The translations under genes and the position numbers were made by a program. A stretch of DNA of 64,000 bases. Origin: Achromobacter spanius (lineage in GTDB: Bacteria; Pseudomonadota; Gammaproteobacteria; Burkholderiales; Burkholderiaceae_B). How positions within the stretch are numbered: the stretch's first letter is position 1; the number at the start of each line of letters is the position of its first letter. Under the pieces are notes generated by a model. The model made no database searches and was not told where the DNA came from. It saw nothing but the letters and a program-made list of their open reading frames with translations. Below, piece by piece: positions 1 to 64,000 of this stretch. The DNA is taken from contig NZ_CP121261.1 of assembly GCF_029637605.1 (NCBI RefSeq), positions 1,550,001-1,614,000 on the forward strand, in the 5' to 3' direction.

Positions 1-874
1 CCTGCCGCGCGCCGGCCTGCAACGGCGCAGCACGCCAGATCTGCTTCCCGCCCTGGACGCCGCCTATGGCCAGGCGCCGGAACTGTATCGCTGGATTGAA
101 CCGCCCCACCAGTTTTCCCGGCGCATTGAACTCATGGATTACGTCGAGCACACCGACGCCGTGCTGGCCGTGGGGCGCCGCCTGGCCGAACAACTGGGCG
201 GGTGGCTCACCGCACGGCAATTGGCGGTGCGGCGCGTGGTGCTCAGCATGGAACACGAACGCGGCCGCCATGCCCGCCCGCCCACCGAACTGGAACTGGC
301 GCTGGCGCAACCGGTCTGGCAGGCGCCGCAAATCCTGCACCTGCTGCGCGAAAAGCTCAACCACGTCACGCTGGAAGCGCCCGTCATCGCCGTGTCGCTA
401 TTGGCGCCCGACACCGTGGAGCAACCCGCCGTCAGCACCACGCTGTTTCCCGAACCCGGCGGCACCGCGGCCGACCACGCCCGCCTGCTGGACCTGCTGG
501 TGGCCCGGCTGGGCCGCGATCAGGTGCGTCACGCCCATCCCACGCCCGACCATCGCCCCGAAGCCGCGAATTCCTGGGGCGACGCGCTGGCCACCCCGCG
601 CCCGCCCCAGCCCCTGCCCCCCTTGCTGGACCGTCCCTTCTGGCTGCTGGAAACGCCGCTGGCCCTGAAGCTGTCGGGCCATCGCCCCCAATACGGCGGC
701 CAGCCACTGCGGCTGGTGCGCGGGCCCGAACGCATCGAAAGCGGCTGGTGGGATCCGGCCCTGACCGTGCGCGACTACTTCGTCGCCGAAGACGCGGCGG
801 CGGCGCGCTACTGGATCTACCGCGAACGCGACGCGGAACACGCGCGCTGGTTCCTGCACGGGCTCTACGCCTGA
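1..874 (+). CDS. imuB: ImuB-like Y-family polymerase accessory protein, C-terminal part (5' end outside window)
   Basis: The reading frame is open from base 2 to a TGA at 872-874, giving about 290 residues without a start, so the N-terminal polymerase-like domain lies upstream of the window. The visible part carries the ImuB little-finger region and the typical C-terminal tail (PLRLVRGPERIESGWWD and a final RYWIYRERD stretch just before the stop). In the known ImuA-ImuB-DnaE2 system ImuB is catalytically inactive and bridges DnaE2 to the beta clamp during SOS mutagenesis. It ends 10 bases before dnaE2, which supports an imuAB-dnaE2 operon; imuA and any LexA box would be upstream and cannot be seen. 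Confidence 0.85.
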   Translation, partial: LPRAGLQRRSTPDLLPALDAAYGQAPELYRWIEPPHQFSRRIELMDYVEHTDAVLAVGRRLAEQLGGWLTARQLAVRRVVLSMEHERGRHARPPTELELALAQPVWQAPQILHLLREKLNHVTLEAPVIAVSLLAPDTVEQPAVSTTLFPEPGGTAADHARLLDLLVARLGRDQVRHAHPTPDHRPEAANSWGDALATPRPPQPLPPLLDRPFWLLETPLALKLSGHRPQYGGQPLRLVRGPERIESGWWDPALTVRDYFVAEDAAAARYWIYRERDAEHARWFLHGLYA

Positions 875-884
875 GGCTTCGCGC

Positions 885-4130
<3,246 letters not shown>

Positions 4131-4262
4131 GGCGCCAACTGGCCGGTATCACGGCAGGCACGTACCCGTTCCTGATGACATTTGGATCACTATCCGCCCG
4201 CTCCACTATGCTCGAGCGGCCTATGCTCTGCGCCTCTATCAACGCCCCCTCGAGGACTCAGC

Positions 4263-5033
4263 ATGTCACCGCCGCGATCGCGCTTTTATCGGGAGCGCCT
4301 GGCCGAACTTCATCAGCAACTGATGCTGCATCCCGTCGTGCACCAACATCTAAACGGACAGCAGATCCGGTTTGACGGTATTCGCCTGCTGCCGGACAAC
4401 GTGTTTTCCATGCCCTTTGGCGATATCTCCGTTCTGGAATTGACCCATTTGCTTTCCATTTTCAACGGCAGCCGTGTGCATCAACAGGCGGAACGAAAAG
4501 CAGGGCCGGATGACGCGCCGGCCGGACTGTACTTCACCGTTATCAACAATCGTCTTATTCAGGCGCCCTACAAAAACAGAATCGGGCTGTACACGGAGCA
4601 AAGCCGACCGCCCCGGGCGGCGCGCTACGCACTCCACATCGACTACTACTATCTGAACGCCAGCTTGGCACCACGCTACCTGGGACGGATCGCCTTCGCG
4701 CTCTGCGCCATCACAGCCTATTTATGGGGGCTGTCTAAAATTTCACTGATCGCAGCAGGCGGTATCGGTTACCCCGACCGCTATATCGGCTATCAAATCT
4801 GGCCCAGACTGGGCTTTGATGCTCGCCTGCTTCCCGAAGAAACATCAGGCGAAGCGCGGTTGTCGGAATGCGCGACAGTGCAGGAAGTGCTGGCTGCGGA
4901 CGAAGCGTGGTGGATCAGGAAAGGGACACAAAGGCTGATGGTTTTCGACTTGGCGCCCCATAGCGCCTCCTGGGAAAAGCTAGTACCCTGCTTCGGTACA
5001 AAAGTCATGTCGGGAGGAGGTCTCAATGGCTGA
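4263..5033 (+). CDS. protein of unknown function, 256 aa
   Basis: I do not recognise the family with certainty. The ATG at 4263 follows a GAGG ribosome-binding site. The N-terminal half is polar. Residues about 139-168 form a hydrophobic stretch, followed by YIGYQIWPRLGFDA (174-187). A glycine-rich loop followed by a W-P-x-x-G-F-D motif recalls the end of GNAT-like or toxin-associated acyltransferase folds, but that is a weak resemblance. No signal peptide is visible. The stop codon overlaps the start of the next small gene by 8 bases, with that gene's strong GGAGGAGG site lying inside this one, so the two are probably translated together. Confidence 0.7.
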   Translation: MSPPRSRFYRERLAELHQQLMLHPVVHQHLNGQQIRFDGIRLLPDNVFSMPFGDISVLELTHLLSIFNGSRVHQQAERKAGPDDAPAGLYFTVINNRLIQAPYKNRIGLYTEQSRPPRAARYALHIDYYYLNASLAPRYLGRIAFALCAITAYLWGLSKISLIAAGGIGYPDRYIGYQIWPRLGFDARLLPEETSGEARLSECATVQEVLAADEAWWIRKGTQRLMVFDLAPHSASWEKLVPCFGTKVMSGGGLNG

Positions 5034-5220
5034 TCAAACCACATCGAAACGCATCGCCACCACCACAACCATGCACCGCACGAAGCCGGGGCATGTGTTC
5101 AAGATATCCATGAAGGGCATCCCGGTGGTCACCGAGGAAGACTGGGCCAGACTGGAAGCCTACGCCCGTCAGCCGACCACTGCACGCCGTGCTTATCCCA
5201 CCTTGCCCGACCCAAGCTGA
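5026..5220 (+). CDS. small protein of unknown function, 64 aa
   Basis: The ATG at 5026 is preceded by GGGAGGAGGTCTCA, a near-ideal ribosome-binding site, and overlaps the 3' end of the upstream unknown gene by 8 bases. The product is basic and threonine-rich at the N-terminus, then has a short conserved-looking core (KPGHVFKISMKGIPVVTEED) followed by a helix and a proline-rich end. No family recognised. The strong site and overlap make it likely to be real and made together with the 256-residue protein as a two-gene unit, closed by the terminator 27 bases further on. Confidence 0.7.
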   Translation: MADQTTSKRIATTTTMHRTKPGHVFKISMKGIPVVTEEDWARLEAYARQPTTARRAYPTLPDPS

Positions 5221-5246
5221 TTCAGCATCCCCTGCTACGCCATCGC

Positions 5247-5280
5247 AGCCCGCCTTGATCACATTTCAACGCGGGCTTTT
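5247..5280 (+). terminator. intrinsic terminator after the two-gene unknown unit
   Basis: AGCCCGC (5247-5253) pairs with GCGGGCT (5271-5277) across a 17-nt loop and is followed by TTTT, then CACTTTTT. It lies 27 bases after the 64-residue gene and before the lipoprotein gene. Confidence 0.6.
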
Positions 5281-5373
5281 CACTTTTTGGCGCGCCGCCG
5301 CAACGCCAGATTACAGCGCGCCTAGGCTGGTCTATCATGGCTTTTTTCGTCGTGAAGTTGTAAGGAGCGATAC

Positions 5374-5763
5374 ATGATCCGCAAGCTGATCCCTTTCATT
5401 CTGGTTGCCAGCCTGACCGCATGCGCCAACACTGGAACGTCGTCGTCCAGCGCACCGGCAGCCTCCAGCTCCTCCAGCTCTTCATCCTCGTCCGGCGCCA
5501 GCTCGTCGGGCGGTGCTTCCTATGGTGGGTCGGGCTCGGCCATGCCGGGCTACGGTAGCAAAACCTGCGATGCGGCCGCGCTGCAATCGCAAATTGGCCA
5601 AAAGGCCACCACGTCCTCGATGGAAGACCTGCGTACCCGCAGCGGCAGTACCACCGCCCGCATCCTGCGCCCCGGCCAACTCGTCACCATGGAATACAAC
5701 GCCACCCGTTTGAACCTGATCGTGGATGACAAAGACGTCATGACCGCCATTCGCTGCGGTTGA
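5374..5763 (+). CDS. I78-family peptidase inhibitor-like lipoprotein
   Basis: 129 residues. A short signal peptide ends in the lipobox LTAC (residues 14-17), so the mature protein should be lipidated on Cys17. A low-complexity Ser/Gly/Ala linker (about 20-58) leads to a C-terminal domain of about 70 residues with CDAAALQSQIG, LRPGQLVTMEY, a R-L-N-L-I-V-D stretch and a terminal RCG, which matches the I78 serine-protease-inhibitor family. Likely role: anchored in the envelope, protecting against proteases. A good site, AAGGAG, precedes the ATG. The Ser-rich linker is unusually homopolymeric (ten serines in a row) and could vary in length between strains. Confidence 0.8.
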   Translation: MIRKLIPFILVASLTACANTGTSSSSAPAASSSSSSSSSSGASSSGGASYGGSGSAMPGYGSKTCDAAALQSQIGQKATTSSMEDLRTRSGSTTARILRPGQLVTMEYNATRLNLIVDDKDVMTAIRCG

Positions 5764-5810
5764 TCTACCCCCCCAACAAGCCCTGCAAGGAACCCACCCC
5801 GCCCCGGACC

Positions 5811-5834
5811 GGCCGGCGCCTGACATCGCCGGCC
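5811..5834. terminator. GC-rich hairpin between convergent genes
   Basis: GGCCGGCG (5811-5818) and CGCCGGCC (5827-5834) form a perfect 8-bp stem with an 8-nt loop between the inhibitor lipoprotein gene (plus) and the LysR gene (minus). There is no T-run, so it may act as a weak bidirectional terminator or as a 3'-end stabiliser. Confidence 0.35.
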
Positions 5835-5837
5835 GCC

Positions 5838-6812
5838 TCAGGCTTCGTCCGGTAACGCGGCGGGCGGCGTGGGCGGCACGTGGGGCAGGAAGGCCCCCGC
5901 CACTTCAAACGCGCATTCCTCGCGCGCGATCTCGATCACCCGTGACACGATCGGGTTGACGATGTTCTTCTTGTGCACCGCGTAGTAATTGATGGTGGGC
6001 AGGTCTGGCTGCACATCCAGCTGACATAGCGCGCCGCGCTCGACCAGTGGCGCGAAGTAGGCCCCAGGCAGATAACTGATGCCCAGCCCCAGCATCGTCA
6101 GTTGCGCCATCATCCCCAAGCTGTTGCAGGTCAACACCCGTTTGACCGACAAGCCCTGTTCCGCGAACCAGGCGTCGTACAGATGCGACAAGGCGGAATT
6201 GGTCGGCTGCGAAATCACCGGATACGGCGCCAGATCCTGGGGCGACAAACGCGCCTGCAAATCGATATCCAGCGCCGGGCTGGCCATCCAGACGTTGGTG
6301 ACGGCGCCCAGATGGGTGCCCTCGTATTGATAGCTCCAGAACGGGCCAGGCATGATGGCCAAGTCCAGTTGGTCTTGGTCCAACCTTTCGTACAACGTAA
6401 TGCCGCCGTCGATCTCGGGCATCAGTTGTACGCGCGGGTAGCGCAAGCTGATCTGATTGATCAGCCGCGCCAGCCACGTCATGCCGACCAGCTCGGTCAC
6501 CCCCAGCCGTATCACGCCTTCGAAACTGGCCGGGTCGGCCATGTTTTGCACGATGCGGCTATTCAGGTCCAGCATTTCACGCGCCAGCTCAAACAGCTTG
6601 CGCCCTTGAGGCGTCATGAACAGCTTTTTGGCCCGGCGCTCGAATAACGGCGACCCGGCGAAGGCTTCCAATTCCCCTACCCGCTTGGCCACCGCCGATT
6701 GCGTGGTGTGCAGTTTCCGGGAAGATGCGCTGAAGCTGCCTAGCTCGGCGCTCCAGTAAAAAGCCTCTAGCTGTTTAAGGGTGTACATCGCGGCGGTGGA
6801 TGCGAAACGCAT
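5838..6812 (-). CDS. LysR-family transcriptional regulator
   Basis: About 324 residues with an N-terminal winged helix-turn-helix (LKQLEAFYWSAELGSFSASS, then AVAKRVGELE) and a LysR substrate-binding domain (VIRLGVTELVGMTWLARLI). I chose the ATG at 6812 because GAGGG stands 6 bases before it; a GTG at 6824 and an ATG at 6788 are alternatives. It is the last gene of the minus-strand block and follows the ATPase gene in the same direction after about 33 bases, so it may be cotranscribed with the amino-acid uptake genes and is the likely regulator of that operon. Confidence 0.85.
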   Translation of the reverse strand: MRFASTAAMYTLKQLEAFYWSAELGSFSASSRKLHTTQSAVAKRVGELEAFAGSPLFERRAKKLFMTPQGRKLFELAREMLDLNSRIVQNMADPASFEGVIRLGVTELVGMTWLARLINQISLRYPRVQLMPEIDGGITLYERLDQDQLDLAIMPGPFWSYQYEGTHLGAVTNVWMASPALDIDLQARLSPQDLAPYPVISQPTNSALSHLYDAWFAEQGLSVKRVLTCNSLGMMAQLTMLGLGISYLPGAYFAPLVERGALCQLDVQPDLPTINYYAVHKKNIVNPIVSRVIEIAREECAFEVAGAFLPHVPPTPPAALPDEA

Positions 6813-6845
6813 GAAAGCCCTCACGTTACCATCGCCGCCACGACG

Positions 6846-7580
6846 CTAGCCGCGTGGGTGCAGGATGTCGGCCAGAAAGCGCTGTGCGCGCGGATGCGAG
6901 GGCGCGCTGAAAAAGCGCTCGGGCGTATCCACCTCAAGAATCTCGCCACCATCCATGAAGACGACCCGATCGCAGACGTCGCGCGCAAAGCCCATTTCGT
7001 GGGTCACGCATACCATCGTCATGCCGTCTTTGGCCAGGCCCTTCATCACTTGCAGCACCTCGCCGACCATTTCAGGGTCGAGCGCGCTGGTCGGCTCATC
7101 GAACAACATCACCGGCGGCTGCAACGCCAAGGCGCGCGCAATCGCCACGCGCTGCTGCTGGCCGCCCGACAGCGCACCAGGGTAGGCGTCGATCTTGTTC
7201 AGCAACCCCACCCGATCAAGCAGCGCACGCGCCAGTTCCAGGGCTTCCTTGCGCGGCTGCTTGCGGATATTGACCGGCGCGAAGATCACGTTTTCCAGCA
7301 CGCTCATGTGCGGGAACAGGTTGAACTGCTGGAATACGAAGCCGATCTTCTGACGCAGCGCGTTCAGGTTCGCGCCCTTCTGGTAGATGTCCGCGCCGTC
7401 GATCAGGATGCGGCCTTTCTCAATAGGCTCCAACCGATTCACCGTGCGGATCATGGTCGACTTGCCCGAGCCCGACGGCCCGCACACCACCAGCACTTCG
7501 CCACGCGCCACGGACAGGTCCACGTCCCGCAGCACATGATGGGCGCCGTACCACTTGTTCACTTTTTCAAGCTTGATCAT
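6846..7580 (-). CDS. polar amino-acid ABC transporter ATP-binding protein (GlnQ/HisP type)
   Basis: 244 residues from the ATG at 7580, which has GGAAAG upstream. Walker [10 protein letters not shown] is at residues 34-42, the Q-loop follows in [14 protein letters not shown], the signature is [15 protein letters not shown], Walker B is [13 protein letters not shown] and the switch histidine is in VTHEMGFA. This is the standard energising subunit for a polar amino-acid uptake system. Its partners are the two permeases and the binding protein encoded immediately upstream in the same direction. Confidence 0.95.
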
Positions 7581-7591
7581 GATTCTTTCCG

Positions 7592-8281
7592 TTAAGCCAT
7601 GGCGCGCGAGCGGCGGATATGCAGGTCCAGCCAGCTCAAGCCGCGACTCAGGCTGAAGCACACCAGAAAATAGATGATGGCCAGGATGCCGAACACCTGC
7701 AGCGGCTGGGTCAGCACCAGGTTGTTGACCTGATTGGCCGCGAAGGTCAGCTCGTTGACGCTGATGACGTAGCCCAAGGACGTTTCCTTGATCGTGGAAA
7801 CGAACTGGCTCGTCATGCTGGGCAGCACGTTGAACAGCGCCTGGGGCAGCACCACCTTGCGCATCGTCGTCCAGTAGCCCACGCCCAGCGAACGCGACGC
7901 TTCAATCTGGCCGCGCGGCACCGCCTCGATGCCCGAGCGGATCACCTCGGACAAGTAGGCGCTTTCATAGACCACCAGCGCAAAGATCAGCGTCCAGAAA
8001 CCGCTGACCACCTGCCCCGTCAACTTGGGCACCACGAAGTACGCCCAGAAGATCAGCATCAGCAGCGGCATGCCGCGCACCACGTTGACCAGCGCCTTGC
8101 TGGCGCCCCGCAACGCGCCGAATGGGCTGACTCGGGCCAGCGCGATCAGCAGCGCCAATGGTAAGGACATCAACAGCCCCAGCGCCGCCAGGATCAGCGT
8201 CAGCGCCAGCCCGCCCAAAGGCCCGTTGGGGTATTGGCCGACCAGCAGCGTCGGCCAGTATTGCATCAGCAGATCAAGCAC
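7592..8281 (-). CDS. polar amino-acid ABC transporter permease (HisM/GlnP family)
   Basis: 229 residues with about five membrane spans and the cytoplasmic coupling loop ([20 protein letters not shown]). The start is a GTG at 8281 that overlaps the end of the upstream permease gene by 8 bases, indicating coupled translation. It would form a heterodimeric channel with the neighbouring permease and bind the adjacent ATPase. Confidence 0.92.
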
Positions 8282-8963
8282 CGTGGCCTCCGCGATTCAG
8301 ACGATAACGGGCGTAGATGCGCGACCCCACCGCCATGATCAGGAACGATCCCAGCAGGTACATGATCGTGGCCGCGCCGAAGGTGGCGAAGGTGCGATAG
8401 GTTTCATTTTCAATTTCGCGTGCCTGATAGGTTAGCTCCATCACGCCGATCGCCATCGCAACGCTGGTGTTCTTGAACAGCAGCAACGCGCGGCCAACCA
8501 GCGGCGGAATGGATATGCGCAGCGCCTGCGGCACGATCACGTAACGCATGCATTGCAGGTAGCTTGCGCCCAGCGCGCGCGCCGCCTCGAACTGCGTCCA
8601 GGGTATGGCACGCAAGCCGCTGCGGATGTCTTCGGCGATGTACGCCGCCGAACCGAGCGCCAGCGCAATCGCCGCCAGCGACATTTCCGCGTTGTGATCA
8701 TAGAGCCACAAGCGCAGCCCTTCGGGAAGCAGTTCGGGCATGCCGAAATACCAGAACAACACCTGCACCAACAGCGGCACGTTGCGGTGGTATTCAACAT
8801 AAGCGTCCACCACCCAGCGGCATGGCGCCAGGTTGGTGGCCCGCACCACCACCAGCGTCACCGCGATGGCGAAGGCCATGACCCACGCCACCAGGAACAG
8901 TTGCACGGTAACCACCATGCCGCTGAGCAGCAGTTGGTATTGGGATGCATCTAGCAAGCTCAT
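8274..8963 (-). CDS. polar amino-acid ABC transporter permease (HisQ/GlnP family)
   Basis: 229 residues, the same length as its partner, with hydrophobic spans and the EAA-type loop (GLRAIPWTQFEAARALGASY). It begins at the ATG at 8963, 31 bases after the binding-protein gene, and its 3' end overlaps the next permease. Together the two inner-membrane proteins make the translocation pore of the amino-acid importer. Confidence 0.92.
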   Translation of the reverse strand: MSLLDASQYQLLLSGMVVTVQLFLVAWVMAFAIAVTLVVVRATNLAPCRWVVDAYVEYHRNVPLLVQVLFWYFGMPELLPEGLRLWLYDHNAEMSLAAIALALGSAAYIAEDIRSGLRAIPWTQFEAARALGASYLQCMRYVIVPQALRISIPPLVGRALLLFKNTSVAMAIGVMELTYQAREIENETYRTFATFGAATIMYLLGSFLIMAVGSRIYARYRLNRGGHGA

Positions 8964-8994
8964 AAAGCGTCGGCCCTTGGCGGTTGCGCGACCA

Positions 8995-9816
8995 TCAGCC
9001 GGCGATGGGGCCGATCTTGAACCCGCGTTCCAGCTTGTAGGGCGTGGTGGGGCCGAACCACTTGTCGAACAGCTTGGCCGCCTCGCCCGAGCTTTCGGCT
9101 TCGTCCAGCGCCTGGTTCACGGTTTGCAGCATGCGCGGCTCGGACTTGCGCACGCCCAAGCCCCAGGGTTCGTCAAACACTGACTTGCCGATCACGCTGA
9201 CGGGCGCCGTCGGCGGGCTTTGCAGCACCAGGCGCACCAGCACCAGCTCGGACGCAAACTGCGCATCCACCTTCTTTTGCTGCAAGGCCAGGTAGGTGGC
9301 CGAACTGTCGCCATAACCAATCACCTTGGACTTGTCCAGGATGCGCTTGATCTCGCGCTCCGAGCTGGAGCCCTTGGTGGCGCCAATGCGGTGACCGTTC
9401 AGCGCTTCGATGCTGTCCAGGCCCGAGTCCTTGCGCACCAACAGCTTTTGCGGGCTGACGTAGTAAGCGTGGCTGAAGGAAATCTGTTCAGCGCGATCCG
9501 GCGAATAACCAAGGTTGGCGGCCAGGATGTCCACGCGCCCTTCGTTCAATTCCGGCACGCGCGCCGCCACCGACAGCAGCTTGTAGCTGATCTTCACGCC
9601 CAGCTTGTCGGCGACGAGCTTGCACACGTCCACGTCATAGCCCACCAACTGGCGGGTGGCGCCGTCCTGGAAGCTGAACGGTTGCGACGTGCCCAGCGTG
9701 CCGCAGACGAGTTCGCCGCGCGCCTTGATGTCGTCGACTTGATCCGCTTGCGCGGCGGCGCCCAGCGTCAGTGTGACCAGGCCCAGGCAGGCCGCGAAGA
9801 AAGTGTGGCGTTTCAT
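8995..9816 (-). CDS. amino-acid ABC transporter periplasmic binding protein
   Basis: 273 residues. A Sec signal peptide (MKRHTFFAACLG to an AQA cleavage site near residue 24) precedes a type-II solute-binding fold of the SBP_bac_3 family (RGELVCGTLGTSQPFSF, YDVDVCKLVADKLG, GRVDILAANLGYSPDRA). In this family such proteins bind polar or acidic amino acids, but the specificity cannot be read from the sequence. The neighbouring aminotransferase and aldolase-like genes suggest a ligand that is transaminated after import. Confidence 0.9.
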   Translation of the reverse strand: MKRHTFFAACLGLVTLTLGAAAQADQVDDIKARGELVCGTLGTSQPFSFQDGATRQLVGYDVDVCKLVADKLGVKISYKLLSVAARVPELNEGRVDILAANLGYSPDRAEQISFSHAYYVSPQKLLVRKDSGLDSIEALNGHRIGATKGSSSEREIKRILDKSKVIGYGDSSATYLALQQKKVDAQFASELVLVRLVLQSPPTAPVSVIGKSVFDEPWGLGVRKSEPRMLQTVNQALDEAESSGEAAKLFDKWFGPTTPYKLERGFKIGPIAG

Positions 9817-9877
9817 GGTTGATTCCCCTTGTGTGTTGTGTGGTGGTCAAACGGTCTAGCGTAGCGAGGCGCCGTGT

Positions 9878-11080
9878 TCAGGCCAGCTTGGCGCAGGCCT
9901 CGCGAATGGCGGAACATCCTTGCTTGATATCTTCCAGCGACGCGGCAAACGACAGCCGGAACGTGCCCGGCGCGCCATAGGCGTTGCCGTCGATCACGGC
10001 CACGCCCGCCTCGCGCAGCAGGTAATGCGTCAGGTCGGTGTCGGTGGCGATCACGTCGCCAGCGGGCGTTTTTTTACCCAGCAGGCCCGAGCAGTCCGGA
10101 AATACGTAGAACGCGCCTTGCGGCACGACGATGCTCAGGCCCTGCGTACCGGACAGCTCGGCAACCGCCAGGTCGCGGCGCGTTTTGAAAACCTTGGCGA
10201 ATTCGGTCACGCAGTCCTGTGGGCCGGACAAGGCCTCCAGCGCCGCCGCCTGGCTGACCGACGACGCGCCCGACGTGCTTTGGGATTGCAGTATCGCCAT
10301 CGCCTTGATCAATTCGTCGGGCCCCGCGCCATAGCCGATGCGCCAGCCCGTCATGGCGTAGGCCTTGGACACGCCGTTGATCACCAGCGTGCGGTCGGCA
10401 AGTTCGGGCGCCACCTGCAGCGGGTGCACCGTCGGCGCGTCGGTGAAATTGAGCCGGGCGTAGATATCGTCCGTCATCAGCCAGACGTGCGGATGGCGCT
10501 TGAGCACCTCGGTCAGCCCGCGCAATTCATCAGCGGTATAGACCGAGCCCGTGGGGTTGCTGGGCGCGTTCATCATCAACCACTTGGTACGCGGCGTGAT
10601 GGCTTGTTCTAGCGCCTGGGGCGTGAGCTTGTAGTCCGTGGCCGGCAAGGTCCGCACCACAACCGGCACCCCGCCGTTCACCAACACCATGTCGGGGTAC
10701 GAGACCCAGAACGGCGCGGGAATCAGCACCTCGTCGCCGTCATTCAGCGTGGCGGCCAGGCCATTGAAAATCACCTGCTTGGCGCCGGTGCTCACGATGA
10801 TCCGCGCCACGGGATAGTCCACGCCCGTGGCGGCTTGCAAATGGCCGCGCGCGGCACGGCGCAACGCCGCCGTGCCCTGGGCAGGCGGGTATTTGGTTTC
10901 GCCGCGGTTCATCGCGGCGGTGGCGGCCTGGCGAATATGTTCCGGCGTTGAAAAGTCGGGTTCGCCGATCGTCAGGTCGATGATCCGGCGGCCTTGCTCG
11001 CGCAGTTCGGCAATGATGGCGCGCGCGGCAACGCTGGGCGACAGCTTGATGCGCTTGATGCGGTCGGCAATGATGCTCAT
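9878..11080 (-). CDS. class I PLP-dependent aminotransferase (AspC/AlaA-like)
   Basis: 400 residues from the ATG at 11080, which overlaps the upstream stop as ATGA. Features of fold-type I aminotransferases are visible: ERGETKY-like segment (59-64), the Asn in NAPSNPTG (171-178), the Asp-Tyr pair in TDDIYARL, and the PLP lysine in NGVSKAYAMTGWRIGYG (Lys239). It would move the amino group of an imported amino acid to a 2-oxo acid acceptor. Coupling to the aldolase-like gene upstream suggests that its 2-oxo product is the aldolase substrate. Confidence 0.92.
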   Translation of the reverse strand: MSIIADRIKRIKLSPSVAARAIIAELREQGRRIIDLTIGEPDFSTPEHIRQAATAAMNRGETKYPPAQGTAALRRAARGHLQAATGVDYPVARIIVSTGAKQVIFNGLAATLNDGDEVLIPAPFWVSYPDMVLVNGGVPVVVRTLPATDYKLTPQALEQAITPRTKWLMMNAPSNPTGSVYTADELRGLTEVLKRHPHVWLMTDDIYARLNFTDAPTVHPLQVAPELADRTLVINGVSKAYAMTGWRIGYGAGPDELIKAMAILQSQSTSGASSVSQAAALEALSGPQDCVTEFAKVFKTRRDLAVAELSGTQGLSIVVPQGAFYVFPDCSGLLGKKTPAGDVIATDTDLTHYLLREAGVAVIDGNAYGAPGTFRLSFAASLEDIKQGCSAIREACAKLA

Positions 11081-11757
11081 TTGGCGCCGCCCGTCTTCTC
11101 GGCAATGGTCTTTGCCAACCACGGCTTGGTGTAGGTGCCGGCGCGCAGCTTTTCCTTGGCCACGGCTTCGTCGGCTTCCTTCTTTTGCGCCAATGCCAAC
11201 ACGGCGGCGGCGTGTTCGGCGGGAATCACCACCACGCCGTCGGCATCGCCCACGACCACATCGCCCGCGTTGACCACCTGCCCGCCCACGGACACCGGCA
11301 CGTTGATTTCGCCCGGGCCGTCCTTGTAAGGGCCCTTGTGCGACACGGCACGCGCGAAGCAGCCGAATTCGCCTTGACCAAAGACGTCCACGTCGCGCAC
11401 CGCGCCGTCGATGACAAAGCCCGCGATGCCGCGCGACTGCGCGTCCATCATCATCAGTTCGCCGACCAGCGCGTTACTGGCGTCGCCCGCGCCATCGACA
11501 ACGATGACATCGCCCGCGCCGCCCATCGAAATCGCCTGATGGATCAACAGGTTGTCACCGGGACGGGTCTTGACGGTCAGCGCCAGGCCAACCATGCGGC
11601 GCGTGCCGCCATGCATCGGGCGCAGGCCCGATACGCCGTACAGGCGATTCATGCAGTCGCTGATCTGGGCGGAGCCGATATCGGCAAAGCTGGCCAGCAC
11701 GTCGGCGGCCACGGCCGGCGCCGACCGCGAAAGAATGCGAAATCCGATGGGAGTCAT
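11077..11757 (-). CDS. RraA-family protein, likely HMG/CHA-type pyruvate aldolase
   Basis: 226 residues of the RraA/methyltransferase-like fold. The segment VGELMMMDAQSRG followed by FVIDGAVRDVD (Arg121-Asp122) matches the divalent-metal and pyruvate-enolate binding motif of 4-hydroxy-4-methyl-2-oxoglutarate/4-carboxy-4-hydroxy-2-oxoadipate aldolases, although true RNase E inhibitors share part of it. It is longer than RraA proper because of a C-terminal helical extension. As first gene of the minus-strand operon, translationally coupled to an aminotransferase, a catabolic aldolase role is more likely than RNase regulation. Confidence 0.8.
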   Translation of the reverse strand: MTPIGFRILSRSAPAVAADVLASFADIGSAQISDCMNRLYGVSGLRPMHGGTRRMVGLALTVKTRPGDNLLIHQAISMGGAGDVIVVDGAGDASNALVGELMMMDAQSRGIAGFVIDGAVRDVDVFGQGEFGCFARAVSHKGPYKDGPGEINVPVSVGGQVVNAGDVVVGDADGVVVIPAEHAAAVLALAQKKEADEAVAKEKLRAGTYTKPWLAKTIAEKTGGAK

Positions 11758-11840
11758 AAGAAAGTCGAGAGGGTGAATGCGTCAAGCGGTTAAGCGAATA
11801 CGCATTACAAGGCCCCGCGCAGCTTTCCTCAAAACGATAT

Positions 11841-11893
11841 AAATTCCCAGCCAATCAGGAATTTTTTTCTTGCATAACCTCGTTAAGGGTTAT
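11841..11893 (-). promoter_or_regulatory. promoter/operator region of the amino-acid catabolic operon with two inverted repeats
   Basis: AAATTCC (11841-11847) pairs with GGAATTT (11858-11864), and ATAACC (11874-11879) with GGTTAT (11888-11893). Both sit in an AT-rich stretch upstream of the RraA-like gene and beyond the stop of the ParB-like gene. The spacing of the second repeat fits a LysR T-N11-A type box, so the LysR protein at the other end of the operon is the natural candidate to bind here. The first repeat followed by seven Ts could also act as a plus-strand terminator. Confidence 0.45.
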
Positions 11894-11916
11894 CCCTTAT
11901 TCGTGATTACCGTCGC

Positions 11917-12795
11917 TCAATCATCCCCCCCGTTATTCGCCCCCCGCGCTTCCGACAGCGCGATCGTCAGGTGCACTACCTTCTTTTTCAGCTGATCGCG
12001 CTCTTCCGTAATGCGCGCCAGCACCCCGCGCAAGCGCGCCACTTCCGCCGGCAGGTCGGCGATGTGTTCGATGGGCACTTCGGGCGGGGCTTCGCGGGGC
12101 GGCGGCGCCTTGGCCAAGCGCACTTCGCGCGCGGCCTGTTGCAGTTCTTTCTTGCCGCCCGCCACCGCCGCCGCCTGACGCTCGGGCGGCAACGACGCCA
12201 CCGCCGCTGCCGCATTGATGGAAATGGCGCCCTCTTTCACGGCGCGCACCAGTTCCGGCGCGGCGGCTTTCTGGATCTTTTCGATCTGCCCCAGGGTATT
12301 GCTGCTGATGCGCGCGGCGCGCGCCAGCGCCTGCCGGCTGGGCACAGGCGGCGTCCATGACATGTTGGGCGGCAGGCGCGGCGCTCCATCGGCGGCGGGC
12401 GCGCCGTCGTCCTCATCCCAGGGCGGCGACCCATCCGCAGGCGGTGCGTCGGCCGCGGCCTCGGGCGGCGTGCGCGCCAGCAAAATTTCCTTCTTGCGCA
12501 GCGCCAGCACGCCGCGCTGGAAGTCCGACACGCTGCGGCGTCCCAGATGGTTTTCGATCATCCACAGATGCACGTCTTCCATCGACTTGAACGTGGTGTT
12601 CTGGCGCGTCTGGAATTCAATGCCGTGCTTCTTGCACAAGGCGTAGCGGTTGTGCCCGTCCACCAGCAGGTCGCCCCACAGCACCAGCGCATCGCGGCAG
12701 CCTTCGGCCAGCAGGCTACGCTCAAGCGCCTCGTGCTCGTCTTCGGTCAAGGGGTCTATGTAGGCGCGCAGGCCCTCGTCTATCCTGATTTCCAT
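11917..12795 (-). CDS. orphan ParB/Srx-fold domain protein with C-terminal coiled coil
   Basis: 292 residues from the ATG at 12795 (a TTG three codons earlier is possible). The N-terminal part has the ParB-like nuclease/CTPase-type segment LVLWGDLLVDGHNRYALCKK (about residues 40-60). A proline/acid-rich linker leads to a helix-turn-helix-like region (RAARISSNTLGQIEKIQKAA) and the end is predicted coiled coil (EVARLRGVLARITEERDQLK). There is no parA next to it and no parS-like palindrome was noticed, so it is probably not a chromosome-partition protein. Plasmid- and integrative-element-borne relatives act as DNA-binding regulators. Confidence 0.7.
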   Translation of the reverse strand: MEIRIDEGLRAYIDPLTEDEHEALERSLLAEGCRDALVLWGDLLVDGHNRYALCKKHGIEFQTRQNTTFKSMEDVHLWMIENHLGRRSVSDFQRGVLALRKKEILLARTPPEAAADAPPADGSPPWDEDDGAPAADGAPRLPPNMSWTPPVPSRQALARAARISSNTLGQIEKIQKAAAPELVRAVKEGAISINAAAAVASLPPERQAAAVAGGKKELQQAAREVRLAKAPPPREAPPEVPIEHIADLPAEVARLRGVLARITEERDQLKKKVVHLTIALSEARGANNGGDD

Positions 12796-12828
12796 GGTGT
12801 CCAATTCGTTGATCTTGTCGGGCCGACG

Positions 12829-13440
12829 CTACGTCAGCCCCTGGCCGCGCAGAAAATCCTGAACCGCCGCCAGCCGCGCCACCGGGTCCGTCAGGCCCAG
12901 CAGACGGGTCTTGTCGTCGGGCGGCAGCGGCAGCAGTTCGCACCAGCGGTCCGCCACCCAACCGCTGTCGTCCAGCCGGAATGGCGGCGCAATCGGCATC
13001 TTGTCGGCAGGCACGCCCTCTTGCTGCCATTGCGCCACCAGGCGCCCCAGCGCGTCGGCGCTGGGCTGCATGGATGCCGGCACGGGCGTGGGCGGATCGT
13101 CGGCAATGGGCTCGGCCTGGCCCATCCAAAGGCCGTATTTTGCCACTTCGCTGGAAAGCAGCCGGAACCGGCTGCCGCCAATACAGCGCACTTGCAGCAA
13201 GGCGGGCATGGGCGCATCCCACGAGGCGATGCGCGCCATGGTGCCCAGCGGCGCAAGCGTCTCGACGCCCTCGGGCGAACGCACTTCGTTGCCCGCCAGC
13301 AAGCCCACCACGCCGAACTCGCTGCCATCCGCGATGCAGCGGCGGATCATATCCAGATAGCGCACCTCGAAAATGCGCAGATGCAGCACGCCAGCGGGAA
13401 ACAGCGCGTTGGATAAGGGAAACAGCGGAATCAGCGCCAT
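12829..13440 (-). CDS. Lon substrate-binding-domain (LAN-type) protein
   Basis: 203 residues from the ATG at 13440, preceded by AAGGAG. It begins MALIPLFPLSNALFPAGVLH, the hallmark of the N-terminal domain of Lon, but has no AAA or protease domain, so it is one of the stand-alone Lon-N proteins. The function of these is not established; substrate or adaptor binding is presumed. It lies 10 bases after the AhpD-like gene and is surely cotranscribed with it. Confidence 0.88.
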   Translation of the reverse strand: MALIPLFPLSNALFPAGVLHLRIFEVRYLDMIRRCIADGSEFGVVGLLAGNEVRSPEGVETLAPLGTMARIASWDAPMPALLQVRCIGGSRFRLLSSEVAKYGLWMGQAEPIADDPPTPVPASMQPSADALGRLVAQWQQEGVPADKMPIAPPFRLDDSGWVADRWCELLPLPPDDKTRLLGLTDPVARLAAVQDFLRGQGLT

Positions 13441-13450
13441 GGCCGGCTCC

Positions 13451-13885
13451 TTATTGGGTGTCGGAAACGTTGACGGAAGCGCCGACGTCGAACGCGGCAT
13501 CCACCGGCACCTGCATGGCCGTCACCATCGCGTTGGTCTGCGCCGCCATGCCAATCACGGAAAGCAGTTCGGCATGTTGGCCGTCGGTCATGCCCCGGGC
13601 CTTGGCCGCCGCCGTGTGCGAGTGCACGCAGTACGAGCAACCGTTGGCGGTGGACACGGCGATATAGATCATCTCGCGCACCAGCGGCGACAGTTCGCCG
13701 TCGGCCATCATGACCTGCTTCAACTGCGCCCACACGCGCTGCAATTGCGGGGGATCGTTCGCCAGCGCGCGCCAGAAATTATTCACGAAATCTGACTTGC
13801 GCGTCGCCCGGATGTCTTCAAACACCGCCCATGCCTGAGGGCTTTTACGGACTTCGTCGTCCGATAGCAGTTTGACCGTGCTCAT
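13451..13885 (-). CDS. carboxymuconolactone decarboxylase/AhpD-like protein
   Basis: 144 residues, all-helical, with the AhpD-type motif NGCSYCVHSH (Cys83, Cys86, His90), the redox-active CxxC plus histidine of alkylhydroperoxidase-like proteins. It probably acts on peroxides or as a thiol-dependent reductase in the cytoplasm; a role in aromatic lactone decarboxylation is unlikely because the CxxC is intact. It is cotranscribed with the Lon-N protein gene, 10 bases downstream. Confidence 0.85.
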   Translation of the reverse strand: MSTVKLLSDDEVRKSPQAWAVFEDIRATRKSDFVNNFWRALANDPPQLQRVWAQLKQVMMADGELSPLVREMIYIAVSTANGCSYCVHSHTAAAKARGMTDGQHAELLSVIGMAAQTNAMVTAMQVPVDAAFDVGASVNVSDTQ

Positions 13886-14041
13886 GCCATTTTTTCCTTT
13901 GTGAAGGCCGCTGTCAGGCAGAATTTGCCGTCAAGCGGCTACAGTGCGTACTTTGCCGGCTTCTTCGGGTACCGTGGGCCGGGTTTTCCATCATAGTGCG
14001 GCAGCGCAGCGCGCACCCGCCCCCCAAAAAAAGGAAACATC

Positions 14042-14470
14042 ATGCCCCAGCTATCCGCCTATCTCAGCTTTGATGGCAACTGCGCGGACGCCATGCGCTT
14101 CTACGAGCGCGTGCTGGGCGGCCGCCTTGAAACGCTGATCCGCTACGCCGACGCGCCGTCGGACGCGGCGATGCCTGCCTTGTCACCCGAGGACGCCGAG
14201 CGTGTCATGGTGGCGCGCCTGGTACTGGACGAGCAGACGCTGCTGGGCAGCGACGCCACCAGCGGCCATCCCTATCCCGGCAAGCAGGGCATTGCGCTGG
14301 CCCTGGTCTACCCCACGGTATCCGACGCCCAGCGCGTGTTCGACCAATTGGCCGACGGCGGCAACGTGACGATGCCATTGCAGAAAACATTCTGGGCAGA
14401 CGCGTATGGCGCGTTGCTGGACCGCTTTGGCACGCGCTGGATGGTCAGCGGCGGCAAGATCACGCATTAA
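14042..14470 (+). CDS. VOC-superfamily (PhnB-like glyoxalase) protein
   Basis: 142 residues starting MPQLSAYLSFDGNCADAMRF, with YERVLGG and a second half ending FGTRWMVSGG, the pattern of PhnB/3-demethylubiquinone-methyltransferase-like VOC proteins. The paired beta-alpha-beta-beta-beta modules usually make a metal site for ring opening, isomerisation or antibiotic binding; the substrate is unknown. AAGGAAA stands at the right distance before the ATG. It is transcribed away from the AhpD-like gene across a 156-base gap that should hold both promoters. Confidence 0.85.
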   Translation: MPQLSAYLSFDGNCADAMRFYERVLGGRLETLIRYADAPSDAAMPALSPEDAERVMVARLVLDEQTLLGSDATSGHPYPGKQGIALALVYPTVSDAQRVFDQLADGGNVTMPLQKTFWADAYGALLDRFGTRWMVSGGKITH

Positions 14471-14540
14471 GGATCAGGCCTTAAGGGGGTACGCCTTAAA
14501 GGTCACGTGTTGAGCACGTCGGGTGCCGCGCCGGTTATTC

Positions 14541-14590
14541 GCCGCGGGACCGCCCGCCGCGAGATCGCCCGCCGCGGGATCGCCCGCCGC
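14541..14590. repeat. 15-bp tandem repeat, about 3.4 copies
   Basis: Units starting at 14541, 14556, 14571 and 14586 (partial) read GCCGCGGGACCGCCC, GCCGCGAGATCGCCC and GCCGCGGGATCGCCC. They lie just downstream of the IclR gene stop in the 132-base gap between the VOC and IclR genes. Confidence 0.75.
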
Positions 14591-14602
14591 GCCGTCGGAG
14601 CA

Positions 14603-15472
14603 TCAAGCCCCCGGCCGATGCAGCGCCAGCACATCGTGCAACGATTGCGCCGCGCGTTGCAGCACCGGCACGGCGCGCAGCAAATCGTCCAGCATGACCC
14701 GGGCCGTGGGCGCGTGGCAGGCCACGGCCGCCACCACCCGGTCCTCGGCGTCTTTCACGGGCACCGCCACCGCGCTCATGCCGCGCACGAATTCTTCGTT
14801 GTCGATACCAATGCCGCGCGCGGCCAGGCGTTCCAGTTCTTCTTCCAATTGCACGGGGTCGGTCAGGGTGCGCGGCGTGTTGCGCGTCAGCGGCAAGCGG
14901 GCCACCACGCGGCCCCGTTCCAGCCGGTTCATGGACGCCAGGAACAGCTTGCCGCTGGCCGTGCAATGCATGGGCACATGGCTGCCCACCGCGAAGAACA
15001 GCCGCAAGGGTTCCGACGTTTCCACGCGCTCCATATAGACCACGCGGTCGCCGTCGGGCGCGGTCAAGTTGCAGGTTTCACCCAGGGTGCCGACCAGTTG
15101 CGCCAGCACCGCGCGGCAGGCGCGTGTAAAGGCCGACGCGTGCAAGGTGGCCAGCGCCAGTGACGTGGCTTGCGGCCCCGGCACAAAGCCATGTTCGGTG
15201 GGCGTGGACGCCACGAAGCCGGCGCGCTGCATGGCGGCCAGCAGCCGCATCAGCGTGGTCTTGGGCATGTTCAAGCGCTGTGCAAGCTGCGCCAAGGTGG
15301 GCGGATGCTGGGCGCGCGCCAGGTGTTCCAGCACCACCAGGGCACGCAGCGAACGCGCGGCCTCTTGTTGCTGTTCGGGCGTGTCGCCTTCAGTTGACTG
15401 CGCTCCCGTCACCGGCTTGGACGCCGATGCTGCACTGCGATTTTGAAACCGAAGTTGCATGTTCCGTTCCAT
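14603..15472 (-). CDS. IclR-family transcriptional regulator
   Basis: 289 residues with an N-terminal winged helix-turn-helix (LRALVVLEHLARAQHPPTLA, NMPKTTLMRLLAAM) and an IclR effector domain (CHAPTARVML near the end, SGKLFLASM in the middle). The start at 15472 has GGGGGCGGA upstream; an ATG four codons later is also possible. It is divergent from the GMC oxidoreductase/transporter operon and is the likely regulator of that operon, acting in the 221-base intergenic region. Confidence 0.9.
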   Translation of the reverse strand: MERNMQLRFQNRSAASASKPVTGAQSTEGDTPEQQQEAARSLRALVVLEHLARAQHPPTLAQLAQRLNMPKTTLMRLLAAMQRAGFVASTPTEHGFVPGPQATSLALATLHASAFTRACRAVLAQLVGTLGETCNLTAPDGDRVVYMERVETSEPLRLFFAVGSHVPMHCTASGKLFLASMNRLERGRVVARLPLTRNTPRTLTDPVQLEEELERLAARGIGIDNEEFVRGMSAVAVPVKDAEDRVVAAVACHAPTARVMLDDLLRAVPVLQRAAQSLHDVLALHRPGA

Positions 15473-15693
15473 TTGTCCGCCCCCACGCGCGTTGTGCTTT
15501 GTTCTACGCGCCTGCTTTCTAGAATCGCCACAGATGTCCAGCCGGTTCCCGCATCAACACCGGATGGGATCGAGCCAGTATATAAGTGCGCCCCGCCGCA
15601 ACAAGCAGGGAAAACGCGCCGTCAGGGCGTGGTGCGGGTTGCGGTGCGGGTCGCTTGGGAACAGGCGGCACGACAACAAGGAGACAAGGCGAT

Positions 15694-17331
15694 ATGTCCG
15701 ATACCGTGGATGTCATCGTGGTGGGCGCCGGCTCGGCCGGATGCGTGATGGCCAATCGGCTTAGCGCCGACGGCGCGCACGCCGTCTGCCTGCTGGAAGC
15801 GGGCCCCAGGGACACCTACCCCTGGATCCACATTCCCATCGGCTACGGCAAGACCATGTTCCACAAGGTGGTGAACTGGGGCTACTACACCGACCCCGAC
15901 CCCAACATGCTGGGCCGCCGCATCTACTGGCCGCGCGGGCGCACCCTGGGCGGCTCCAGCGCCATCAACGGCCTGATCTACATACGCGGCCAGCGCGCCG
16001 ACTACGACGCTTGGGCGCGCGCGGGCAACCCCGGCTGGGGCTGGGACGACTGCCTGCCCTACTTTCGCAAACTGGAAAACAACGACCTGGGCGCCGGCCT
16101 GACCCGGGGCGTGGACGGCCCCTTGAACGCCACGTCCATCAAGACGCCCCACCCGCTGGTGGAAGCGATGATCGCCGCCGCCGGAACGCTGGGCGTACCG
16201 GCGGTGCGGGACTTCAACACGGGTGATCAGGAAGGCGTGGGCTATTACCAACTGACCACGCGTAACGGCCGCCGCTGCTCCACCGCCGTGGCCTACTTGC
16301 GGCCCGCCGAAGACCGCCCCAACCTGCGCGTGGAAACCGATGCCCACGCCATGGCCATTCTGTTCGAAGGCGGACGCGCCTGCGGCGTGCGCTACAGGCA
16401 AGGCGGCCAGGTACGAACGCTGCGCGCCCGGCGCGAGGTGGTGCTGTGCGCGGGCGCGCTGCAATCGCCACAGTTGCTGCAACTCTCGGGCGTGGGGCCG
16501 GCCGCGCTGCTGCGCCAGTTTGGTATCCGCGTGGTGCGCGACCTGCCCGGCGTCGGTGAAAACCTGCAAGACCACTTGCAGATCCGGCTGATCTACGAAA
16601 CCACGCGGCCCATCACCACCAACGACCAGTTGCGCAGCCTGCACGGGCGCGTGCGCATGGGTTTGCAATGGCTGCTGTTCAGAGGCGGCCCGCTGGCGGT
16701 CGGCATCAACCAGGGCGGCCTGTTCTGCCGGGTGGACCCGGCCAGCCTCACGCCCGACACCCAGTACCACTTCGCCACGCTGTCGGCCGACATGGCCGGC
16801 GGCAAGGTGCATCCGTTTTCAGGTTGCACGTACTCCGTCTGCCAGTTGCGCCCGACATCACGCGGCCAGGTGCGGCTGCGCAGCGCGGACCCGTTCGAGC
16901 CGCCGTCCATGCAAGCCAACTATCTTTCCACCGAGCTTGACCGCCACATGACCGTAGCGGCGGTCAAGCATGCGCGCCGGCTGGCCGCGACCGAGCCGCT
17001 TGCCGGGTTGATGAAGCGCGAGTTCCGGCCCGGCCCCGACGTGCGCACGGATGACGACATCCTGCATTTCTGCCGCGAACATGGGGCCACCATCTTCCAC
17101 CCCTCGGGCACGGCCAAGATGGGGCCGCGCAGCGATCCGATGGCGGTGGTGGACGAACGCCTGCGCGTGCATGGCGTGGCCGGACTGCGGGTGGTGGACT
17201 GTTCCATCATGCCCACGCTGGTCTCGGGCAACACCAACGCACCCGTGGTGATGCTGGCCGAACGCGCGGCCGATTTCATGCTGGAAGATTTCAAGCTGTC
17301 CCGGCGCCGGGCGGATCTTGTCGCCGCCTGA
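15694..17331 (+). CDS. GMC-family FAD-dependent oxidoreductase (choline/alcohol dehydrogenase-like)
   Basis: 545 residues from the ATG at 15694 with GGAG 10 bases upstream. FAD-binding GAGSAG sits in the first 15 residues. The GMC signature GGSSAINGLIYIRG follows, and the catalytic region has HPSGTAKMG with the conserved histidine, then GNTNAPVVMLAERAADFML. GMC enzymes oxidise alcohols to aldehydes with FAD and pass electrons to quinone or oxygen. Its partner transporter, 95 bases downstream, probably imports the substrate or a related organic acid. Confidence 0.93.
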   Translation: MSDTVDVIVVGAGSAGCVMANRLSADGAHAVCLLEAGPRDTYPWIHIPIGYGKTMFHKVVNWGYYTDPDPNMLGRRIYWPRGRTLGGSSAINGLIYIRGQRADYDAWARAGNPGWGWDDCLPYFRKLENNDLGAGLTRGVDGPLNATSIKTPHPLVEAMIAAAGTLGVPAVRDFNTGDQEGVGYYQLTTRNGRRCSTAVAYLRPAEDRPNLRVETDAHAMAILFEGGRACGVRYRQGGQVRTLRARREVVLCAGALQSPQLLQLSGVGPAALLRQFGIRVVRDLPGVGENLQDHLQIRLIYETTRPITTNDQLRSLHGRVRMGLQWLLFRGGPLAVGINQGGLFCRVDPASLTPDTQYHFATLSADMAGGKVHPFSGCTYSVCQLRPTSRGQVRLRSADPFEPPSMQANYLSTELDRHMTVAAVKHARRLAATEPLAGLMKREFRPGPDVRTDDDILHFCREHGATIFHPSGTAKMGPRSDPMAVVDERLRVHGVAGLRVVDCSIMPTLVSGNTNAPVVMLAERAADFMLEDFKLSRRRADLVAA

Positions 17332-17426
17332 TCGCCCCCATCAACAAGAAGGATGTCCCGAACGAAGCTCAATCCAGACCCGCGCACGGCGCCGCAGAGC
17401 GCCCCGCCCCATCAAAGGAGACTGCA

Positions 17427-18767
17427 ATGCCCAAGCAAAACGAAGCCGCGGTACGCAAGGTCGTCACCGCATCGCTGATCGGCGCCACTATCGAGTGGTA
17501 CGACTTTTTTCTATACGGTGTGGTCGCCGGCATCGTATTCAACAAGCTGTACTTCCCCACCGGCGACCCGCTGGTCTCCACCATGCTGGCCTATACCACC
17601 TTCGCGGTGGGCTTCATCACGCGGCCGCTGGGCGGGCTGATCTTCGGCCACTTCGGCGACCGCATCGGCCGCAAGAGCATGCTGGTGATGACGCTGATGA
17701 TCATGGGCGTGTCCACCTTCCTGATCGGCCTGGTGCCCACCTACGACAGCATCGGCGTGTGGGCGCCCATCCTGTTGCTGCTGCTGCGCGTGTTCCAGGG
17801 CATAGGCCTGGGCGGTGAATGGGGCGGCGCGGTGTTGATGGCCTACGAGTACGCGCCGCCGGGCAAGAAAGGCTTTTATGCGTCGTTGCCGCAGATCGGG
17901 CTGGCGATTGGGCTGTGCCTGGCTTCCGGCACGGTGGCGCTGCTGTCCACCTTGCTGACCGACGAACAGTTCATGGCCTGGGGCTGGCGCATCGCCTTCG
18001 TGGCGTCCGCCGCCATGGTGCTGGTGGGCATGTACATCCGCCTGAACATCAAGGAAACGCCGGAATTCACGGCGGTGAAGGCCAACAACGCCGAAAGCCG
18101 CATTCCGTTCTTCGACATGCTCAAGCGCTACCCCGGCAACGTGTTCAAGGGCATGGGCGCGCGGTATATCGATGGCGTTTTCTTCAACGTGTTCGGCGTG
18201 TTTTCCATTTCGTTCCTGACGCAGACCGTGCAGATCACCCGCACCGAAGCGCTGATCGGCGTCATGGCGGCCGCGCTGGTGATGTGCTTTTTCATTCCCT
18301 TCTTCGGCCGCTTGTCAGACCGCATCGGCCGCACGCGTGTCTACTTCTGGGGCTCGCTGATCACGGCGCTGGCGTCGTTTCCCGGCTTCTGGCTGATGCT
18401 GAACAGCCAGGGCAACGTCATGCTGATCTGGCTGGCCATCATCATCCCGTTCGGCATCTTCTACGCCGCCGTGTATGGCCCCGAGGCCGCGCTGTTCTGC
18501 GAGCTGTTCGACGCCAAGGTGCGCTACACCGGGATCTCGTTCGTGTATCAGTTCTCGGGCATCTTCGCCTCGGGTATCACGCCCATCATCGCCACCGCGC
18601 TGCTGAAGACAGGCAACGGCCAGCCGTGGCTGATCTGCCTGTACGTGCTGTTCGCCGGCGCGGTATCCGCGTGGTGCGCGTGGCTGATCGGGCGTGGCAA
18701 GCCCGCCGAAGACCCGGTCGCGCAGTCTTCGGCGCCCCTGCCTCGCGCGGGCTTGCGCAAGGCTTGA
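17427..18767 (+). CDS. MFS transporter of the metabolite:H+ symporter (MHS/ProP-like) family
   Basis: 446 residues, 12 predicted membrane spans. The start is typical of MHS carriers (ASLIGATIEWYDFFLYGVVA), and the loop after span 2 has the family motif GHFGDRIGRKSMLVMTLM. Members import organic acids, betaines or amino acids with protons. AAAGGAG precedes the ATG. It follows the GMC oxidoreductase in the same operon under probable IclR control, so substrate uptake for that enzyme is the best guess. Confidence 0.9.
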   Translation: MPKQNEAAVRKVVTASLIGATIEWYDFFLYGVVAGIVFNKLYFPTGDPLVSTMLAYTTFAVGFITRPLGGLIFGHFGDRIGRKSMLVMTLMIMGVSTFLIGLVPTYDSIGVWAPILLLLLRVFQGIGLGGEWGGAVLMAYEYAPPGKKGFYASLPQIGLAIGLCLASGTVALLSTLLTDEQFMAWGWRIAFVASAAMVLVGMYIRLNIKETPEFTAVKANNAESRIPFFDMLKRYPGNVFKGMGARYIDGVFFNVFGVFSISFLTQTVQITRTEALIGVMAAALVMCFFIPFFGRLSDRIGRTRVYFWGSLITALASFPGFWLMLNSQGNVMLIWLAIIIPFGIFYAAVYGPEAALFCELFDAKVRYTGISFVYQFSGIFASGITPIIATALLKTGNGQPWLICLYVLFAGAVSAWCAWLIGRGKPAEDPVAQSSAPLPRAGLRKA

Positions 18768-18777
18768 GCGTGGCCGC

Positions 18778-20211
18778 TCAGTTGGCCTGCGCCACGGGCG
18801 GCTGGACGCCGGTCCAGCCGCCACCCAACGCCTTGAACAAGGTCGCCAGCGCGATCTGGCGCTGCGTGCTGACCTCGATATAGGTCAACTGATCGGTGAA
18901 CGCGCTGCGCTGCGCGTCCAGATAGCGCAGATGACTGTCCACCCCACCGCGATAGCGCGCTTCCGACAGGCGCATCGCTTCCTGGCTGGACTCGGCCAAC
19001 GCGCGCCGCGAGGCCTCTTCGCGCCGCAAGGTGTCCGTGGCGGCCAGCGCGTCGGACACCTCTTTGAACGCGGTCTGGATCGTCAGCTCGTACTGCGCCA
19101 CCGCGATGTCCTTGCGCACCGTCGCCAGATCCAGGTTGGCCACATTGCGTCCGCCCGAGAAAATGGGCAGCGTGATCTGCGGCGTGAACGACCAGGCCCG
19201 TTGGCCACCGCCGAACAGGTCGGACAGGTCGGCGCTGGACGAACCGAACAGGCCCGTCAGCGTGATGCTGGGAAAAAACGCCGCTCGCGCCGCGCCGATG
19301 CTGGCGTTGCGTGCTTGCAGTTCATGTTCGGCGGCCAGGATGTCGGGCCGGCGTTCCAGCAGTTCCGAAGGCGCGCCCGCCGCAATCTCCTGCACCAGCA
19401 TGGGCGACGTGGGCAGTTGCGTGGGAAGGTAGGGACGCAGATCGTTCACGCCCACCAACAAAGCCAGCGCGTTGCCGGCTTGGCGGACCTGTCGGTCGAT
19501 GCGCTCGCGCTCGGCGCGTGCCTGTTCGGTCAGGCCCAAGGCCTCTTGGTAGTCCAGCGCCGTGGCCGCGCCGGCCTGGCGCCGCTGGGCGGTCAGGTGC
19601 AGCGAGGCCTCGCGGCTGGCCAGCGTCTGCTCGGTGACTTGCAGGCGGCGCATCGCGCTGTCGCGCGTGAGGTAAGCCTGTATCACTTCGGCCACCAAGC
19701 TGATGCGGGTGCTGTGCGCGGTTTCTTCGGTAGCCAGATAGCTTTGCAGCGCCGCATCCGACAGGCTGCGCACGCGGCCAAACAGGTCGATCTCGAACGA
19801 GGTCAGCCCAACGCCTGCCTGATAGCTGCTTTGCACGGCCGAACTGCCCGTGCTGTTCAGGTCAGCCGGCACCCGCTGCCGCGTGCCCGTGCCTTGCGCG
19901 TTGATGCCCGGCAGGCGGTCCGCGCGTTCGATGCGGTACTGCGCGCGGGCCGCTTCGATATTCAGCACGGCCTGACGCAGGTCGCGGTTATTGTCCAACG
20001 CCAGCGCCACCAGTTGGCGCAAGGGTTCGTCGGTAACGAAGGCCTGCCAGTCCAGCGTGGCGGCCGCCGACGGCGCCGAGGCATCCGGTTGGCCGAACTG
20101 CGTGGGGATGGGGGCATCAGGCCGTTGATAAACGGGCGCCATCGAGCAGCCGGCCAGCGCCGCCGTCAACACCAAGGCGCCCAGGGTGCGCGAAAAAGAA
20201 GTTTGCATCAT
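18778..20211 (-). CDS. RND efflux outer-membrane lipoprotein (OprM/NodT family)
   Basis: 477 residues from the ATG at 20211, chosen because GAGGA stands 9 bases before it; an ATG at 20220 overlaps the permease stop but has no space for a ribosome-binding site, and 20208 is also possible. The signal peptide ends in lipobox LAGC, and the two outer-membrane-factor repeats follow (GRVRSLSDAALQSYLATEET; GRNVANLDLATVRKD). It forms the trimeric outer-membrane channel of the pump encoded by the two upstream genes. Confidence 0.92.
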   Translation of the reverse strand: MMQTSFSRTLGALVLTAALAGCSMAPVYQRPDAPIPTQFGQPDASAPSAAATLDWQAFVTDEPLRQLVALALDNNRDLRQAVLNIEAARAQYRIERADRLPGINAQGTGTRQRVPADLNSTGSSAVQSSYQAGVGLTSFEIDLFGRVRSLSDAALQSYLATEETAHSTRISLVAEVIQAYLTRDSAMRRLQVTEQTLASREASLHLTAQRRQAGAATALDYQEALGLTEQARAERERIDRQVRQAGNALALLVGVNDLRPYLPTQLPTSPMLVQEIAAGAPSELLERRPDILAAEHELQARNASIGAARAAFFPSITLTGLFGSSSADLSDLFGGGQRAWSFTPQITLPIFSGGRNVANLDLATVRKDIAVAQYELTIQTAFKEVSDALAATDTLRREEASRRALAESSQEAMRLSEARYRGGVDSHLRYLDAQRSAFTDQLTYIEVSTQRQIALATLFKALGGGWTGVQPPVAQAN

Positions 20212-20216
20212 GACGG

Positions 20217-23200
20217 TCATTCCTCGGCCGTGCGCGTGGCAGGCAAGGCATCGGGGGCCGGCTTGCCGCGATTCTTCGGCAGCAGCGACAGCACCCAGAC
20301 AAAGAAGATGGGCACGAAAATCACGCCCAACAAGGTGGCGGTCAGCATGCCGCCGATCACGCCCACGCCCAAGGCGCGCTGGCTGGCCGCGCCCGCGCCG
20401 CTGGCCAGCGCCAGGGGCACCACGCCCAGGATGAACGCCAGCGACGTCATCACAATGGGGCGAAAGCGCAGCTTGGCGGCCTGGATGGCGGCATCCGCCA
20501 GCGTGTGGCCCTGCTCGCGCAGGCTCTTGGCGAACTCCACGATAAGGATGGCGTTCTTGGCCGCCAAGCCGATGATGGTGATCAGGCCCACCTTGAAATA
20601 CACGTCGTTGGACATGCCCAGCACCGTTACCGCCAAGACCGAACCCAGCGCGCCGATCGGCACGATCAACATCACTGACGCCGGAATGGCCCAGCTTTCG
20701 TACAACGCGACCATCAGCAGGAACACCACCAGAAACGCCAGCGCGAACAGCATGGGCGCCTGCGCACCGGCAAACTTTTCCTGATACGACAGGCCGGTCC
20801 ATTCATAGCCGATGCCGTTGGGCAGTTCGGACACGATCTTTTCAATCACGGCCATGGCCTCGCCCGTGCTGTGCCCCGGCATCGCGTCGCCCGCGATCTT
20901 GAACGCGGGGTAGCCGTTGTAGCGCGAGATCTGCACGGGGCCGTTTTCCCAATCGGTCTTGACGAAGGCCGACAGTGGCACCATGCCGCCCGACTTGTTC
21001 GGCACGTTCAGCATCAGAATGCTTTCGGGCGTCATGCGGTCGCGCACGTCGGCCTGCACCACCACGCGCTGCAAGCGCCCGGCGTTGGCAAAGTCGTTGA
21101 CGGTGGCCGAGCCATAGGCCGCCGAGATCGCCGTGCTGATCGTGTCAAAGCCCACGCCCAGCGCCTCGGCCTTCTGGCGGTCGATGTCCAGGCGCAACTG
21201 CGGTGCGTCGGCCAGGCCTTCCATCATGGCGTAGGCGATGACGGGCGAGCTATTGGCCTTGGCCAGCAGTTGGTTGCGCGCGTCGGTCAGCGCTTGGCGG
21301 CCCAAGCCGCCCCGGTCTTGCAGGCGCAGCGCAAAGCCGCCTGAGTTGCCAAGGCCGTCGATGGGCGGCGGGTTCACGGCCATGATGGAGCCGTCCGGGA
21401 TCACCGCGAAGCGTTCGTTCACGCCAGCCGCCACATCCGAGGCTGCCTGGCCCTTGCCGCGCTCGGACCAGTCTTTCAGCGTGGGGAAGGCAATGCCCGC
21501 GTTCTGGCCGGTGCCCGAAAAGCTGAAGCCCATCACGGTAAAGGCGTCGCCCATGGCGTCCAGCGACATCAGGTGTTCCTCGACATCCGCCACGACCTTG
21601 TCGGTGCGGTTGTAGGTAGCGCCCGGCGGCAACTGCACGTCAACAATGACGTAGCCCTGATCTTCGGCCGGCACGAAGGATTCCGGGACGCGCACGTACA
21701 ACACGCCCAGCACCGCCACGATGGCCACATAGATCACCATGTAGCGGCCGGTGCGCTTGACCAGCCGCGAGTTCAGCGCTTCGAAGCGCCCGGTCAGCCG
21801 GTTGAACAGGCGGTTGAAGCCGCCAAAGAAACCCTTCTTTTCGTCGTGATGTCCCTTCGGGATGGGCTTGAGGAAGGTGGCGCACAAGGCAGGCGTGAAG
21901 GTCAGCGCCAAGAAGCCCGAGAACAGGATCGACACCGCCAGCGACAGCGAGAACTGCTGGTAGATCACGCCCACCGAGCCGCTCATGAAGGCCAGAGGCA
22001 GGAATACGGCGGACAGCACGAGCGTGATGCCGACGATGGCGCCCGATACCTGCTCCATGGCCTTGATCGTGGCCTCGCGCGGGGGCAGGCCCTCTTCGGC
22101 CATGATGCGTTCCACGTTTTCGACCACCACGATGGCGTCGTCCACCAGGATGCCGATGGCCAGCACCATGCCGAACATCGTCATCATGTTGACCGAGAAG
22201 CCCAGCACCGACATCACCGCGAACGTGCCCAACAGGCAGACCGGCACGACGATGGTGGGGATGAGCGTGTAGCGGAAATTCTGCAAGAACAGGAACATCA
22301 CCAGGAACACCAGCACCATGGCTTCCAGCAGCGTATGCACGACCTTGGTGATGGCCACGCTGACAAAGCGCGAGGTATCGAACGGCACCGAGAATTCCAC
22401 GTCCTCGGGGAACGAGGCGGACAATTCCTGCAAGCGTGCCTTCACCGCCTTGACCGTGTCGATGGCGTTGGCGCCCGGCGCCAGCTGCACGGCCGCGCCC
22501 ACCGACTTCTTGCCGTTCAGCCGCGTTTCAAAGTCGTAGCTCTGGCGCCCGACTTCCAGCCGCGCCACGTCCGACAGATGCACGACCGAGCCATCCGCAT
22601 TCGCGCGCAGCACGATGTTGCCGAATTCCTCCGGCGAATCCAGCATGCCCTTGACCGCCAGCGTGGCCGTCAATTCTTGCTCGGGCGAACCGGGGCGGCT
22701 GCCGAAACTGCCGGCCGGCACCTGCACGTTCTGTGCCGCGATGGCCGCGTTGACGTCCGCCACCGACAGGCCCACGCCCAGCAGCTTCTGCGGGTCGATC
22801 CACACGCGCATGGCCGCTTCGGCGCCAAAGAACTGCACCTTGCCCACGCCTTTGACGCGGCGGATTTCGTTGTTGATGTGACGCGCGGCGTAGTCCGACA
22901 AACCCACCACGTCCTTGTGCGCGTCTTCGCCCTTGTAGGTCAGGGCGTAGATCATCAGGAAGTTCGAGCTGGCCTGCTCCACCTGCAAGCCCTGCTGCGT
23001 TACCGCCTGTGGCAAGCGTGCTTCCGCTTTCTTGATGCGGTTCTGCACGTCGACTTGCGCCAGGTCCGGGTCCATGCCCGGTTCAAACGTGACGGTGATT
23101 TCAGCGCTGCCGCTGGAACTGCTGGACGACTCGTAATACAGCATGTTCTTGGCGCCGTTCAGCTCTTCTTCGATGACGCTCGTCACCGAGTCCACCAGCA

Positions 23201-23366
23201 CCGAGGCCGATGCGCCGGGATAGGTGGCGGCAATGGTCACCTGGGGCGGCGCCACCACCGGAAACTGCGACACCGGCAACGACGGAATCGCCAGCAAGCC
23301 CGCCAGCGAAATGAAGATGGCCACCACCCACGCAAAATTGGGGCGGCCAATAAAAAACTTGGACAT
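20217..23366 (-). CDS. RND multidrug efflux permease (AcrB/MexB-type, HAE1 family)
   Basis: 1049 residues, full family length. It begins MSKFFIGRPNFAWVVAIFIS. The proton-relay acidic pair lies in GILVDDAIVVVENVER and the span-10 lysine in GLAAKNAILIVEFAKS, so the pump looks functional. Two large periplasmic loops and 12 spans are consistent. It exports hydrophobic and amphiphilic drugs out of the periplasm with proton influx. The gene order fusion protein-permease-outer membrane factor is that of MexAB-OprM/AxyABM type systems; which named Achromobacter pump it equals cannot be decided by eye. Confidence 0.95.
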   Translation of the reverse strand: MSKFFIGRPNFAWVVAIFISLAGLLAIPSLPVSQFPVVAPPQVTIAATYPGASASVLVDSVTSVIEEELNGAKNMLYYESSSSSSGSAEITVTFEPGMDPDLAQVDVQNRIKKAEARLPQAVTQQGLQVEQASSNFLMIYALTYKGEDAHKDVVGLSDYAARHINNEIRRVKGVGKVQFFGAEAAMRVWIDPQKLLGVGLSVADVNAAIAAQNVQVPAGSFGSRPGSPEQELTATLAVKGMLDSPEEFGNIVLRANADGSVVHLSDVARLEVGRQSYDFETRLNGKKSVGAAVQLAPGANAIDTVKAVKARLQELSASFPEDVEFSVPFDTSRFVSVAITKVVHTLLEAMVLVFLVMFLFLQNFRYTLIPTIVVPVCLLGTFAVMSVLGFSVNMMTMFGMVLAIGILVDDAIVVVENVERIMAEEGLPPREATIKAMEQVSGAIVGITLVLSAVFLPLAFMSGSVGVIYQQFSLSLAVSILFSGFLALTFTPALCATFLKPIPKGHHDEKKGFFGGFNRLFNRLTGRFEALNSRLVKRTGRYMVIYVAIVAVLGVLYVRVPESFVPAEDQGYVIVDVQLPPGATYNRTDKVVADVEEHLMSLDAMGDAFTVMGFSFSGTGQNAGIAFPTLKDWSERGKGQAASDVAAGVNERFAVIPDGSIMAVNPPPIDGLGNSGGFALRLQDRGGLGRQALTDARNQLLAKANSSPVIAYAMMEGLADAPQLRLDIDRQKAEALGVGFDTISTAISAAYGSATVNDFANAGRLQRVVVQADVRDRMTPESILMLNVPNKSGGMVPLSAFVKTDWENGPVQISRYNGYPAFKIAGDAMPGHSTGEAMAVIEKIVSELPNGIGYEWTGLSYQEKFAGAQAPMLFALAFLVVFLLMVALYESWAIPASVMLIVPIGALGSVLAVTVLGMSNDVYFKVGLITIIGLAAKNAILIVEFAKSLREQGHTLADAAIQAAKLRFRPIVMTSLAFILGVVPLALASGAGAASQRALGVGVIGGMLTATLLGVIFVPIFFVWVLSLLPKNRGKPAPDALPATRTAEE

Positions 23367-23406
23367 GATCTACCTTTGGGAATGCACGCAGTGCGTGGGC
23401 GGCTGC

Positions 23407-24636
23407 TTAGTTCGCGGCATGGTCGGAAGCCTGGCTGTTGGCTTGGGCAGAGGCCTGGCTGCCTGCTTGCTTGGCAGCCGCGACGCGCGCTTGTTCAGCC
23501 GCCGGCGCCACGCTGACTTTCTGGCCGGGCACGGCGGCAGACACGCCGCCCACGATGACCCGGTCGCCCACCGCCAGGCCGTCGACGATGTGCCAGTCCG
23601 AGCCGCGCATCGTGCCGGTTTGCACCGCGCGCGATTCCACCACGTCGTCCTTGCCCACCAGCATCACCTGCGGTTTGCCATCGGTGCTGCGCGTAACCGC
23701 GCGCTGTGGCACCAGGATGGCGTCGGGGTCCACTCCCTGCTGCGTTTCCACGCGCACGTACATGCCTGGCAACAGCAGCACATCGGGGTTGGAGAACTCG
23801 CCACGCACCGACACCTGGCCGGTGCTGCGGTCCACCGCGATGTCCGAGAACAGCAGCTTGCCGCTGCGCCGTTGTTCCGTGCCGTCAATCGTGATCGAGA
23901 TGTTGGCGCCCTCACCCTGCCCCAGGCTGCCGTTCTGCAGCGCCGCGCGCATGCGCAGCATGTCGGCCACGGGCTGGTTGAAGTCGACGTAGATGGGGTC
24001 CAGTTGCTGGATCGTTGCCATGGCGGTGGCTTCGTTCTGGCCGACCAGCGCGCCTTCGGTAACCTGCGCGCGGCCGATGCGGCCAGAGATCGGCGCCTTG
24101 ACGGTGGCGTAGTCCAGATTCAGTTGCGCGGTCTCGACGTCGGCCTGGGCGGACCGGCGCGCGGCCTGGGCGCTTTTCAGGGTGGTGGTGGCGGTATCGA
24201 AATCCTGCTGGCTGACGGCTTCGATCTTCACCAAGGGGGTGTAGCGCTTCAAGATGGCTCGCGCGTCGGCCACGGCGGCGTCCGCCTTGGCCAGCTCGCC
24301 CTGCGCGCGCGACAGCGCAGCCTTGAACGGCGCGGGGTCGATGCGGAACAGCACATCGCCCGCCTTCACGTCGGCGCCTTCCTCAAAGTTGCGGGTCAGG
24401 ACGATGCCCGCCACGCGGGCGCGCACTTCGGCCACCCGCACGGGTTCGACGCGACCTGGCAAGGTGCTGGACAGCGCGTAGCGCTGCGTTTGCACCTCAA
24501 CTACCTGCACCCGACGCGGCGTGTCGGCCTGCGCCTGGTTGGGGGACTCGCCGCCGCAGCCGGCCAACACCAAGGTCAGGCCCAGGGCCGCCGCCACTGC
24601 CGTCACGCGCAAGCGCCGCTTCATTTCATTCTTCAT
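23407..24636 (-). CDS. RND efflux periplasmic membrane-fusion lipoprotein (AcrA/MexA-type)
   Basis: 409 residues. Signal peptide with lipobox LAGC, then the lipoyl half-motifs (ARVAGIVLTRNFEEGADVKA and ATVKAPISGRIGRAQV), an alpha hairpin and a beta-barrel domain. The C-terminus after about residue 380 is Ala/Gln/Ser-rich and low in complexity. It bridges the permease and the outer-membrane channel. It is the first gene of the operon, reading away from the TetR regulator. Confidence 0.93.
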   Translation of the reverse strand: MKNEMKRRLRVTAVAAALGLTLVLAGCGGESPNQAQADTPRRVQVVEVQTQRYALSSTLPGRVEPVRVAEVRARVAGIVLTRNFEEGADVKAGDVLFRIDPAPFKAALSRAQGELAKADAAVADARAILKRYTPLVKIEAVSQQDFDTATTTLKSAQAARRSAQADVETAQLNLDYATVKAPISGRIGRAQVTEGALVGQNEATAMATIQQLDPIYVDFNQPVADMLRMRAALQNGSLGQGEGANISITIDGTEQRRSGKLLFSDIAVDRSTGQVSVRGEFSNPDVLLLPGMYVRVETQQGVDPDAILVPQRAVTRSTDGKPQVMLVGKDDVVESRAVQTGTMRGSDWHIVDGLAVGDRVIVGGVSAAVPGQKVSVAPAAEQARVAAAKQAGSQASAQANSQASDHAAN

Positions 24637-24702
24637 TGTTTACCTTGCGCCCCGCGGCACTGTTTTTTTACCAAGTGGCGAATGCTACTGGAAAGATTGA
24701 TT

Positions 24703-24720
24703 TGAATCAATAAAGATTCA
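24703..24720. promoter_or_regulatory. candidate TetR operator in the efflux divergon
   Basis: TGAATC (24703-24708) and GATTCA (24715-24720) form a perfect 6-bp inverted repeat with a 6-base spacer in the AT-rich 219-base gap between the fusion-protein gene (minus) and the TetR gene (plus). Related ATTTGAT/TTGATT words surround it. The position suits a repressor that controls both directions. Confidence 0.5.
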
Positions 24721-24855
24721 TTTGATTATCAAAAGTTCATCAAAGAAGATTTAAAAGGGTTTTCTTGTCAAAAACGCAAAAGTTTGCACAAGCTGAATCT
24801 CGCATGCTCCAATACCCCGCAAATGGGGATCTCACACACAAAACAGGGGAAAGCG

Positions 24856-25443
24856 ATGTCTGACGACACAGGACACGAGCGCTTTTTGGTCGCATTGGCG
24901 TTGGCGATGGTGGACCAGCCGCGTGCCACCTTGCAGGAACTGGCCAAGGCGGTGGGCGTCAGCAAGGCGACGCTATACCGCTTCTGTCAGACGCGGGACC
25001 AACTGGTCCTGCGGCTTACGACGCATTGCGCGCACATCATGAAGAAGGCGTTGGCGGATTCGCATCTGGATACCGCGCCGCCACGCGAGGCCCTGCGCAA
25101 CCTGATCCAGCAGAACATGGCGCACAAGGAACTGACCGCCTTCCTGATGTACAACTGGAAGCCCGACAACGAGCAGCAGCCCGACATCATGAACAGTTGG
25201 TCGGGCTATCAGGAATCGTTGGATGCGTTCTTTCTACGCGGTCAGCGCGAAGGCGCGTTCCGCGTCGACATCACGGCGGCAGCGCTGACGGAGATGTTCA
25301 TCGGCGTGCTGACCAGCATGGTGGACGCCGAGCGACGCGGGCGCGTCGCGCGGCTGGGTATCGCGTCCGTGGTCGAGCAGATGATGTTGCACGGCATCGC
25401 CAGCGAACCGGTGCGCGCCCCGGCCCAGGGCGCGCCCGCCTGA
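24856..25443 (+). CDS. TetR-family transcriptional regulator of the efflux operon
   Basis: 195 residues from the ATG at 24856, preceded by GGGGAAAG; an upstream in-frame ATG at 24784 lacks such a site. The N-terminal helix-turn-helix is LQELAKAVGVSKATLYRFCQ and the rest is helical and variable. Divergent placement beside the RND operon makes it the probable local repressor. Its stop codon directly abuts the stop of the convergent aldo/keto reductase gene. Confidence 0.88.
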   Translation: MSDDTGHERFLVALALAMVDQPRATLQELAKAVGVSKATLYRFCQTRDQLVLRLTTHCAHIMKKALADSHLDTAPPREALRNLIQQNMAHKELTAFLMYNWKPDNEQQPDIMNSWSGYQESLDAFFLRGQREGAFRVDITAAALTEMFIGVLTSMVDAERRGRVARLGIASVVEQMMLHGIASEPVRAPAQGAPA

Positions 25444-26454
25444 TCAGGCGCTGGCGACGGGCCGACCGAAGAACGGGTAGTTCGGGTCGTTGTAGCCGTG
25501 GCTGGAGGCGTGGCCGGGGACGACCCAACCGTCCACGATGGCTTCGTCTTCGGGCGTGATGGTGACGTCCAGCGCCGCGTAGTAGTCGTCCATTTGCGCC
25601 AGCGTGCGCGGGCCGGCGATCACGCCGGTGATGATGGGGTTAGCCAAGACCCAGGCGGTCGCGAAATGGCCCGGCAGTACACCGCGCGCGGCGCTGTGCT
25701 GCACCAGTTGCTGGGCAATCTGTAGCGATTCTTCGCGGAACTCGGTCGCCAGGATGCGGCGGTCGCCGCGCCCGGCACGGGTATCGGACCCGGGGGTCTG
25801 GCCGGGCAGGTACTTGCCCGTGAGCACGCCGCGCGCGATCGGGCTGTATGGCACCACGCCCAAGCCGTAGTGCTTGCACGCCGGCAAGATCTCCACTTCA
25901 GGGCCACGGTTCAGCATGTTGTAGTACGGCTGGCATACCACCGGCTGCGGTACGCCCATTTTTTCGCAAAGACGCATCACTTCGGCAATGCGCCATCCCC
26001 GGAAGTTCGACAACCCAAAGCTGCGCAGCTTGCCGGCGCGGATCAGGTCGCCCAGCGCCCACAGCGCTTCTTCCAGGTTCTCTTCGTGAAAGTCGCGGTG
26101 CAGGTACAGGATATCCATGAAGTCCGTACCCATGCGCGCCAGGCTTTGCTCCACGCCGCGCATCAGCCATTGGCGCGAGTAATGCGACTGGTTCGGCCCC
26201 TTGCCGACCGGGTTGCCGATCTTGCTGGCCAACACCCAGTCATGGCGCTGCCCTTGCAGCAGCTTGCCCACCACGTCTTCCGAGCGGCCTTCGTTATAGA
26301 CATCGGCCGTATCGATGAAGTTGACGCCATGGTCGCGCGCCGACGCAACGATGCGCGCAGCCTCGTCATCCGGCGTCTGCTCGCCAAACATCATGGTGCC
26401 CAGGCACAAGGGCGAAACGCGAAGATTACTGTTTCCCAGTCGACGGTATTTCAT
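25444..26454 (-). CDS. aldo/keto reductase
   Basis: 336 residues from the ATG at 26454 with AGGGAAA upstream. The (beta/alpha)8 catalytic tetrad is visible as Asp48 and Tyr53 in FIDTADVYNEGRSED, Lys78 in VLASKIG and His119 in ILYLHRD. Other family marks are GLSNFRG and VVPYSPIARGVLTGKY. It would reduce aldehydes or ketones with NADPH; the substrate is unknown. Its upstream region contains the first copy of the GTAGGATGGGTG repeat only 21 bases before the start codon. Confidence 0.9.
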   Translation of the reverse strand: MKYRRLGNSNLRVSPLCLGTMMFGEQTPDDEAARIVASARDHGVNFIDTADVYNEGRSEDVVGKLLQGQRHDWVLASKIGNPVGKGPNQSHYSRQWLMRGVEQSLARMGTDFMDILYLHRDFHEENLEEALWALGDLIRAGKLRSFGLSNFRGWRIAEVMRLCEKMGVPQPVVCQPYYNMLNRGPEVEILPACKHYGLGVVPYSPIARGVLTGKYLPGQTPGSDTRAGRGDRRILATEFREESLQIAQQLVQHSAARGVLPGHFATAWVLANPIITGVIAGPRTLAQMDDYYAALDVTITPEDEAIVDGWVVPGHASSHGYNDPNYPFFGRPVASA

Positions 26455-26474
26455 GGGACATTTCCCTTTCAAAT

Positions 26475-26548
26475 GTAGGATGGGTGAAGCGCGAAGACCC
26501 ACGTCAGAAGAAAAATAAAGCGGAACGCGCGCAACCCATCAAGCAGCG
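26475..26548 (+). repeat. GTAGGATGGGTG repeat element, copy A1
   Basis: Starts GTAGGATGGGTGAAGCGCG and ends AACCCATCAAGCAGCG, so its ends are short inverted repeats of each other (GATGGGT/ACCCATC) flanking about 45 bases. It lies just upstream of the aldo/keto reductase gene, reading outward from it. Confidence 0.85.
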
Positions 26549-26625
26549 CGGGCCTTGCGGAGATTGTTCCTATATAGAGGCCGTCACAAGAAAACCGGAT
26601 AGGAATCGTCGCAAGAAAACCGTTG

Positions 26626-26698
26626 CGCTGCTTGATGGGTTGCGCGCGTTCGACACCTGCTTGCTATGTTGCGGTTTCGCGCGCTTCACCCATCCTAC
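26626..26698 (-). repeat. GTAGGATGGGTG repeat element, copy A2 (inverted)
   Basis: Reads CGCTGCTTGATGGGTTGCG to CTTCACCCATCCTAC on the plus strand, that is, the same element in opposite orientation to A1 and A3. The centre differs from A1, while the terminal 20 bases are conserved. Confidence 0.85.
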
Positions 26699-26721
26699 AC
26701 CTCGTCACCCGCATCCCCCAC

Positions 26722-26795
26722 GTAGGATGGGTGAAGCGCGAAAACCCACGTCAAAAGAAAAATAAAGCGGAACGCGCGTAACCCATCAAGCAGCG
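26722..26795 (+). repeat. GTAGGATGGGTG repeat element, copy A3
   Basis: Nearly identical to A1 (few substitutions over 74 bases), same orientation. Its right end overlaps the last codons of the minus-strand serine hydrolase gene and contains that gene's TGA stop (26786-26788). Confidence 0.85.
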
Positions 26796-27847
26796 TCACC
26801 CGCATCCACCGCCGCCAGAATTTTCCCAAACAGCGCATCAGCGTGCGCCGAATTCAGCCAACGCACAATAACGACCATTTTCCGCTCCGGTTCCACCCAC
26901 GTGAACGAGCTGCCCGCGCCCACGCCGAAGAAGCTCGAAGCCGGCACGCTGGGAAACACGCGGCCTTCGTGGTTCAGCCAGATCAGATAACCGTAGTACG
27001 GCGCAATCTCGCAGGGCGTGCGCATCGCCTGGATCCATTCACGCGACAGAATCTGTTTCCCATTCGCGGCCTGGCCGTCATTCAACAACATCTGACCGAT
27101 CAAAGCCTGGTCGCGCGCGCTGATGGACATGCCGCCGCCCCAGTGCGAACCGCCCGGCACGGACGGCATGCGCTGGCCGTCGATCTCGACCCAGGCGGTG
27201 TCGTAGCCTACCCATTGCCAATCTTCACTAGCGCCGATGGGGCGCGTGACGGCTTCGCGGAAAACGTCCGGCAGAGGTTTGCGGAACAGGTGCAACAGCG
27301 CATACGACAACTGGTTGATGCGGACGTCGTTGTATTCCCAATACGTGCCCGGACGCTGCAACGGCCGCGCATCGCCCTTTTTGCCGTCAGGCGGCACCCC
27401 AAACGTGACCGCGCGATAGCGGTCCGCCTGATCCGACACGCCAAAGCGTTCGCCTTCCCATTCGCTCGTCTGCTGCAACAGATGGCGCCAGGTGATGTCG
27501 GCGTTCTGGCCTTCGTCAAAGCCAATGCCCGGCACGCGCTTGCCCACGGGTTCGTCCACGTCTGGCAACAGGCCACGGTCATGCGCCACGCCGGCCAGAA
27601 TCGCCAGGTACAACTTGGCCACGCTGAAGGTCAGGTCGGCGCGCTCGGGTTCGCCCCAGGACGCCACCGTCTTGCCGTCCACCACCACCACGCCCGACAC
27701 CGGGCCACGATCGTGAATGGGACCCAGCAGGCGGTTCCACGGTGGCGGGTCGTTCAGGTGCACGCCAAAGTTGCCCTTGACGCTGCGGTCCCAGGTGGAT
27801 TCGTGTTCATTTGCGAATTCAATCGCCTGCTGCATAAGCGTGTTCAT
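26786..27847 (-). CDS. beta-lactamase-fold serine hydrolase (class C/EstB-like)
   Basis: 353 residues, no signal peptide, so probably cytoplasmic. The nucleophile motif SVAK (Ser75-Lys78) and the second motif region EYNDVRIN (Tyr172) are present; the third is probably HWGGGMSIS or a nearby stretch. Relatives include esterases, amide hydrolases and D-aminopeptidases rather than true beta-lactamases. It lies 36 bases after the class-V aminotransferase in the same direction. Its final codons and stop come from repeat copy A3, so the C-terminus may differ in relatives that lack the repeat. Confidence 0.85.
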   Translation of the reverse strand: MNTLMQQAIEFANEHESTWDRSVKGNFGVHLNDPPPWNRLLGPIHDRGPVSGVVVVDGKTVASWGEPERADLTFSVAKLYLAILAGVAHDRGLLPDVDEPVGKRVPGIGFDEGQNADITWRHLLQQTSEWEGERFGVSDQADRYRAVTFGVPPDGKKGDARPLQRPGTYWEYNDVRINQLSYALLHLFRKPLPDVFREAVTRPIGASEDWQWVGYDTAWVEIDGQRMPSVPGGSHWGGGMSISARDQALIGQMLLNDGQAANGKQILSREWIQAMRTPCEIAPYYGYLIWLNHEGRVFPSVPASSFFGVGAGSSFTWVEPERKMVVIVRWLNSAHADALFGKILAAVDAGDAA

Positions 27848-27883
27848 GGTTTCCCTTCGTGTTGTCTTTGTCTTGCTTGATCT

Positions 27884-29083
27884 TCAGGCCGCCGCCGCGC
27901 CCTCGGGTGTGCGCGCCAGAAATTCCATCGCCGCCTGCACACCGCCGGAACGATGCGGCACGCCCGCGGCGGCCAGTCCCATTTCGACGCCGGCCAGCGT
28001 GCCGCACAGCGTCAGGTCGTTGAAATGGCCCAGGTGGCCGATGCGGAAAATGCGGTCGGAAAGCTTGCCCAGGCCCTGCCCCAGCGACATATCGAAGCGT
28101 TCCAGAATCAGCTTGCGCAGCGCGTCGGCGCTATGGCCCTCGGGCATCATCACCGCGGTCAGCGCGGGGCTGTGGGCGGCCGGGTCCAGGCTCAGCAATT
28201 CCAGCCCCCAACCCGCCACAGCCAGGCGGGTTGCGCGCGCGTGGCGTTCGTGGCGCGCGAACACGCGCGGCAGCCCTTCGGCTTGCAGCATCGCCAGCGC
28301 TTCATGCAGGCCGTAAAGCAGATTGGTCGACGGCGTGTACGGAAAATAGCCCTTGCCGTTGGCCGTCAGCATTTCGCCCCAGTCCCAATACGAACGCGGC
28401 AGGCGCGCAGTGTCGGCGGCGGCCAGCGCACGCGCGCTGACGGCGTTGAACGCCAGGCCCGGCGGCAGCATCAAGCCCTTTTGCGAGCCGGCCACGGTGA
28501 CGTCCACGCCCCATTCGTCGTGGCGGTAATCAATGGAACCCAAGGAAGAAATCGTGTCCACCATCAGCAGCGCGGGGTGCGCGGCGCGGTCGATCGCGGC
28601 ACGCACGGCGGCGATGTTGCTGGTGACCCCGGTGGACGTTTCGTTATGCACCACGCACACGGCCTTGATGCGGTGCTGCGTGTCTTCGGCCAGGCGCGCG
28701 CCGATCACACCGGCGTCAACCGGGTGGCGCCAGTCGCCTTCCACGTAATCAACTTCCAGCCCCAAGCGGCCGGCCAGCTTCTTCCACAGGCTGGCGAAGT
28801 GGCCGGTTTCCACCATCAGCACGCGGTCGCCGGGGGACAGCGTATTGACCAGCGCCGCTTCCCAGGCACCCGTGCCCGACGACGGAAAAATCACCACGGG
28901 CGATTGCGTCTGGAAGACCCGCTTTGCGCCTTCCAGCACGGCGAGGCCCAGCGCGCCGAACTCGGGTCCGCGATGGTCGATGGTGGGTTGATCAATGGCG
29001 CGCAAGACGCGGTCGGGCACATTGGTTGGCCCCGGAATCTGCAAGAAGTGCCGGCCGGACAGATGGGTGTTCAGGGTAAGCAT
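27884..29083 (-). CDS. class V aminotransferase (alanine/serine-glyoxylate type)
   Basis: 399 residues. It begins with the QIPGPTNVPDRVLRA motif typical of alanine-glyoxylate/serine-glyoxylate aminotransferases. FPSSGTGAWEAAL binds PLP phosphate, and AGSQKGLMLPPG carries the PLP lysine (Lys202). It would deaminate a small amino acid with glyoxylate or pyruvate as acceptor. It is the first gene of a minus-strand pair with the serine hydrolase, divergent from the GntR regulator. Confidence 0.9.
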   Translation of the reverse strand: MLTLNTHLSGRHFLQIPGPTNVPDRVLRAIDQPTIDHRGPEFGALGLAVLEGAKRVFQTQSPVVIFPSSGTGAWEAALVNTLSPGDRVLMVETGHFASLWKKLAGRLGLEVDYVEGDWRHPVDAGVIGARLAEDTQHRIKAVCVVHNETSTGVTSNIAAVRAAIDRAAHPALLMVDTISSLGSIDYRHDEWGVDVTVAGSQKGLMLPPGLAFNAVSARALAAADTARLPRSYWDWGEMLTANGKGYFPYTPSTNLLYGLHEALAMLQAEGLPRVFARHERHARATRLAVAGWGLELLSLDPAAHSPALTAVMMPEGHSADALRKLILERFDMSLGQGLGKLSDRIFRIGHLGHFNDLTLCGTLAGVEMGLAAAGVPHRSGGVQAAMEFLARTPEGAAAA

Positions 29084-29105
29084 GCGTAGCCCCAGGGTGG
29101 AATTT

Positions 29106-29298
29106 TTTGTATACCAGTGAAAGAAGCGCGGCGTTTAACACGGCGTTTGAAACGGCCGGGGCCGAGCACGCGGACTTGCGGCATGCGCCACTCTATCCCA
29201 TTGTTTTTGCATAGATAACCTAGGGTATACACCCATCAATGAAGTCATGACGACAGGTTTATAGTGCAAAAAAACACGGGGAAATGTTGGTATACCAA
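29106..29298. promoter_or_regulatory. GntR divergon control region with three GTATAC sites
   Basis: TTGTATACCA at 29107-29116, GGGTATACAC at 29223-29232 and the perfect palindrome TTGGTATACCAA at 29287-29298 share a GTATAC core, the type of site bound by FCD-group GntR regulators. They flank the 214-base region between the aminotransferase gene and the regulator. The third overlaps the regulator's own start codon, suggesting autoregulation. Confidence 0.7.
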
Positions 29299-30089
29299 TG
29301 AGCAGCAATCCTAGCCTGATGCCGGGTTTGGCCAAGTCGGCACGCGCCGATTCCACCACGCCCAACGCGTTGCCAGACGCCGCCGCGCCTGCCGCGCCAC
29401 GTGCCGCCGGCAACGGCCGCACGCTGCCCGGCGCGGTTGCTGGCGCGCTGCGTGAACGCATCATCCAAGGTGAATTCCCCCCCGGCTCCCGCTTGAACGA
29501 ACGCGCCCTGTGCGACCTGCTGGGTGTGTCGCGCACCCCGATGCGCGAAGCCTTCCGCGTGCTGGCGGCCGAAGGCCTGGTGCAGATCGAACCCAACCGC
29601 GGCGCGCAAGTGGTGGCGCTGTCGGAAGCCAACATCCGCGAGGCCTTTGAAGTCATCGGCGGCCTGGAAGCCATGTCTTGCCGACTGGCGTGTGAACGCG
29701 CCACCGACCTTGAAATTGCCGAGATCCGCGCGCTGACCTACGAGATGATGGCCAGCCACGCGCGCCACGACCTGCCTACCTACTTCCACACGAACCGCGA
29801 GATCCACGAACGCATCAGCCTGGCTTCGCACAACAGCCTGCTAAAGCAGTTGTACGACGCGCAGAACGCGCGCATCCAGAACCTGCGTTTCGTGTCGAAC
29901 GAGAACCGGCAGAAGTGGGATTTGGCCATGCGGGAACACATCGAGATGGCCGAGGCCCTGGACGCGCGCGACGCGGACCGGCTGGCGGGCATCATGCGGC
30001 AACACTTGCAGCGCAAGTGCGAGGCCGCGCTGAAAAGCCTGAACCCCGATGCGGCGCCCCCGCCCGCGCAATCGTCCAAATCTGGTTGA
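29298..30089 (+). CDS. GntR-family (FCD subgroup) transcriptional regulator
   Basis: 263 residues. After a 35-residue Ala/Pro-rich leader comes the winged helix (ALRERIIQGEFPPGSRLNER, LLGVSRTPMREAFRVLAAEG), then an all-helical FCD ligand domain ending near residue 240. FCD regulators commonly sense organic or amino acids through a metal site. It sits between the aminotransferase/hydrolase pair and the Dpp-M20 operon, and the GTATAC sites on its promoter side make it the probable switch for the whole cluster. The start codon lies within an operator-like palindrome and no good ribosome-binding site precedes it. Confidence 0.9.
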   Translation: MSSNPSLMPGLAKSARADSTTPNALPDAAAPAAPRAAGNGRTLPGAVAGALRERIIQGEFPPGSRLNERALCDLLGVSRTPMREAFRVLAAEGLVQIEPNRGAQVVALSEANIREAFEVIGGLEAMSCRLACERATDLEIAEIRALTYEMMASHARHDLPTYFHTNREIHERISLASHNSLLKQLYDAQNARIQNLRFVSNENRQKWDLAMREHIEMAEALDARDADRLAGIMRQHLQRKCEAALKSLNPDAAPPPAQSSKSG

Positions 30090-30197
30090 GCCTGCCCTCC
30101 CAGCGCAAGGACGATAACGATAAAAACAGGGTGGCGCGGCCCGGAGCGAGACGTTGGATACGCAGTACTTGTAGTGCCTTCCACAGGAGCCTTCACC

Positions 30198-31781
30198 ATG
30201 GCTGATAGTCGCTTCACACCGCAGCACCTCAATTCCGTACCCGCTTTGCGCGCCCGCCGCATCACCCCGATGCGCGCCGTTGCCGCCGCCATCCTGGCCT
30301 GCGCCACGCTTGCCTCCCAGCCCGCGCTGGCCGGCAAGAAGGACGACACCTTGCGCATGGCGTATGACCAGGCGCCGGAAAGCGTGGACCCCTACTTCAA
30401 CAACGTGCGGATCGGCGTCATCATTGCCGCCAACGTCTGGGACACGCTGCTCTACCACGACCCCGTCTCCAATGAGTATCGGGGGCAACTGGCCAAGAGC
30501 TGGAAGCAGATCGATGACAAAACGATGGAATTCGAGCTGCGCCAAGGCGTGAAATTCCACAACGGCGAAGAGTTCGACGCGGACTCCGTCGTGTACACGC
30601 TGAACTATGTGGCCGACCCGAAGAACAAGGCCGTCACGCAGCAGAACGTGTCGTGGATCGACAAGGTCGAAAAAATCGACAAGTACAAGGTGCGCCTGAC
30701 CACCAAGGAGCCCTTCCCCGCCGCCAAGGAATACCTGTCCACCACCGTGGCCATCCACCCGGCCAAGTACTACAAGGAAGTCGGCCCCCAGGGCATGAAC
30801 GCCAAGCCGGTGGGCTCCGGCCCGTACAAGGTGGTGGACTACCAGCCGGGCAAGTCCATCACGCTGGAACGCAACACCGAGTACTTCAAGGATTCGCCCA
30901 AGGCGCAGCCGAAGATCGGCAAGGTCGTCATCCGCTTCATTCCTGACCGCCAGACGCAGATGGCCGAAGTCATCTCGGGTGGCGAAGACCTGATCATGAG
31001 CGTGCCCAAGGACCAGGCCGAACAGCTGGGCCAGATGCCGAACCTGCAGATGGTCACCGGCAACACCATGCGCATCGTGTTCATGCAGATGAACATCAAG
31101 GAAGGCACGCCCGCGCCGCAACTGAAAGACGAGCGCGTGCGCAAGGCCATCATCCACGCGATCGACCGCGAATCCATGCTGAAGAACATCGTGGGTGAAG
31201 GCGGCGGGCTCATCAACACCATCTGCACGCCCTCGCAAGTGGGTTGCACACAAGATGGCGCGCCGACCTACAAGTACGACCCGGCGCTGTCCAAGAAGCT
31301 GCTGGCCGAAGCGGGCTACCCCGACGGTTTCGACATCGACATCGTGGCCTACCGCGAGCGCAACCAGACCGAAGCCATCATCAACTACCTGCGCGCCGTG
31401 GGTATCCGTGCCAAGCTGAACTTCCTGCAGTACGCCGCCATGCGCGACATGATCCGCGCCAACAAGGCGTCGCTGACGCACCAGACCTGGGGCTCCAACC
31501 TGGTGAACGATGTGTCGGCGTCCACGCCCGTGTACTTCGCCTTCGGCAACGACGACATCACCCGCGACCCCAAGGTGCGCGACCTGCTCAACAAGGGTGA
31601 CCACACCATCGAGGCCAAGCCGCGCAAAGCGGCCTACAAGGAAGCGCTGGATTTGATTGCGGAGAAGGCGTATGCGGTGCCGCTGTGGACGCTGCCCGCC
31701 TACTACGTCGCCACCAAGGCCGTGAACTTCAAGCCCTATTCGGACGAACTCGTCCGCTTCTGGGACATGAGCTGGAAGTAA
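30198..31781 (+). CDS. peptide-type ABC transporter periplasmic binding protein (DppA/SBP_bac_5)
   Basis: 527 residues. A long basic leader runs into a signal peptide ending at PALAG near residue 45; the ATG at 30198 is favoured by AGGAG upstream. Family-5 binding-protein features are visible: LRMAYDQAPESVDPYFNN, FELRQGVKFHNGEEFDADSV, and KPVGSGPYKVVDYQPGKS. These proteins bind di/oligopeptides, nickel chelates or other modified peptides. It is the first gene of a six-gene operon ending in an M20 peptidase, which suggests a peptide-like or N-acyl amino-acid ligand. Confidence 0.93.
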   Translation: MADSRFTPQHLNSVPALRARRITPMRAVAAAILACATLASQPALAGKKDDTLRMAYDQAPESVDPYFNNVRIGVIIAANVWDTLLYHDPVSNEYRGQLAKSWKQIDDKTMEFELRQGVKFHNGEEFDADSVVYTLNYVADPKNKAVTQQNVSWIDKVEKIDKYKVRLTTKEPFPAAKEYLSTTVAIHPAKYYKEVGPQGMNAKPVGSGPYKVVDYQPGKSITLERNTEYFKDSPKAQPKIGKVVIRFIPDRQTQMAEVISGGEDLIMSVPKDQAEQLGQMPNLQMVTGNTMRIVFMQMNIKEGTPAPQLKDERVRKAIIHAIDRESMLKNIVGEGGGLINTICTPSQVGCTQDGAPTYKYDPALSKKLLAEAGYPDGFDIDIVAYRERNQTEAIINYLRAVGIRAKLNFLQYAAMRDMIRANKASLTHQTWGSNLVNDVSASTPVYFAFGNDDITRDPKVRDLLNKGDHTIEAKPRKAAYKEALDLIAEKAYAVPLWTLPAYYVATKAVNFKPYSDELVRFWDMSWK

Positions 31782-31793
31782 GGCGCAGGCTTG

Positions 31794-31824
31794 GCGCCGG
31801 GCGTGCGTAATGCGCGCCCGGCGT
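31794..31824 (+). terminator. intercistronic hairpin after the binding-protein gene
   Basis: CGCCGGGCG (31795-31803) pairs with CGCCCGGCG (31815-31823), with further pairing inside, giving a strong stem without a T-run between the binding-protein and permease genes. Such structures usually stabilise the upstream mRNA or partly terminate, so that binding protein is made in excess. Confidence 0.6.
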
Positions 31825-31847
31825 GCTGACACGTTAGAGGAAGTCCT

Positions 31848-32765
31848 ATGCTGTATTTCACGATCAGGCGTCTGGGCCTGGCAGCGCTGGTGGCGCTGAC
31901 CGTATCGGTCCTGGCGTTCCTGCTGCTGCACCTGTCGGGCGATCCCGCCCTGGCCCTGGCTGGCGAAGGCGCGCGCCAGGCCGACATCGACATGATCCGC
32001 AAAACCTACGGCCTGGACCGGCCGCTGGTGGTGCAGTATGCCGATTGGCTCTGGCATATTGCGCAAGGCGATTTCGGTACGTCTGTGTACTTCAAGACCG
32101 ACGCCGGCCCGCTGATTTGGTCCAAGCTCAAGACCACCTTGATGCTGGGCATGGGCGCGCTGGGCTTCGCGCTGTTTATCTCGATTCCGCTGGGCGTGCT
32201 GGCCGCCATCTACAAAGGCAGCGTGATCGACCGCGCCTGTCTGGCCATCGCGGTGCTGGGCCAGGCCCTGCCGAATTTCTTTTTCGCGCTGATCCTGATC
32301 ATGCTGTTCTCGATCTCGCTGCGCATCCTGCCGGTATCGGGCAGCGGCACCTGGCAGCACTTCGTGATGCCCGCCATTGCCCTGGGCTACTACGTGGCGC
32401 CCGCCTTCATGCGGCTGATACGCGCCGGCATGATCGAGGTGCTGGGCGCCGACTACATCCGCACCGCGCGCGCCAAGGGTCTGCCGGCCCGCAAGATCAT
32501 CTTCAAGCACGCGCTGCGCAACGCCATCGTGCCCGTGGTGGCGCTTGCCGCCGTGCAACTGGGCTATCTGCTGGGCGGCTCGGTCGTCATTGAAACCATC
32601 TTCGCGCTGGACGGCTTGGGCTACCTGGCCTACCAAAGCATTACGTACAAGGACTTTCCGGTGATGCAGTTGATCGTGCTGCTGCTGTCCGTGCTGTATG
32701 TGCTGCTGACGCTTGCCGCCGATATCGCCAACGCGTGGCTTGATCCGCGCATCCGGGTGTCCTGA
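31848..32765 (+). CDS. peptide ABC transporter permease (DppB family)
   Basis: 305 residues with six predicted spans, beginning MLYFTIRRLGLAALVALTVS as usual for DppB proteins. The coupling loop is EVLGADYIRTARAKGLPARK. It forms the transmembrane channel with the next gene product, which starts two bases after this stop codon. Confidence 0.93.
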   Translation: MLYFTIRRLGLAALVALTVSVLAFLLLHLSGDPALALAGEGARQADIDMIRKTYGLDRPLVVQYADWLWHIAQGDFGTSVYFKTDAGPLIWSKLKTTLMLGMGALGFALFISIPLGVLAAIYKGSVIDRACLAIAVLGQALPNFFFALILIMLFSISLRILPVSGSGTWQHFVMPAIALGYYVAPAFMRLIRAGMIEVLGADYIRTARAKGLPARKIIFKHALRNAIVPVVALAAVQLGYLLGGSVVIETIFALDGLGYLAYQSITYKDFPVMQLIVLLLSVLYVLLTLAADIANAWLDPRIRVS

Positions 32766-32766
32766 C

Positions 32767-33678
32767 ATGACTACGCCTATCCTCACTCCTACCGTTCCGG
32801 GCGCCCCCGCGCCCATGGAATTCACCGCCGCCACCTTGCGCTGGCGCCGGCTGCGCCGCAACAAGGCCCTGCTGGCGGGCGGCGGCATCCTGCTGATCAT
32901 TGTGCTGATTGCACTGCTGGCGCCGTGGATCTCTCCGCACGACCCCTATTTCCAGGATCTGGCCTACCGCACGGCGCCGCCTGTCTGGTACGAAAAAGGC
33001 ACCTGGCTGCATCCACTGGGCACCGACCAGCTGGGCCGCGACTATATGTCGCGCCTGTTCTACGGCGCGCGCATCTCGCTGTTGATCGGCATCAGCGTGG
33101 CGCTGATTTCGGGAATCATCGGCACCGCCATGGGCATGGCCGCCGGTTACTTCGGCGGCAAGGTCGACATGGCCGTGTCGTTCCTGATCACGACGCGCCT
33201 GTCGATGCCCGTGATACTGGTGGCGCTGGCCACCGTGGCCATCGTGGGCGGCTCGCTGTGGGTCGTCATCCTGGTGCTGGGCCTGCTGAAATGGGACCGC
33301 TACGCGGTCGTCATGCGCAGCGCCACGCAGCAGGTGCGGTCGTTGGAATACGTGGCGGCGGCGCAGGCCGCGGGCGCGTCCACCTGGCGCATCGTGTGGG
33401 GCGAAGTGCTGCCCAACGTGGTGCCGCAGTTGATCGTGATTGCCACGCTGGAAGCCGCCAGCGCCATTCTGCTGGAGGCTTCGCTGTCGTTCCTGGGCCT
33501 GGGCGTGCAACCGCCGCTGCCGTCCTGGGGGCTGATGATTTCGGAAGCCAAGGCCTACATGTTCTTCTCGTTCTGGCTGATCGCCATTCCGGGGTCTGCG
33601 TTGGCGCTGCTGATCTTCGCGATCAATCTGGCTGGCGACGGGCTGCATCAACTGCTGACGCCTGAAGAGAGGGCCTGA
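32767..33678 (+). CDS. peptide ABC transporter permease (DppC family)
   Basis: 303 residues from the ATG at 32767, two bases after the DppB-like stop. The DppC marks are an N-terminal cytoplasmic helix, WISPHDPYFQD, HPLGTDQLGRDYMSRLFYGA and the C-terminal segment LSFLGLGVQPPLPSWGLMI. It pairs with the DppB-like permease in the inner membrane. Confidence 0.93.
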   Translation: MTTPILTPTVPGAPAPMEFTAATLRWRRLRRNKALLAGGGILLIIVLIALLAPWISPHDPYFQDLAYRTAPPVWYEKGTWLHPLGTDQLGRDYMSRLFYGARISLLIGISVALISGIIGTAMGMAAGYFGGKVDMAVSFLITTRLSMPVILVALATVAIVGGSLWVVILVLGLLKWDRYAVVMRSATQQVRSLEYVAAAQAAGASTWRIVWGEVLPNVVPQLIVIATLEAASAILLEASLSFLGLGVQPPLPSWGLMISEAKAYMFFSFWLIAIPGSALALLIFAINLAGDGLHQLLTPEERA

Positions 33679-33680
33679 CC

Positions 33681-34670
33681 ATGAACGACAAGGAAATTGT
33701 TCTGGACGTGCAAGGGCTGACGGTGGACATCGCCACGCCGCGCGGGCCGCTGCATGCGGTGCGTGACGTGTCGTTCCAGGTCAAGCGCGGTGAAACGCTG
33801 TGCCTGGTGGGCGAATCGGGCTGCGGCAAATCGATGACCTCGCTGGCCATCATGGGCTTGCTGCCCAAGGCCGCCAAGCGCACCACGCGCCGCCTGGCGG
33901 TGCTGGGTGAAGATCTGTCCGCCGCGCGCGGCCGCCGCATCAACGCGCTGCGCGGCAGCAAGATGGCGATGATCTTCCAGGAACCCATGACGGCGCTGAA
34001 CCCGGCGTACGCCATCGGCGAGCAACTGACCGAGCACTACATCCACCACCGCCATGCCAGCCAACAGCAGGCGCGCGACCGCGCCGTGGAACTGCTGGAG
34101 AAAGTGGGCATTGCGTCGGCCGGACAGCGCCTGACGCAGTACCCGCACCAGCTTTCGGGCGGCCTGCGCCAGCGCGTGATGATCGCGATGGCGCTGATGT
34201 GCGGCCCCGAATTGCTGATCGCCGACGAGCCCAGCACCGCGCTGGACGTCACTATCCAGGCGCAGATTTTGCGCTTGCTGGCCGACCTGCAAGCCGAGCT
34301 GGGCATCGCCATGGTGCTGATCACCCATGACCTGGGCGTGGTGGCGCGCATTGCGCAGCAGGTGGCGGTGATGTATGCCGGGCAGATCGTCGAGGAAGGC
34401 CCGGTGAAAGACATCTTCGCCACGCCGCGTCATCCGTACACGCAGGGCTTGCTGGGCTGTATTCCCGTGCCCGGCCGCACCCCGCCCGGCGAATCGCTGG
34501 GAACGATACCCGGCGTGGTGCCGTCGCTGGTGGGCGACCTGCGCGGCTGCGCCTTCGCCGACCGCTGCCAGTATGTGCAGCCGCAATGCCGCGACACGGT
34601 TCCCGTGTACGGCCATCCGCCGCACCAGCAATGGCGCTGCATCCGCCAAGAAGAAGGAGTTCCGGCATGA
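33681..34670 (+). CDS. peptide ABC transporter ATP-binding protein (DppD family)
   Basis: 329 residues with Walker [10 protein letters not shown] (the DppD form), signature [15 protein letters not shown], Walker [15 protein letters not shown] and switch [10 protein letters not shown]. The C-terminal oligopeptide-transporter extension has a Cys-rich motif ([15 protein letters not shown]) that in the family can hold an iron-sulfur centre. It starts two bases after the DppC-like stop and overlaps the next ATPase as ATGA. Confidence 0.94.
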
Positions 34671-35692
34671 GCGCGCTCTTGCAAGCCGAAGCCGTCAGCC
34701 GGCAGTTTTCCATCCGCTCGGGCATGTTCCGCCCGCGCAGTACCTTGCATGCGGTCAATGGCGTGGACCTGGCGGTGGAACGCGGCGCGGTGCTGGGCAT
34801 CGTGGGCGAATCGGGCTGCGGAAAATCCACGCTGGCGCGCATGCTGCTGGGGCTGACGCCGCCCAGCGCGGGCGTGATCAAGCTGGACGGGCAAGACATC
34901 AGCCAGATGGACCGGCGCGCGTTGGCCCGCCGCGTGCAGCCGATTTTTCAGGATCCGTATTCGTCCTTGAACCCACGCCGTTCCATCGCGTCCATCGTGT
35001 CGCTGCCGCTGGAGGTGCACGGCATCCCCAACCCCAAGCTGCACAAGGCCATTGAAATGCTGGAGCGCGTAGGCCTGCCGCCGCGCCTGGCGCACAACAC
35101 GCCGGGGCAGTTGTCGGGCGGGCAGCGCCAGCGGGTGGCGATTGCGCGGGCGCTGGTCATGAACCCCGAGATCGTCATCTGCGACGAGCCGACGTCCGCG
35201 CTGGATGTGTCGGTGCAGGCGCAGATCATGAACCTGCTGATGGACCTGCGCCGCGAATTCAACCTGACCTATGTCTTCATCAGCCACAACCTGGCGGTGG
35301 TGGAGCACATTGCCACGCACGTGGCCGTTATGTATCTGGGTCGCGTGGTGGAATCCGCCGACACCGCCAAGCTGTTCCACGACCCGCGCCACCCGTACAC
35401 GCAGGCCTTGCTGGCATCGGTGCTGACGCCCGAACCCGGCCTGGGCATTCCCGACATGGGCTTGGGGCTGTCCTTTCCCGACCCGCTTAACCCGCCGCCG
35501 GGCTGCCCCTTTCACCCACGCTGCCAGTACGCGATGGCGCAATGCAAGACCGAACGGCCCGCGCTGACGCTGCGTGATACGTCGGTGGTGGCCTGCCATT
35601 TGTATCCCGCGGCCTCGTCTTCCCTTGCCGCATCGAATGCGTCTTCACCGCTATCTTCGATACCCACTTCCACCGGAGCCCGACCATCATGA
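34667..35692 (+). CDS. peptide ABC transporter ATP-binding protein (DppF family)
   Basis: 341 residues from the ATG at 34667, overlapping the previous stop by 4 bases. Walker A is [15 protein letters not shown], signature [16 protein letters not shown], Walker [15 protein letters not shown], switch FISHNLAVVE, and the Cys-containing extension CPFHPRCQYAMAQC. It is the second ATPase of the importer. Its stop overlaps the start of the M20 peptidase gene, again as ATGA. Confidence 0.94.
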   Translation: MSALLQAEAVSRQFSIRSGMFRPRSTLHAVNGVDLAVERGAVLGIVGESGCGKSTLARMLLGLTPPSAGVIKLDGQDISQMDRRALARRVQPIFQDPYSSLNPRRSIASIVSLPLEVHGIPNPKLHKAIEMLERVGLPPRLAHNTPGQLSGGQRQRVAIARALVMNPEIVICDEPTSALDVSVQAQIMNLLMDLRREFNLTYVFISHNLAVVEHIATHVAVMYLGRVVESADTAKLFHDPRHPYTQALLASVLTPEPGLGIPDMGLGLSFPDPLNPPPGCPFHPRCQYAMAQCKTERPALTLRDTSVVACHLYPAASSSLAASNASSPLSSIPTSTGARPS

Positions 35693-37086
35693 CCCGTGAG
35701 CAAGCCATCGCCCAAGCAGAACACTGCTTTGATTCTGGCGCCTTCCGCGCGCTGCTGGCGCGCCGGCTGGCGCTGCCCACGGAAAGCCAGAACCCCGAGC
35801 GCGCCGCCGTGCTGGCGGACTACCTGGAATCGGAAATCCGCCCCGCGTTCGAAGCGCTGGGATTCACCTGCCAGACCTTGACGCATCCCAAGGCGCTGGC
35901 GCCCTTTCTTTATGCCGAGCGGATTGAAGACGCAAGCCTGCCCACCGTGCTGGGCTATGGGCATGGCGACGTCATTCGGGGGCTGGAAAAGGAATGGAAG
36001 GAAGGCTTGTCGCCCTGGGCGTTGACCGAGGCCGAAGGCCGCTGGTACGGCCGTGGCATCGCCGACAACAAGGGGCAGCACACCATCAACATGGAAGCGC
36101 TACGGCTGGTGCTGGAAGCACGCGGCAAGCTGGGCTTCAACGCCAAGTACTTGATAGAGATGGGCGAAGAGACCGGGTCGATGGGCTTGCGGGAACTGTG
36201 TGCCGAGCATCGCGACATGCTGGCGGCCGACCTGCTGATCGCGTCCGACGGCCCACGCCTGGCGCCCCAACGGCCCACCATTTTCCTGGGTGCGCGCGGC
36301 AGCCTGAACTTTGACCTATCGATCGAGGCGCGCGCGGGTGGGCACCATTCCGGTAATTGGGGCGGACTGATTTCCAACCCCGGCATTCAGTTGGCGCATG
36401 CCATTTCGACGATTGTGTCTCCCACCGGCCAGATCCGCATCAAGGAATGGGTGCCCGCCAAACTGCCCGACGCCGTGCGTCGCGCGCTGGCGGATTGCCA
36501 GGTGGATGGCGGCACGGACGGCCCCGAGATTGAACCTGAATGGGGCGAACCCGGCCTGTCGCCGGCGGAACGGGTTTTTGGCTGGTGCTCGTTTGAAGTG
36601 CTGGCGTATAAAACCGGCAACCCGGAAACGCCCGTCAACGCGATCCCACCGCGTGCCTGGGCGCGTTGCCAACTGCGCTTTGTGGTGGGCGTGGACCCGG
36701 AAGACCTGATCCCCGCGCTGCGCCGCCATCTGGACCGCGAGGGTTTTCCGATGGTGAAGATTGCGCTGACGCGCGAGTCCATGTTCCGCGCCACGCGGAT
36801 TGACCCTGACGACGCCTGGGTGCGGTGGGCGGTCGATTCGCTGGAACGCACGTCGGGGCAGAAGACGGCGTTGCTGCCGAACTTGGGCGGGTCATTGCCG
36901 AATGATATTTTCACGGATGTGCTGGGCCTGCGCACGATATGGGTTCCGCATTCGTATCCGGGTTGTTCGCAGCACGCGCCGAATGAGCACCTGCCGCCGG
37001 AGCTGCTGCGGCAAGCGCTGGGGTTGATGACGGGCTTGTACTGGGACTTGGGTGCGGGGGACACGCCGGCGGTGTCGCGAGGGTGA
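35689..37086 (+). CDS. M20-family metallopeptidase/deacylase
   Basis: 465 residues. The metal ligands of the M20 fold are visible: His92 and Asp94 in YGHGDVIRG, Asp126 in GRGIADNKGQH, the general-base pair Glu160-Glu161 in EMGEETGSMG, and a late His in a PHSYPGCSQHAPNEH stretch. A dimerisation domain lies in the middle. Members cleave dipeptides, N-acyl amino acids or carbamoyl groups. It is translationally coupled to the ABC transporter, so it most likely hydrolyses the imported compound in the cytoplasm and supplies the aminotransferase encoded across the divergon. Confidence 0.92.
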   Translation: MTREQAIAQAEHCFDSGAFRALLARRLALPTESQNPERAAVLADYLESEIRPAFEALGFTCQTLTHPKALAPFLYAERIEDASLPTVLGYGHGDVIRGLEKEWKEGLSPWALTEAEGRWYGRGIADNKGQHTINMEALRLVLEARGKLGFNAKYLIEMGEETGSMGLRELCAEHRDMLAADLLIASDGPRLAPQRPTIFLGARGSLNFDLSIEARAGGHHSGNWGGLISNPGIQLAHAISTIVSPTGQIRIKEWVPAKLPDAVRRALADCQVDGGTDGPEIEPEWGEPGLSPAERVFGWCSFEVLAYKTGNPETPVNAIPPRAWARCQLRFVVGVDPEDLIPALRRHLDREGFPMVKIALTRESMFRATRIDPDDAWVRWAVDSLERTSGQKTALLPNLGGSLPNDIFTDVLGLRTIWVPHSYPGCSQHAPNEHLPPELLRQALGLMTGLYWDLGAGDTPAVSRG

Positions 37087-37113
37087 ATGCTGATTGATGG
37101 TTTGGGGGGTGAT

Positions 37114-38624
37114 GTTGCTTGATGGGTTTGCGCGTTGTGCGTCGGCGTATTTTTTGCCAAGGTGCCGCGCTACACCCATCCTACGGTGTTGGGTTGCCGC
37201 TGGAATTGGTTGTGGTGCTGGCGTTGCTTGATGGGTTTGCGCGTTGTGTGTCGGCGTGTTTTTCGCCAGGGTGCCGCGCTACACCCATCCTACGGCGTCA
37301 CTTTGTAGGATGGGTGTAGCGCGCGCCGGCTGGAGCAAGAAAAACTCATTCCAACGCGCGGAACCCATCATGCGGCCGTTGCATTGTGGCTGGAACTGGT
37401 TGTGGTGCTGGCGTTGCTTGATGGGCTTGCGCGTTGTGCGTCGGCGTATTTGTCGGCAGTTTGCCGCGCTACACCCATCCTACGGTGTCACTTTGTAGGA
37501 TGGGTGTAGCGCGCGCCGGCCGGCGCAAGAAAAGCTCATTCCAACGCGCGGAACCCATCATGCGGCCGTTGCATTGTCGCTGGAATTTTTTGGAACTCTT
37601 GCGTTGCTTGATGGGTTTGCGCGTTGTGTGTCGGCGTATTTGTCGGCAGTTTGCCGCGCTACACCCATCCTACGGTGTCACTTTGTAGGATGGGTGTAGC
37701 GCGCGTCGGCCGGCGCAAGAAAAACTCATTCCAACGCGCGGAACCCATCATGCGGCCGTTGCATTGTCGCTGGAACTGGTTGTGGTGCTGGCGTTGCTTG
37801 ATGGGTTTGCGCGTTGTGTGTCGGCGTATTTGTCGGCAGTTTGCCGCGCTACACCCATCCTACGGTGTCACTTTGTAGGATGGGTGTAGCGCGCGCCGGC
37901 CGGCGCAAGAAAAACTCATTCCAACGCGCGGAACCCATCATGCGGCCGTTGCATTGTGGCTGGAATTTTTTGGAACTCTTGCGTTGCTTGATGGGTTTGC
38001 GCGTTGTGTGTCGGCGTATTTGTCGGCAGATTGCCGCGCTACACCCATCCTACGGTGTCACTTTGTAGGATGGGTGTAGCGCGCGTCGGCCGGCGCAAGA
38101 AAAACTCATTCTAACGCGCGGAACCCATCATGCGGCCGTTGCATTGTGGCTGGAACTGGTTGTGGTGCTTGCGTTGCTTGATGGGTTTGCGCGTTGTGCG
38201 TCGGCGTATTTGTCGGCAGTTTGCCGCGCTACACCCATCCTACGGTGTCACTTTGTAGGATGGGTGTAGCGCGCGTCGGCCGGCGCAAGAAAAACTCATT
38301 CCAACGCGCGGAACCCATCATGCGGCCGTTGCATTGTCGCTGGAACTGGTTGTGGTGCTGGCGTTGCTTGATGGGTTTGCGCGTTGTGTGTCGGCGTATT
38401 TGTCGGCAGTTTGCCGCGCTACACCCATCCTACGGTGTCACTTTGTAGGATGGGTGTAGCGCGCGTCGGCCGGCGCAAGAAAAACTCATTCCAACGCGCG
38501 GAACCCATCATGCGGCCGTTGCATTGTGGCTGGAACTGGTTGTGGTGCTGGCGTTGCTTGATGGGTTTGCGCGTTGTGTGTCGGCGTATTTTTCGCCAGG
38601 GTGCCGCGCTACACCCATCCTACG
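37114..38624. repeat. tandem array of a 190-bp unit: seven full copies plus partial copies at both ends
   Basis: Full units start at 37221, 37411, 37601, 37791, 37981, 38171 and 38361, each beginning GCGTTGCTTGATGGG. A shortened unit precedes them (37114-37220) and a 74-base partial unit ends the array (38551-38624). Each full unit holds one inverted and one direct copy of the GTAGGATGGGTG element also found at 26475-26795. The facing ends form CGCGCTACACCCATCCTAC, an 11-nt loop and the exact complement (first full copy 37275-37323). Unit tails come in two versions (TGGAACTGGTTGTGG in units 1, 3, 5, 6, 7; TGGAATTTTTTGG in 2 and 4). No convincing gene lies inside. Confidence 0.95.
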
Positions 38625-39225
38625 GGCGACGGATGCCGTTTAGCAGCAAGTCCGTAATAAACGTCGCCAAGGCGCGTTGCTGTTGCGCGTCCGGCGCCTG
38701 GCGTGTGAAGCGTTCGATCATGCCCATCAGCGATTGGGCGAACCAGTCCGCCGCAACATCCGGGCGGAACAAACCCGCCTGCTGCTCGGCGCGCACGTTG
38801 TCGGCAATCATTGCCACCAACTCGTCCTTCAATGCTTCCGCCCCGGCCACCTGAAAAAAACCGATGCGGGTCAGGTTGGGGTCTTCTTGCAAGATCGCAA
38901 GCAGGCCCAGCACGCCGCCACGAATGCGATCGACCAGTTCGGCGCCGTCCAGATCAGCTGGCAAGCGCGCCTGGCTGATCGCCTGGCGCAAGCGCTGCGC
39001 GAACATGCCGACCAGTTCGTCGTAGGCGGCTTGCTTGCTTGAAAAGTATTGATAGAAGACGGGTTGGGTGACCCCGGCCCGGGCGACGATGTCGCTGATC
39101 CGCGTGTGCTGAAATCCGCGTTCGGCGAATTCCGCGGCGGCAACCTGCAAAAGCTGTAAGCGGGTGCGTTCACCTTTGGTGAGACGCTTGTCTTGCGATA
39201 AAGAAGGGGGTGGTGCCGTCATCAT
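38620..39225 (-). CDS. TetR-family transcriptional regulator
   Basis: 201 residues with an N-terminal helix-turn-helix (AAEFAERGFQHTRISDIVAR, then GVTQPVFYQYFSSKQAAYDE). The target is unknown; the divergent neighbour encodes a glycine-rich exported protein 321 bases away. The last codon is followed by TAG at 38620-38622, which is part of the GTAGGATGGGTG end of the repeat array, so the array directly abuts and terminates this gene. The normal C-terminus may have been trimmed or extended by the insertion. Confidence 0.88.
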   Translation of the reverse strand: MMTAPPPSLSQDKRLTKGERTRLQLLQVAAAEFAERGFQHTRISDIVARAGVTQPVFYQYFSSKQAAYDELVGMFAQRLRQAISQARLPADLDGAELVDRIRGGVLGLLAILQEDPNLTRIGFFQVAGAEALKDELVAMIADNVRAEQQAGLFRPDVAADWFAQSLMGMIERFTRQAPDAQQQRALATFITDLLLNGIRRP

Positions 39226-39546
39226 CGCGAGAAAGTACCCTGCTTCATGGCTTTGCGCTACTAGTTCGCATGGCCTTCCCGCAACGCAATGTCACGGTAT
39301 TTCAGTGCTCTCAGAGGGGTGCACCCAAAAGCTTACAAATTACTGAAACAAAGCCGTCGCAATTTCTCGACAAGCGCCGATCCCTACGAGCCCCAGTACG
39401 TTCCCCAGCCGCTTGGAAACCCCTTGAAGTCACTTGAAATGCCCGTAGCTTTTGCAACAACTCTTGATGCCCGCGCGGCAGTAAAGTAGCGCTATCGCCC
39501 TGGCGCATTTCAAATATGCCCGTGCCAGGCGGACAGGAGCAAGATC
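39226..39546. other. 321-base intergenic region without a recognised gene
   Basis: It separates the TetR gene (minus) from the exported Gly/Tyr-rich protein gene (plus). Less GC-rich than its surroundings and should hold both promoters. I saw no repeat, hairpin terminator or coding stretch that I could support. Confidence 0.5.
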
Positions 39547-40140
39547 ATGAAACGGTTTACAGGCCGGCTGGTTGCCGTGACGTTGGCGCTTGCCGTTGCA
39601 GGTGCGCCCGCGATGGCGGGCGGTCGTGGCGGTGGTTGGGGCGGCGGCGGTGGTTACCACGGCGGCTATTACAACGGCGGTGGCTATCACCATCATGGCG
39701 GCGGCGGCAGCTCGGACGGTTGGTGGGTAGGCGGCGCCTTTGCGCTGGCCGCCGTTGGGCTATTGCTGGCCGCGAACTCTGGCCCCAGTTATGCGCAGAC
39801 CAGCGTCTACGCCTCGCCGGGCGTTGCCTACACGAGCCCGCCGATCTATGCCGCGCCCGTCTACGACGCGCCGCCCGTGTATGCCGACCCATCCATTGCT
39901 TATGCGCAACCGCAATCGCAGCTTGAGTCGCAGCCGCAATACGCGCCCGTGCAGTACGAGGCCGCGCCCAAGGTCAGCGCCGCCCAGGCCAGCGCCACCA
40001 CCGATTGCCAGCGTTGGGCCATGAACCAAAGCGGCTACAACCCGGCCACCATTTCGCAATGGACGACGCAAGTGATGGTGGATTCGTACAACCATTCGCT
40101 GGATTCATGCATGACCAGCCGGGGTTACCGCAGCCAGTAG
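39547..40140 (+). CDS. exported glycine/tyrosine-rich protein of unknown function
   Basis: 197 residues. A signal peptide (KRFTGRLVAVTLALAVAG, cleavage near AMA-GG) is followed by a Gly/His/Tyr-rich stretch, one hydrophobic helix (WWVGGAFALAAVGLLLAA), a Pro/Ala/Tyr-rich linker and a compact C-terminal domain with two cysteines (TTDCQRWAMNQSGYNP and SLDSCMTSRGY). That domain recurs in small envelope proteins of unknown role. AGGAG precedes the ATG. The protein is probably anchored in the envelope. Confidence 0.75.
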   Translation: MKRFTGRLVAVTLALAVAGAPAMAGGRGGGWGGGGGYHGGYYNGGGYHHHGGGGSSDGWWVGGAFALAAVGLLLAANSGPSYAQTSVYASPGVAYTSPPIYAAPVYDAPPVYADPSIAYAQPQSQLESQPQYAPVQYEAAPKVSAAQASATTDCQRWAMNQSGYNPATISQWTTQVMVDSYNHSLDSCMTSRGYRSQ

Positions 40141-40146
40141 GGCCTG

Positions 40147-40482
40147 TCACCGGGCGTGGCGCCGGCAGCCGCGCCACGCCAGCGCCAGCCCGGCGGCCAG
40201 CAATACCGTCGCCGGCAGCACCCAGACAAAGCCTGACGACGTGTAGACCACTTGGTCCACGGGATCGTAATAGCGACCCAAGTCGTTGAAGTCCCACTTC
40301 CAATAGAACGCATACCAGGCGTAGTAGAAGAAGGCGGACAGCCCCAGGCACAGCACGGCGCCGATACGCGCCCGCCACGGGTGGCGCGCGGCGCCCTTCC
40401 CGCCCGATCGCCTTGCAACGCGCCCGCCCCAGGCCGCAACGGCCAGCACTGCCAGCACCACGGCTCCCGCGCTAAGCCACAT
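40147..40482 (-). CDS. small membrane protein of unknown function, 111 aa
   Basis: Three hydrophobic spans: the N-terminal one (LSAGAVVLAVLAVAAWGG), a middle aromatic one (GAVLCLGLSAFFYYAWYAFY) and a C-terminal one (VWVLPATVLLAAGLALAW), with an acidic/aromatic loop WDFNDLGRYYDP between. No family recognised. The ATG at 40482 overlaps the 3' end of the DUF523 gene by 11 bases, indicating coupled translation. Confidence 0.65.
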   Translation of the reverse strand: MWLSAGAVVLAVLAVAAWGGRVARRSGGKGAARHPWRARIGAVLCLGLSAFFYYAWYAFYWKWDFNDLGRYYDPVDQVVYTSSGFVWVLPATVLLAAGLALAWRGCRRHAR

Positions 40483-40978
40483 CTTGCGCCTCCAACCCTG
40501 CCAGGCAAGCGTCGGCCTCGGCCCATTGCTTTTCGCTAAAGACCTGTACGCCAGCGCCGATCAGCAATTCGGCCGTGATGCCCACGCCCGTTTTCCGCTG
40601 GCCCGAGTAATGGCCGTCATACACATAGCCGCTGCCACACGACGGGCTGCCTTCTTTCAGCACCGCGATGCGAATGCCGCGCTGTCGCGCCACGGACAAG
40701 GCCGCATGGCCGCCTTGCACGAATGGCTGGGTGACGTCGTCTCCCGTCACGGCAATCACGCGCGCGCCGCCGGCCAACACATCGGCGGCCCGCTTGCCCG
40801 GCTCGATCTCGGCGGGCGGGCGCGGGGTAGCCATGCCGCCCGCGACTTCCGGACACACCGGCACGACCCGCCCTTCCTCGCGCCAGCGAGCCAGGACGGC
40901 GTCATCATTGGGCACCGCGCGCCCGTCATAGCGCACGGGGTTGCCTAACAGGCAGGAGCTGATCAACACGTATTGCAT
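40472..40978 (-). CDS. DUF523-family protein
   Basis: 168 residues from the ATG at 40978. The three cysteine motifs of DUF523 are present: ISSCLLGNPVRYDG, VPVCPEVAGGM followed by PRPPAEIE, and LKEGSPSCGSGYVYDG. The conserved cysteines suggest a metal- or cluster-binding or thiol-modifying protein; the family function is not established, though some members are fused to or sit near photolyase-related domains. It is followed by the small membrane-protein gene. Confidence 0.88.
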   Translation of the reverse strand: MQYVLISSCLLGNPVRYDGRAVPNDDAVLARWREEGRVVPVCPEVAGGMATPRPPAEIEPGKRAADVLAGGARVIAVTGDDVTQPFVQGGHAALSVARQRGIRIAVLKEGSPSCGSGYVYDGHYSGQRKTGVGITAELLIGAGVQVFSEKQWAEADACLAGLEAQDVA

Positions 40979-41045
40979 GGGAAATTCAAGCAGGACCGGG
41001 CTTGGACAGGAACAGGCCTGAATCATAGACCAGGCACTCAGCGCG

Positions 41046-41312
41046 TCAGCGACGGCACGACATCAGCGCGTGCACCCACGCCCGCAAATCGGGGGCGCGC
41101 AGTTCCATCACATCGAACAGGCCCAGCGCGCGCAGGGCCGGCAGCGCGTCTTGAATGTCGCGCCGCGCTTCGGCCACTGCCTCTGGCGACGCCTTGGCAT
41201 CGGTGCACACACGCGCGTTCGCCAGAAACGCGCCCACGGTGCCCTTGCGCACCGGCACGCCGTTGAATTCACTGTGGTTCATGCCGTCCGGCAAGATGTC
41301 TTTGGCTTGCAT
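41046..41312 (-). CDS. small conserved-looking protein of unknown function, 88 aa
   Basis: The ATG at 41312 has a strong AGGAG site. The product starts MQAKDILPDGMNHSEFNGVP, then has a mixed helical region with one Cys. No signal peptide, membrane span or known domain recognised. It is divergent from the AraC regulator gene across a 132-base gap and may be its target. Confidence 0.65.
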   Translation of the reverse strand: MQAKDILPDGMNHSEFNGVPVRKGTVGAFLANARVCTDAKASPEAVAEARRDIQDALPALRALGLFDVMELRAPDLRAWVHALMSCRR

Positions 41313-41444
41313 GCCTGGCTCCTGATAGTGAGAAACAAGCGTTACGATAGCGGCATCAACTTGGCATTACTGCGGGGTTCTGGCCAATGAATACCGCGTT
41401 TCGGCCACGCACCACCTACCACCTGCGACCCGCCACCGGCTGAC

Positions 41445-42224
41445 ATGACCACTCCCTTGCTGCCGCCCGAACGCGCCCAATCAAAAAGCGGCCCGACGCT
41501 GATCGCCGTCCGCCGCGATGACGGCCTGCTTCGCGACACCGCCATGCATCAGCATGCGCGCGGCCAGTTGCTGGGCGCCTATCGGGGCTTGCTGACGGTG
41601 TATGCGGGCGCGCGGCAATGGGTGGTCCCGTCCGCGCAGGCGGTGTGGATTCCGCCCGGCCAGCCCCATGGTCTGAGATCGCACGGGCCGTACGCGGGCT
41701 ACAGCGCCTACCTGAGTCCGGCTGCCTGCTCGCGCTTGCCCACCACCACCCGCGTGCTGCAAACATCAGCCTTGCTGCTGGCGGCCGTGGACCGTGCCGC
41801 GTCATGGAATGGCAATGAGACAAGCGCCGCGCGCGGCCACGTTCTGGGATTGATTCAAGACGAATTGTGCACCCTACCGCTAGCCGGCCAGGCGCTGATC
41901 ATGCCGGGTGACCCGCGTTTGCAGCGCTTGGCGGTATCCCTTTCCGACAACCCTTCGGATACTCGGTCCTTGGATGCCTGGGCCGCGCAGGTCGGCATGG
42001 CGCCGCGCACCTTTGCGCGCCGTTTCCTGGCGGAAACCGGCCTGCCCCTGGGCGCATGGCGGCAGCAGGCCCGCCTGATGCGGGCGCAGGAAATGCTGGC
42101 GGCGGGGAGTGCCGTGACGACGGTGGCGTTGGAACTGGGCTACGACAACATCAGCGCATTCATCGCCATGTTCAAACGCGAAGTCGGAATCACGCCGGGC
42201 CGCTTTCGCGGCCCGGGGGTGTAA
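41445..42224 (+). CDS. AraC-family transcriptional regulator with cupin-type sensor
   Basis: 259 residues. The N-terminal beta-rich half (QHARGQLLGAYRGLLTVYAG, VWIPPGQPHGL) is the AraC-type cupin. The C-terminal pair of helix-turn-helices occupies about residues 165-255 (LDAWAAQVGMAPRTFARRF; TVALELGYDNISAFIAMFKR), ending with the usual GxTPGRFR. The family commonly regulates an adjacent divergent gene, here the 88-residue protein. Its stop is 6 bases before the convergent NYN gene's stop. Confidence 0.9.
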   Translation: MTTPLLPPERAQSKSGPTLIAVRRDDGLLRDTAMHQHARGQLLGAYRGLLTVYAGARQWVVPSAQAVWIPPGQPHGLRSHGPYAGYSAYLSPAACSRLPTTTRVLQTSALLLAAVDRAASWNGNETSAARGHVLGLIQDELCTLPLAGQALIMPGDPRLQRLAVSLSDNPSDTRSLDAWAAQVGMAPRTFARRFLAETGLPLGAWRQQARLMRAQEMLAAGSAVTTVALELGYDNISAFIAMFKREVGITPGRFRGPGV

Positions 42225-42230
42225 ACCCGA

Positions 42231-44198
42231 TCAGGATTCCTTGGCCGGCGTCTTGCGAGGGCTGCGGGTGCGCGACGCGGTCTTGCGGGCAGGCTTGGCA
42301 GACGCCTCGGCCTGGGGTTCAGCAGCCGGTGCCGATGCCGCCGATCCCGTTGCCGCCGCTTCGGTTGCCGAGGATTTCGTTGCCGACGGTTTCGTTGCCG
42401 TCGGTTTCGTTGCCGTCGCTCCGGTAGCCGTCGACTTGGTCGCCACCGGTTCCGTTGTCACGGCCCGGGCAGCGCGACCAGCGTCCGATTCGGCCGACTT
42501 GGCCTTCGTGGTCTTGCTGGCGGCACGGGCGCGCTTGGCCGGGGCTGCCGGAGCGGGAGCAGGAGCAGGTTCTGCCGCCGGCCTGGCGCTTGCGCCTGCG
42601 AACGGGTCGGCCACTTTGGCGGGGGCCTTGTCGGCTGCGTCGCGGCGCGTCTCAGCGGGGGGTTCAACGAACGTCCATTCCGCGATATTCACGGCAGGCA
42701 GCGGCTGGCGCGCTTGCGGCAAGGGCGTCGGCATGGGCGGCAGGCGCGACGGCTGGACAGGCTTGGGCGCTTGAGCGCGCGCCAGGGCATCCGCGCGCAT
42801 GGACTCCAGTTTGGCAACTTCCCGAGCAAGCGCCTTGGCGGTTTCCTCATCGGCCTCGGCTTGCTTGTCGACCTGGGCTTGCTGGTTCGCCTGGCGTTCG
42901 GCCTGGGCTGCCCCCTGGAACGATACGGGCGGCGTAGTGGCTGGCGCAGTGGCTGCCGTAGTAGCTGGCGCAGTGGCCGGCGCAGTGGCTGGCGTAAATG
43001 CGCCCTCTTGGGTCCGCTCTTGGGTCCGCCGCTCTCGGGTCCGCTCTCGGGTCCGCTCTTGCCCCCGGTCCTGTACACCCTCGGGTGCTGCGACCGGAAC
43101 CGCCGCCTGCGCGTCCGGCGCAGCGTCAGACGGCGCGGCGACCGCCACTTCGCCCGCGCCTTGCTCAACGGCATGGTTGGCGCCTCGGCCGGATCCGCCC
43201 GACTTGCGGCCGCCGCGTGATCTACGGGCAGGCCGGGAGCCGGTTTCTTCCTGCTCCGCGCCCGCTTGGGTGTCGTCGACATCCACCTGCGCGGCCTGGG
43301 CCGACTGTCGGCCCTGCCCGGAACGGGACCTACCCTGGCCGCCCGCGCGGTTCACTTCCGGCGTGCCGTCGATGCTGTCGCGATACACATAGGTGCCGGA
43401 CTTCTCTTCGCGGCCCACGTCCAGGAAGCCGCGCGACTGCGCTTCGTCCAGCAGGTTGCCAAAGGCTCGAAAGCCGTAGTACGACTCGTTGAAATCCGGC
43501 TTGCGGCGCTTCAACGCATCTTTCAAGGCGGACGCCCAGATCTTGCCGCTGTCGCCGCGTTCGGCCATCAGCGCCTCGAAGGTCTCGACGACCATGTCCA
43601 CGGCCTGGGTCTTGCGCGCTTCCAGCTCTTCCTTGCGGCGGAGTTCTTCGTCCGGCGTGCGGCGCTGGCCGGTGCTGGCGCCGCCACGGTTGTCGCGGCG
43701 GGCGTCGGCGGTGCGCTGGCCTTCGCGCGCCAGGTCGTCATAGAAGATGAATTCGTCGCAGTTGGCAATCAGCAGGTCCGACGTGGATTGCTTCACGCCC
43801 ACGCCGATCACCTTCTTGTTGTTCTCGCGCAGCTTGGACACCAGGGGCGAAAAGTCGGAATCGCCGCTGATGATCACGAAGGTATTGACGTGCGACTTGG
43901 TATAGCAGAAGTCCAGCGCGTCCACGACCAGCCGGATGTCCGCCGAATTCTTGCCCGATTGGCGCACGTGCGGAATTTCGATCAGCTCGAAATTGGCCTC
44001 GTGCATGGGGGCCTTGAATTCCTTGTAGCGTTCCCAATCGCAATAGGCTTTCTTGACGACGATGCTGCCCTTGAGCAGCAGGCGTTCCAGCACGGGCCGG
44101 ATGTCGAATTTCTGGTATTTGGTGTCCCGCACACCCAGCGCCACGTTCTCGAAGTCGCAGAAAAGCGCCATGCTGACGTTTTCGTTGGGGGTAGTCAT
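42231..44198 (-). CDS. NYN-domain ribonuclease-like protein with LOTUS/OST-HTH domain and long low-complexity tail
   Basis: 655 residues from the ATG at 44198 (GGAGAAGAAA upstream). The NYN/PIN-like nuclease domain (about 8-165) keeps the acidic residues: Asp15 in FCDFENV, Asp in ADIRLVVDALD, and GDSDFSPL. A LOTUS-type winged helix (about 200-275, KIWASALKDALKRRKPDF) follows, as in the MARF1/LabA architecture, suggesting RNA binding and cleavage. The last 370 residues are low-complexity: Arg/Glu/Thr repeats, Ala-Pro-Thr repeats, and a Lys/Ala/Thr tail rich in TATKPTATKP-like words that resembles histone H1 tails and is probably disordered and nucleic-acid binding. Confidence 0.88.
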   Translation of the reverse strand: MTTPNENVSMALFCDFENVALGVRDTKYQKFDIRPVLERLLLKGSIVVKKAYCDWERYKEFKAPMHEANFELIEIPHVRQSGKNSADIRLVVDALDFCYTKSHVNTFVIISGDSDFSPLVSKLRENNKKVIGVGVKQSTSDLLIANCDEFIFYDDLAREGQRTADARRDNRGGASTGQRRTPDEELRRKEELEARKTQAVDMVVETFEALMAERGDSGKIWASALKDALKRRKPDFNESYYGFRAFGNLLDEAQSRGFLDVGREEKSGTYVYRDSIDGTPEVNRAGGQGRSRSGQGRQSAQAAQVDVDDTQAGAEQEETGSRPARRSRGGRKSGGSGRGANHAVEQGAGEVAVAAPSDAAPDAQAAVPVAAPEGVQDRGQERTRERTRERRTQERTQEGAFTPATAPATAPATTAATAPATTPPVSFQGAAQAERQANQQAQVDKQAEADEETAKALAREVAKLESMRADALARAQAPKPVQPSRLPPMPTPLPQARQPLPAVNIAEWTFVEPPAETRRDAADKAPAKVADPFAGASARPAAEPAPAPAPAAPAKRARAASKTTKAKSAESDAGRAARAVTTEPVATKSTATGATATKPTATKPSATKSSATEAAATGSAASAPAAEPQAEASAKPARKTASRTRSPRKTPAKES

Positions 44199-44495
44199 TT
44201 TCTTCTCCAAAGCCGAGGCGGCCACGTGCTTCGGGCCGCCAGATAGCGCTCATGATATACATATCCGGCTTTTGCCCCTCTTGCCTTCCTGTCAGCCGCC
44301 CATTTTTACCCCCGCCGCGGCTTGACCCGGCCCCGTTTCCGACGGCCCGGCCGCCTTCCTGACGACTCGCCTAAGCCAGCGCTTACCGGCCCTTTCGCCC
44401 CGCTTTCCGGCGGATTGACTTGGGCGCGCGCTGGCTAGAATTCCCGACAATCCGGCATTCCGGCTCGGCGTGCCATCCCCCTTCGGGCAAGATCC

Positions 44496-45395
44496 ATGAA
44501 TCCGTCTACCCTCATCGGCGCCGCCGTCGGCCTGCTTACCCTTGTCATCGTCGTGGCGCTGTCCGCCACCGACGCCAGCATGTACATGAACCTGCCAGGC
44601 CTGGCCATCGTGCTGGGCGGCACCTGCGCCGCGCTGTTCATTGCCTATCCGTTGTCGGAAGTGCTGCGGATCTTCAAGCTGGTTCGCACCGTGTTCCGCA
44701 ACGACCAACACGACCAGCAGCGCGACATCGAAGAACTGGCCACGATGGCGCAACTGTGGATGAACACCGACGTCCGCAAGGTCGAGCAAGAGCTCAAGAA
44801 GGTGTCAAACCCGTTCCTGCGCACCGGCGTGCAGTTGATCATCGACAACACCCCTGAAGACCAGATTATTGAAGTGCTGCAATGGCGCGTGGCGCGGCTG
44901 CGCGCCCGCGAACAGGCCGAAGCGCAGATGTTTCGCGTCATGGCCACGTTCGCGCCCGCCTTCGGCATGTTGGGCACCCTGATCGCCTTGATCAACATGA
45001 TGGCGGTGCTGGGCGATGGCAGCATGGCGACCATCGGGCGCCATCTGGCCGTGGGCCTGATGACGACGTTCTACGGCATTTTGCTGGCCAACCTGATCTG
45101 CAAGCCGATCGCGCTGAAGCTCGAACGCCGCACCGCGCGCCGCGTGGAATCCATGAACATGGTGCTGCAAGGCATCTCCATGATGTGCGAAAAGCGCGGC
45201 CCGGCCGTGGTGCGCGAAACGCTGAATTCCTTCGTGCTGCACGTCGAAGACGAAATCTACGACGGCGGCGTGGCCGCGCCTGCGTCCAATGCCAAGGCCA
45301 AGACGGCTGCGCCGGCCAAGGGCGCCAACCAGGGCGCAACCCCCGCCGCCAACCCGCCTGTGTCCATCACCCGCCCTGCCGCCGCGCGTCAATGA
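44496..45395 (+). CDS. MotA-like proton-channel protein, non-flagellar context
   Basis: 299 residues with four membrane spans: two at the N-terminus (TLIGAAVGLLTLVIVVALSA; GLAIVLGGTCAALFIAYPL) and two near residues 150-215 (FAPAFGMLGTLIALINMM; VGLMTTFYGILLANLICKPI). It ends in an Ala/Pro-rich tail. The MotA/TolQ/ExbB proton-channel fold is clear. A TTGACT...TAGAAT pair upstream (44415-44441, 15-base spacing) could be a promoter. It is translationally coupled to a MotB-like gene, and no flagellar genes are in the window. Confidence 0.88.
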   Translation: MNPSTLIGAAVGLLTLVIVVALSATDASMYMNLPGLAIVLGGTCAALFIAYPLSEVLRIFKLVRTVFRNDQHDQQRDIEELATMAQLWMNTDVRKVEQELKKVSNPFLRTGVQLIIDNTPEDQIIEVLQWRVARLRAREQAEAQMFRVMATFAPAFGMLGTLIALINMMAVLGDGSMATIGRHLAVGLMTTFYGILLANLICKPIALKLERRTARRVESMNMVLQGISMMCEKRGPAVVRETLNSFVLHVEDEIYDGGVAAPASNAKAKTAAPAKGANQGATPAANPPVSITRPAAARQ

Positions 45396-46375
45396 GCCTG
45401 ATTTCCCCTTCCCTGGCGCAGCGGATCGAACTGGCCCGCCAGGCCCAACTGCGCGCCCAGAAAGCCGCGGACACGAACGCCTGGCGGCCCAGCAAGACCG
45501 ACCGCAAGGACCGCTACGCCCGCTGGCACGTCGAAGAAACGGTGGAGCAAGACGCCGAGAACTGGCTGTTGAGCTACCTGGATCTGATCACCCTGCTGCT
45601 GGCGATGCTGGTCGTGATGCTGGCGGTGTCGCGCCTGCATGGCCTGGGCCCTGAAGCCTCTGGCAAGCCCATCGAACTGGTCGGCACGCTGGCCACCGCC
45701 GGCTTGCCCGCGTATGACGGCGAATACTCGGAGTTCGACGCCGTCGCCATTCCCGCCAGTTGGGCCGAGCCTCCCGCGCCACCCGCACCGCCCGCCGCCG
45801 TCCAGGCGGCCGAAGCGGCGCCGGTCGAAGACGGCGTGAAGGTGGCCGAGGCCGCGCCGCCGTTGATTGCGCCGTCCAAGGAATCCCTGGGCCTGGACGA
45901 CCTGGGCAAGTCGGTGGATGTGATCATCAACGAACAGTCCGTGAGCTTTCGGATCAGCAACGAATTGCTGTTCCCCTCGGGCCAGGCCGCCCTCAGCCCG
46001 TCCGGCCTGGACGTGATCAAGCGCCTGGCGGTCATCCTGAACAAGAACCAGCACCCGGTGTCCGTGGAAGGCCACAGCGACCCCGTGCCGATCCAGACGC
46101 GCCAGTTCGCGTCGAACTGGGAACTGTCCACCAGCCGCGCCACCAGCGTGCTGCGCGAACTGGTGCGCGACGGCGTGTCCGCCGACCGGCTGCGCGCGGT
46201 GGGCTATGCCGAAACGCGCCCGATCGAATCCAACGACACGCCGGCTGGCCGCGCCGCCAATCGCCGCGTCGAGCTGATCATGGACATCGCGCCGAAGCCA
46301 GCGCCCACGAAGAAAGCGCAGGCGCCCGCCGAGCCGTCGACGCCCCAGGCGGACACGGCACCGGCACGATCCTGA
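45392..46375 (+). CDS. MotB-like peptidoglycan-binding stator protein (OmpA C-terminal domain)
   Basis: 327 residues from the ATG at 45392 (ATGA overlap). After a 55-residue basic cytoplasmic segment comes one membrane helix with the stator aspartate (LLSYLDLITLLLAMLVVML, Asp64). A Pro/Ala-rich linker precedes an OmpA/MotB domain (residues about 185-300) with EGHSDPVPI, NWELSTSRA and NRRVELIM, which bind peptidoglycan. Together with the MotA-like protein it should make a proton-driven stator-type motor that works on something other than, or in addition to, the flagellum. Confidence 0.88.
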   Translation: MSLISPSLAQRIELARQAQLRAQKAADTNAWRPSKTDRKDRYARWHVEETVEQDAENWLLSYLDLITLLLAMLVVMLAVSRLHGLGPEASGKPIELVGTLATAGLPAYDGEYSEFDAVAIPASWAEPPAPPAPPAAVQAAEAAPVEDGVKVAEAAPPLIAPSKESLGLDDLGKSVDVIINEQSVSFRISNELLFPSGQAALSPSGLDVIKRLAVILNKNQHPVSVEGHSDPVPIQTRQFASNWELSTSRATSVLRELVRDGVSADRLRAVGYAETRPIESNDTPAGRAANRRVELIMDIAPKPAPTKKAQAPAEPSTPQADTAPARS

Positions 46376-46538
46376 GCGGGCGACATCACAACGTTCTGAG
46401 CACGGGCAACATCACAACAATCAGCACGTGGCTTCTGCCGCCCTAGGGTGGACAAAGACGTCACGGTCAGGCTGGCGGGGTGCTGGGCAACGGCGGTAAG
46501 CTTCGCCAATTCGCCCCAGGCCCGAACCAGGAAACGCC

Positions 46539-46892
46539 ATGTCCTATATGTTGCTGATTGTTGAACCGGTAGGCCAGCGCGCCCAGCGCACGCCCGAAGA
46601 AGGCCGCGAGGCCTATGCGCAGATGGTGCGCTACGCCGAAGGCCTGAAAAGCCGTGGCCTGCTCGTCAGCGCCGAATCATTGAAATCGGAATCCGAAAGC
46701 GTCCGCCTGCAAATCCGCGACGGCGAACGGTCGCTGATGGACGGGCCATTCGCCGAAGCCAAGGAAATGATCGGCGGGTTCTTTCTGTTGACCTGCGACA
46801 CCCGCGAAGAGGCGCTGGCGCTAGCCGCCGAATGCCCTGCGGCGCAATGGGCAACCGTGGAAGTCCGCGAACTTGGGCCCTGCTTCATGTAG
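46539..46892 (+). CDS. YCII/DGPF-domain protein
   Basis: 117 residues, MSYMLLIVEP at the start and the family signature DGPFAEAKEMIGGFFLL at about 68-84. DGPF proteins are small ferredoxin-fold dimers with a His/Asp pair and are strongly associated with ECF42-type sigma factors, one of which is encoded 1.7 kb downstream. Biochemical function is not established. AGGAAA precedes the ATG. Confidence 0.88.
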   Translation: MSYMLLIVEPVGQRAQRTPEEGREAYAQMVRYAEGLKSRGLLVSAESLKSESESVRLQIRDGERSLMDGPFAEAKEMIGGFFLLTCDTREEALALAAECPAAQWATVEVRELGPCFM

Positions 46893-46943
46893 CAGCATGC
46901 CTTGCTCCTGGCCGACCATCGCAACGCGGGTTGTATAAGTGAC

Positions 46944-46966
46944 TGCATATTCCTAGAATGCATGCA
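46944..46966. promoter_or_regulatory. candidate operator before the FitA-like antitoxin
   Basis: TGCAT (46944-46948) and ATGCA (46962-46966) form an inverted repeat, with further symmetry around the central CCTAGAAT, 27 bases before the antitoxin ATG. Toxin-antitoxin pairs usually repress themselves at such a site. Confidence 0.35.
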
Positions 46967-46992
46967 CTGAATGCGTCAGGAGCGCCCGCATC

Positions 46993-47244
46993 ATGCCTAT
47001 GTTGACCGTGAGAAATATCTCTGAAGAGGTACATCGCGCCCTGCGCGTGCGCGCCGCCCAGCATGGCCGAAGCACCGAAGCCGAGGTCCGCGCCATTCTT
47101 GAAGACGCCGTCAAGCCTGAAGGGCGCGTCAAGCTGGGTTCGCTGCTTCTGCAGATCGGCCGCCAGGCCAGGCTCACCGACGAGGAAGCCGCCTTGTTCG
47201 ACCAACGCGACAAGGCGCCCGCCGCCCCACCGAGGTTTGAATGA
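46993..47244 (+). CDS. FitA-like ribbon-helix-helix antitoxin
   Basis: 83 residues. The N-terminal ribbon-helix-helix (MLTVRNISEEVHRALRVRAA, HGRSTEAEVRAILEDAV) is the FitA/VapB type that binds the operator as a dimer, while the C-terminal part (about 50-83) would wrap the toxin active site. The stop overlaps the toxin ATG by 4 bases, the normal arrangement. Confidence 0.88.
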   Translation: MPMLTVRNISEEVHRALRVRAAQHGRSTEAEVRAILEDAVKPEGRVKLGSLLLQIGRQARLTDEEAALFDQRDKAPAAPPRFE

Positions 47245-47660
47245 TTCTGCTGGACACCAATGTCATCTCCGAGCCGCTGCGCCAGGCGCCCGCCGACGCC
47301 GTCATCGAATGGATAGACCGGCAGCCCCTGGAAACCTTGTTTCTTTCCGCCGTCACCGTCGCTGAATTGCGCTTTGGCGTGGCCTGCATGCCAGTGGGAA
47401 AACGGCGCGACGCCTTGCATGGCGACCTGGAACAGCGCGTCCTGGCCCTGTTTGCCGGGCGCATCCTGGCTTTCGATACGTCCGCCAGCCTGGAATACGT
47501 CGCGCTGATGGCGCGTGCGCGGGCCTCGGGCCAGGCCATCGGCGGGCCAGACGGCTACATCGCCGCCACCGCCGCCGCGCACGGGATGAGCGTCGCGACC
47601 CGGGACGTGGCGCCCTTTGAAGCCGCCGGCGTGTCCGTCATCAACCCGTGGGGCGCCTAG
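47241..47660 (+). CDS. VapC/FitB-family PIN-domain toxin
   Basis: 139 residues with the four PIN acidic residues: Asp5 in LLDTNVIS, Glu42 in TVAELRFG, Asp104 in GGPDGYIAA and Asp122 in ATRDVAPF. The fold is a metal-dependent RNase that cleaves tRNA or other RNA when freed from the antitoxin. The active site looks intact. It lies in a block otherwise made of sigma-factor-associated YCII and VOC genes, so it probably arrived separately. Confidence 0.9.
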   Translation: MILLDTNVISEPLRQAPADAVIEWIDRQPLETLFLSAVTVAELRFGVACMPVGKRRDALHGDLEQRVLALFAGRILAFDTSASLEYVALMARARASGQAIGGPDGYIAATAAAHGMSVATRDVAPFEAAGVSVINPWGA

Positions 47661-47801
47661 AACGCCACGGCACTAGTAATTACCCTGATATCGCGACATT
47701 CCTGTCGATCTGACCGCCTTTCATTCGTCGTCCCGATACAAGCCCCCGTTGTTCCACCCCGGACCCCAGCGGCGATGTCCACCCCCCAAGGAGAGACTCG
47801 G

Positions 47802-48212
47802 ATGCGTTTCATGATGATTGTGCGGGCCACGCCCGATAGCGAAGCCGGCCTGATGCCGGACGACAGCCTGCTTGCCGCGATGGCGACCTACCACGAAGCG
47901 CTGGTCAAGGCCGGCGTGCTGCTGGATGCCAATGGCCTGAAGCCCACCTCCCAAGGCTGGCGCGTGCAGTATGCCGACGGCCAACGCCAGGTGGTGGAAG
48001 GCCCTTTCGCGGAAACCAAGGAGCTGATCGCGGGCTACACCCTGATTCAGGTGCGCTCGCGCGAAGAAGCCATGCAATGGGCGATGCGCTTTCCACAACC
48101 CTTCCCGGGCCAGAACTGCGCGATCGAAGTACGCCAGTTGTACGAACTGGAAGACTTCGAACCCAGCCCGGAAGTGGAACGCTTTCGCGACATTCCCGGC
48201 GTCAGCCACTGA
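47802..48212 (+). CDS. YCII/DGPF-domain protein
   Basis: 136 residues from the ATG at 47802, which has AAGGAG at ideal spacing; an upstream in-frame ATG at 47775 does not. MRFMMIVRATPDSEAG and the variant signature EGPFAETKELIAGYTLI (D to E) place it in the same family as the 46539 gene. It starts a tight run YCII-VOC-sigma factor, as in the typical ECF42 neighbourhood. Confidence 0.9.
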   Translation: MRFMMIVRATPDSEAGLMPDDSLLAAMATYHEALVKAGVLLDANGLKPTSQGWRVQYADGQRQVVEGPFAETKELIAGYTLIQVRSREEAMQWAMRFPQPFPGQNCAIEVRQLYELEDFEPSPEVERFRDIPGVSH

Positions 48213-48230
48213 TATCCAGGAGACAAAGCC

Positions 48231-48638
48231 ATGCACAAGCAAATTTTCGTCAACATCGCCATTGGCGACATGCAGAAATCGCAAGCCTTCTTCAAGCAAC
48301 TGGGCTTCACCTTCAACCCGGATTTCACCAATGAGCAAGGCGCCTGCATGGTCATCAGCGATGACATCTACGCCATGCTTCTGACGCGCGATTTCTTCCA
48401 GGGCTTTACCGGCAAACCGCTGGTGAACGCCAAAGAGGCAACCGAAGTCCTGATCTGCCTGTCTTGCGAAAGTCGCGCCGAAGTCGACGACCTGGTCGCC
48501 CGCGCGCGGGCCGCCGGCGGCACCGTGCCGCGCGAGCCGCAAGACCACGGCTTCATGTACGCGCATGGCTTCGAAGACCTGGACGGCCACATCTGGGAAC
48601 TGGTCCACATGGCGCCCGGCGAGGTTCCCGCGGCATGA
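48231..48638 (+). CDS. VOC-superfamily (glyoxalase/bleomycin-resistance-like) protein
   Basis: 135 residues with the half-motif MHKQIFVNIAIGDMQKSQAF and the closing GFEDLDGHIWELVHM, which provides the late Glu ligand of VOC metalloenzymes. It resembles the lactoylglutathione-lyase-like proteins found beside YCII genes. Role unknown. It lies 18 bases after the YCII gene and overlaps the sigma-factor start as ATGA. Confidence 0.88.
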   Translation: MHKQIFVNIAIGDMQKSQAFFKQLGFTFNPDFTNEQGACMVISDDIYAMLLTRDFFQGFTGKPLVNAKEATEVLICLSCESRAEVDDLVARARAAGGTVPREPQDHGFMYAHGFEDLDGHIWELVHMAPGEVPAA

Positions 48639-49909
48639 CGCAGGCGGCCACGCATCGTGCCATCGAGGCGGTCTGGCGGATCGAGGCCGCCAGCGTCATC
48701 GCCGGCGTCGCGCGCCTGGTGCGCGACGTCGGGCTGGCCGAAGAACTGGCGCAGGACGCGCTGGTGACCGCCCTGGAACGCTGGCCGCAGACCGGCGTGC
48801 CGGACAACCCGGGAGCCTGGCTGATGACCACCGCAAAGAACCGTGCCCGCGACCGCTTGCGCCTGGATGCGCTGCACACCCGCAAGCACGAGCAGATCGG
48901 CCACGAACTTGAAGCCTTGCACGCAGACGTGGAACCCGACTTTGTCGACGCGCTGGACGCCGCCCGCCAGGACGACATCGGCGACGACCTGCTGCGCCTG
49001 GTGTTCACCGCCTGCCATCCGGTGCTGTCCACCGATGCCAGGGTGGCGTTGACGCTGCGCCTGCTGGGCGGGCTGTCCACCGCCGAGATCGCCCGCGCGT
49101 TTCTGGCATCCGAATCCACCATTGCCCAGCGCATCGTGCGCGCCAAGCGCAGCTTGACCGCCGCGAATGTGCCGTTTGAAGTGCCCGATGCCAAGGACCG
49201 CGCCGCGCGCCTGGCGTCGGTGCTGGAAGTCATCTACCTGATTTTCAATGAAGGCTATTCGGCGACGTCCGGCGACGATTGGATGCGCCCGGCGCTGTGC
49301 GACGAAGCCTTGCGACTAGGCCGCATTCTGGCCGAACTCACCCCGGACGACGCCGAAGTGCACGGCCTGGTGGCGCTGATGGAACTGCAAGCCTCGCGCC
49401 TGCATGCGCGCACGGACGCTGGCGGCAAGCCTGTGCTGCTGATGGACCAGGACCGCAGCCGCTGGGACCCCTTGCTGATCCGGCGCGGTTTGGCCGCGCT
49501 GACCCGTGCCGCCGCGCTGGGCGGGCCGCACGGGCCCTATGCCTTACAGGCGGAATTGGCCGCCTGCCACGCGCGCGCGCCCACGCCGCCAGACACCGAC
49601 TGGCCACGTATCGTGGCGCTTTACGACGCGCTGGTGCAATTGACGCCATCGCCCGTGGTTGCGCTGAACCGCGCAGTGGCCGTGGGCATGGCGTTCGGGC
49701 CGCAGGCGGGGTTGGATCTGGTCGACGCGCTGGCGAGCGAGCCCGCCCTGGCCAACTACCACTGGCTGCCCAGCGTGCGCGGCGACCTGCTGGCCAAGCT
49801 GGGGCGCAACGCCGAAGCCCGGACAGAATTCGAACGCGCGGCCGGCATGACCCGCAACGCCCGGGAACGTGAACTGCTGTTGGCGCGCGCCCAGGCGATG
49901 CAGGCGTAA
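48635..49909 (+). CDS. ECF42-type RNA polymerase sigma factor with TPR-like C-terminal extension
   Basis: 424 residues, more than twice a minimal ECF factor. Sigma region 2 is at about 15-80 (GLAEELAQDALVTALERW) and region 4 at about 140-185 (LGGLSTAEIARAFLASEST). The last 220 residues are helical (FNEGYSATSGDDWMRPALC and PVVALNRAVAVGMAFGP), the DUF6596/TPR extension that in the ECF42 group replaces a separate anti-sigma factor. No anti-sigma gene is adjacent. Its likely targets include the neighbouring YCII and VOC genes. Confidence 0.92.
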   Translation: MTQAATHRAIEAVWRIEAASVIAGVARLVRDVGLAEELAQDALVTALERWPQTGVPDNPGAWLMTTAKNRARDRLRLDALHTRKHEQIGHELEALHADVEPDFVDALDAARQDDIGDDLLRLVFTACHPVLSTDARVALTLRLLGGLSTAEIARAFLASESTIAQRIVRAKRSLTAANVPFEVPDAKDRAARLASVLEVIYLIFNEGYSATSGDDWMRPALCDEALRLGRILAELTPDDAEVHGLVALMELQASRLHARTDAGGKPVLLMDQDRSRWDPLLIRRGLAALTRAAALGGPHGPYALQAELAACHARAPTPPDTDWPRIVALYDALVQLTPSPVVALNRAVAVGMAFGPQAGLDLVDALASEPALANYHWLPSVRGDLLAKLGRNAEARTEFERAAGMTRNARERELLLARAQAMQA

Positions 49910-49995
49910 GCGATTCCTGGCTAGCCGATTCACGCCCACGCGATGCGCGCCTTGCCGAACGGCCGACAAGCCAGCGTCGTGCTTAAATTCCACGC

Positions 49996-50865
49996 ATGGT
50001 TTCCCTGCCTGCCGCCTCGTCCGATGCCGACGCTTCCGTATTGACGGGTGTGCCGGCGGCGTTCGACCACCCCAATGACCGCGCCGAATTTCGCCACGCC
50101 GCGCATCAGCCCGGCGTGGAGCTATACCGCGCCCACATCATCCGCCACGCCTTCGAACCGCACACGCATGAAGCCTATGGCCTGGGCGCCATCGAGTCCG
50201 GCGTCGAACGGTTTCGCTATCGCGGCGCCGATCACCTGGCGCCGTCCGGCTCGGTCGTGCTGATGAATCCCGACGAGCTGCACACCGGCCGCGCCGAAAC
50301 GGAAGGCGGCTGGCGCTACCGCATGGTGTACATCGACCCCGACGTGGTGGCCCGCGTGTCGGGCGAAGCCGGCTGGTGGTTCGACTCCGCCGTCGGCCAT
50401 GACGCCCCCGGCGCGCAGCGCGTCACCGCCCTGCTCGACACCTTATGGCGTTCGCACGAACCGCTGGCTTTCGACAGCGCGCTCTACACGCTGCTCAGTG
50501 AATTCCGCCGTCACGCCCAGGTGCCGCGCGATGCGCCGTCCGAGGGTGCGCCGCGTTTTGCGCCGGTCGTCGACTACCTGCGCGCGAATCTGTCGCGCCG
50601 CCTGACGCTGGATGAACTGGCGGCAGTGGCAGAACTGAGCCCCTTTCATTTCCTGCGGCGCTTTCAGTCGCACTACCACGCCACGCCCCAGCAGATGCTG
50701 ATGGCCTTGCGGCTGTTCGAAGCCAAGCGCCTGTTGGCCGCGGGCATCGCGCCGGCCCAGGCGGCGCTGGCGGCCGGCCTGACTGACCAAGCGCACCTGA
50801 CGCGGGCGTTTTCGCGCCGCTATGGCGTCACGCCCGCCCGCTATCAGAAGCAGGTACGTGGGTAG
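49996..50865 (+). CDS. AraC-family transcriptional regulator
   Basis: 289 residues. The N-terminal cupin (HAFEPHTHEAYGLGAIESG, MNPDELHTGRAE) is of the AraC_binding type, often linked to amino-acid or aromatic exporters. The C-terminal helix-turn-helices are LDELAAVAELSPFHFLRRFQ and AALAAGLTDQAHLTRAFSRR. The EamA-type exporter gene starts 81 bases downstream, so regulation of that exporter is likely. Confidence 0.9.
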   Translation: MVSLPAASSDADASVLTGVPAAFDHPNDRAEFRHAAHQPGVELYRAHIIRHAFEPHTHEAYGLGAIESGVERFRYRGADHLAPSGSVVLMNPDELHTGRAETEGGWRYRMVYIDPDVVARVSGEAGWWFDSAVGHDAPGAQRVTALLDTLWRSHEPLAFDSALYTLLSEFRRHAQVPRDAPSEGAPRFAPVVDYLRANLSRRLTLDELAAVAELSPFHFLRRFQSHYHATPQQMLMALRLFEAKRLLAAGIAPAQAALAAGLTDQAHLTRAFSRRYGVTPARYQKQVRG

Positions 50866-50946
50866 GCCAGCCTAAACCGCAATCTGGTACAAGATTCGCC
50901 CAGCCCGCGCCGCTAGACTGCCCGCATCGATACGCAGGAGCATGGC

Positions 50947-51906
50947 ATGTGGGCAGGAACCCTTTACGCGCTGGCCGCCGGCCTGATGTGGGGGCTGGTG
51001 TTCGTGGGGCCGTTGTTGCTGCCGGAATATCCAGCGGCGCTGCAATCGGTGGCGCGCTACCTGGCGTTTGGGCTGATCGCGCTGCCGCTGGCGTGGCTGG
51101 ACCGCAATCGGCTGCGGCAACTGCGCCGCGCCGACTGGATCGAGGCGCTGAAACTGGCCGCCATCGGCAACCTGCTGTACTACCTGTGCCTGGCCAGCGC
51201 CATCCAGCGCGCGGGCGGCCCCGTGCCCACGATGATCATCGGCACGCTGCCGGTCGTGATTGCCGTCTGCGCCAACCTGCGCAATGCGCGCCGCGACGGG
51301 AAACTGCCGTGGAAACGCTTGGCGCCCTCGCTGGCTCTGATTGCGCTGGGCATCGGCTGCGTCAACCAAGTAGAGCTGCAAGCGCTGCGCCAGGACGCCA
51401 ATGCCGACTTGTCGCGCTACGTCGTGGGCGCCCTGCTGGCGCTGGCCGCCGTCGCCTGCTGGACCTGGTATCCCCTGCGAAACGCCGATTGGCTACGCGC
51501 GCATCCCGACCGCAGCCCCAGCACCTGGGCCACCGCGCAGGGCGTGGCCACCCTGCCGCTGGCGCTGGCGGGCTACGCGGTGCTGTGGGGCGGCATGGCC
51601 GCTACCGGCAGCCCGTTTGACATGCCGCTGGGACCGCGCCCCGACGTATTCCTGGGCCTGATGATCGCCATCGGCCTGTTCGCGTCCTGGTTGGGCACGC
51701 TGTGCTGGAATGAGGCCAGCCAACGCCTGCCCACCGCCCTGGCCGGCCAGCTTATCGTCTTTGAAACGCTGGCCGCGCTGGCCTACGCCTTCATTCTGCG
51801 CGGCACCATGCCGCAACCGCTGACCTTGGTTGGCATCGCCTGCCTGATGGTGGGCGTGCTGCGCGCGGTGCGCGTCAAGCCGGTGCCGGTGCCCGCGCCG
51901 CTATAG
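50947..51906 (+). CDS. EamA/DMT-superfamily transporter
   Basis: 319 residues, about ten membrane helices in two EamA repeats (GTLYALAAGLMWGLVFVGPL; RYVVGALLALAAVACWTWYP). AGGAG lies 6 bases before the ATG. Members export amino acids, nucleosides or other metabolites. It follows the AraC regulator in the same direction. The 3' end overlaps the stop of the convergent MFS gene by 6 bases. Confidence 0.9.
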   Translation: MWAGTLYALAAGLMWGLVFVGPLLLPEYPAALQSVARYLAFGLIALPLAWLDRNRLRQLRRADWIEALKLAAIGNLLYYLCLASAIQRAGGPVPTMIIGTLPVVIAVCANLRNARRDGKLPWKRLAPSLALIALGIGCVNQVELQALRQDANADLSRYVVGALLALAAVACWTWYPLRNADWLRAHPDRSPSTWATAQGVATLPLALAGYAVLWGGMAATGSPFDMPLGPRPDVFLGLMIAIGLFASWLGTLCWNEASQRLPTALAGQLIVFETLAALAYAFILRGTMPQPLTLVGIACLMVGVLRAVRVKPVPVPAPL

Positions 51907-53085
51907 CTGGGCCGCCCGAACTCGCCGTAGACCGGCGGCGATCACCAGGCCCCCCAGCGCCGCCGCCAACACCACATACGACGCCGCCCCCCAGCCAAAG
52001 CGGTCTATCACCCCACCCACGGTGACCGGCCCGATCACCTGCCCCAGGTTGCTGCCCTGCATCACCAGCCCGACCGACGCCGCCGTCAGCGCGGGGCGCG
52101 GCGCGACCAGCGGCGCGGTGCCCAGCAAGGTGGCGGGAATCAGGCCGCCCACCGCCGAGAACAGCACGCACAGCAGGAAGGTCGGCATGGCCGGCAGCAC
52201 GGATTGGAAGATCAGCAGTGCCACCACGCCCATCGTGGCGCTGGCGCAGGCGATCAGGGAGGACCGCCGCCACCCGCGCGCCAGCAGTACGCCCGCGCCC
52301 AGGTTGCCGATGATGTTGGCGGCGCTGGCGATGGCGCTGTACAGGCCCGCCTGTGCCAGCGTCAGGCCCAGTTGTTCCATCAGCAGCACCGGCAGGAACG
52401 TGAACAGCGCGAAGAACATCAGGCTGTAGAGCGTGAACGACAAGGCCAGCAGCACCGGGCCGGCCGCGCCCAGCGTATCGACGGTGTCTTGCCGCAAGCC
52501 GCGCCAAGACAAGGAGGCCGTGGCCGTGGATTCCCTCGCGGGCACCAGCGCCGCCACGCTTGCCAGCGCCACGGCCACCGCCGCGCCCGCGCACCACCAA
52601 TAGGCCTGCCAGTGGTCAAACGCCTGCGAGGCCAGCATCGCGACGGCCATGCCGGTCGGCATGTAGCAGCTCCAGAGCGCAAAAGCGAAATCCCGGCCGG
52701 ACGACGACACCATGCGCTGCAAGGCGGCGGGGCCGGCCACGGTAATCATCAGGAAACCCAAGCCCTCGATCACGCGGGACGCCAGCAGCAGCCCGTAGCT
52801 GGGCGCCATGGCCCCCATGGCCGTGCCCAGCGCCGTGGCCAGCAAGCCCAGCAACAGCATGCGCCGCGCACCGAAACGCGCGATCACGCCGCCGGCGGCA
52901 ATACCGCCCACCACGCCCAATAGCGAAAACACGGCGGTCAGCGTGCCGATCGACGCCAGGTCCAGGCCCATGTCCTGGCGCAACAAGGGCGCGGCGATGA
53001 TCACCTTGCCCACCTGCAACGACGCCACCACGCCCGCGCCCACAATAGCCAGCACCCCGGCCCAACGGGTTTCACCCTGATTCAT
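51901..53085 (-). CDS. MFS transporter (CynX/NimT or drug-efflux-like)
   Basis: 394 residues from the ATG at 53085 with GAGG upstream. Twelve spans; typical segments are GVIARFGARRMLLLGLLATA and the second-half loop. The substrate is unknown. It is divergent from a LysR gene across 131 bases that contain a run of GATCAC repeats, so LysR control is likely. Confidence 0.88.
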   Translation of the reverse strand: MNQGETRWAGVLAIVGAGVVASLQVGKVIIAAPLLRQDMGLDLASIGTLTAVFSLLGVVGGIAAGGVIARFGARRMLLLGLLATALGTAMGAMAPSYGLLLASRVIEGLGFLMITVAGPAALQRMVSSSGRDFAFALWSCYMPTGMAVAMLASQAFDHWQAYWWCAGAAVAVALASVAALVPARESTATASLSWRGLRQDTVDTLGAAGPVLLALSFTLYSLMFFALFTFLPVLLMEQLGLTLAQAGLYSAIASAANIIGNLGAGVLLARGWRRSSLIACASATMGVVALLIFQSVLPAMPTFLLCVLFSAVGGLIPATLLGTAPLVAPRPALTAASVGLVMQGSNLGQVIGPVTVGGVIDRFGWGAASYVVLAAALGGLVIAAGLRRVRAAQL

Positions 53086-53166
53086 TGCTGCCTCGATACC
53101 CATGCGATGGTCGCCAGCATGCCCGCTGGAAACGATCTTGAGAAGTGATTATTTTTCGATGAAAAT

Positions 53167-53209
53167 GATCGACAAAATAGATCACTGTATCGATCACTGA
53201 ATCGATCAC
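53167..53209. promoter_or_regulatory. direct repeats (GATCAC) in the MFS/LysR divergon
   Basis: GATC words start at 53167, 53180, 53192 and 53204; the last three read GATCAC and are spaced exactly 12 bases, with similar TGTATC/TGAATC fillers. They end 7 bases before the LysR start codon. The spacing of about one helical turn suggests cooperative binding along one DNA face. Confidence 0.55.
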
Positions 53210-53216
53210 CCGCCCG

Positions 53217-54122
53217 ATGATAGATGCCCTGACCCTGGACCAATTGCGCGTGTTCGCCGCCGTGGCGGACGCCGGCAGCTTTCGCGCCGCCGCCCGCCGC
53301 CTGTCGCGCGTGCAATCGGCGGTCAGCCACGCCATCGCCAATATGGAACAGCAGTTGGGCGTGACGCTGTTCGACCGCGCCGGCCATCGCCCCGTGATGA
53401 CGCCGCAAGGCCAGGCGCTGCTGGCCAATGCCCGCGACATTCTGCTGCGCGTGGACGCGCTGCGCGCGCGAGCGCAAGGCATGGGCACGGGCGTCGAACT
53501 GGAGCTTTCGCTGGTGGTGGACACCCTGTTTCCGATCGCCACGGTGGGCGCGGCGCTAAAGACCATGCGCGACTTGTATCCCATGGTGGCCACGCGCGTG
53601 GCGGTCTTGCCGCTGGGCGGCCCGATTGATGCCTTGCTGTCGGGCAGCCATACGCTGGGCATCATTGCGGGCGAGCATTTTCGCCACCCGCGTATTGCCG
53701 TGCAGGCCTTGTCGTCGGTGCAGATGGTGGCCGTTGTGGGTGCCGGCCATCCGCTGGCGCGGCACGCAGCCGGCAACGCCACGTTAGGCGCGCCGGAATT
53801 GGCCGACCACTTGCAGATCGTGCAATCCGATTCGTCCAGCTTGAGCGAGGGGCGTGACTTTGCGGTGCTGTCGCCGCAAACCTGCCGCGTCAGCGGTCAG
53901 GACACCAAACATGCATTGATTGTGGCGGGCCTGGGCTGGGGCCGCTTGCCGCTCTGGCAGGTGGAGCGCGACCTGGCCGAAGGCCGGCTGGTGCGCCTGC
54001 CCACGCACAGCCTGGGGCGCGGCAGCCAGGTCGCCACCGAGACGTACCTGGCGCACCGCATCGACATGCCGCTGGGCCCGGCCGCCCGTGCGTTTGCGGA
54101 TGCGCTGCGGGCCAGCGCCTAA
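53217..54122 (+). CDS. LysR-family transcriptional regulator
   Basis: 301 residues with the usual winged helix (LDQLRVFAAVADAGSFRAAA, VQSAVSHAIANMEQQLGVTL) and a C-terminal effector domain. Divergent from the MFS gene and probably its regulator. The leader between the repeats and the ATG is very short and lacks a clear ribosome-binding site. The stop TAA overlaps the stop of the convergent DUF169 gene by two bases. Confidence 0.9.
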   Translation: MIDALTLDQLRVFAAVADAGSFRAAARRLSRVQSAVSHAIANMEQQLGVTLFDRAGHRPVMTPQGQALLANARDILLRVDALRARAQGMGTGVELELSLVVDTLFPIATVGAALKTMRDLYPMVATRVAVLPLGGPIDALLSGSHTLGIIAGEHFRHPRIAVQALSSVQMVAVVGAGHPLARHAAGNATLGAPELADHLQIVQSDSSSLSEGRDFAVLSPQTCRVSGQDTKHALIVAGLGWGRLPLWQVERDLAEGRLVRLPTHSLGRGSQVATETYLAHRIDMPLGPAARAFADALRASA

Positions 54123-54919
54123 GCGCCCCGCGCGGGCGCTTGCGCATAGCTCACCCCCATACCCGCGCGCACATCGTTCTGTATGCCATAAGGCGCGATC
54201 GGATAGCGCAAGCCGTTGGCGGCCAAGGCCTTCATGCCTTCGATGGCAATCGGCAGGTAGCGCGGCGGCAGCGCCATCAGCATTTCTTCATCAGGCACGC
54301 CGCCGTAACGGCGTTCGGCGAAACAGGGTAATGACAAGCTCGGTTCGCCCGTGGCAAGCGCCCGGCCCCAGGAGTCCGCACAGGCCGTTTCGCCCACCAC
54401 GCTAAAGTCAAAGCGCCGATAGTTCTTCCACTGCAAGCCATTGATAAGAATGATCATCTGCCCCGGCGTGGCATACACCAGGCAGATGTCGGGCGGGTTC
54501 AGCCGCCCCGAGGCCAGCGGCGACACCACCATGCCCCGGTACTTGCCCGCGGGCACACAGGACAGCGCTTCCTGGCGCGCGCGGGCATCGGCTTCAGTGG
54601 CATGCCACACGCCCACGTAGTCCTTGCCGCTTTTCCAGGCCTCGTCCTGCGGGCCCAGTCCTATCACCGCGCGGCATTGCGACCCGACAAGATCATCACC
54701 CGTGATGCCCACCGTCCAACCCAGCCGCGCCGCCATGCCGACGATCTGGTCGGTGGTATGCGTGGCTTGCGGCCGGCGCAAGCCCTTCACGCCAGCCATG
54801 TCCGCTTCGTTCTCAAACAGCTTCATGCCGATGACCGTGGTCTTCAAGCGCAGCAGCTTGTTCAGGTCGTCCACCAACTCGGGCCAGTTCAAGGCCGCGT
54901 CAAACGTTGTCTCTTCCAT
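54119..54919 (-). CDS. DUF169-family protein
   Basis: 266 residues from the ATG at 54919 with AGGAC upstream. DUF169 marks are IGMKLFENEADMAG, GLRRPQ, and the two Cys-containing stretches GSQCRAVIGLG and VVGETACADSW. The family is often found with iron-sulfur or anaerobic metabolism genes and may bind a cofactor through its cysteines; its function is not established. It lies between two LysR genes with no clear operon partner. Confidence 0.85.
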   Translation of the reverse strand: MEETTFDAALNWPELVDDLNKLLRLKTTVIGMKLFENEADMAGVKGLRRPQATHTTDQIVGMAARLGWTVGITGDDLVGSQCRAVIGLGPQDEAWKSGKDYVGVWHATEADARARQEALSCVPAGKYRGMVVSPLASGRLNPPDICLVYATPGQMIILINGLQWKNYRRFDFSVVGETACADSWGRALATGEPSLSLPCFAERRYGGVPDEEMLMALPPRYLPIAIEGMKALAANGLRYPIAPYGIQNDVRAGMGVSYAQAPARGA

Positions 54920-55021
54920 ACCTGTCCTTTGGACTGTTGTGCGCGGCGTCTGCCGCGATGGGAATTCGTACTGGCGAGTGCTAAGCATGCACCAATCCGC
55001 CCGCGCATGAAACACGCAGAA

Positions 55022-55915
55022 CTAGTCTTCGCGCCGAATGCCGCCTGGCGCTTGCCGCTGCAACATCGCAAACAAAGCCTGAACCGGCGCGCTGTCCGCC
55101 GCCTGCGCGGATGCCGCCAACCCGAACGACCGGTACAGCGGCGCGGCCAGTCGCAGCACACGCAAGCCGCGACGGTTCTCAGGCAAGGTCAGCGCGGGCA
55201 CCAGCGACACACCCACGCCTTCGCGCACCAGCGCAAACGCGCTGCTCCAGTCGCGCACCGTGGCGCGCACGTCCGTGATCGTCACGCCCTCGCCATTCGC
55301 CACGCTTTGCGCATGCACGCTGCATCCGCCCGTGGCCAGCACGAAGGGCTGCCCGGCAAGCTCGGCCAGATCGATGGAGTTGCCGGCGCGCGCCAGCGGA
55401 TGCGTGGCGGGCAGCACAACCAACCATTCATCCTCGCCAAGCGGGCACACGTGCCGGTCGGGCGCGGCGTTCAGCACCACGCCCACATCCACGGTATTGG
55501 CCGCCAGCAGCGTTTCGACTTCGTCATCACTGGCTTCCAGGGACACGACATCGATGGCCGGATGCAATTGCCGAAAGCGCCGCAACACGGGCGGCAGAAT
55601 CGTCGAGAACACCATCGGAAAACTGGCCAGCCGCAAGGTGCCGCGCGCCGCGCCGCGCGCGTCTTGCGCCATCTCTTGAATGCGTCGCAGCGCATCCAGC
55701 ATGGCGCGTGCTTCATCCGCCACGCGCAGACCCAGCGCGGTAGGCAGCGTCTGCCTGCGTTCGCGGGTGAAGAGCGGTGCGCCCAGCGTGTCTTCCAGGT
55801 TGGCGATGGCCTGGCTGGCGCCGGACTGGGTCATGCCCACCTCGGCCGCCGCGTGCGTGATGTTGCCGGCGTCGGCCACCGCCAGCACCAGCCGCCAGTG
55901 CATCAAGTTCATCAT
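55022..55915 (-). CDS. LysR-family transcriptional regulator
   Basis: 297 residues from the ATG at 55915. Winged helix MHWRLVLAVADAGNITHAAA with MTQSGASQAIANLEDTLGAP, then a substrate domain (LRLASFPMVFSTILPPVLRR). It is divergent from the glutathione transferase gene across 97 bases and is its probable regulator. Confidence 0.9.
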   Translation of the reverse strand: MMNLMHWRLVLAVADAGNITHAAAEVGMTQSGASQAIANLEDTLGAPLFTRERRQTLPTALGLRVADEARAMLDALRRIQEMAQDARGAARGTLRLASFPMVFSTILPPVLRRFRQLHPAIDVVSLEASDDEVETLLAANTVDVGVVLNAAPDRHVCPLGEDEWLVVLPATHPLARAGNSIDLAELAGQPFVLATGGCSVHAQSVANGEGVTITDVRATVRDWSSAFALVREGVGVSLVPALTLPENRRGLRVLRLAAPLYRSFGLAASAQAADSAPVQALFAMLQRQAPGGIRRED

Positions 55916-56012
55916 GGCATCAGCCCCGCTTATTCCACATTTTTGAAGAAGTAATTTTACGCATGCCTCGGGCGGCCTCAAGCTGAACGCCTTGTTGAAT
56001 CAGGAGTGACCG

Positions 56013-56627
56013 ATGAAGCTGTATTACGCCCCCGACACCTGCTCACTGTCGCCACACATCGTGCTGCGGGAGCTGGGCCTGCCCTTCACGCTGGTGCGCG
56101 TCAACAACCAGACCAAGCGCACGGAAGACGGCGGCGACTTCCTGGCGATCAACCCCAAGGGCTATGTCGCCGCGCTGCAACGTGACGATGGGCAAGTGCT
56201 GACCGAGGGGCCAGCCATCGTGCAGTACCTGGCGGACTTGAAGCCGGAAGCCGGATTGGCGCCGGCCAACGGCACGTGGGAGCGCAGCCGCTTGCAGGAA
56301 TGGCTGAACTTCATCAGCACCGAAATCCATGGCGGCTTTGGCCCGCTGTTCAACCGCGCGCTGCCACCCGCTGCACGCCAGTGGTGGCAGGCGCGGTTGG
56401 AAAAACGGCTGGACTATGTGGCGGGCGCCTTGCAGCCGCATTCGTATCTGGTCGACGACCGTTTCGGTGTGGCCGATGCCTACCTGTACACGGTCTTGCG
56501 CTGGGCCGCGTTCTTCGACATGAGCCTGGCGCGCTGGCCCGCCCTGGCGGACTACATGGCCCGCATTGGCGAGCGGCCCAGCGTGCGGGCGGCGTTGGCG
56601 GCCGAAGGGCTTGCCAGCGGGACGTAA
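56013..56627 (+). CDS. glutathione S-transferase
   Basis: 204 residues. The thioredoxin-like N-terminal domain starts MKLYYAPDTCSLSPHIVLRE, with Cys10 and Ser11 near the usual catalytic position of beta-class enzymes. NPKGYVAAL (cis-proline loop) and EGPAIVQYLAD follow. The C-terminal all-helical domain contains the N-capping segment FGVADAYLYTVLRW. It conjugates or reduces electrophiles with glutathione in the cytoplasm. Its end is followed at once by the remains of a LysR gene on the other strand. Confidence 0.92.
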   Translation: MKLYYAPDTCSLSPHIVLRELGLPFTLVRVNNQTKRTEDGGDFLAINPKGYVAALQRDDGQVLTEGPAIVQYLADLKPEAGLAPANGTWERSRLQEWLNFISTEIHGGFGPLFNRALPPAARQWWQARLEKRLDYVAGALQPHSYLVDDRFGVADAYLYTVLRWAAFFDMSLARWPALADYMARIGERPSVRAALAAEGLASGT

Positions 56628-56629
56628 GC

Positions 56630-57010
56630 CCTCTGGTCTTGCCGCAAGGGTGCTTTCAGCTTGGCAAGCGGATGGCGTGGCGCTACCGCGAACAACCATT
56701 CCAGCGCCCCCAATTTCGCCCACTGCAGATTGGGCATAGACTGAGGTTCGTTCGTCGCCCCCACGTCAGATCCGCCCGATCTTCGCGCAGCGCTTCCCAG
56801 GTGCCGCCCAACACCTCTTGCGTCAAACGCAGGCTTACCCCGGATTCCAGGCGATCAAATGCGCGGATCAAGGGCAGCATCAATTCGAATGTTGGCGCGC
56901 CGCGTGGGATACCGACGATGGCGCACGGCCCAGTTTCACCGCCGCGCGGGACAGGCTGCCGCTGTCCCGGATGGCTTCCAGCAGCGCCAGTTCATTGACC
57001 GTCAACATGT
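56630..57010 (-). pseudogene. degenerate LysR-family regulator gene
   Basis: Reading from 57008 leftward, an ATG starts a clean LysR helix-turn-helix (MLTVNELALLEAIRDSGSLS, then RAPSSVSHAARQ) that breaks off near 56886. The frame changes there and continues directly with effector-domain sequence (MLPLIRAFDRLESGVSLRL, EVLGGTWEALREDRADL). A second shift near 56760 leads to LGALEWLFAVAPRHPLAKL, after which homology stops at the GST gene end. So the linker (perhaps 70 residues) and the C-terminal third are missing and two frames are broken. It is divergent from the SDR gene, whose former regulator it probably was. Confidence 0.8.
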
Positions 57011-57111
57011 GCGATTTCTTCGAACGTGTTCATGCGAAGGATCGTACGACAAAGCGCCAGCCCTGGCGCAACATGGCTGCACCTTATCGAACGACTCCCA
57101 AGGAGATCACC

Positions 57112-57861
57112 ATGAACCGTTTTGAACACAAGACCGTATTGGTTACCGGCGGCACCAGCGGCATCGGCCTGGCGGCGGCGCAAGCCTTCGCGGCAGAAGG
57201 CGCGCGCGTCATCGTCACGGGCCGCGACGAGGCCGCGTTGGAAGCGGCGCGGGTCACCTTGGGCGGCAACGCGCTGGCGGTGCGCAATATTGCAGGCGCC
57301 CCAGGCGCCGCCGCCGCGCTGGCGCAAGCGTTGAAGGACGCGGACGTGCGCCTGGACGCCGTCTTCTTCAACGCCGGCATCGCCAAGTTCGCCACCTTGG
57401 CCGAATCCACCGAAGACCTTTGGGACCAAACCTTCAACACCAATATCAAGGGCGTGTTCTTTCAGTTGCAAGCCCTGGACCCGTTGCTCAACCCGGGCGC
57501 GTCCATCGTGCTGAACGGGTCCATCAGCGCCCACATCGGCATGCCGGCATCCTGCATCTACGGCGCCAGCAAGGCCGCGCTGATCTCCTTGGCCAAGACC
57601 TTGTCGGCGGAATTATTGCCGCGCGGCATCCGCGTGAACGTGGTCAGCCCCGGCCCGATCTCCACCCCCATCTACGGCAAGCTGGGCCTGGACGCGGCAA
57701 ACCTGGAGAAAACCGCCGCCGGCATCCAGGCGCAGATCCCGCTGGGGCGCTTTGGCACGCCGCAGGAATTGGCGTCGACCGTGCTGCACCTGGCCGCGCC
57801 GGAATCCGCGTTCATCGTAGGCACCGAGATCATCGTGGATGGGGGAATGAGTCAGCTTTGA
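57112..57861 (+). CDS. short-chain dehydrogenase/reductase
   Basis: 249 residues from the ATG at 57112 with AAGGAG upstream. The cofactor motif TGGTSGIG occupies residues 12-19, NAG follows at 87-89, and the catalytic Ser/Tyr/Lys appear as GSIS (137-139), Tyr150 and Lys154 in CIYGASKAAL. Arg38 after the second strand (VTGRDE) favours NADPH. The substrate is unknown. The regulator next to it is a pseudogene, so its expression may no longer be controlled. Confidence 0.93.
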   Translation: MNRFEHKTVLVTGGTSGIGLAAAQAFAAEGARVIVTGRDEAALEAARVTLGGNALAVRNIAGAPGAAAALAQALKDADVRLDAVFFNAGIAKFATLAESTEDLWDQTFNTNIKGVFFQLQALDPLLNPGASIVLNGSISAHIGMPASCIYGASKAALISLAKTLSAELLPRGIRVNVVSPGPISTPIYGKLGLDAANLEKTAAGIQAQIPLGRFGTPQELASTVLHLAAPESAFIVGTEIIVDGGMSQL

Positions 57862-57907
57862 CTCATCAGCTTTGACTCATCAGCTTTGACTCATCAGCTT
57901 TGACTCA
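57852..57907. repeat. 14-bp tandem repeat, four copies, over the SDR gene 3' end
   Basis: TCAGCTTTGACTCA occurs at 57852, 57866, 57880 and 57894. The first copy contains the last codons and the TGA stop of the SDR gene, so the repeat arose by copying the gene's 3' end. Half-sites GAGTCA/TGACTC give some hairpin potential. Confidence 0.9.
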
Positions 57908-57925
57908 TCAGCGCTGCCCCCTCTG

Positions 57926-58741
57926 CTACGTCCCGATCGAACGCAACGCGCGCTGACAGATGCGTTCGGTGGCGGCGCCTGTCTTGCCGGCCAGCCAGCG
58001 TGCGCACACCTCACGCACCCATGCCGGCTGGTCTTTGCTGGCGTCGTTCAACCAGTTCGCCACCGAGTCCTGCACATACACCGAGGGGTCCGCGCGCAAC
58101 GGCTCCAATAAGGGCAGCGCCATGGCGGGGTCGGCTTTTAGCGCCGCGATGTGCGCGCACCAGACACCGCGCGGGCGCAGGCATTCGCTGGCAAAGCGGC
58201 GCACGCGCTCGGAAGGGTCTAGGGTCCAGGGCCGCAATGCCTGGATGGCCGCCGGCAGATCCGCCGCCAGGCGCGGGCGCACCGCCAGCCATGCCCATTC
58301 GCGCACGCCGAAATGCGCGTCGTCGGCCAAGGGGCGGATCCGCTCAAGCCGCGCGCGCAAGGGCAAGTCCGGCCTTGCGCCGATGACGAAGCAGGCCCAG
58401 CCGCGCACGGTGTCGGACGCATGCGCGGCAAGCTGTGCTTCGCAATCGGCGCCCAATGCGTCCACCAGGAGTTCGGCGGCCAGCGCCATGCGTTTGGAAA
58501 TTCCCAGCGCTGCCTGCGCCTGCATCCGCGCGATGGCCTCGTGCCCCACTTGCGGCGCCGCCGCCCGCATCAGCGCCGCGAAGTCCACCGCCAGGCATTC
58601 GGTCAGCGTCGTGGCCGGCGCGCCCGCGTTCAACTGCGCCAGCCGCGCGGCGGGAATGTCCTTGACGCCACGCCCGATGGGCTTGGCGGTGGGGGAATTG
58701 GCGGTGCGTGATTTGGCGGCGGGAGATTTGGCTGTACTCAT
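57926..58741 (-). CDS. HEAT-repeat DNA alkylation-repair-like protein
   Basis: 271 residues from the ATG at 58741. After a Ser/Ala/Lys-rich leader the protein is entirely helical repeats, including ARLAQLNAGAPATTLTECLA, VRGWACFVIGARPDLPLRAR and DPSVYVQDSVANWLNDASKD. This resembles the AlkD/AlkC HEAT-like DNA glycosylases that remove N3- and N7-alkylpurines, with Trp and Asp residues in the VQDSVANWLND region as expected near the active groove. The ATG overlaps the MarR stop, so the regulator and this gene are one transcript. Confidence 0.75.
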   Translation of the reverse strand: MSTAKSPAAKSRTANSPTAKPIGRGVKDIPAARLAQLNAGAPATTLTECLAVDFAALMRAAAPQVGHEAIARMQAQAALGISKRMALAAELLVDALGADCEAQLAAHASDTVRGWACFVIGARPDLPLRARLERIRPLADDAHFGVREWAWLAVRPRLAADLPAAIQALRPWTLDPSERVRRFASECLRPRGVWCAHIAALKADPAMALPLLEPLRADPSVYVQDSVANWLNDASKDQPAWVREVCARWLAGKTGAATERICQRALRSIGT

Positions 58742-59268
58742 GACTGCCTCTGCGCGATAGCGGCGCGGCCGGCATCGGTGCCGCGCCAGACGCGCGCCAG
58801 CAATCCGCTTAGTTGTGTCTTGTCCGCCGCGCTCAACTTGCCGAACAGCGACGCGATCCAGGCCGTGTGCTCGTCGAATAATTGCGCCGCCGCCGTCTTG
58901 CCCTTGGGGGTCAAGGTCACCATGATCTTGCGGCGATCGCCCTGGCCCGCCTGGCGCAGCACGTAGCCGTCCCGCGCCAAGCCATCGAGCAGGCCCGTGA
59001 TGGTGGCGCGCGTAACGCCCGCCCCGTCCGCCAACTGATGCGGCGACAAGCCATCGGGCTGCTCGTGCAACAGAAACAGCAACACGAACTTGCCTTCGGA
59101 CAATTGCCGGGGCGCCAGGCGCGCCGCGCAATCGCGGTCGATGGCATTGGCCAGCGACAACAACTGAAAGCACAGTCCGATATCGTCGGCCGAGGCCAGA
59201 CCGCGCCGCGCGGCTTCGTCCAGCAGCGCGTGATGTTTGGGTTCAAGCATGGGGAGATCGGGGGGCAA
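58738..59268 (-). CDS. MarR-family transcriptional regulator
   Basis: 176 residues with the winged helix at about 75-125 (LSPHQLADGAGVTRATITGL, GLARDGYVLRQAGQGDRRKI). The start is probably the TTG at 59268, which has AGGA at good spacing; the ATG at 59250 has none. It is coupled to the HEAT-repeat protein gene and likely represses the pair in response to a small ligand. Confidence 0.88.
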   Translation of the reverse strand: MPPDLPMLEPKHHALLDEAARRGLASADDIGLCFQLLSLANAIDRDCAARLAPRQLSEGKFVLLFLLHEQPDGLSPHQLADGAGVTRATITGLLDGLARDGYVLRQAGQGDRRKIMVTLTPKGKTAAAQLFDEHTAWIASLFGKLSAADKTQLSGLLARVWRGTDAGRAAIAQRQS

Positions 59269-59424
59269 GGCGAGATTCCTGGTTCAATTCAGGGGCAGAT
59301 AGTAAGGCACCTAACTATAAGAGAGCAAGGCGAGGCGTAGGCCGTAGAATTTCCCCGGGATCCAAAGCGAGCCCCCTGCCGCTATCATCCCGATCTTCCC
59401 CCTCCCAGCGATCCGCCCCTCCCG

Positions 59425-60681
59425 ATGATCCCTATCCTTCCTGCCCGTCTGCTGCTTGGCGCGTTGGCACTGGCCGTGTTGGCGCCCTGCGCGGCGCCGG
59501 CCGACGCCGCGTTGCGCACCGTCTACCGGGGCACGCTCGAAGGCGCGGGCGATGTGGTGATGGAACTGGATAGCGAGGCGCCTTCGGGCGGCACATTGAC
59601 GGGCCGATATTTCTATCCGAAGCACGGCGTCGACATTCCCTTGAAGGGCACGCCCGAGGCGTTGACCGAACCTCGCCTGTTTCAGGACCTGGCGCAAGCC
59701 GGCATCGATCCCGACACGCCGGCAGCCGCCGCGGCCACCTGGCAAGGGCGGCGCGACGCCGACGGATATCGCGGACGATGGATCGACGCGCGCACGGGCA
59801 GGCAACGTGCGTTCACGCTGCGCCGCGTGGCCCAGTACGATCCCGACGCGCTGGCGCCCGACAGCGTGCAAGCCGTTACCGACGCGATCAGCGGAGGCAC
59901 GGGCAGCGGGATTGATCGCGGCGTTGGCATCCATGCCACCAACGCCCCGTACGAAACCCTGAAGCTTGCGGGTTTCGCCAAACCCGTCGGCCCCGACAGC
60001 GGCACGGGCGCCGTCGCCTACAGGATGTGGCGCGATCCGCGCACCCGGTTCAGCTACCCGCGCCTGAGCCGCCACCCCGACCCGCGAGTGCTGGCGCGCG
60101 TCAACCACCTGCTTGAACAACGCCATTGGCAGATGAATCTGGCCGCGCTGGCTTGCATGGCGTCGGCCTATACCGACGGCAACCCCGCCGCCGGCACGCT
60201 GGGCAGCTATGACGACGAAGCCATCACCGTGCAGTGGCTGTCGCCCGCGCTGATGACTGTGACCGAGTCTGGCAGTCTGTACTGTGGTGGCGCGCATCCC
60301 GACAACCATTTCGAGCCCTACACCTTTGACCTGCTGCAAGGCGGCTATCTGGATTGGAACCGCGTGCTGAATGCATACGTGCCGGGCGACAACGGATGGC
60401 GCCAGGCAAGCCCCGCCCTGCTTGCGCTGGTGGAGAAAGCCCGCGCGCCGCTGGCCGGCGCAACGATCGAGAACCCGGAAGAGGCATCGCTGAAGGAATG
60501 CTCTGACCTTTGGCCCAGCTATCTGGCCTTGGGCACCCAGGCGCCGGGCGTGCTGACCCTGTCGGTCTCGGGCGTGGGCCACGCGATGGGGGTATGTCTG
60601 GGAACGCACGCAACCGTGCCGTTCAAGGACCTGACGCCGTATCTGGCGCCGGGCGGGCAGGCTTATCTGGTTGGTGAATAG
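59425..60681 (+). CDS. exported protein with DUF3298/RsiV-like C-terminal domain
   Basis: 418 residues. A signal peptide (PARLLLGALALAVLAPCAAP) is followed by a beta-rich N-terminal region with RTVYRGTLEGAGDVVMELDS and a later part with GGAHPDNHFEPYTFDLLQGG, the DUF3298 hallmark, and a closing GVGHAMGVCLGTHATVPFKD. RsiV-type domains bind muramidases or act in envelope sensing. There is no transmembrane anti-sigma part, so it is probably a periplasmic protein. It is alone between the MarR gene and the caspase/hydrolase pair. Confidence 0.75.
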   Translation: MIPILPARLLLGALALAVLAPCAAPADAALRTVYRGTLEGAGDVVMELDSEAPSGGTLTGRYFYPKHGVDIPLKGTPEALTEPRLFQDLAQAGIDPDTPAAAAATWQGRRDADGYRGRWIDARTGRQRAFTLRRVAQYDPDALAPDSVQAVTDAISGGTGSGIDRGVGIHATNAPYETLKLAGFAKPVGPDSGTGAVAYRMWRDPRTRFSYPRLSRHPDPRVLARVNHLLEQRHWQMNLAALACMASAYTDGNPAAGTLGSYDDEAITVQWLSPALMTVTESGSLYCGGAHPDNHFEPYTFDLLQGGYLDWNRVLNAYVPGDNGWRQASPALLALVEKARAPLAGATIENPEEASLKECSDLWPSYLALGTQAPGVLTLSVSGVGHAMGVCLGTHATVPFKDLTPYLAPGGQAYLVGE

Positions 60682-60729
60682 CGGGTTGGTGAACAGCGGG
60701 GTGGTCGCATAGCGGACCGAAGCGCTTGA

Positions 60730-61623
60730 TTACGCCATCAGTGCATCATGAATACGGCGGGCAATGACCGGATCATCCAGGTAGCCCTCGATGCCGTGCT
60801 GATTGCCGGTATGGTTGACGACATCGGTCTTGTTTTCGATTGCCGGGTTGACCCGGAAATTTCGCTGGTCCAGCGGGTACAAGGCCACCACATCGTGCGG
60901 GTCCAGCGCGTTGAACCAGTTGCCCACGCAGACTGGATGTGACACGCCACCCAAGCGGTCACGTATGGCCTTGAGGCCCAGCGGCGAGCCCAATGTAATC
61001 AACATAGGCACGCGCCACCCAGCCTGGGCGGTCGTTTGCCGCAGCATCAGATAGGCGACGATGGTGCCCAGAGAATGGGCAACCACCACCTTGTCCGACG
61101 GGTTGTCGAAGGCGAGGCCTACGCCGCGATGAATGACGGTGCGCACGTTGGTCTTGCGCAAATACATATAGACGTCATGGGTCAGCAGGCCGATCAGCGC
61201 GCCGCCGCCCGGCATGTGCTGGTCGATCGTGCGCAGCACCGCGTGCACCCAGCGCCAATTTTGCACGCCACGCTCGATCACCATCGGCTCGCCGTCGCGT
61301 GGGACGTTGCGGTTGATCTCGTCCTCGCCGATTCGGCAGGCCACGATATATTCATCTAGCAAGTCCAGCAGGAAATCAGAAGCGGCGGCGTCGTCTTGCG
61401 CGCCGCGCACGATGATCTTCGCCGCCGAGTGCTCGTCAACACCGCGCACCAAGTCCCTGAGCGTGTCGCCATAAAAGGGGAACCGGATGCGTTCGACAGG
61501 AATGGGCAGGGACAGCCCGGCTTTGCCCAGCCCCCGCTCCCAGGCGGCGATCCACTCGCGCTTGAGCGTCTCGGAGGCTTGATCGTGTTGCGATCGGCCG
61601 TGGATCAGCACCAGCTCTTTCAT
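60730..61623 (-). CDS. alpha/beta-hydrolase coupled to a caspase-fold protein
   Basis: 297 residues from the ATG at 61623, overlapping the caspase-like gene's stop as ATGA. It starts with the lipase/esterase strand and oxyanion loop (KELVLIHGRSQHD). The nucleophile elbow is VVVAHSLGTIV (Ser184), an acid is likely in NALDPHDVV (Asp241 or 244) and a His in NHTGNQHGIEGYL (271 or 276). No signal peptide or membrane segment. An insertion of about 100 residues separates the second strand from the elbow. A lipase, esterase or serine-peptidase activity is plausible; the substrate is unknown. Confidence 0.82.
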   Translation of the reverse strand: MKELVLIHGRSQHDQASETLKREWIAAWERGLGKAGLSLPIPVERIRFPFYGDTLRDLVRGVDEHSAAKIIVRGAQDDAAASDFLLDLLDEYIVACRIGEDEINRNVPRDGEPMVIERGVQNWRWVHAVLRTIDQHMPGGGALIGLLTHDVYMYLRKTNVRTVIHRGVGLAFDNPSDKVVVAHSLGTIVAYLMLRQTTAQAGWRVPMLITLGSPLGLKAIRDRLGGVSHPVCVGNWFNALDPHDVVALYPLDQRNFRVNPAIENKTDVVNHTGNQHGIEGYLDDPVIARRIHDALMA

Positions 61624-63512
61624 AAGGTCGGCGCCGACATCGAGTAGGCCTCGGCCTGTCCGGTGGAAGGCTCCAGCCACCCCGCCAGGCGCTGCATCCC
61701 TTGCGGCGAGTAATGCGCCCACAACTGGCCGGTGTCGTACTGGCGCAGGCTGCGCAATTCGGCCGGTAGCGCATGCCCCAAGGCGTCCATCAAAACCCAT
61801 CCGGTTGAAAGCAAGGGCGTGGCCGGCATGAAATCAGTGGGCGTGTAGGGCCGGCGCAGCAGGTCGCGCGACAGCAATGCCAGATCAAACAGGTGGACGC
61901 CCAAACGCTGGAACATGTAGTCGCGCAGCGCGCGGATACGGTCAATGTCACCGATTTCGCGGTAGGCGTAGGCTGCGTAAAGGGCCAGGGCGGGATCCAG
62001 GAATTGCAGCTTGGCCATGCGCTCGTCCAAGGCCTGCGCGCTGGCCTGGTCGACTTCAAATACGTTTTGCTTGGCGGCTTCCGCCACCACGGCGCGCAGC
62101 CACTGAAGCTGGCGCATATCGTCGGTGTCGGCCTGGGCGTACAGCGGGTCGTAGTGCAGCGCGACGCGTTCTTCGGCGTCCCATCTCAGCGTGGCGACAC
62201 ATCCGTTGAAAAGGGGGACCAGCAAACCCGAGCCGTCGTGCAGCTGCACCAATGCCTGCTTGGGCGTCCAGAGATCCGGGAATTGCCAGGAGTCGTACAC
62301 GACGATGTCCTGGCCGCCGTTCGCGCCGACCGTGCCGAAGCCGGCCTTGATGGCGCCGTCGTACTCCAGGCACGTTACGGTTAGCACCCGTTGCCCGATC
62401 GCGACCAGACCGGATGCCTCCAGCTCGGGAATGCCCAGGCCAAGCGCCCAAGTCGCCTTTTGAAGCACGCCCCGGGCTTGTTCGCCCAGGACATCGAGCG
62501 ACGGAATTTCCAGGTTGGCCTCGTCCAGCGAATGACGAAGCACATGGCTGACCAAGCCTTCCGCCGATAACAGCGACAGGCCGGGCGAACCCAAGGCGGG
62601 CGCACCGGACGGCGCATGCCCGTCTCCTGACGCTCCGTCTTTGCTTGCCTGCCCCTTGGCGTCCGGGAGCCCGCTGTTGGAACCGTCGCCGAAGAACGCA
62701 CCCAGGTTTCCGAGCGGCCCATCGCCCGTCTGGGAAACTCTGGGATCAAATCGCGCCAGCCACGCTTCTTCGTCCGACAGGATGTACGCGTCGGGATCCT
62801 GGTTGATGATCGGAGAAAAGCCATGCGCGAGCAGATACTCGGGCACAAGCGTCTTCAACGCCATTTTCAATGGCCGCGGCCGAATGAAGCCGGCCGTAGC
62901 CACCTGGGGCTTCGCGCCGCGAAGCACCTCGAACAGCACCTCGGTGTAAACGGCCTTGTACACATCGTTGGCGCCAACCCGAACGGGTACTTCCCGTGCC
63001 GGCGCACCCAACCTGGTAGCGTAGAAGACATCGACCCAGGACGAGTCGTTCGCATCATTCGAATTCGGAAATATGCCCGCGCCGTGCAACTTCGTTTGGG
63101 CCACGTCTTTCGACACGGTGCGGCACGCGTCTGAAATGAACACCACATGGCGCACGCTGCCACGTTGCGCCGCTTCATGACTGACTGCCAGGTTGACGGC
63201 GGCATTCAGGTCATTGGGGGCATCCGACAAGTGCCAGAACTCCGCGCGGCCATCCATGGATCCGTGTCCGGAGAAATAAACAATCAACTGCTCCACCGGG
63301 TCCTGCTCAACAAAGTGCCGGACCCAACGGTAAATCTCATGGGTCGTCACGGGTTCGCCCGCACCGTCCGTGATGCGGACGATGCGGTCTGCCGGGATGC
63401 CCTGCCCGCGCGCCCATTGCTCCATCAGATCCACGGCGCTTTCCACCGCTTCCAGCCGGCCCAAGCGGCCGCGCGTTTCGCTGACGCCGATAAGAACGAT
63501 TGCCCGATCCAT
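61620..63512 (-). CDS. caspase-fold (C14) protease with large C-terminal domain
   Basis: 630 residues from the ATG at 63512 with AAGG upstream. The caspase/metacaspase domain is at about 1-250: strand RAIVLIGVSETRG, catalytic His83 in VYFSGHGSMDG and Cys130 in VVFISDACRTV, both intact. A Gly/Ser-rich linker (about 295-335, including GDGSNSGLPDAKGQ) leads to a 290-residue C-terminal region of unknown type (VTCLEYDGAIKAG, FPDLWTPKQALVQL, helical end). There is no signal peptide. Bacterial caspase-like proteins often act as proteolytic switches in conflict or cell-death systems; the coupled hydrolase would be a natural partner or target. Confidence 0.85.
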   Translation of the reverse strand: MDRAIVLIGVSETRGRLGRLEAVESAVDLMEQWARGQGIPADRIVRITDGAGEPVTTHEIYRWVRHFVEQDPVEQLIVYFSGHGSMDGRAEFWHLSDAPNDLNAAVNLAVSHEAAQRGSVRHVVFISDACRTVSKDVAQTKLHGAGIFPNSNDANDSSWVDVFYATRLGAPAREVPVRVGANDVYKAVYTEVLFEVLRGAKPQVATAGFIRPRPLKMALKTLVPEYLLAHGFSPIINQDPDAYILSDEEAWLARFDPRVSQTGDGPLGNLGAFFGDGSNSGLPDAKGQASKDGASGDGHAPSGAPALGSPGLSLLSAEGLVSHVLRHSLDEANLEIPSLDVLGEQARGVLQKATWALGLGIPELEASGLVAIGQRVLTVTCLEYDGAIKAGFGTVGANGGQDIVVYDSWQFPDLWTPKQALVQLHDGSGLLVPLFNGCVATLRWDAEERVALHYDPLYAQADTDDMRQLQWLRAVVAEAAKQNVFEVDQASAQALDERMAKLQFLDPALALYAAYAYREIGDIDRIRALRDYMFQRLGVHLFDLALLSRDLLRRPYTPTDFMPATPLLSTGWVLMDALGHALPAELRSLRQYDTGQLWAHYSPQGMQRLAGWLEPSTGQAEAYSMSAPTL

Positions 63513-63598
63513 GCCGTCTCGCCTTGACGCGCCGTGCGCGCCTGTGCCCAAGCCTTTACCCGGATGCGGGTCTTTCAACCCGGCCGCCGCAAAGGTTA

Positions 63599-63617
63599 CG
63601 CCCGGGGTCGCCGGGCG
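63599..63617 (-). terminator. possible hairpin after the TRAP permease gene
   Basis: CGCCCGG (63599-63605) and CCGGGCG (63611-63617) form a 7-bp stem with a 5-nt loop, 50 bases beyond the TRAP permease stop on the minus strand. There is no real T-run, so this is a weak call. Confidence 0.3.
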
Positions 63618-63666
63618 CACAATGATGCATGGGCACCGGGTAGCACACGCTGCCCCGGCGCTGCGC

Positions 63667-64000
63667 TTAGCGGTACAGCACCGTCGGCAGCCACATCCCG
63701 ATTTCCGGGAACATGTACAGCAGGAAGATCGCCACGATCTGGATGCCCATGAACGGCATCATGCCCAGGAAAATCTGATTCAGCGTGACATGCGGCGGCG
63801 ATACCCCTTTCAGGTAGAACGCCGACATGGCGACGGGCGGCGACAAGAACGCGGTTTGCAGGTTCAGCGCCACCAGCAGGCCGAAGAACAAGGGGTCGAT
63901 GCCGAAGGTGTTCAGAAGCGGCACGAAGATGGGCATGAAGATCACGATGATCTCGGTCCATTCCAAGGGCCAGCCCAGCAGGAAAATAATGGCCTGCGCC
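63667..64000 (-). CDS. TRAP transporter large permease (DctM family), C-terminal part only
   Basis: The frame is open from the window edge to a stop at 63667-63669, giving about 110 residues, so the N-terminal three quarters lie outside. Features fit DctM proteins: IIFLLGWPLEWTEI, the proline-rich loop IFMPIFVPLLNTFGIDP, and the final spans LNLQTAFLSPPVAMSAFYLK and GIQIVAIFLLYMFP. TRAP systems import organic acids with Na+ using a periplasmic binding protein. The small permease and binding protein are not in the window. Confidence 0.85.
   Translation of the reverse strand, partial: AQAIIFLLGWPLEWTEIIVIFMPIFVPLLNTFGIDPLFFGLLVALNLQTAFLSPPVAMSAFYLKGVSPPHVTLNQIFLGMMPFMGIQIVAIFLLYMFPEIGMWLPTVLYR

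Follow-up and report, generated by a model that had tools for sequence, protein, structure and literature searches.

A caspase-fold protease gene and the alpha/beta hydrolase (ABH) gene that directly follows it almost certainly form a functional pair in the window analysed here (64,000 nucleotides, bases 1550001-1614000 of a 6.47-Mb genome), and together with their relatives they constitute a widespread, mobile two-enzyme module. Our best explanation, held tentatively and drawn by analogy with caspase- or trypsin-activated pro-nucleases, is a two-gene protease-effector module in which the ABH would be a caspase-activated phospholipase. For the trigger, cleavage, activation, substrate and role in defence we infer the following course. 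The C-terminal beta-sandwich/helical domain of the caspase would both restrain the protease and set it off; the active caspase would then cut the partner ABH after R/K73 and R/K118, removing or freeing a lid of helical structure close to the active site at Ser184. The unleashed lipid/ester hydrolase would then damage membrane lipids, and the cell, probably an infected one, would stop growing or die.

Locus layout

The features of the locus are collected in Table 1. The coordinates given for both genes by a first-pass annotation of this DNA were correct; the longer starts in the open-reading-frame list (GTG 63620, ATG 61800) are not those common to homologues. A convergent neighbour of 418 aa (window 59425-60681, plus strand) is without a Pfam match, and DNA matching it adjoins the site in six of the 12 pair-less congeners that were fetched, as well as in genome G009.

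Table 1 Features of the caspase-ABH locus, in window positions
Feature	Position	Strand	Remark
Caspase-fold protease gene (P0001), 630 aa	63512..61620	minus	
ABH gene (P0002), 297 aa	61623..60730	minus	
ATGA stop/start overlap of caspase and ABH genes	61620..61623	minus	
Caspase domain, residues 1-262	62727..63512	minus	family alignment
Caspase catalytic codons	H83 63266-63264; D128 63131-63129; C130 63125-63123	minus	
Variable linker of caspase protein, residues 263-336	62505..62726	minus	
C-terminal domain of caspase protein, residues 337-630	61623..62504	minus	
ABH catalytic codons	Ser184 61074-61072; His276 60798-60796	minus	also Asp241/Asp244
Candidate excisable lid, ABH residues 74-118	61270..61404	minus	
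Lid brackets	R73-G74 61407-61402; R118-G119 61272-61267	minus	
Accessory cassette, about 2.98 kb	60685..63666		comparison with sister genome G021

The two genes are joined at every testable locus

Related loci were collected by a profile scan with one genome per species, the best 80 of 106 relatives yielding 79 named loci; a contig search with the single caspase protein gave no matches, and the same search with the alignment found the loci. The presence of the ABH was scored with purpose-built HMMs. The ABH lies 3′ of the caspase, or is fused to it, in 76 of the 79 loci, distributed over nine phyla, and the contig stops at the caspase in the remaining three (L057, L065, L083), which were excluded from the pairing, TAT and tree counts. 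In all 76 testable loci the ABH is on the strand of the caspase. An ATG or GTG is positioned for a four-base overlap with the caspase stop in 44 of the 76 (45/77 with the window); the ATGA overlap claimed earlier is present in the window. The remainder comprise one-base overlaps (5/76), other arrangements of up to 30 nt (9/76), loci whose ABH domain begins 31-300 nt away (17/76) and a single fusion (1/76); 16 of the 17 wide gaps belong to loci with TAT signals, and there the intervening stretch is taken up by the signal peptide.

Full-length caspase and strong ABH matches co-occurred in the same six of 61 relatives and in the same five of 398 genomes of a phylum sample. One of these five, G304 (locus L124), has stops inside both genes; both partners are decayed. 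A sixth genome of the phylum sample, G275, has a strong caspase-domain match alone, within an 1815-aa protein, and no ABH of the paired family stands beside it. The caspase and ABH distance matrices are correlated (mirror-tree r 0.835, 77 pairs; permutation maximum 0.10), in part because of shared organismal history. Pairing at 76/76 testable loci, natural fusions and correlated divergence support the first-pass proposal that the coupled genes work as a pair, and in the genomes searched the two genes were not seen to separate freely; in sequence terms the pairing is obligate where it can be tested. The association is not one of chance, since the catalytic residues are invariant and the start/stop overlap recurs.

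An inhibitory logic of the toxin-antitoxin kind, in which a toxic hydrolase is bound or degraded by the caspase (or by the C-terminal domain alone) for as long as infection has not inactivated the caspase, would also account for a translational overlap with the caspase first, for two genes that are always together where testable and for the breakage of both in G304. Natural single-chain fusions and the strictly kept catalytic residues of both proteins, however, are easier to reconcile with activation of one partner by the other than with an antidote, and we regard an inhibitory arrangement as quite improbable.

Both catalytic centres are intact in sequence

H83 (in YFSGHG) and D128-A129-C130-R131 (SDACR) are invariant in the 76-row caspase alignment, which bears out the earlier description of an intact His83/Cys130 caspase domain, and GHG and D-A-C-R are kept at 77/77 loci, window included. 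Against Pfam PF00656 (C14, cut-off 21.4 bits) the window caspase scored 20.2 bits in one scan and 22.7 in another, and 76/76 scanned members of the caspase family matched this model at E<=1. The best NCBIfam match of the domain was NF047832 (EACC1-associated caspase; 35.3 bits, E 7.9e-9, cut-off 140), and the best PDB profile matches were metacaspase-4 and -9. PADLOC returned only a weak generic caspase match for the protease (E 2.2e-4) and no match for the ABH. The window genome contains one other C14 match, and an ABH of the paired family is absent from the 16 kb fetched around it.

In MALT1 and metacaspases the Asp of the D-x-C motif forms part of the S1 pocket wall. Because this motif is invariant here, a basic P1 specificity is predicted for the caspase; according to the available part of PMC6426788, orthocaspases cleave behind residues of positive charge. 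Between the caspase and C-terminal domains, in the variable linker region, two relatives (P0109 and P0111) carry a cold-shock domain. The C-terminal domain consists of a beta-sandwich followed by a helical half, and a scan of family members gave no recurring Pfam family for it, leaving the region unassigned, as it had been described, in the form of an unnamed beta-sandwich and helical domain.

In the ABH, Ser184 (in AHSLG), Asp241, Asp244 and His276 are invariant across 59 proteins, in agreement with the intact Ser elbow reported earlier, and the nucleophile elbow, Asp, His and fold are those of the alpha/beta hydrolase superfamily. The predicted structure resembles phospholipase A2/LCAT folds, giving the ABH a lipase-like fold as modelled, and the protein is probably a lipid/ester hydrolase.

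Candidate cut sites bracket the putative lid

In 187 of 197 caspase-type ABHs the segment of greatest variability is flanked by a pair of (R/K)-G dipeptides, and the paired brackets occur in 0/27 ABHs from trypsin/M43 fusions and in 0/13 distant ABHs; to judge from these sequences, they are confined to caspase-linked ABHs among those compared. In the predicted structure the brackets fall in low-confidence stretches beside a helix. The most variable part of the protein is residues 75-117, which lies inside the insertion delimited earlier at about residues 60-165, a range that also takes in conserved parts. The search for a caspase cleavage site in this insertion, recommended by the first-pass annotation, thus gave candidate (R/K)-G sites on either side of the variable segment. 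The conserved, cut-site-like spots around the lipase lid suggest that the protease switches the lipase on, perhaps in reaction to infection or as part of cell death. We consider it an evenly balanced question whether the ABH is a substrate of the caspase, and that both bracket sites get cut is a more doubtful proposition.

The same dipeptides could instead be hinges of a mobile lipase lid in a constitutive complex, in which the partner stays uncut and the caspase and hydrolase act on the same substrates. LCAT and lysosomal PLA2 are lidded enzymes. The likeness of the ABH to such lidded folds would suit a complex of this kind, as would brackets that enclose a helical segment and belong to a single clade; however, it leaves unexplained why a basic residue and Gly are kept exactly at the ends of the most variable stretch, and why relatives of the ABH are joined with three unrelated protease folds. 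We consider it unlikely, if worth weighing. The caspase-ABH family is a concrete candidate for a lipase class; the active sites of both enzymes are known, and it offers two single-residue cleavage hypotheses with a ready control set in the trypsin-paired ABHs, which are without the sites.

ABH relatives are joined with several protease folds

A search with the ABH part of fusion P0111 returned 32 longer-chain proteins that contain the ABH, which is C-terminal in all 32. The partner is a caspase domain in five, a trypsin-like domain in 26 (precomputed assignments) and an M43 metalloprotease domain in one, and the protease domain precedes the ABH in the fusions scanned with Pfam (10/32). The C-terminal domain of the caspase protein is kept in four of the five caspase-ABH fusions and is missing from P0242. 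Fusion P0245, from locus L081 of a MAG, may be a base error joining two frames, since the ABH start Met is kept; in P0111 the former start Met is lost. The fused caspase-C-terminal-domain-ABH protein at L081:5208-10814 is preceded by a second caspase gene.

Distant ABHs are found in an operon with a TPR-S/trypsin protein at L180 and L184 (ABH first) and adjoining a metacaspase at L189; by eye, no protease was seen near the other ten distant ABH loci. The apparent operon at L180:2587-6841 encodes a ThsB-type TIR, the distant ABH, the TPR-S/trypsin protein and a second TIR protein, and looks like a TIR-signalled protease-hydrolase system. Locus L096 (1373-5270 and 7771-8679) has three genes in succession, for the caspase, the ABH and a trypsin-like protein whose EAD1 match falls short of the cut-off, with a DO-GTPase1 gene nearby. 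Fusions and operons with several proteases indicate that this lipase-like family has been joined with several protease folds, as have MBL nucleases in the available text of PMC12799240.

Export signals match between partners

TAT signals (RR-x-x-hydrophobic) were found on both proteins at 17 of 77 loci, on neither at 60 and on one only at none, a match between partners that depends on a rule tuned after sight of the data: it was loosened after five exceptions had been viewed, the stricter first rule having given 12 loci with both, four with the caspase only, one with the ABH only and 60 with neither. In the same order, thresholds of 0.3, 0.8 and 1.2 gave 17/0/2/58, 17/0/0/60 and 16/1/0/60. The TAT label needs two changes on the caspase tree, so that the 17 loci represent one or two joint shifts of both partners, not 17. 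Neither the caspase nor the ABH of the window has a TAT signal.

Paired TAT signals would put both the caspase and the protein it acts on beyond the cytoplasmic membrane, and, if this is true, the TAT-exported form would be a bacterial caspase at work in the periplasm. The available text of the literature searched contains no mention of a TAT-exported caspase-target pair. A fuller picture, in which a widespread and horizontally moving caspase-activated phospholipase has its lid excised by the caspase at two conserved (R/K)-G sites, exists in cytoplasmic and both-partners-TAT-exported forms, and has lipase relatives re-paired with trypsin-like proteases and metalloproteases, is possible, though we would not lean on it.

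The pair is an accessory cassette at a variable site

The pair is accessory rather than core. It is present in six of 37 genomes of the genus, the window genome included (in one of the six the contig is short and the caspase partial), and in sister genome G021, where the flanks are 91-92% identical, the pair stretch of about 2.98 kb is replaced by about 45 bp. This clean empty site and the patchy presence are, in the genomes searched, the reverse of a pair that is core and syntenic in all relatives with a known housekeeping role, the outcome named beforehand as refuting. The TRAP gene is present in all 12 pair-less congeners fetched, with other flank sequence or other genes directly after it. 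Achromobacter relatives (L042-L045) carry the pair behind the same TRAP gene, and their identity to the window is 61% in the caspase domain, 51-57% in the C-terminal domain and 69-73% in the ABH, compared with 93% for the end of the flanking TRAP protein, indicating that the pair either evolves fast or has been replaced in situ. The phyla are intermixed on the caspase tree, nine phyla needing 20 changes against a minimum of eight.

On inspection by eye the flanks in the window look ordinary, with TRAP transporter genes among them. Zorya-III-like genes (ZorG3, ZorA3 with 1761 bits, ZorB3) lie 6-11 kb away, outside the window (L003:10805-15409; genome 1619804-1624408), and ZorB3 is strong in 24/24 genomes of the genus searched, own included, so that this nominal defence system looks core in the genus. 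In congeners the same site holds an MFS-like transporter (L223 and L229, by eye) or the phage-defence candidate PDC-S59 (L227:1971-3248, 622.7 bits; 1/24 genus genomes searched); with such other cargo the site counts as variable rather than as a clear island. A defence island at the window was rejected in view of the ordinary-looking flanks and of ZorB3 in all genus genomes searched, and the suggested placement of the pair in one finds no support at this locus. The likeness to conflict or programmed-death systems drawn earlier keeps the accessory distribution in its favour and loses the island. A role of the pair in defence or death could, on balance, fall either way.

Envelope housekeeping, meaning stress-triggered turnover of lipids or lipoproteins with no conflict role, would suit the versions with TAT signals, the ordinary neighbours seen by eye at the window site and the scarcity of conflict genes, with DO-GTPase near 3/79 loci and MoxR or VMAP near 0/79 by single-query tblastn. 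It is at odds with the patchy presence and clean empty site, the mixing of phyla on the tree and the fast divergence at a fixed site, and we think it rather improbable.

Comparison with known systems

The principle of pairing a caspase with an ABH is already partly known. In the available text of Kaur et al. 2020 (PMC7159879), an ABH gene is said to adjoin every VMAP of the caspase type, and an ABH related to those of MoxR-vWA systems is listed among the effectors of a GTPase-centred system; the VMAP/MoxR-vWA ternary systems share with the window pair a caspase gene beside an ABH gene, which Kaur et al. propose to cooperate. They differ in that the C-terminal domain of the window caspase matches no VMAP family. 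VMAP-C was not found in the window genome, the same model matching in 4/12 other genomes, and five VMAP-C regions from four genomes gave no match to the caspase, C-terminal-domain or ABH family at E 10. Among the loci from the best 80 of 106 relatives, searched by tblastn with one query each, MoxR or VMAP was near 0/79 and DO-GTPase conflict genes near three (L092, L096, L113). With no VMAP-C in the genome and no VMAP or MoxR near these loci by single-query tblastn, membership of the window pair among VMAP systems was rejected. G275 (L125, L236) has a VMAP-C caspase protein, a MoxR-like gene and the 1815-aa protein (GAF, receiver, acylphosphatase), which ends in a Cys-to-Ser copy of the window caspase family; the hydrolase beside its VMAP protein is of the LCAT family and gives no match to the window ABH model at E 10. 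The first-pass statement that the pairing and the C-terminal region match no named system must accordingly be divided: a caspase-ABH neighbourhood is published for VMAPs, and the C-terminal domain is unmatched, the ABH is of another family and no VMAP is present. In the available text of the literature searched, the stand-alone caspase-ABH unit, its ABH family, the C-terminal domain, the TAT form and the bracket sites were not found, and the words 'hydrolase' and 'lipase' are absent from that of the LypABC paper (PMC13236601).

The canu caspase-nuclease and trypsin-nuclease pairs, as described in the available part of PMC12799240, are similar in that a protease gene stands beside the gene of an enzymatic effector; they also show a single effector family common to trypsin-like and caspase partners, conserved residues at insertions that block the active site, and Ig-like and TPR elements in the loci. 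Their effector is an MBL-fold nuclease, where the window pair has an alpha/beta hydrolase; the window-type caspase has another C-terminal domain, and some caspase-ABH pairs carry TAT signals. For activation of the partner by cleavage, as in the canu systems, the caspase-ABH pair offers candidate sites.

In the EACC1 systems (NF047832; System 4 of Kaur et al.) the caspase model has a cut-off of 140 bits, far above the 35.3 bits of the window caspase. A membrane gene stands upstream in EACC1; the gene upstream of the window caspase looks, by eye, like a TRAP transporter component.

Protease- and caspase-gasdermin systems pair a protease with a pore-forming effector. Should lipids be what the ABH attacks, the window pair would resemble them in placing a protease beside an effector aimed at membranes, and it differs in that the effector, in place of a pore former, is an enzyme with a predicted lipase-like fold.
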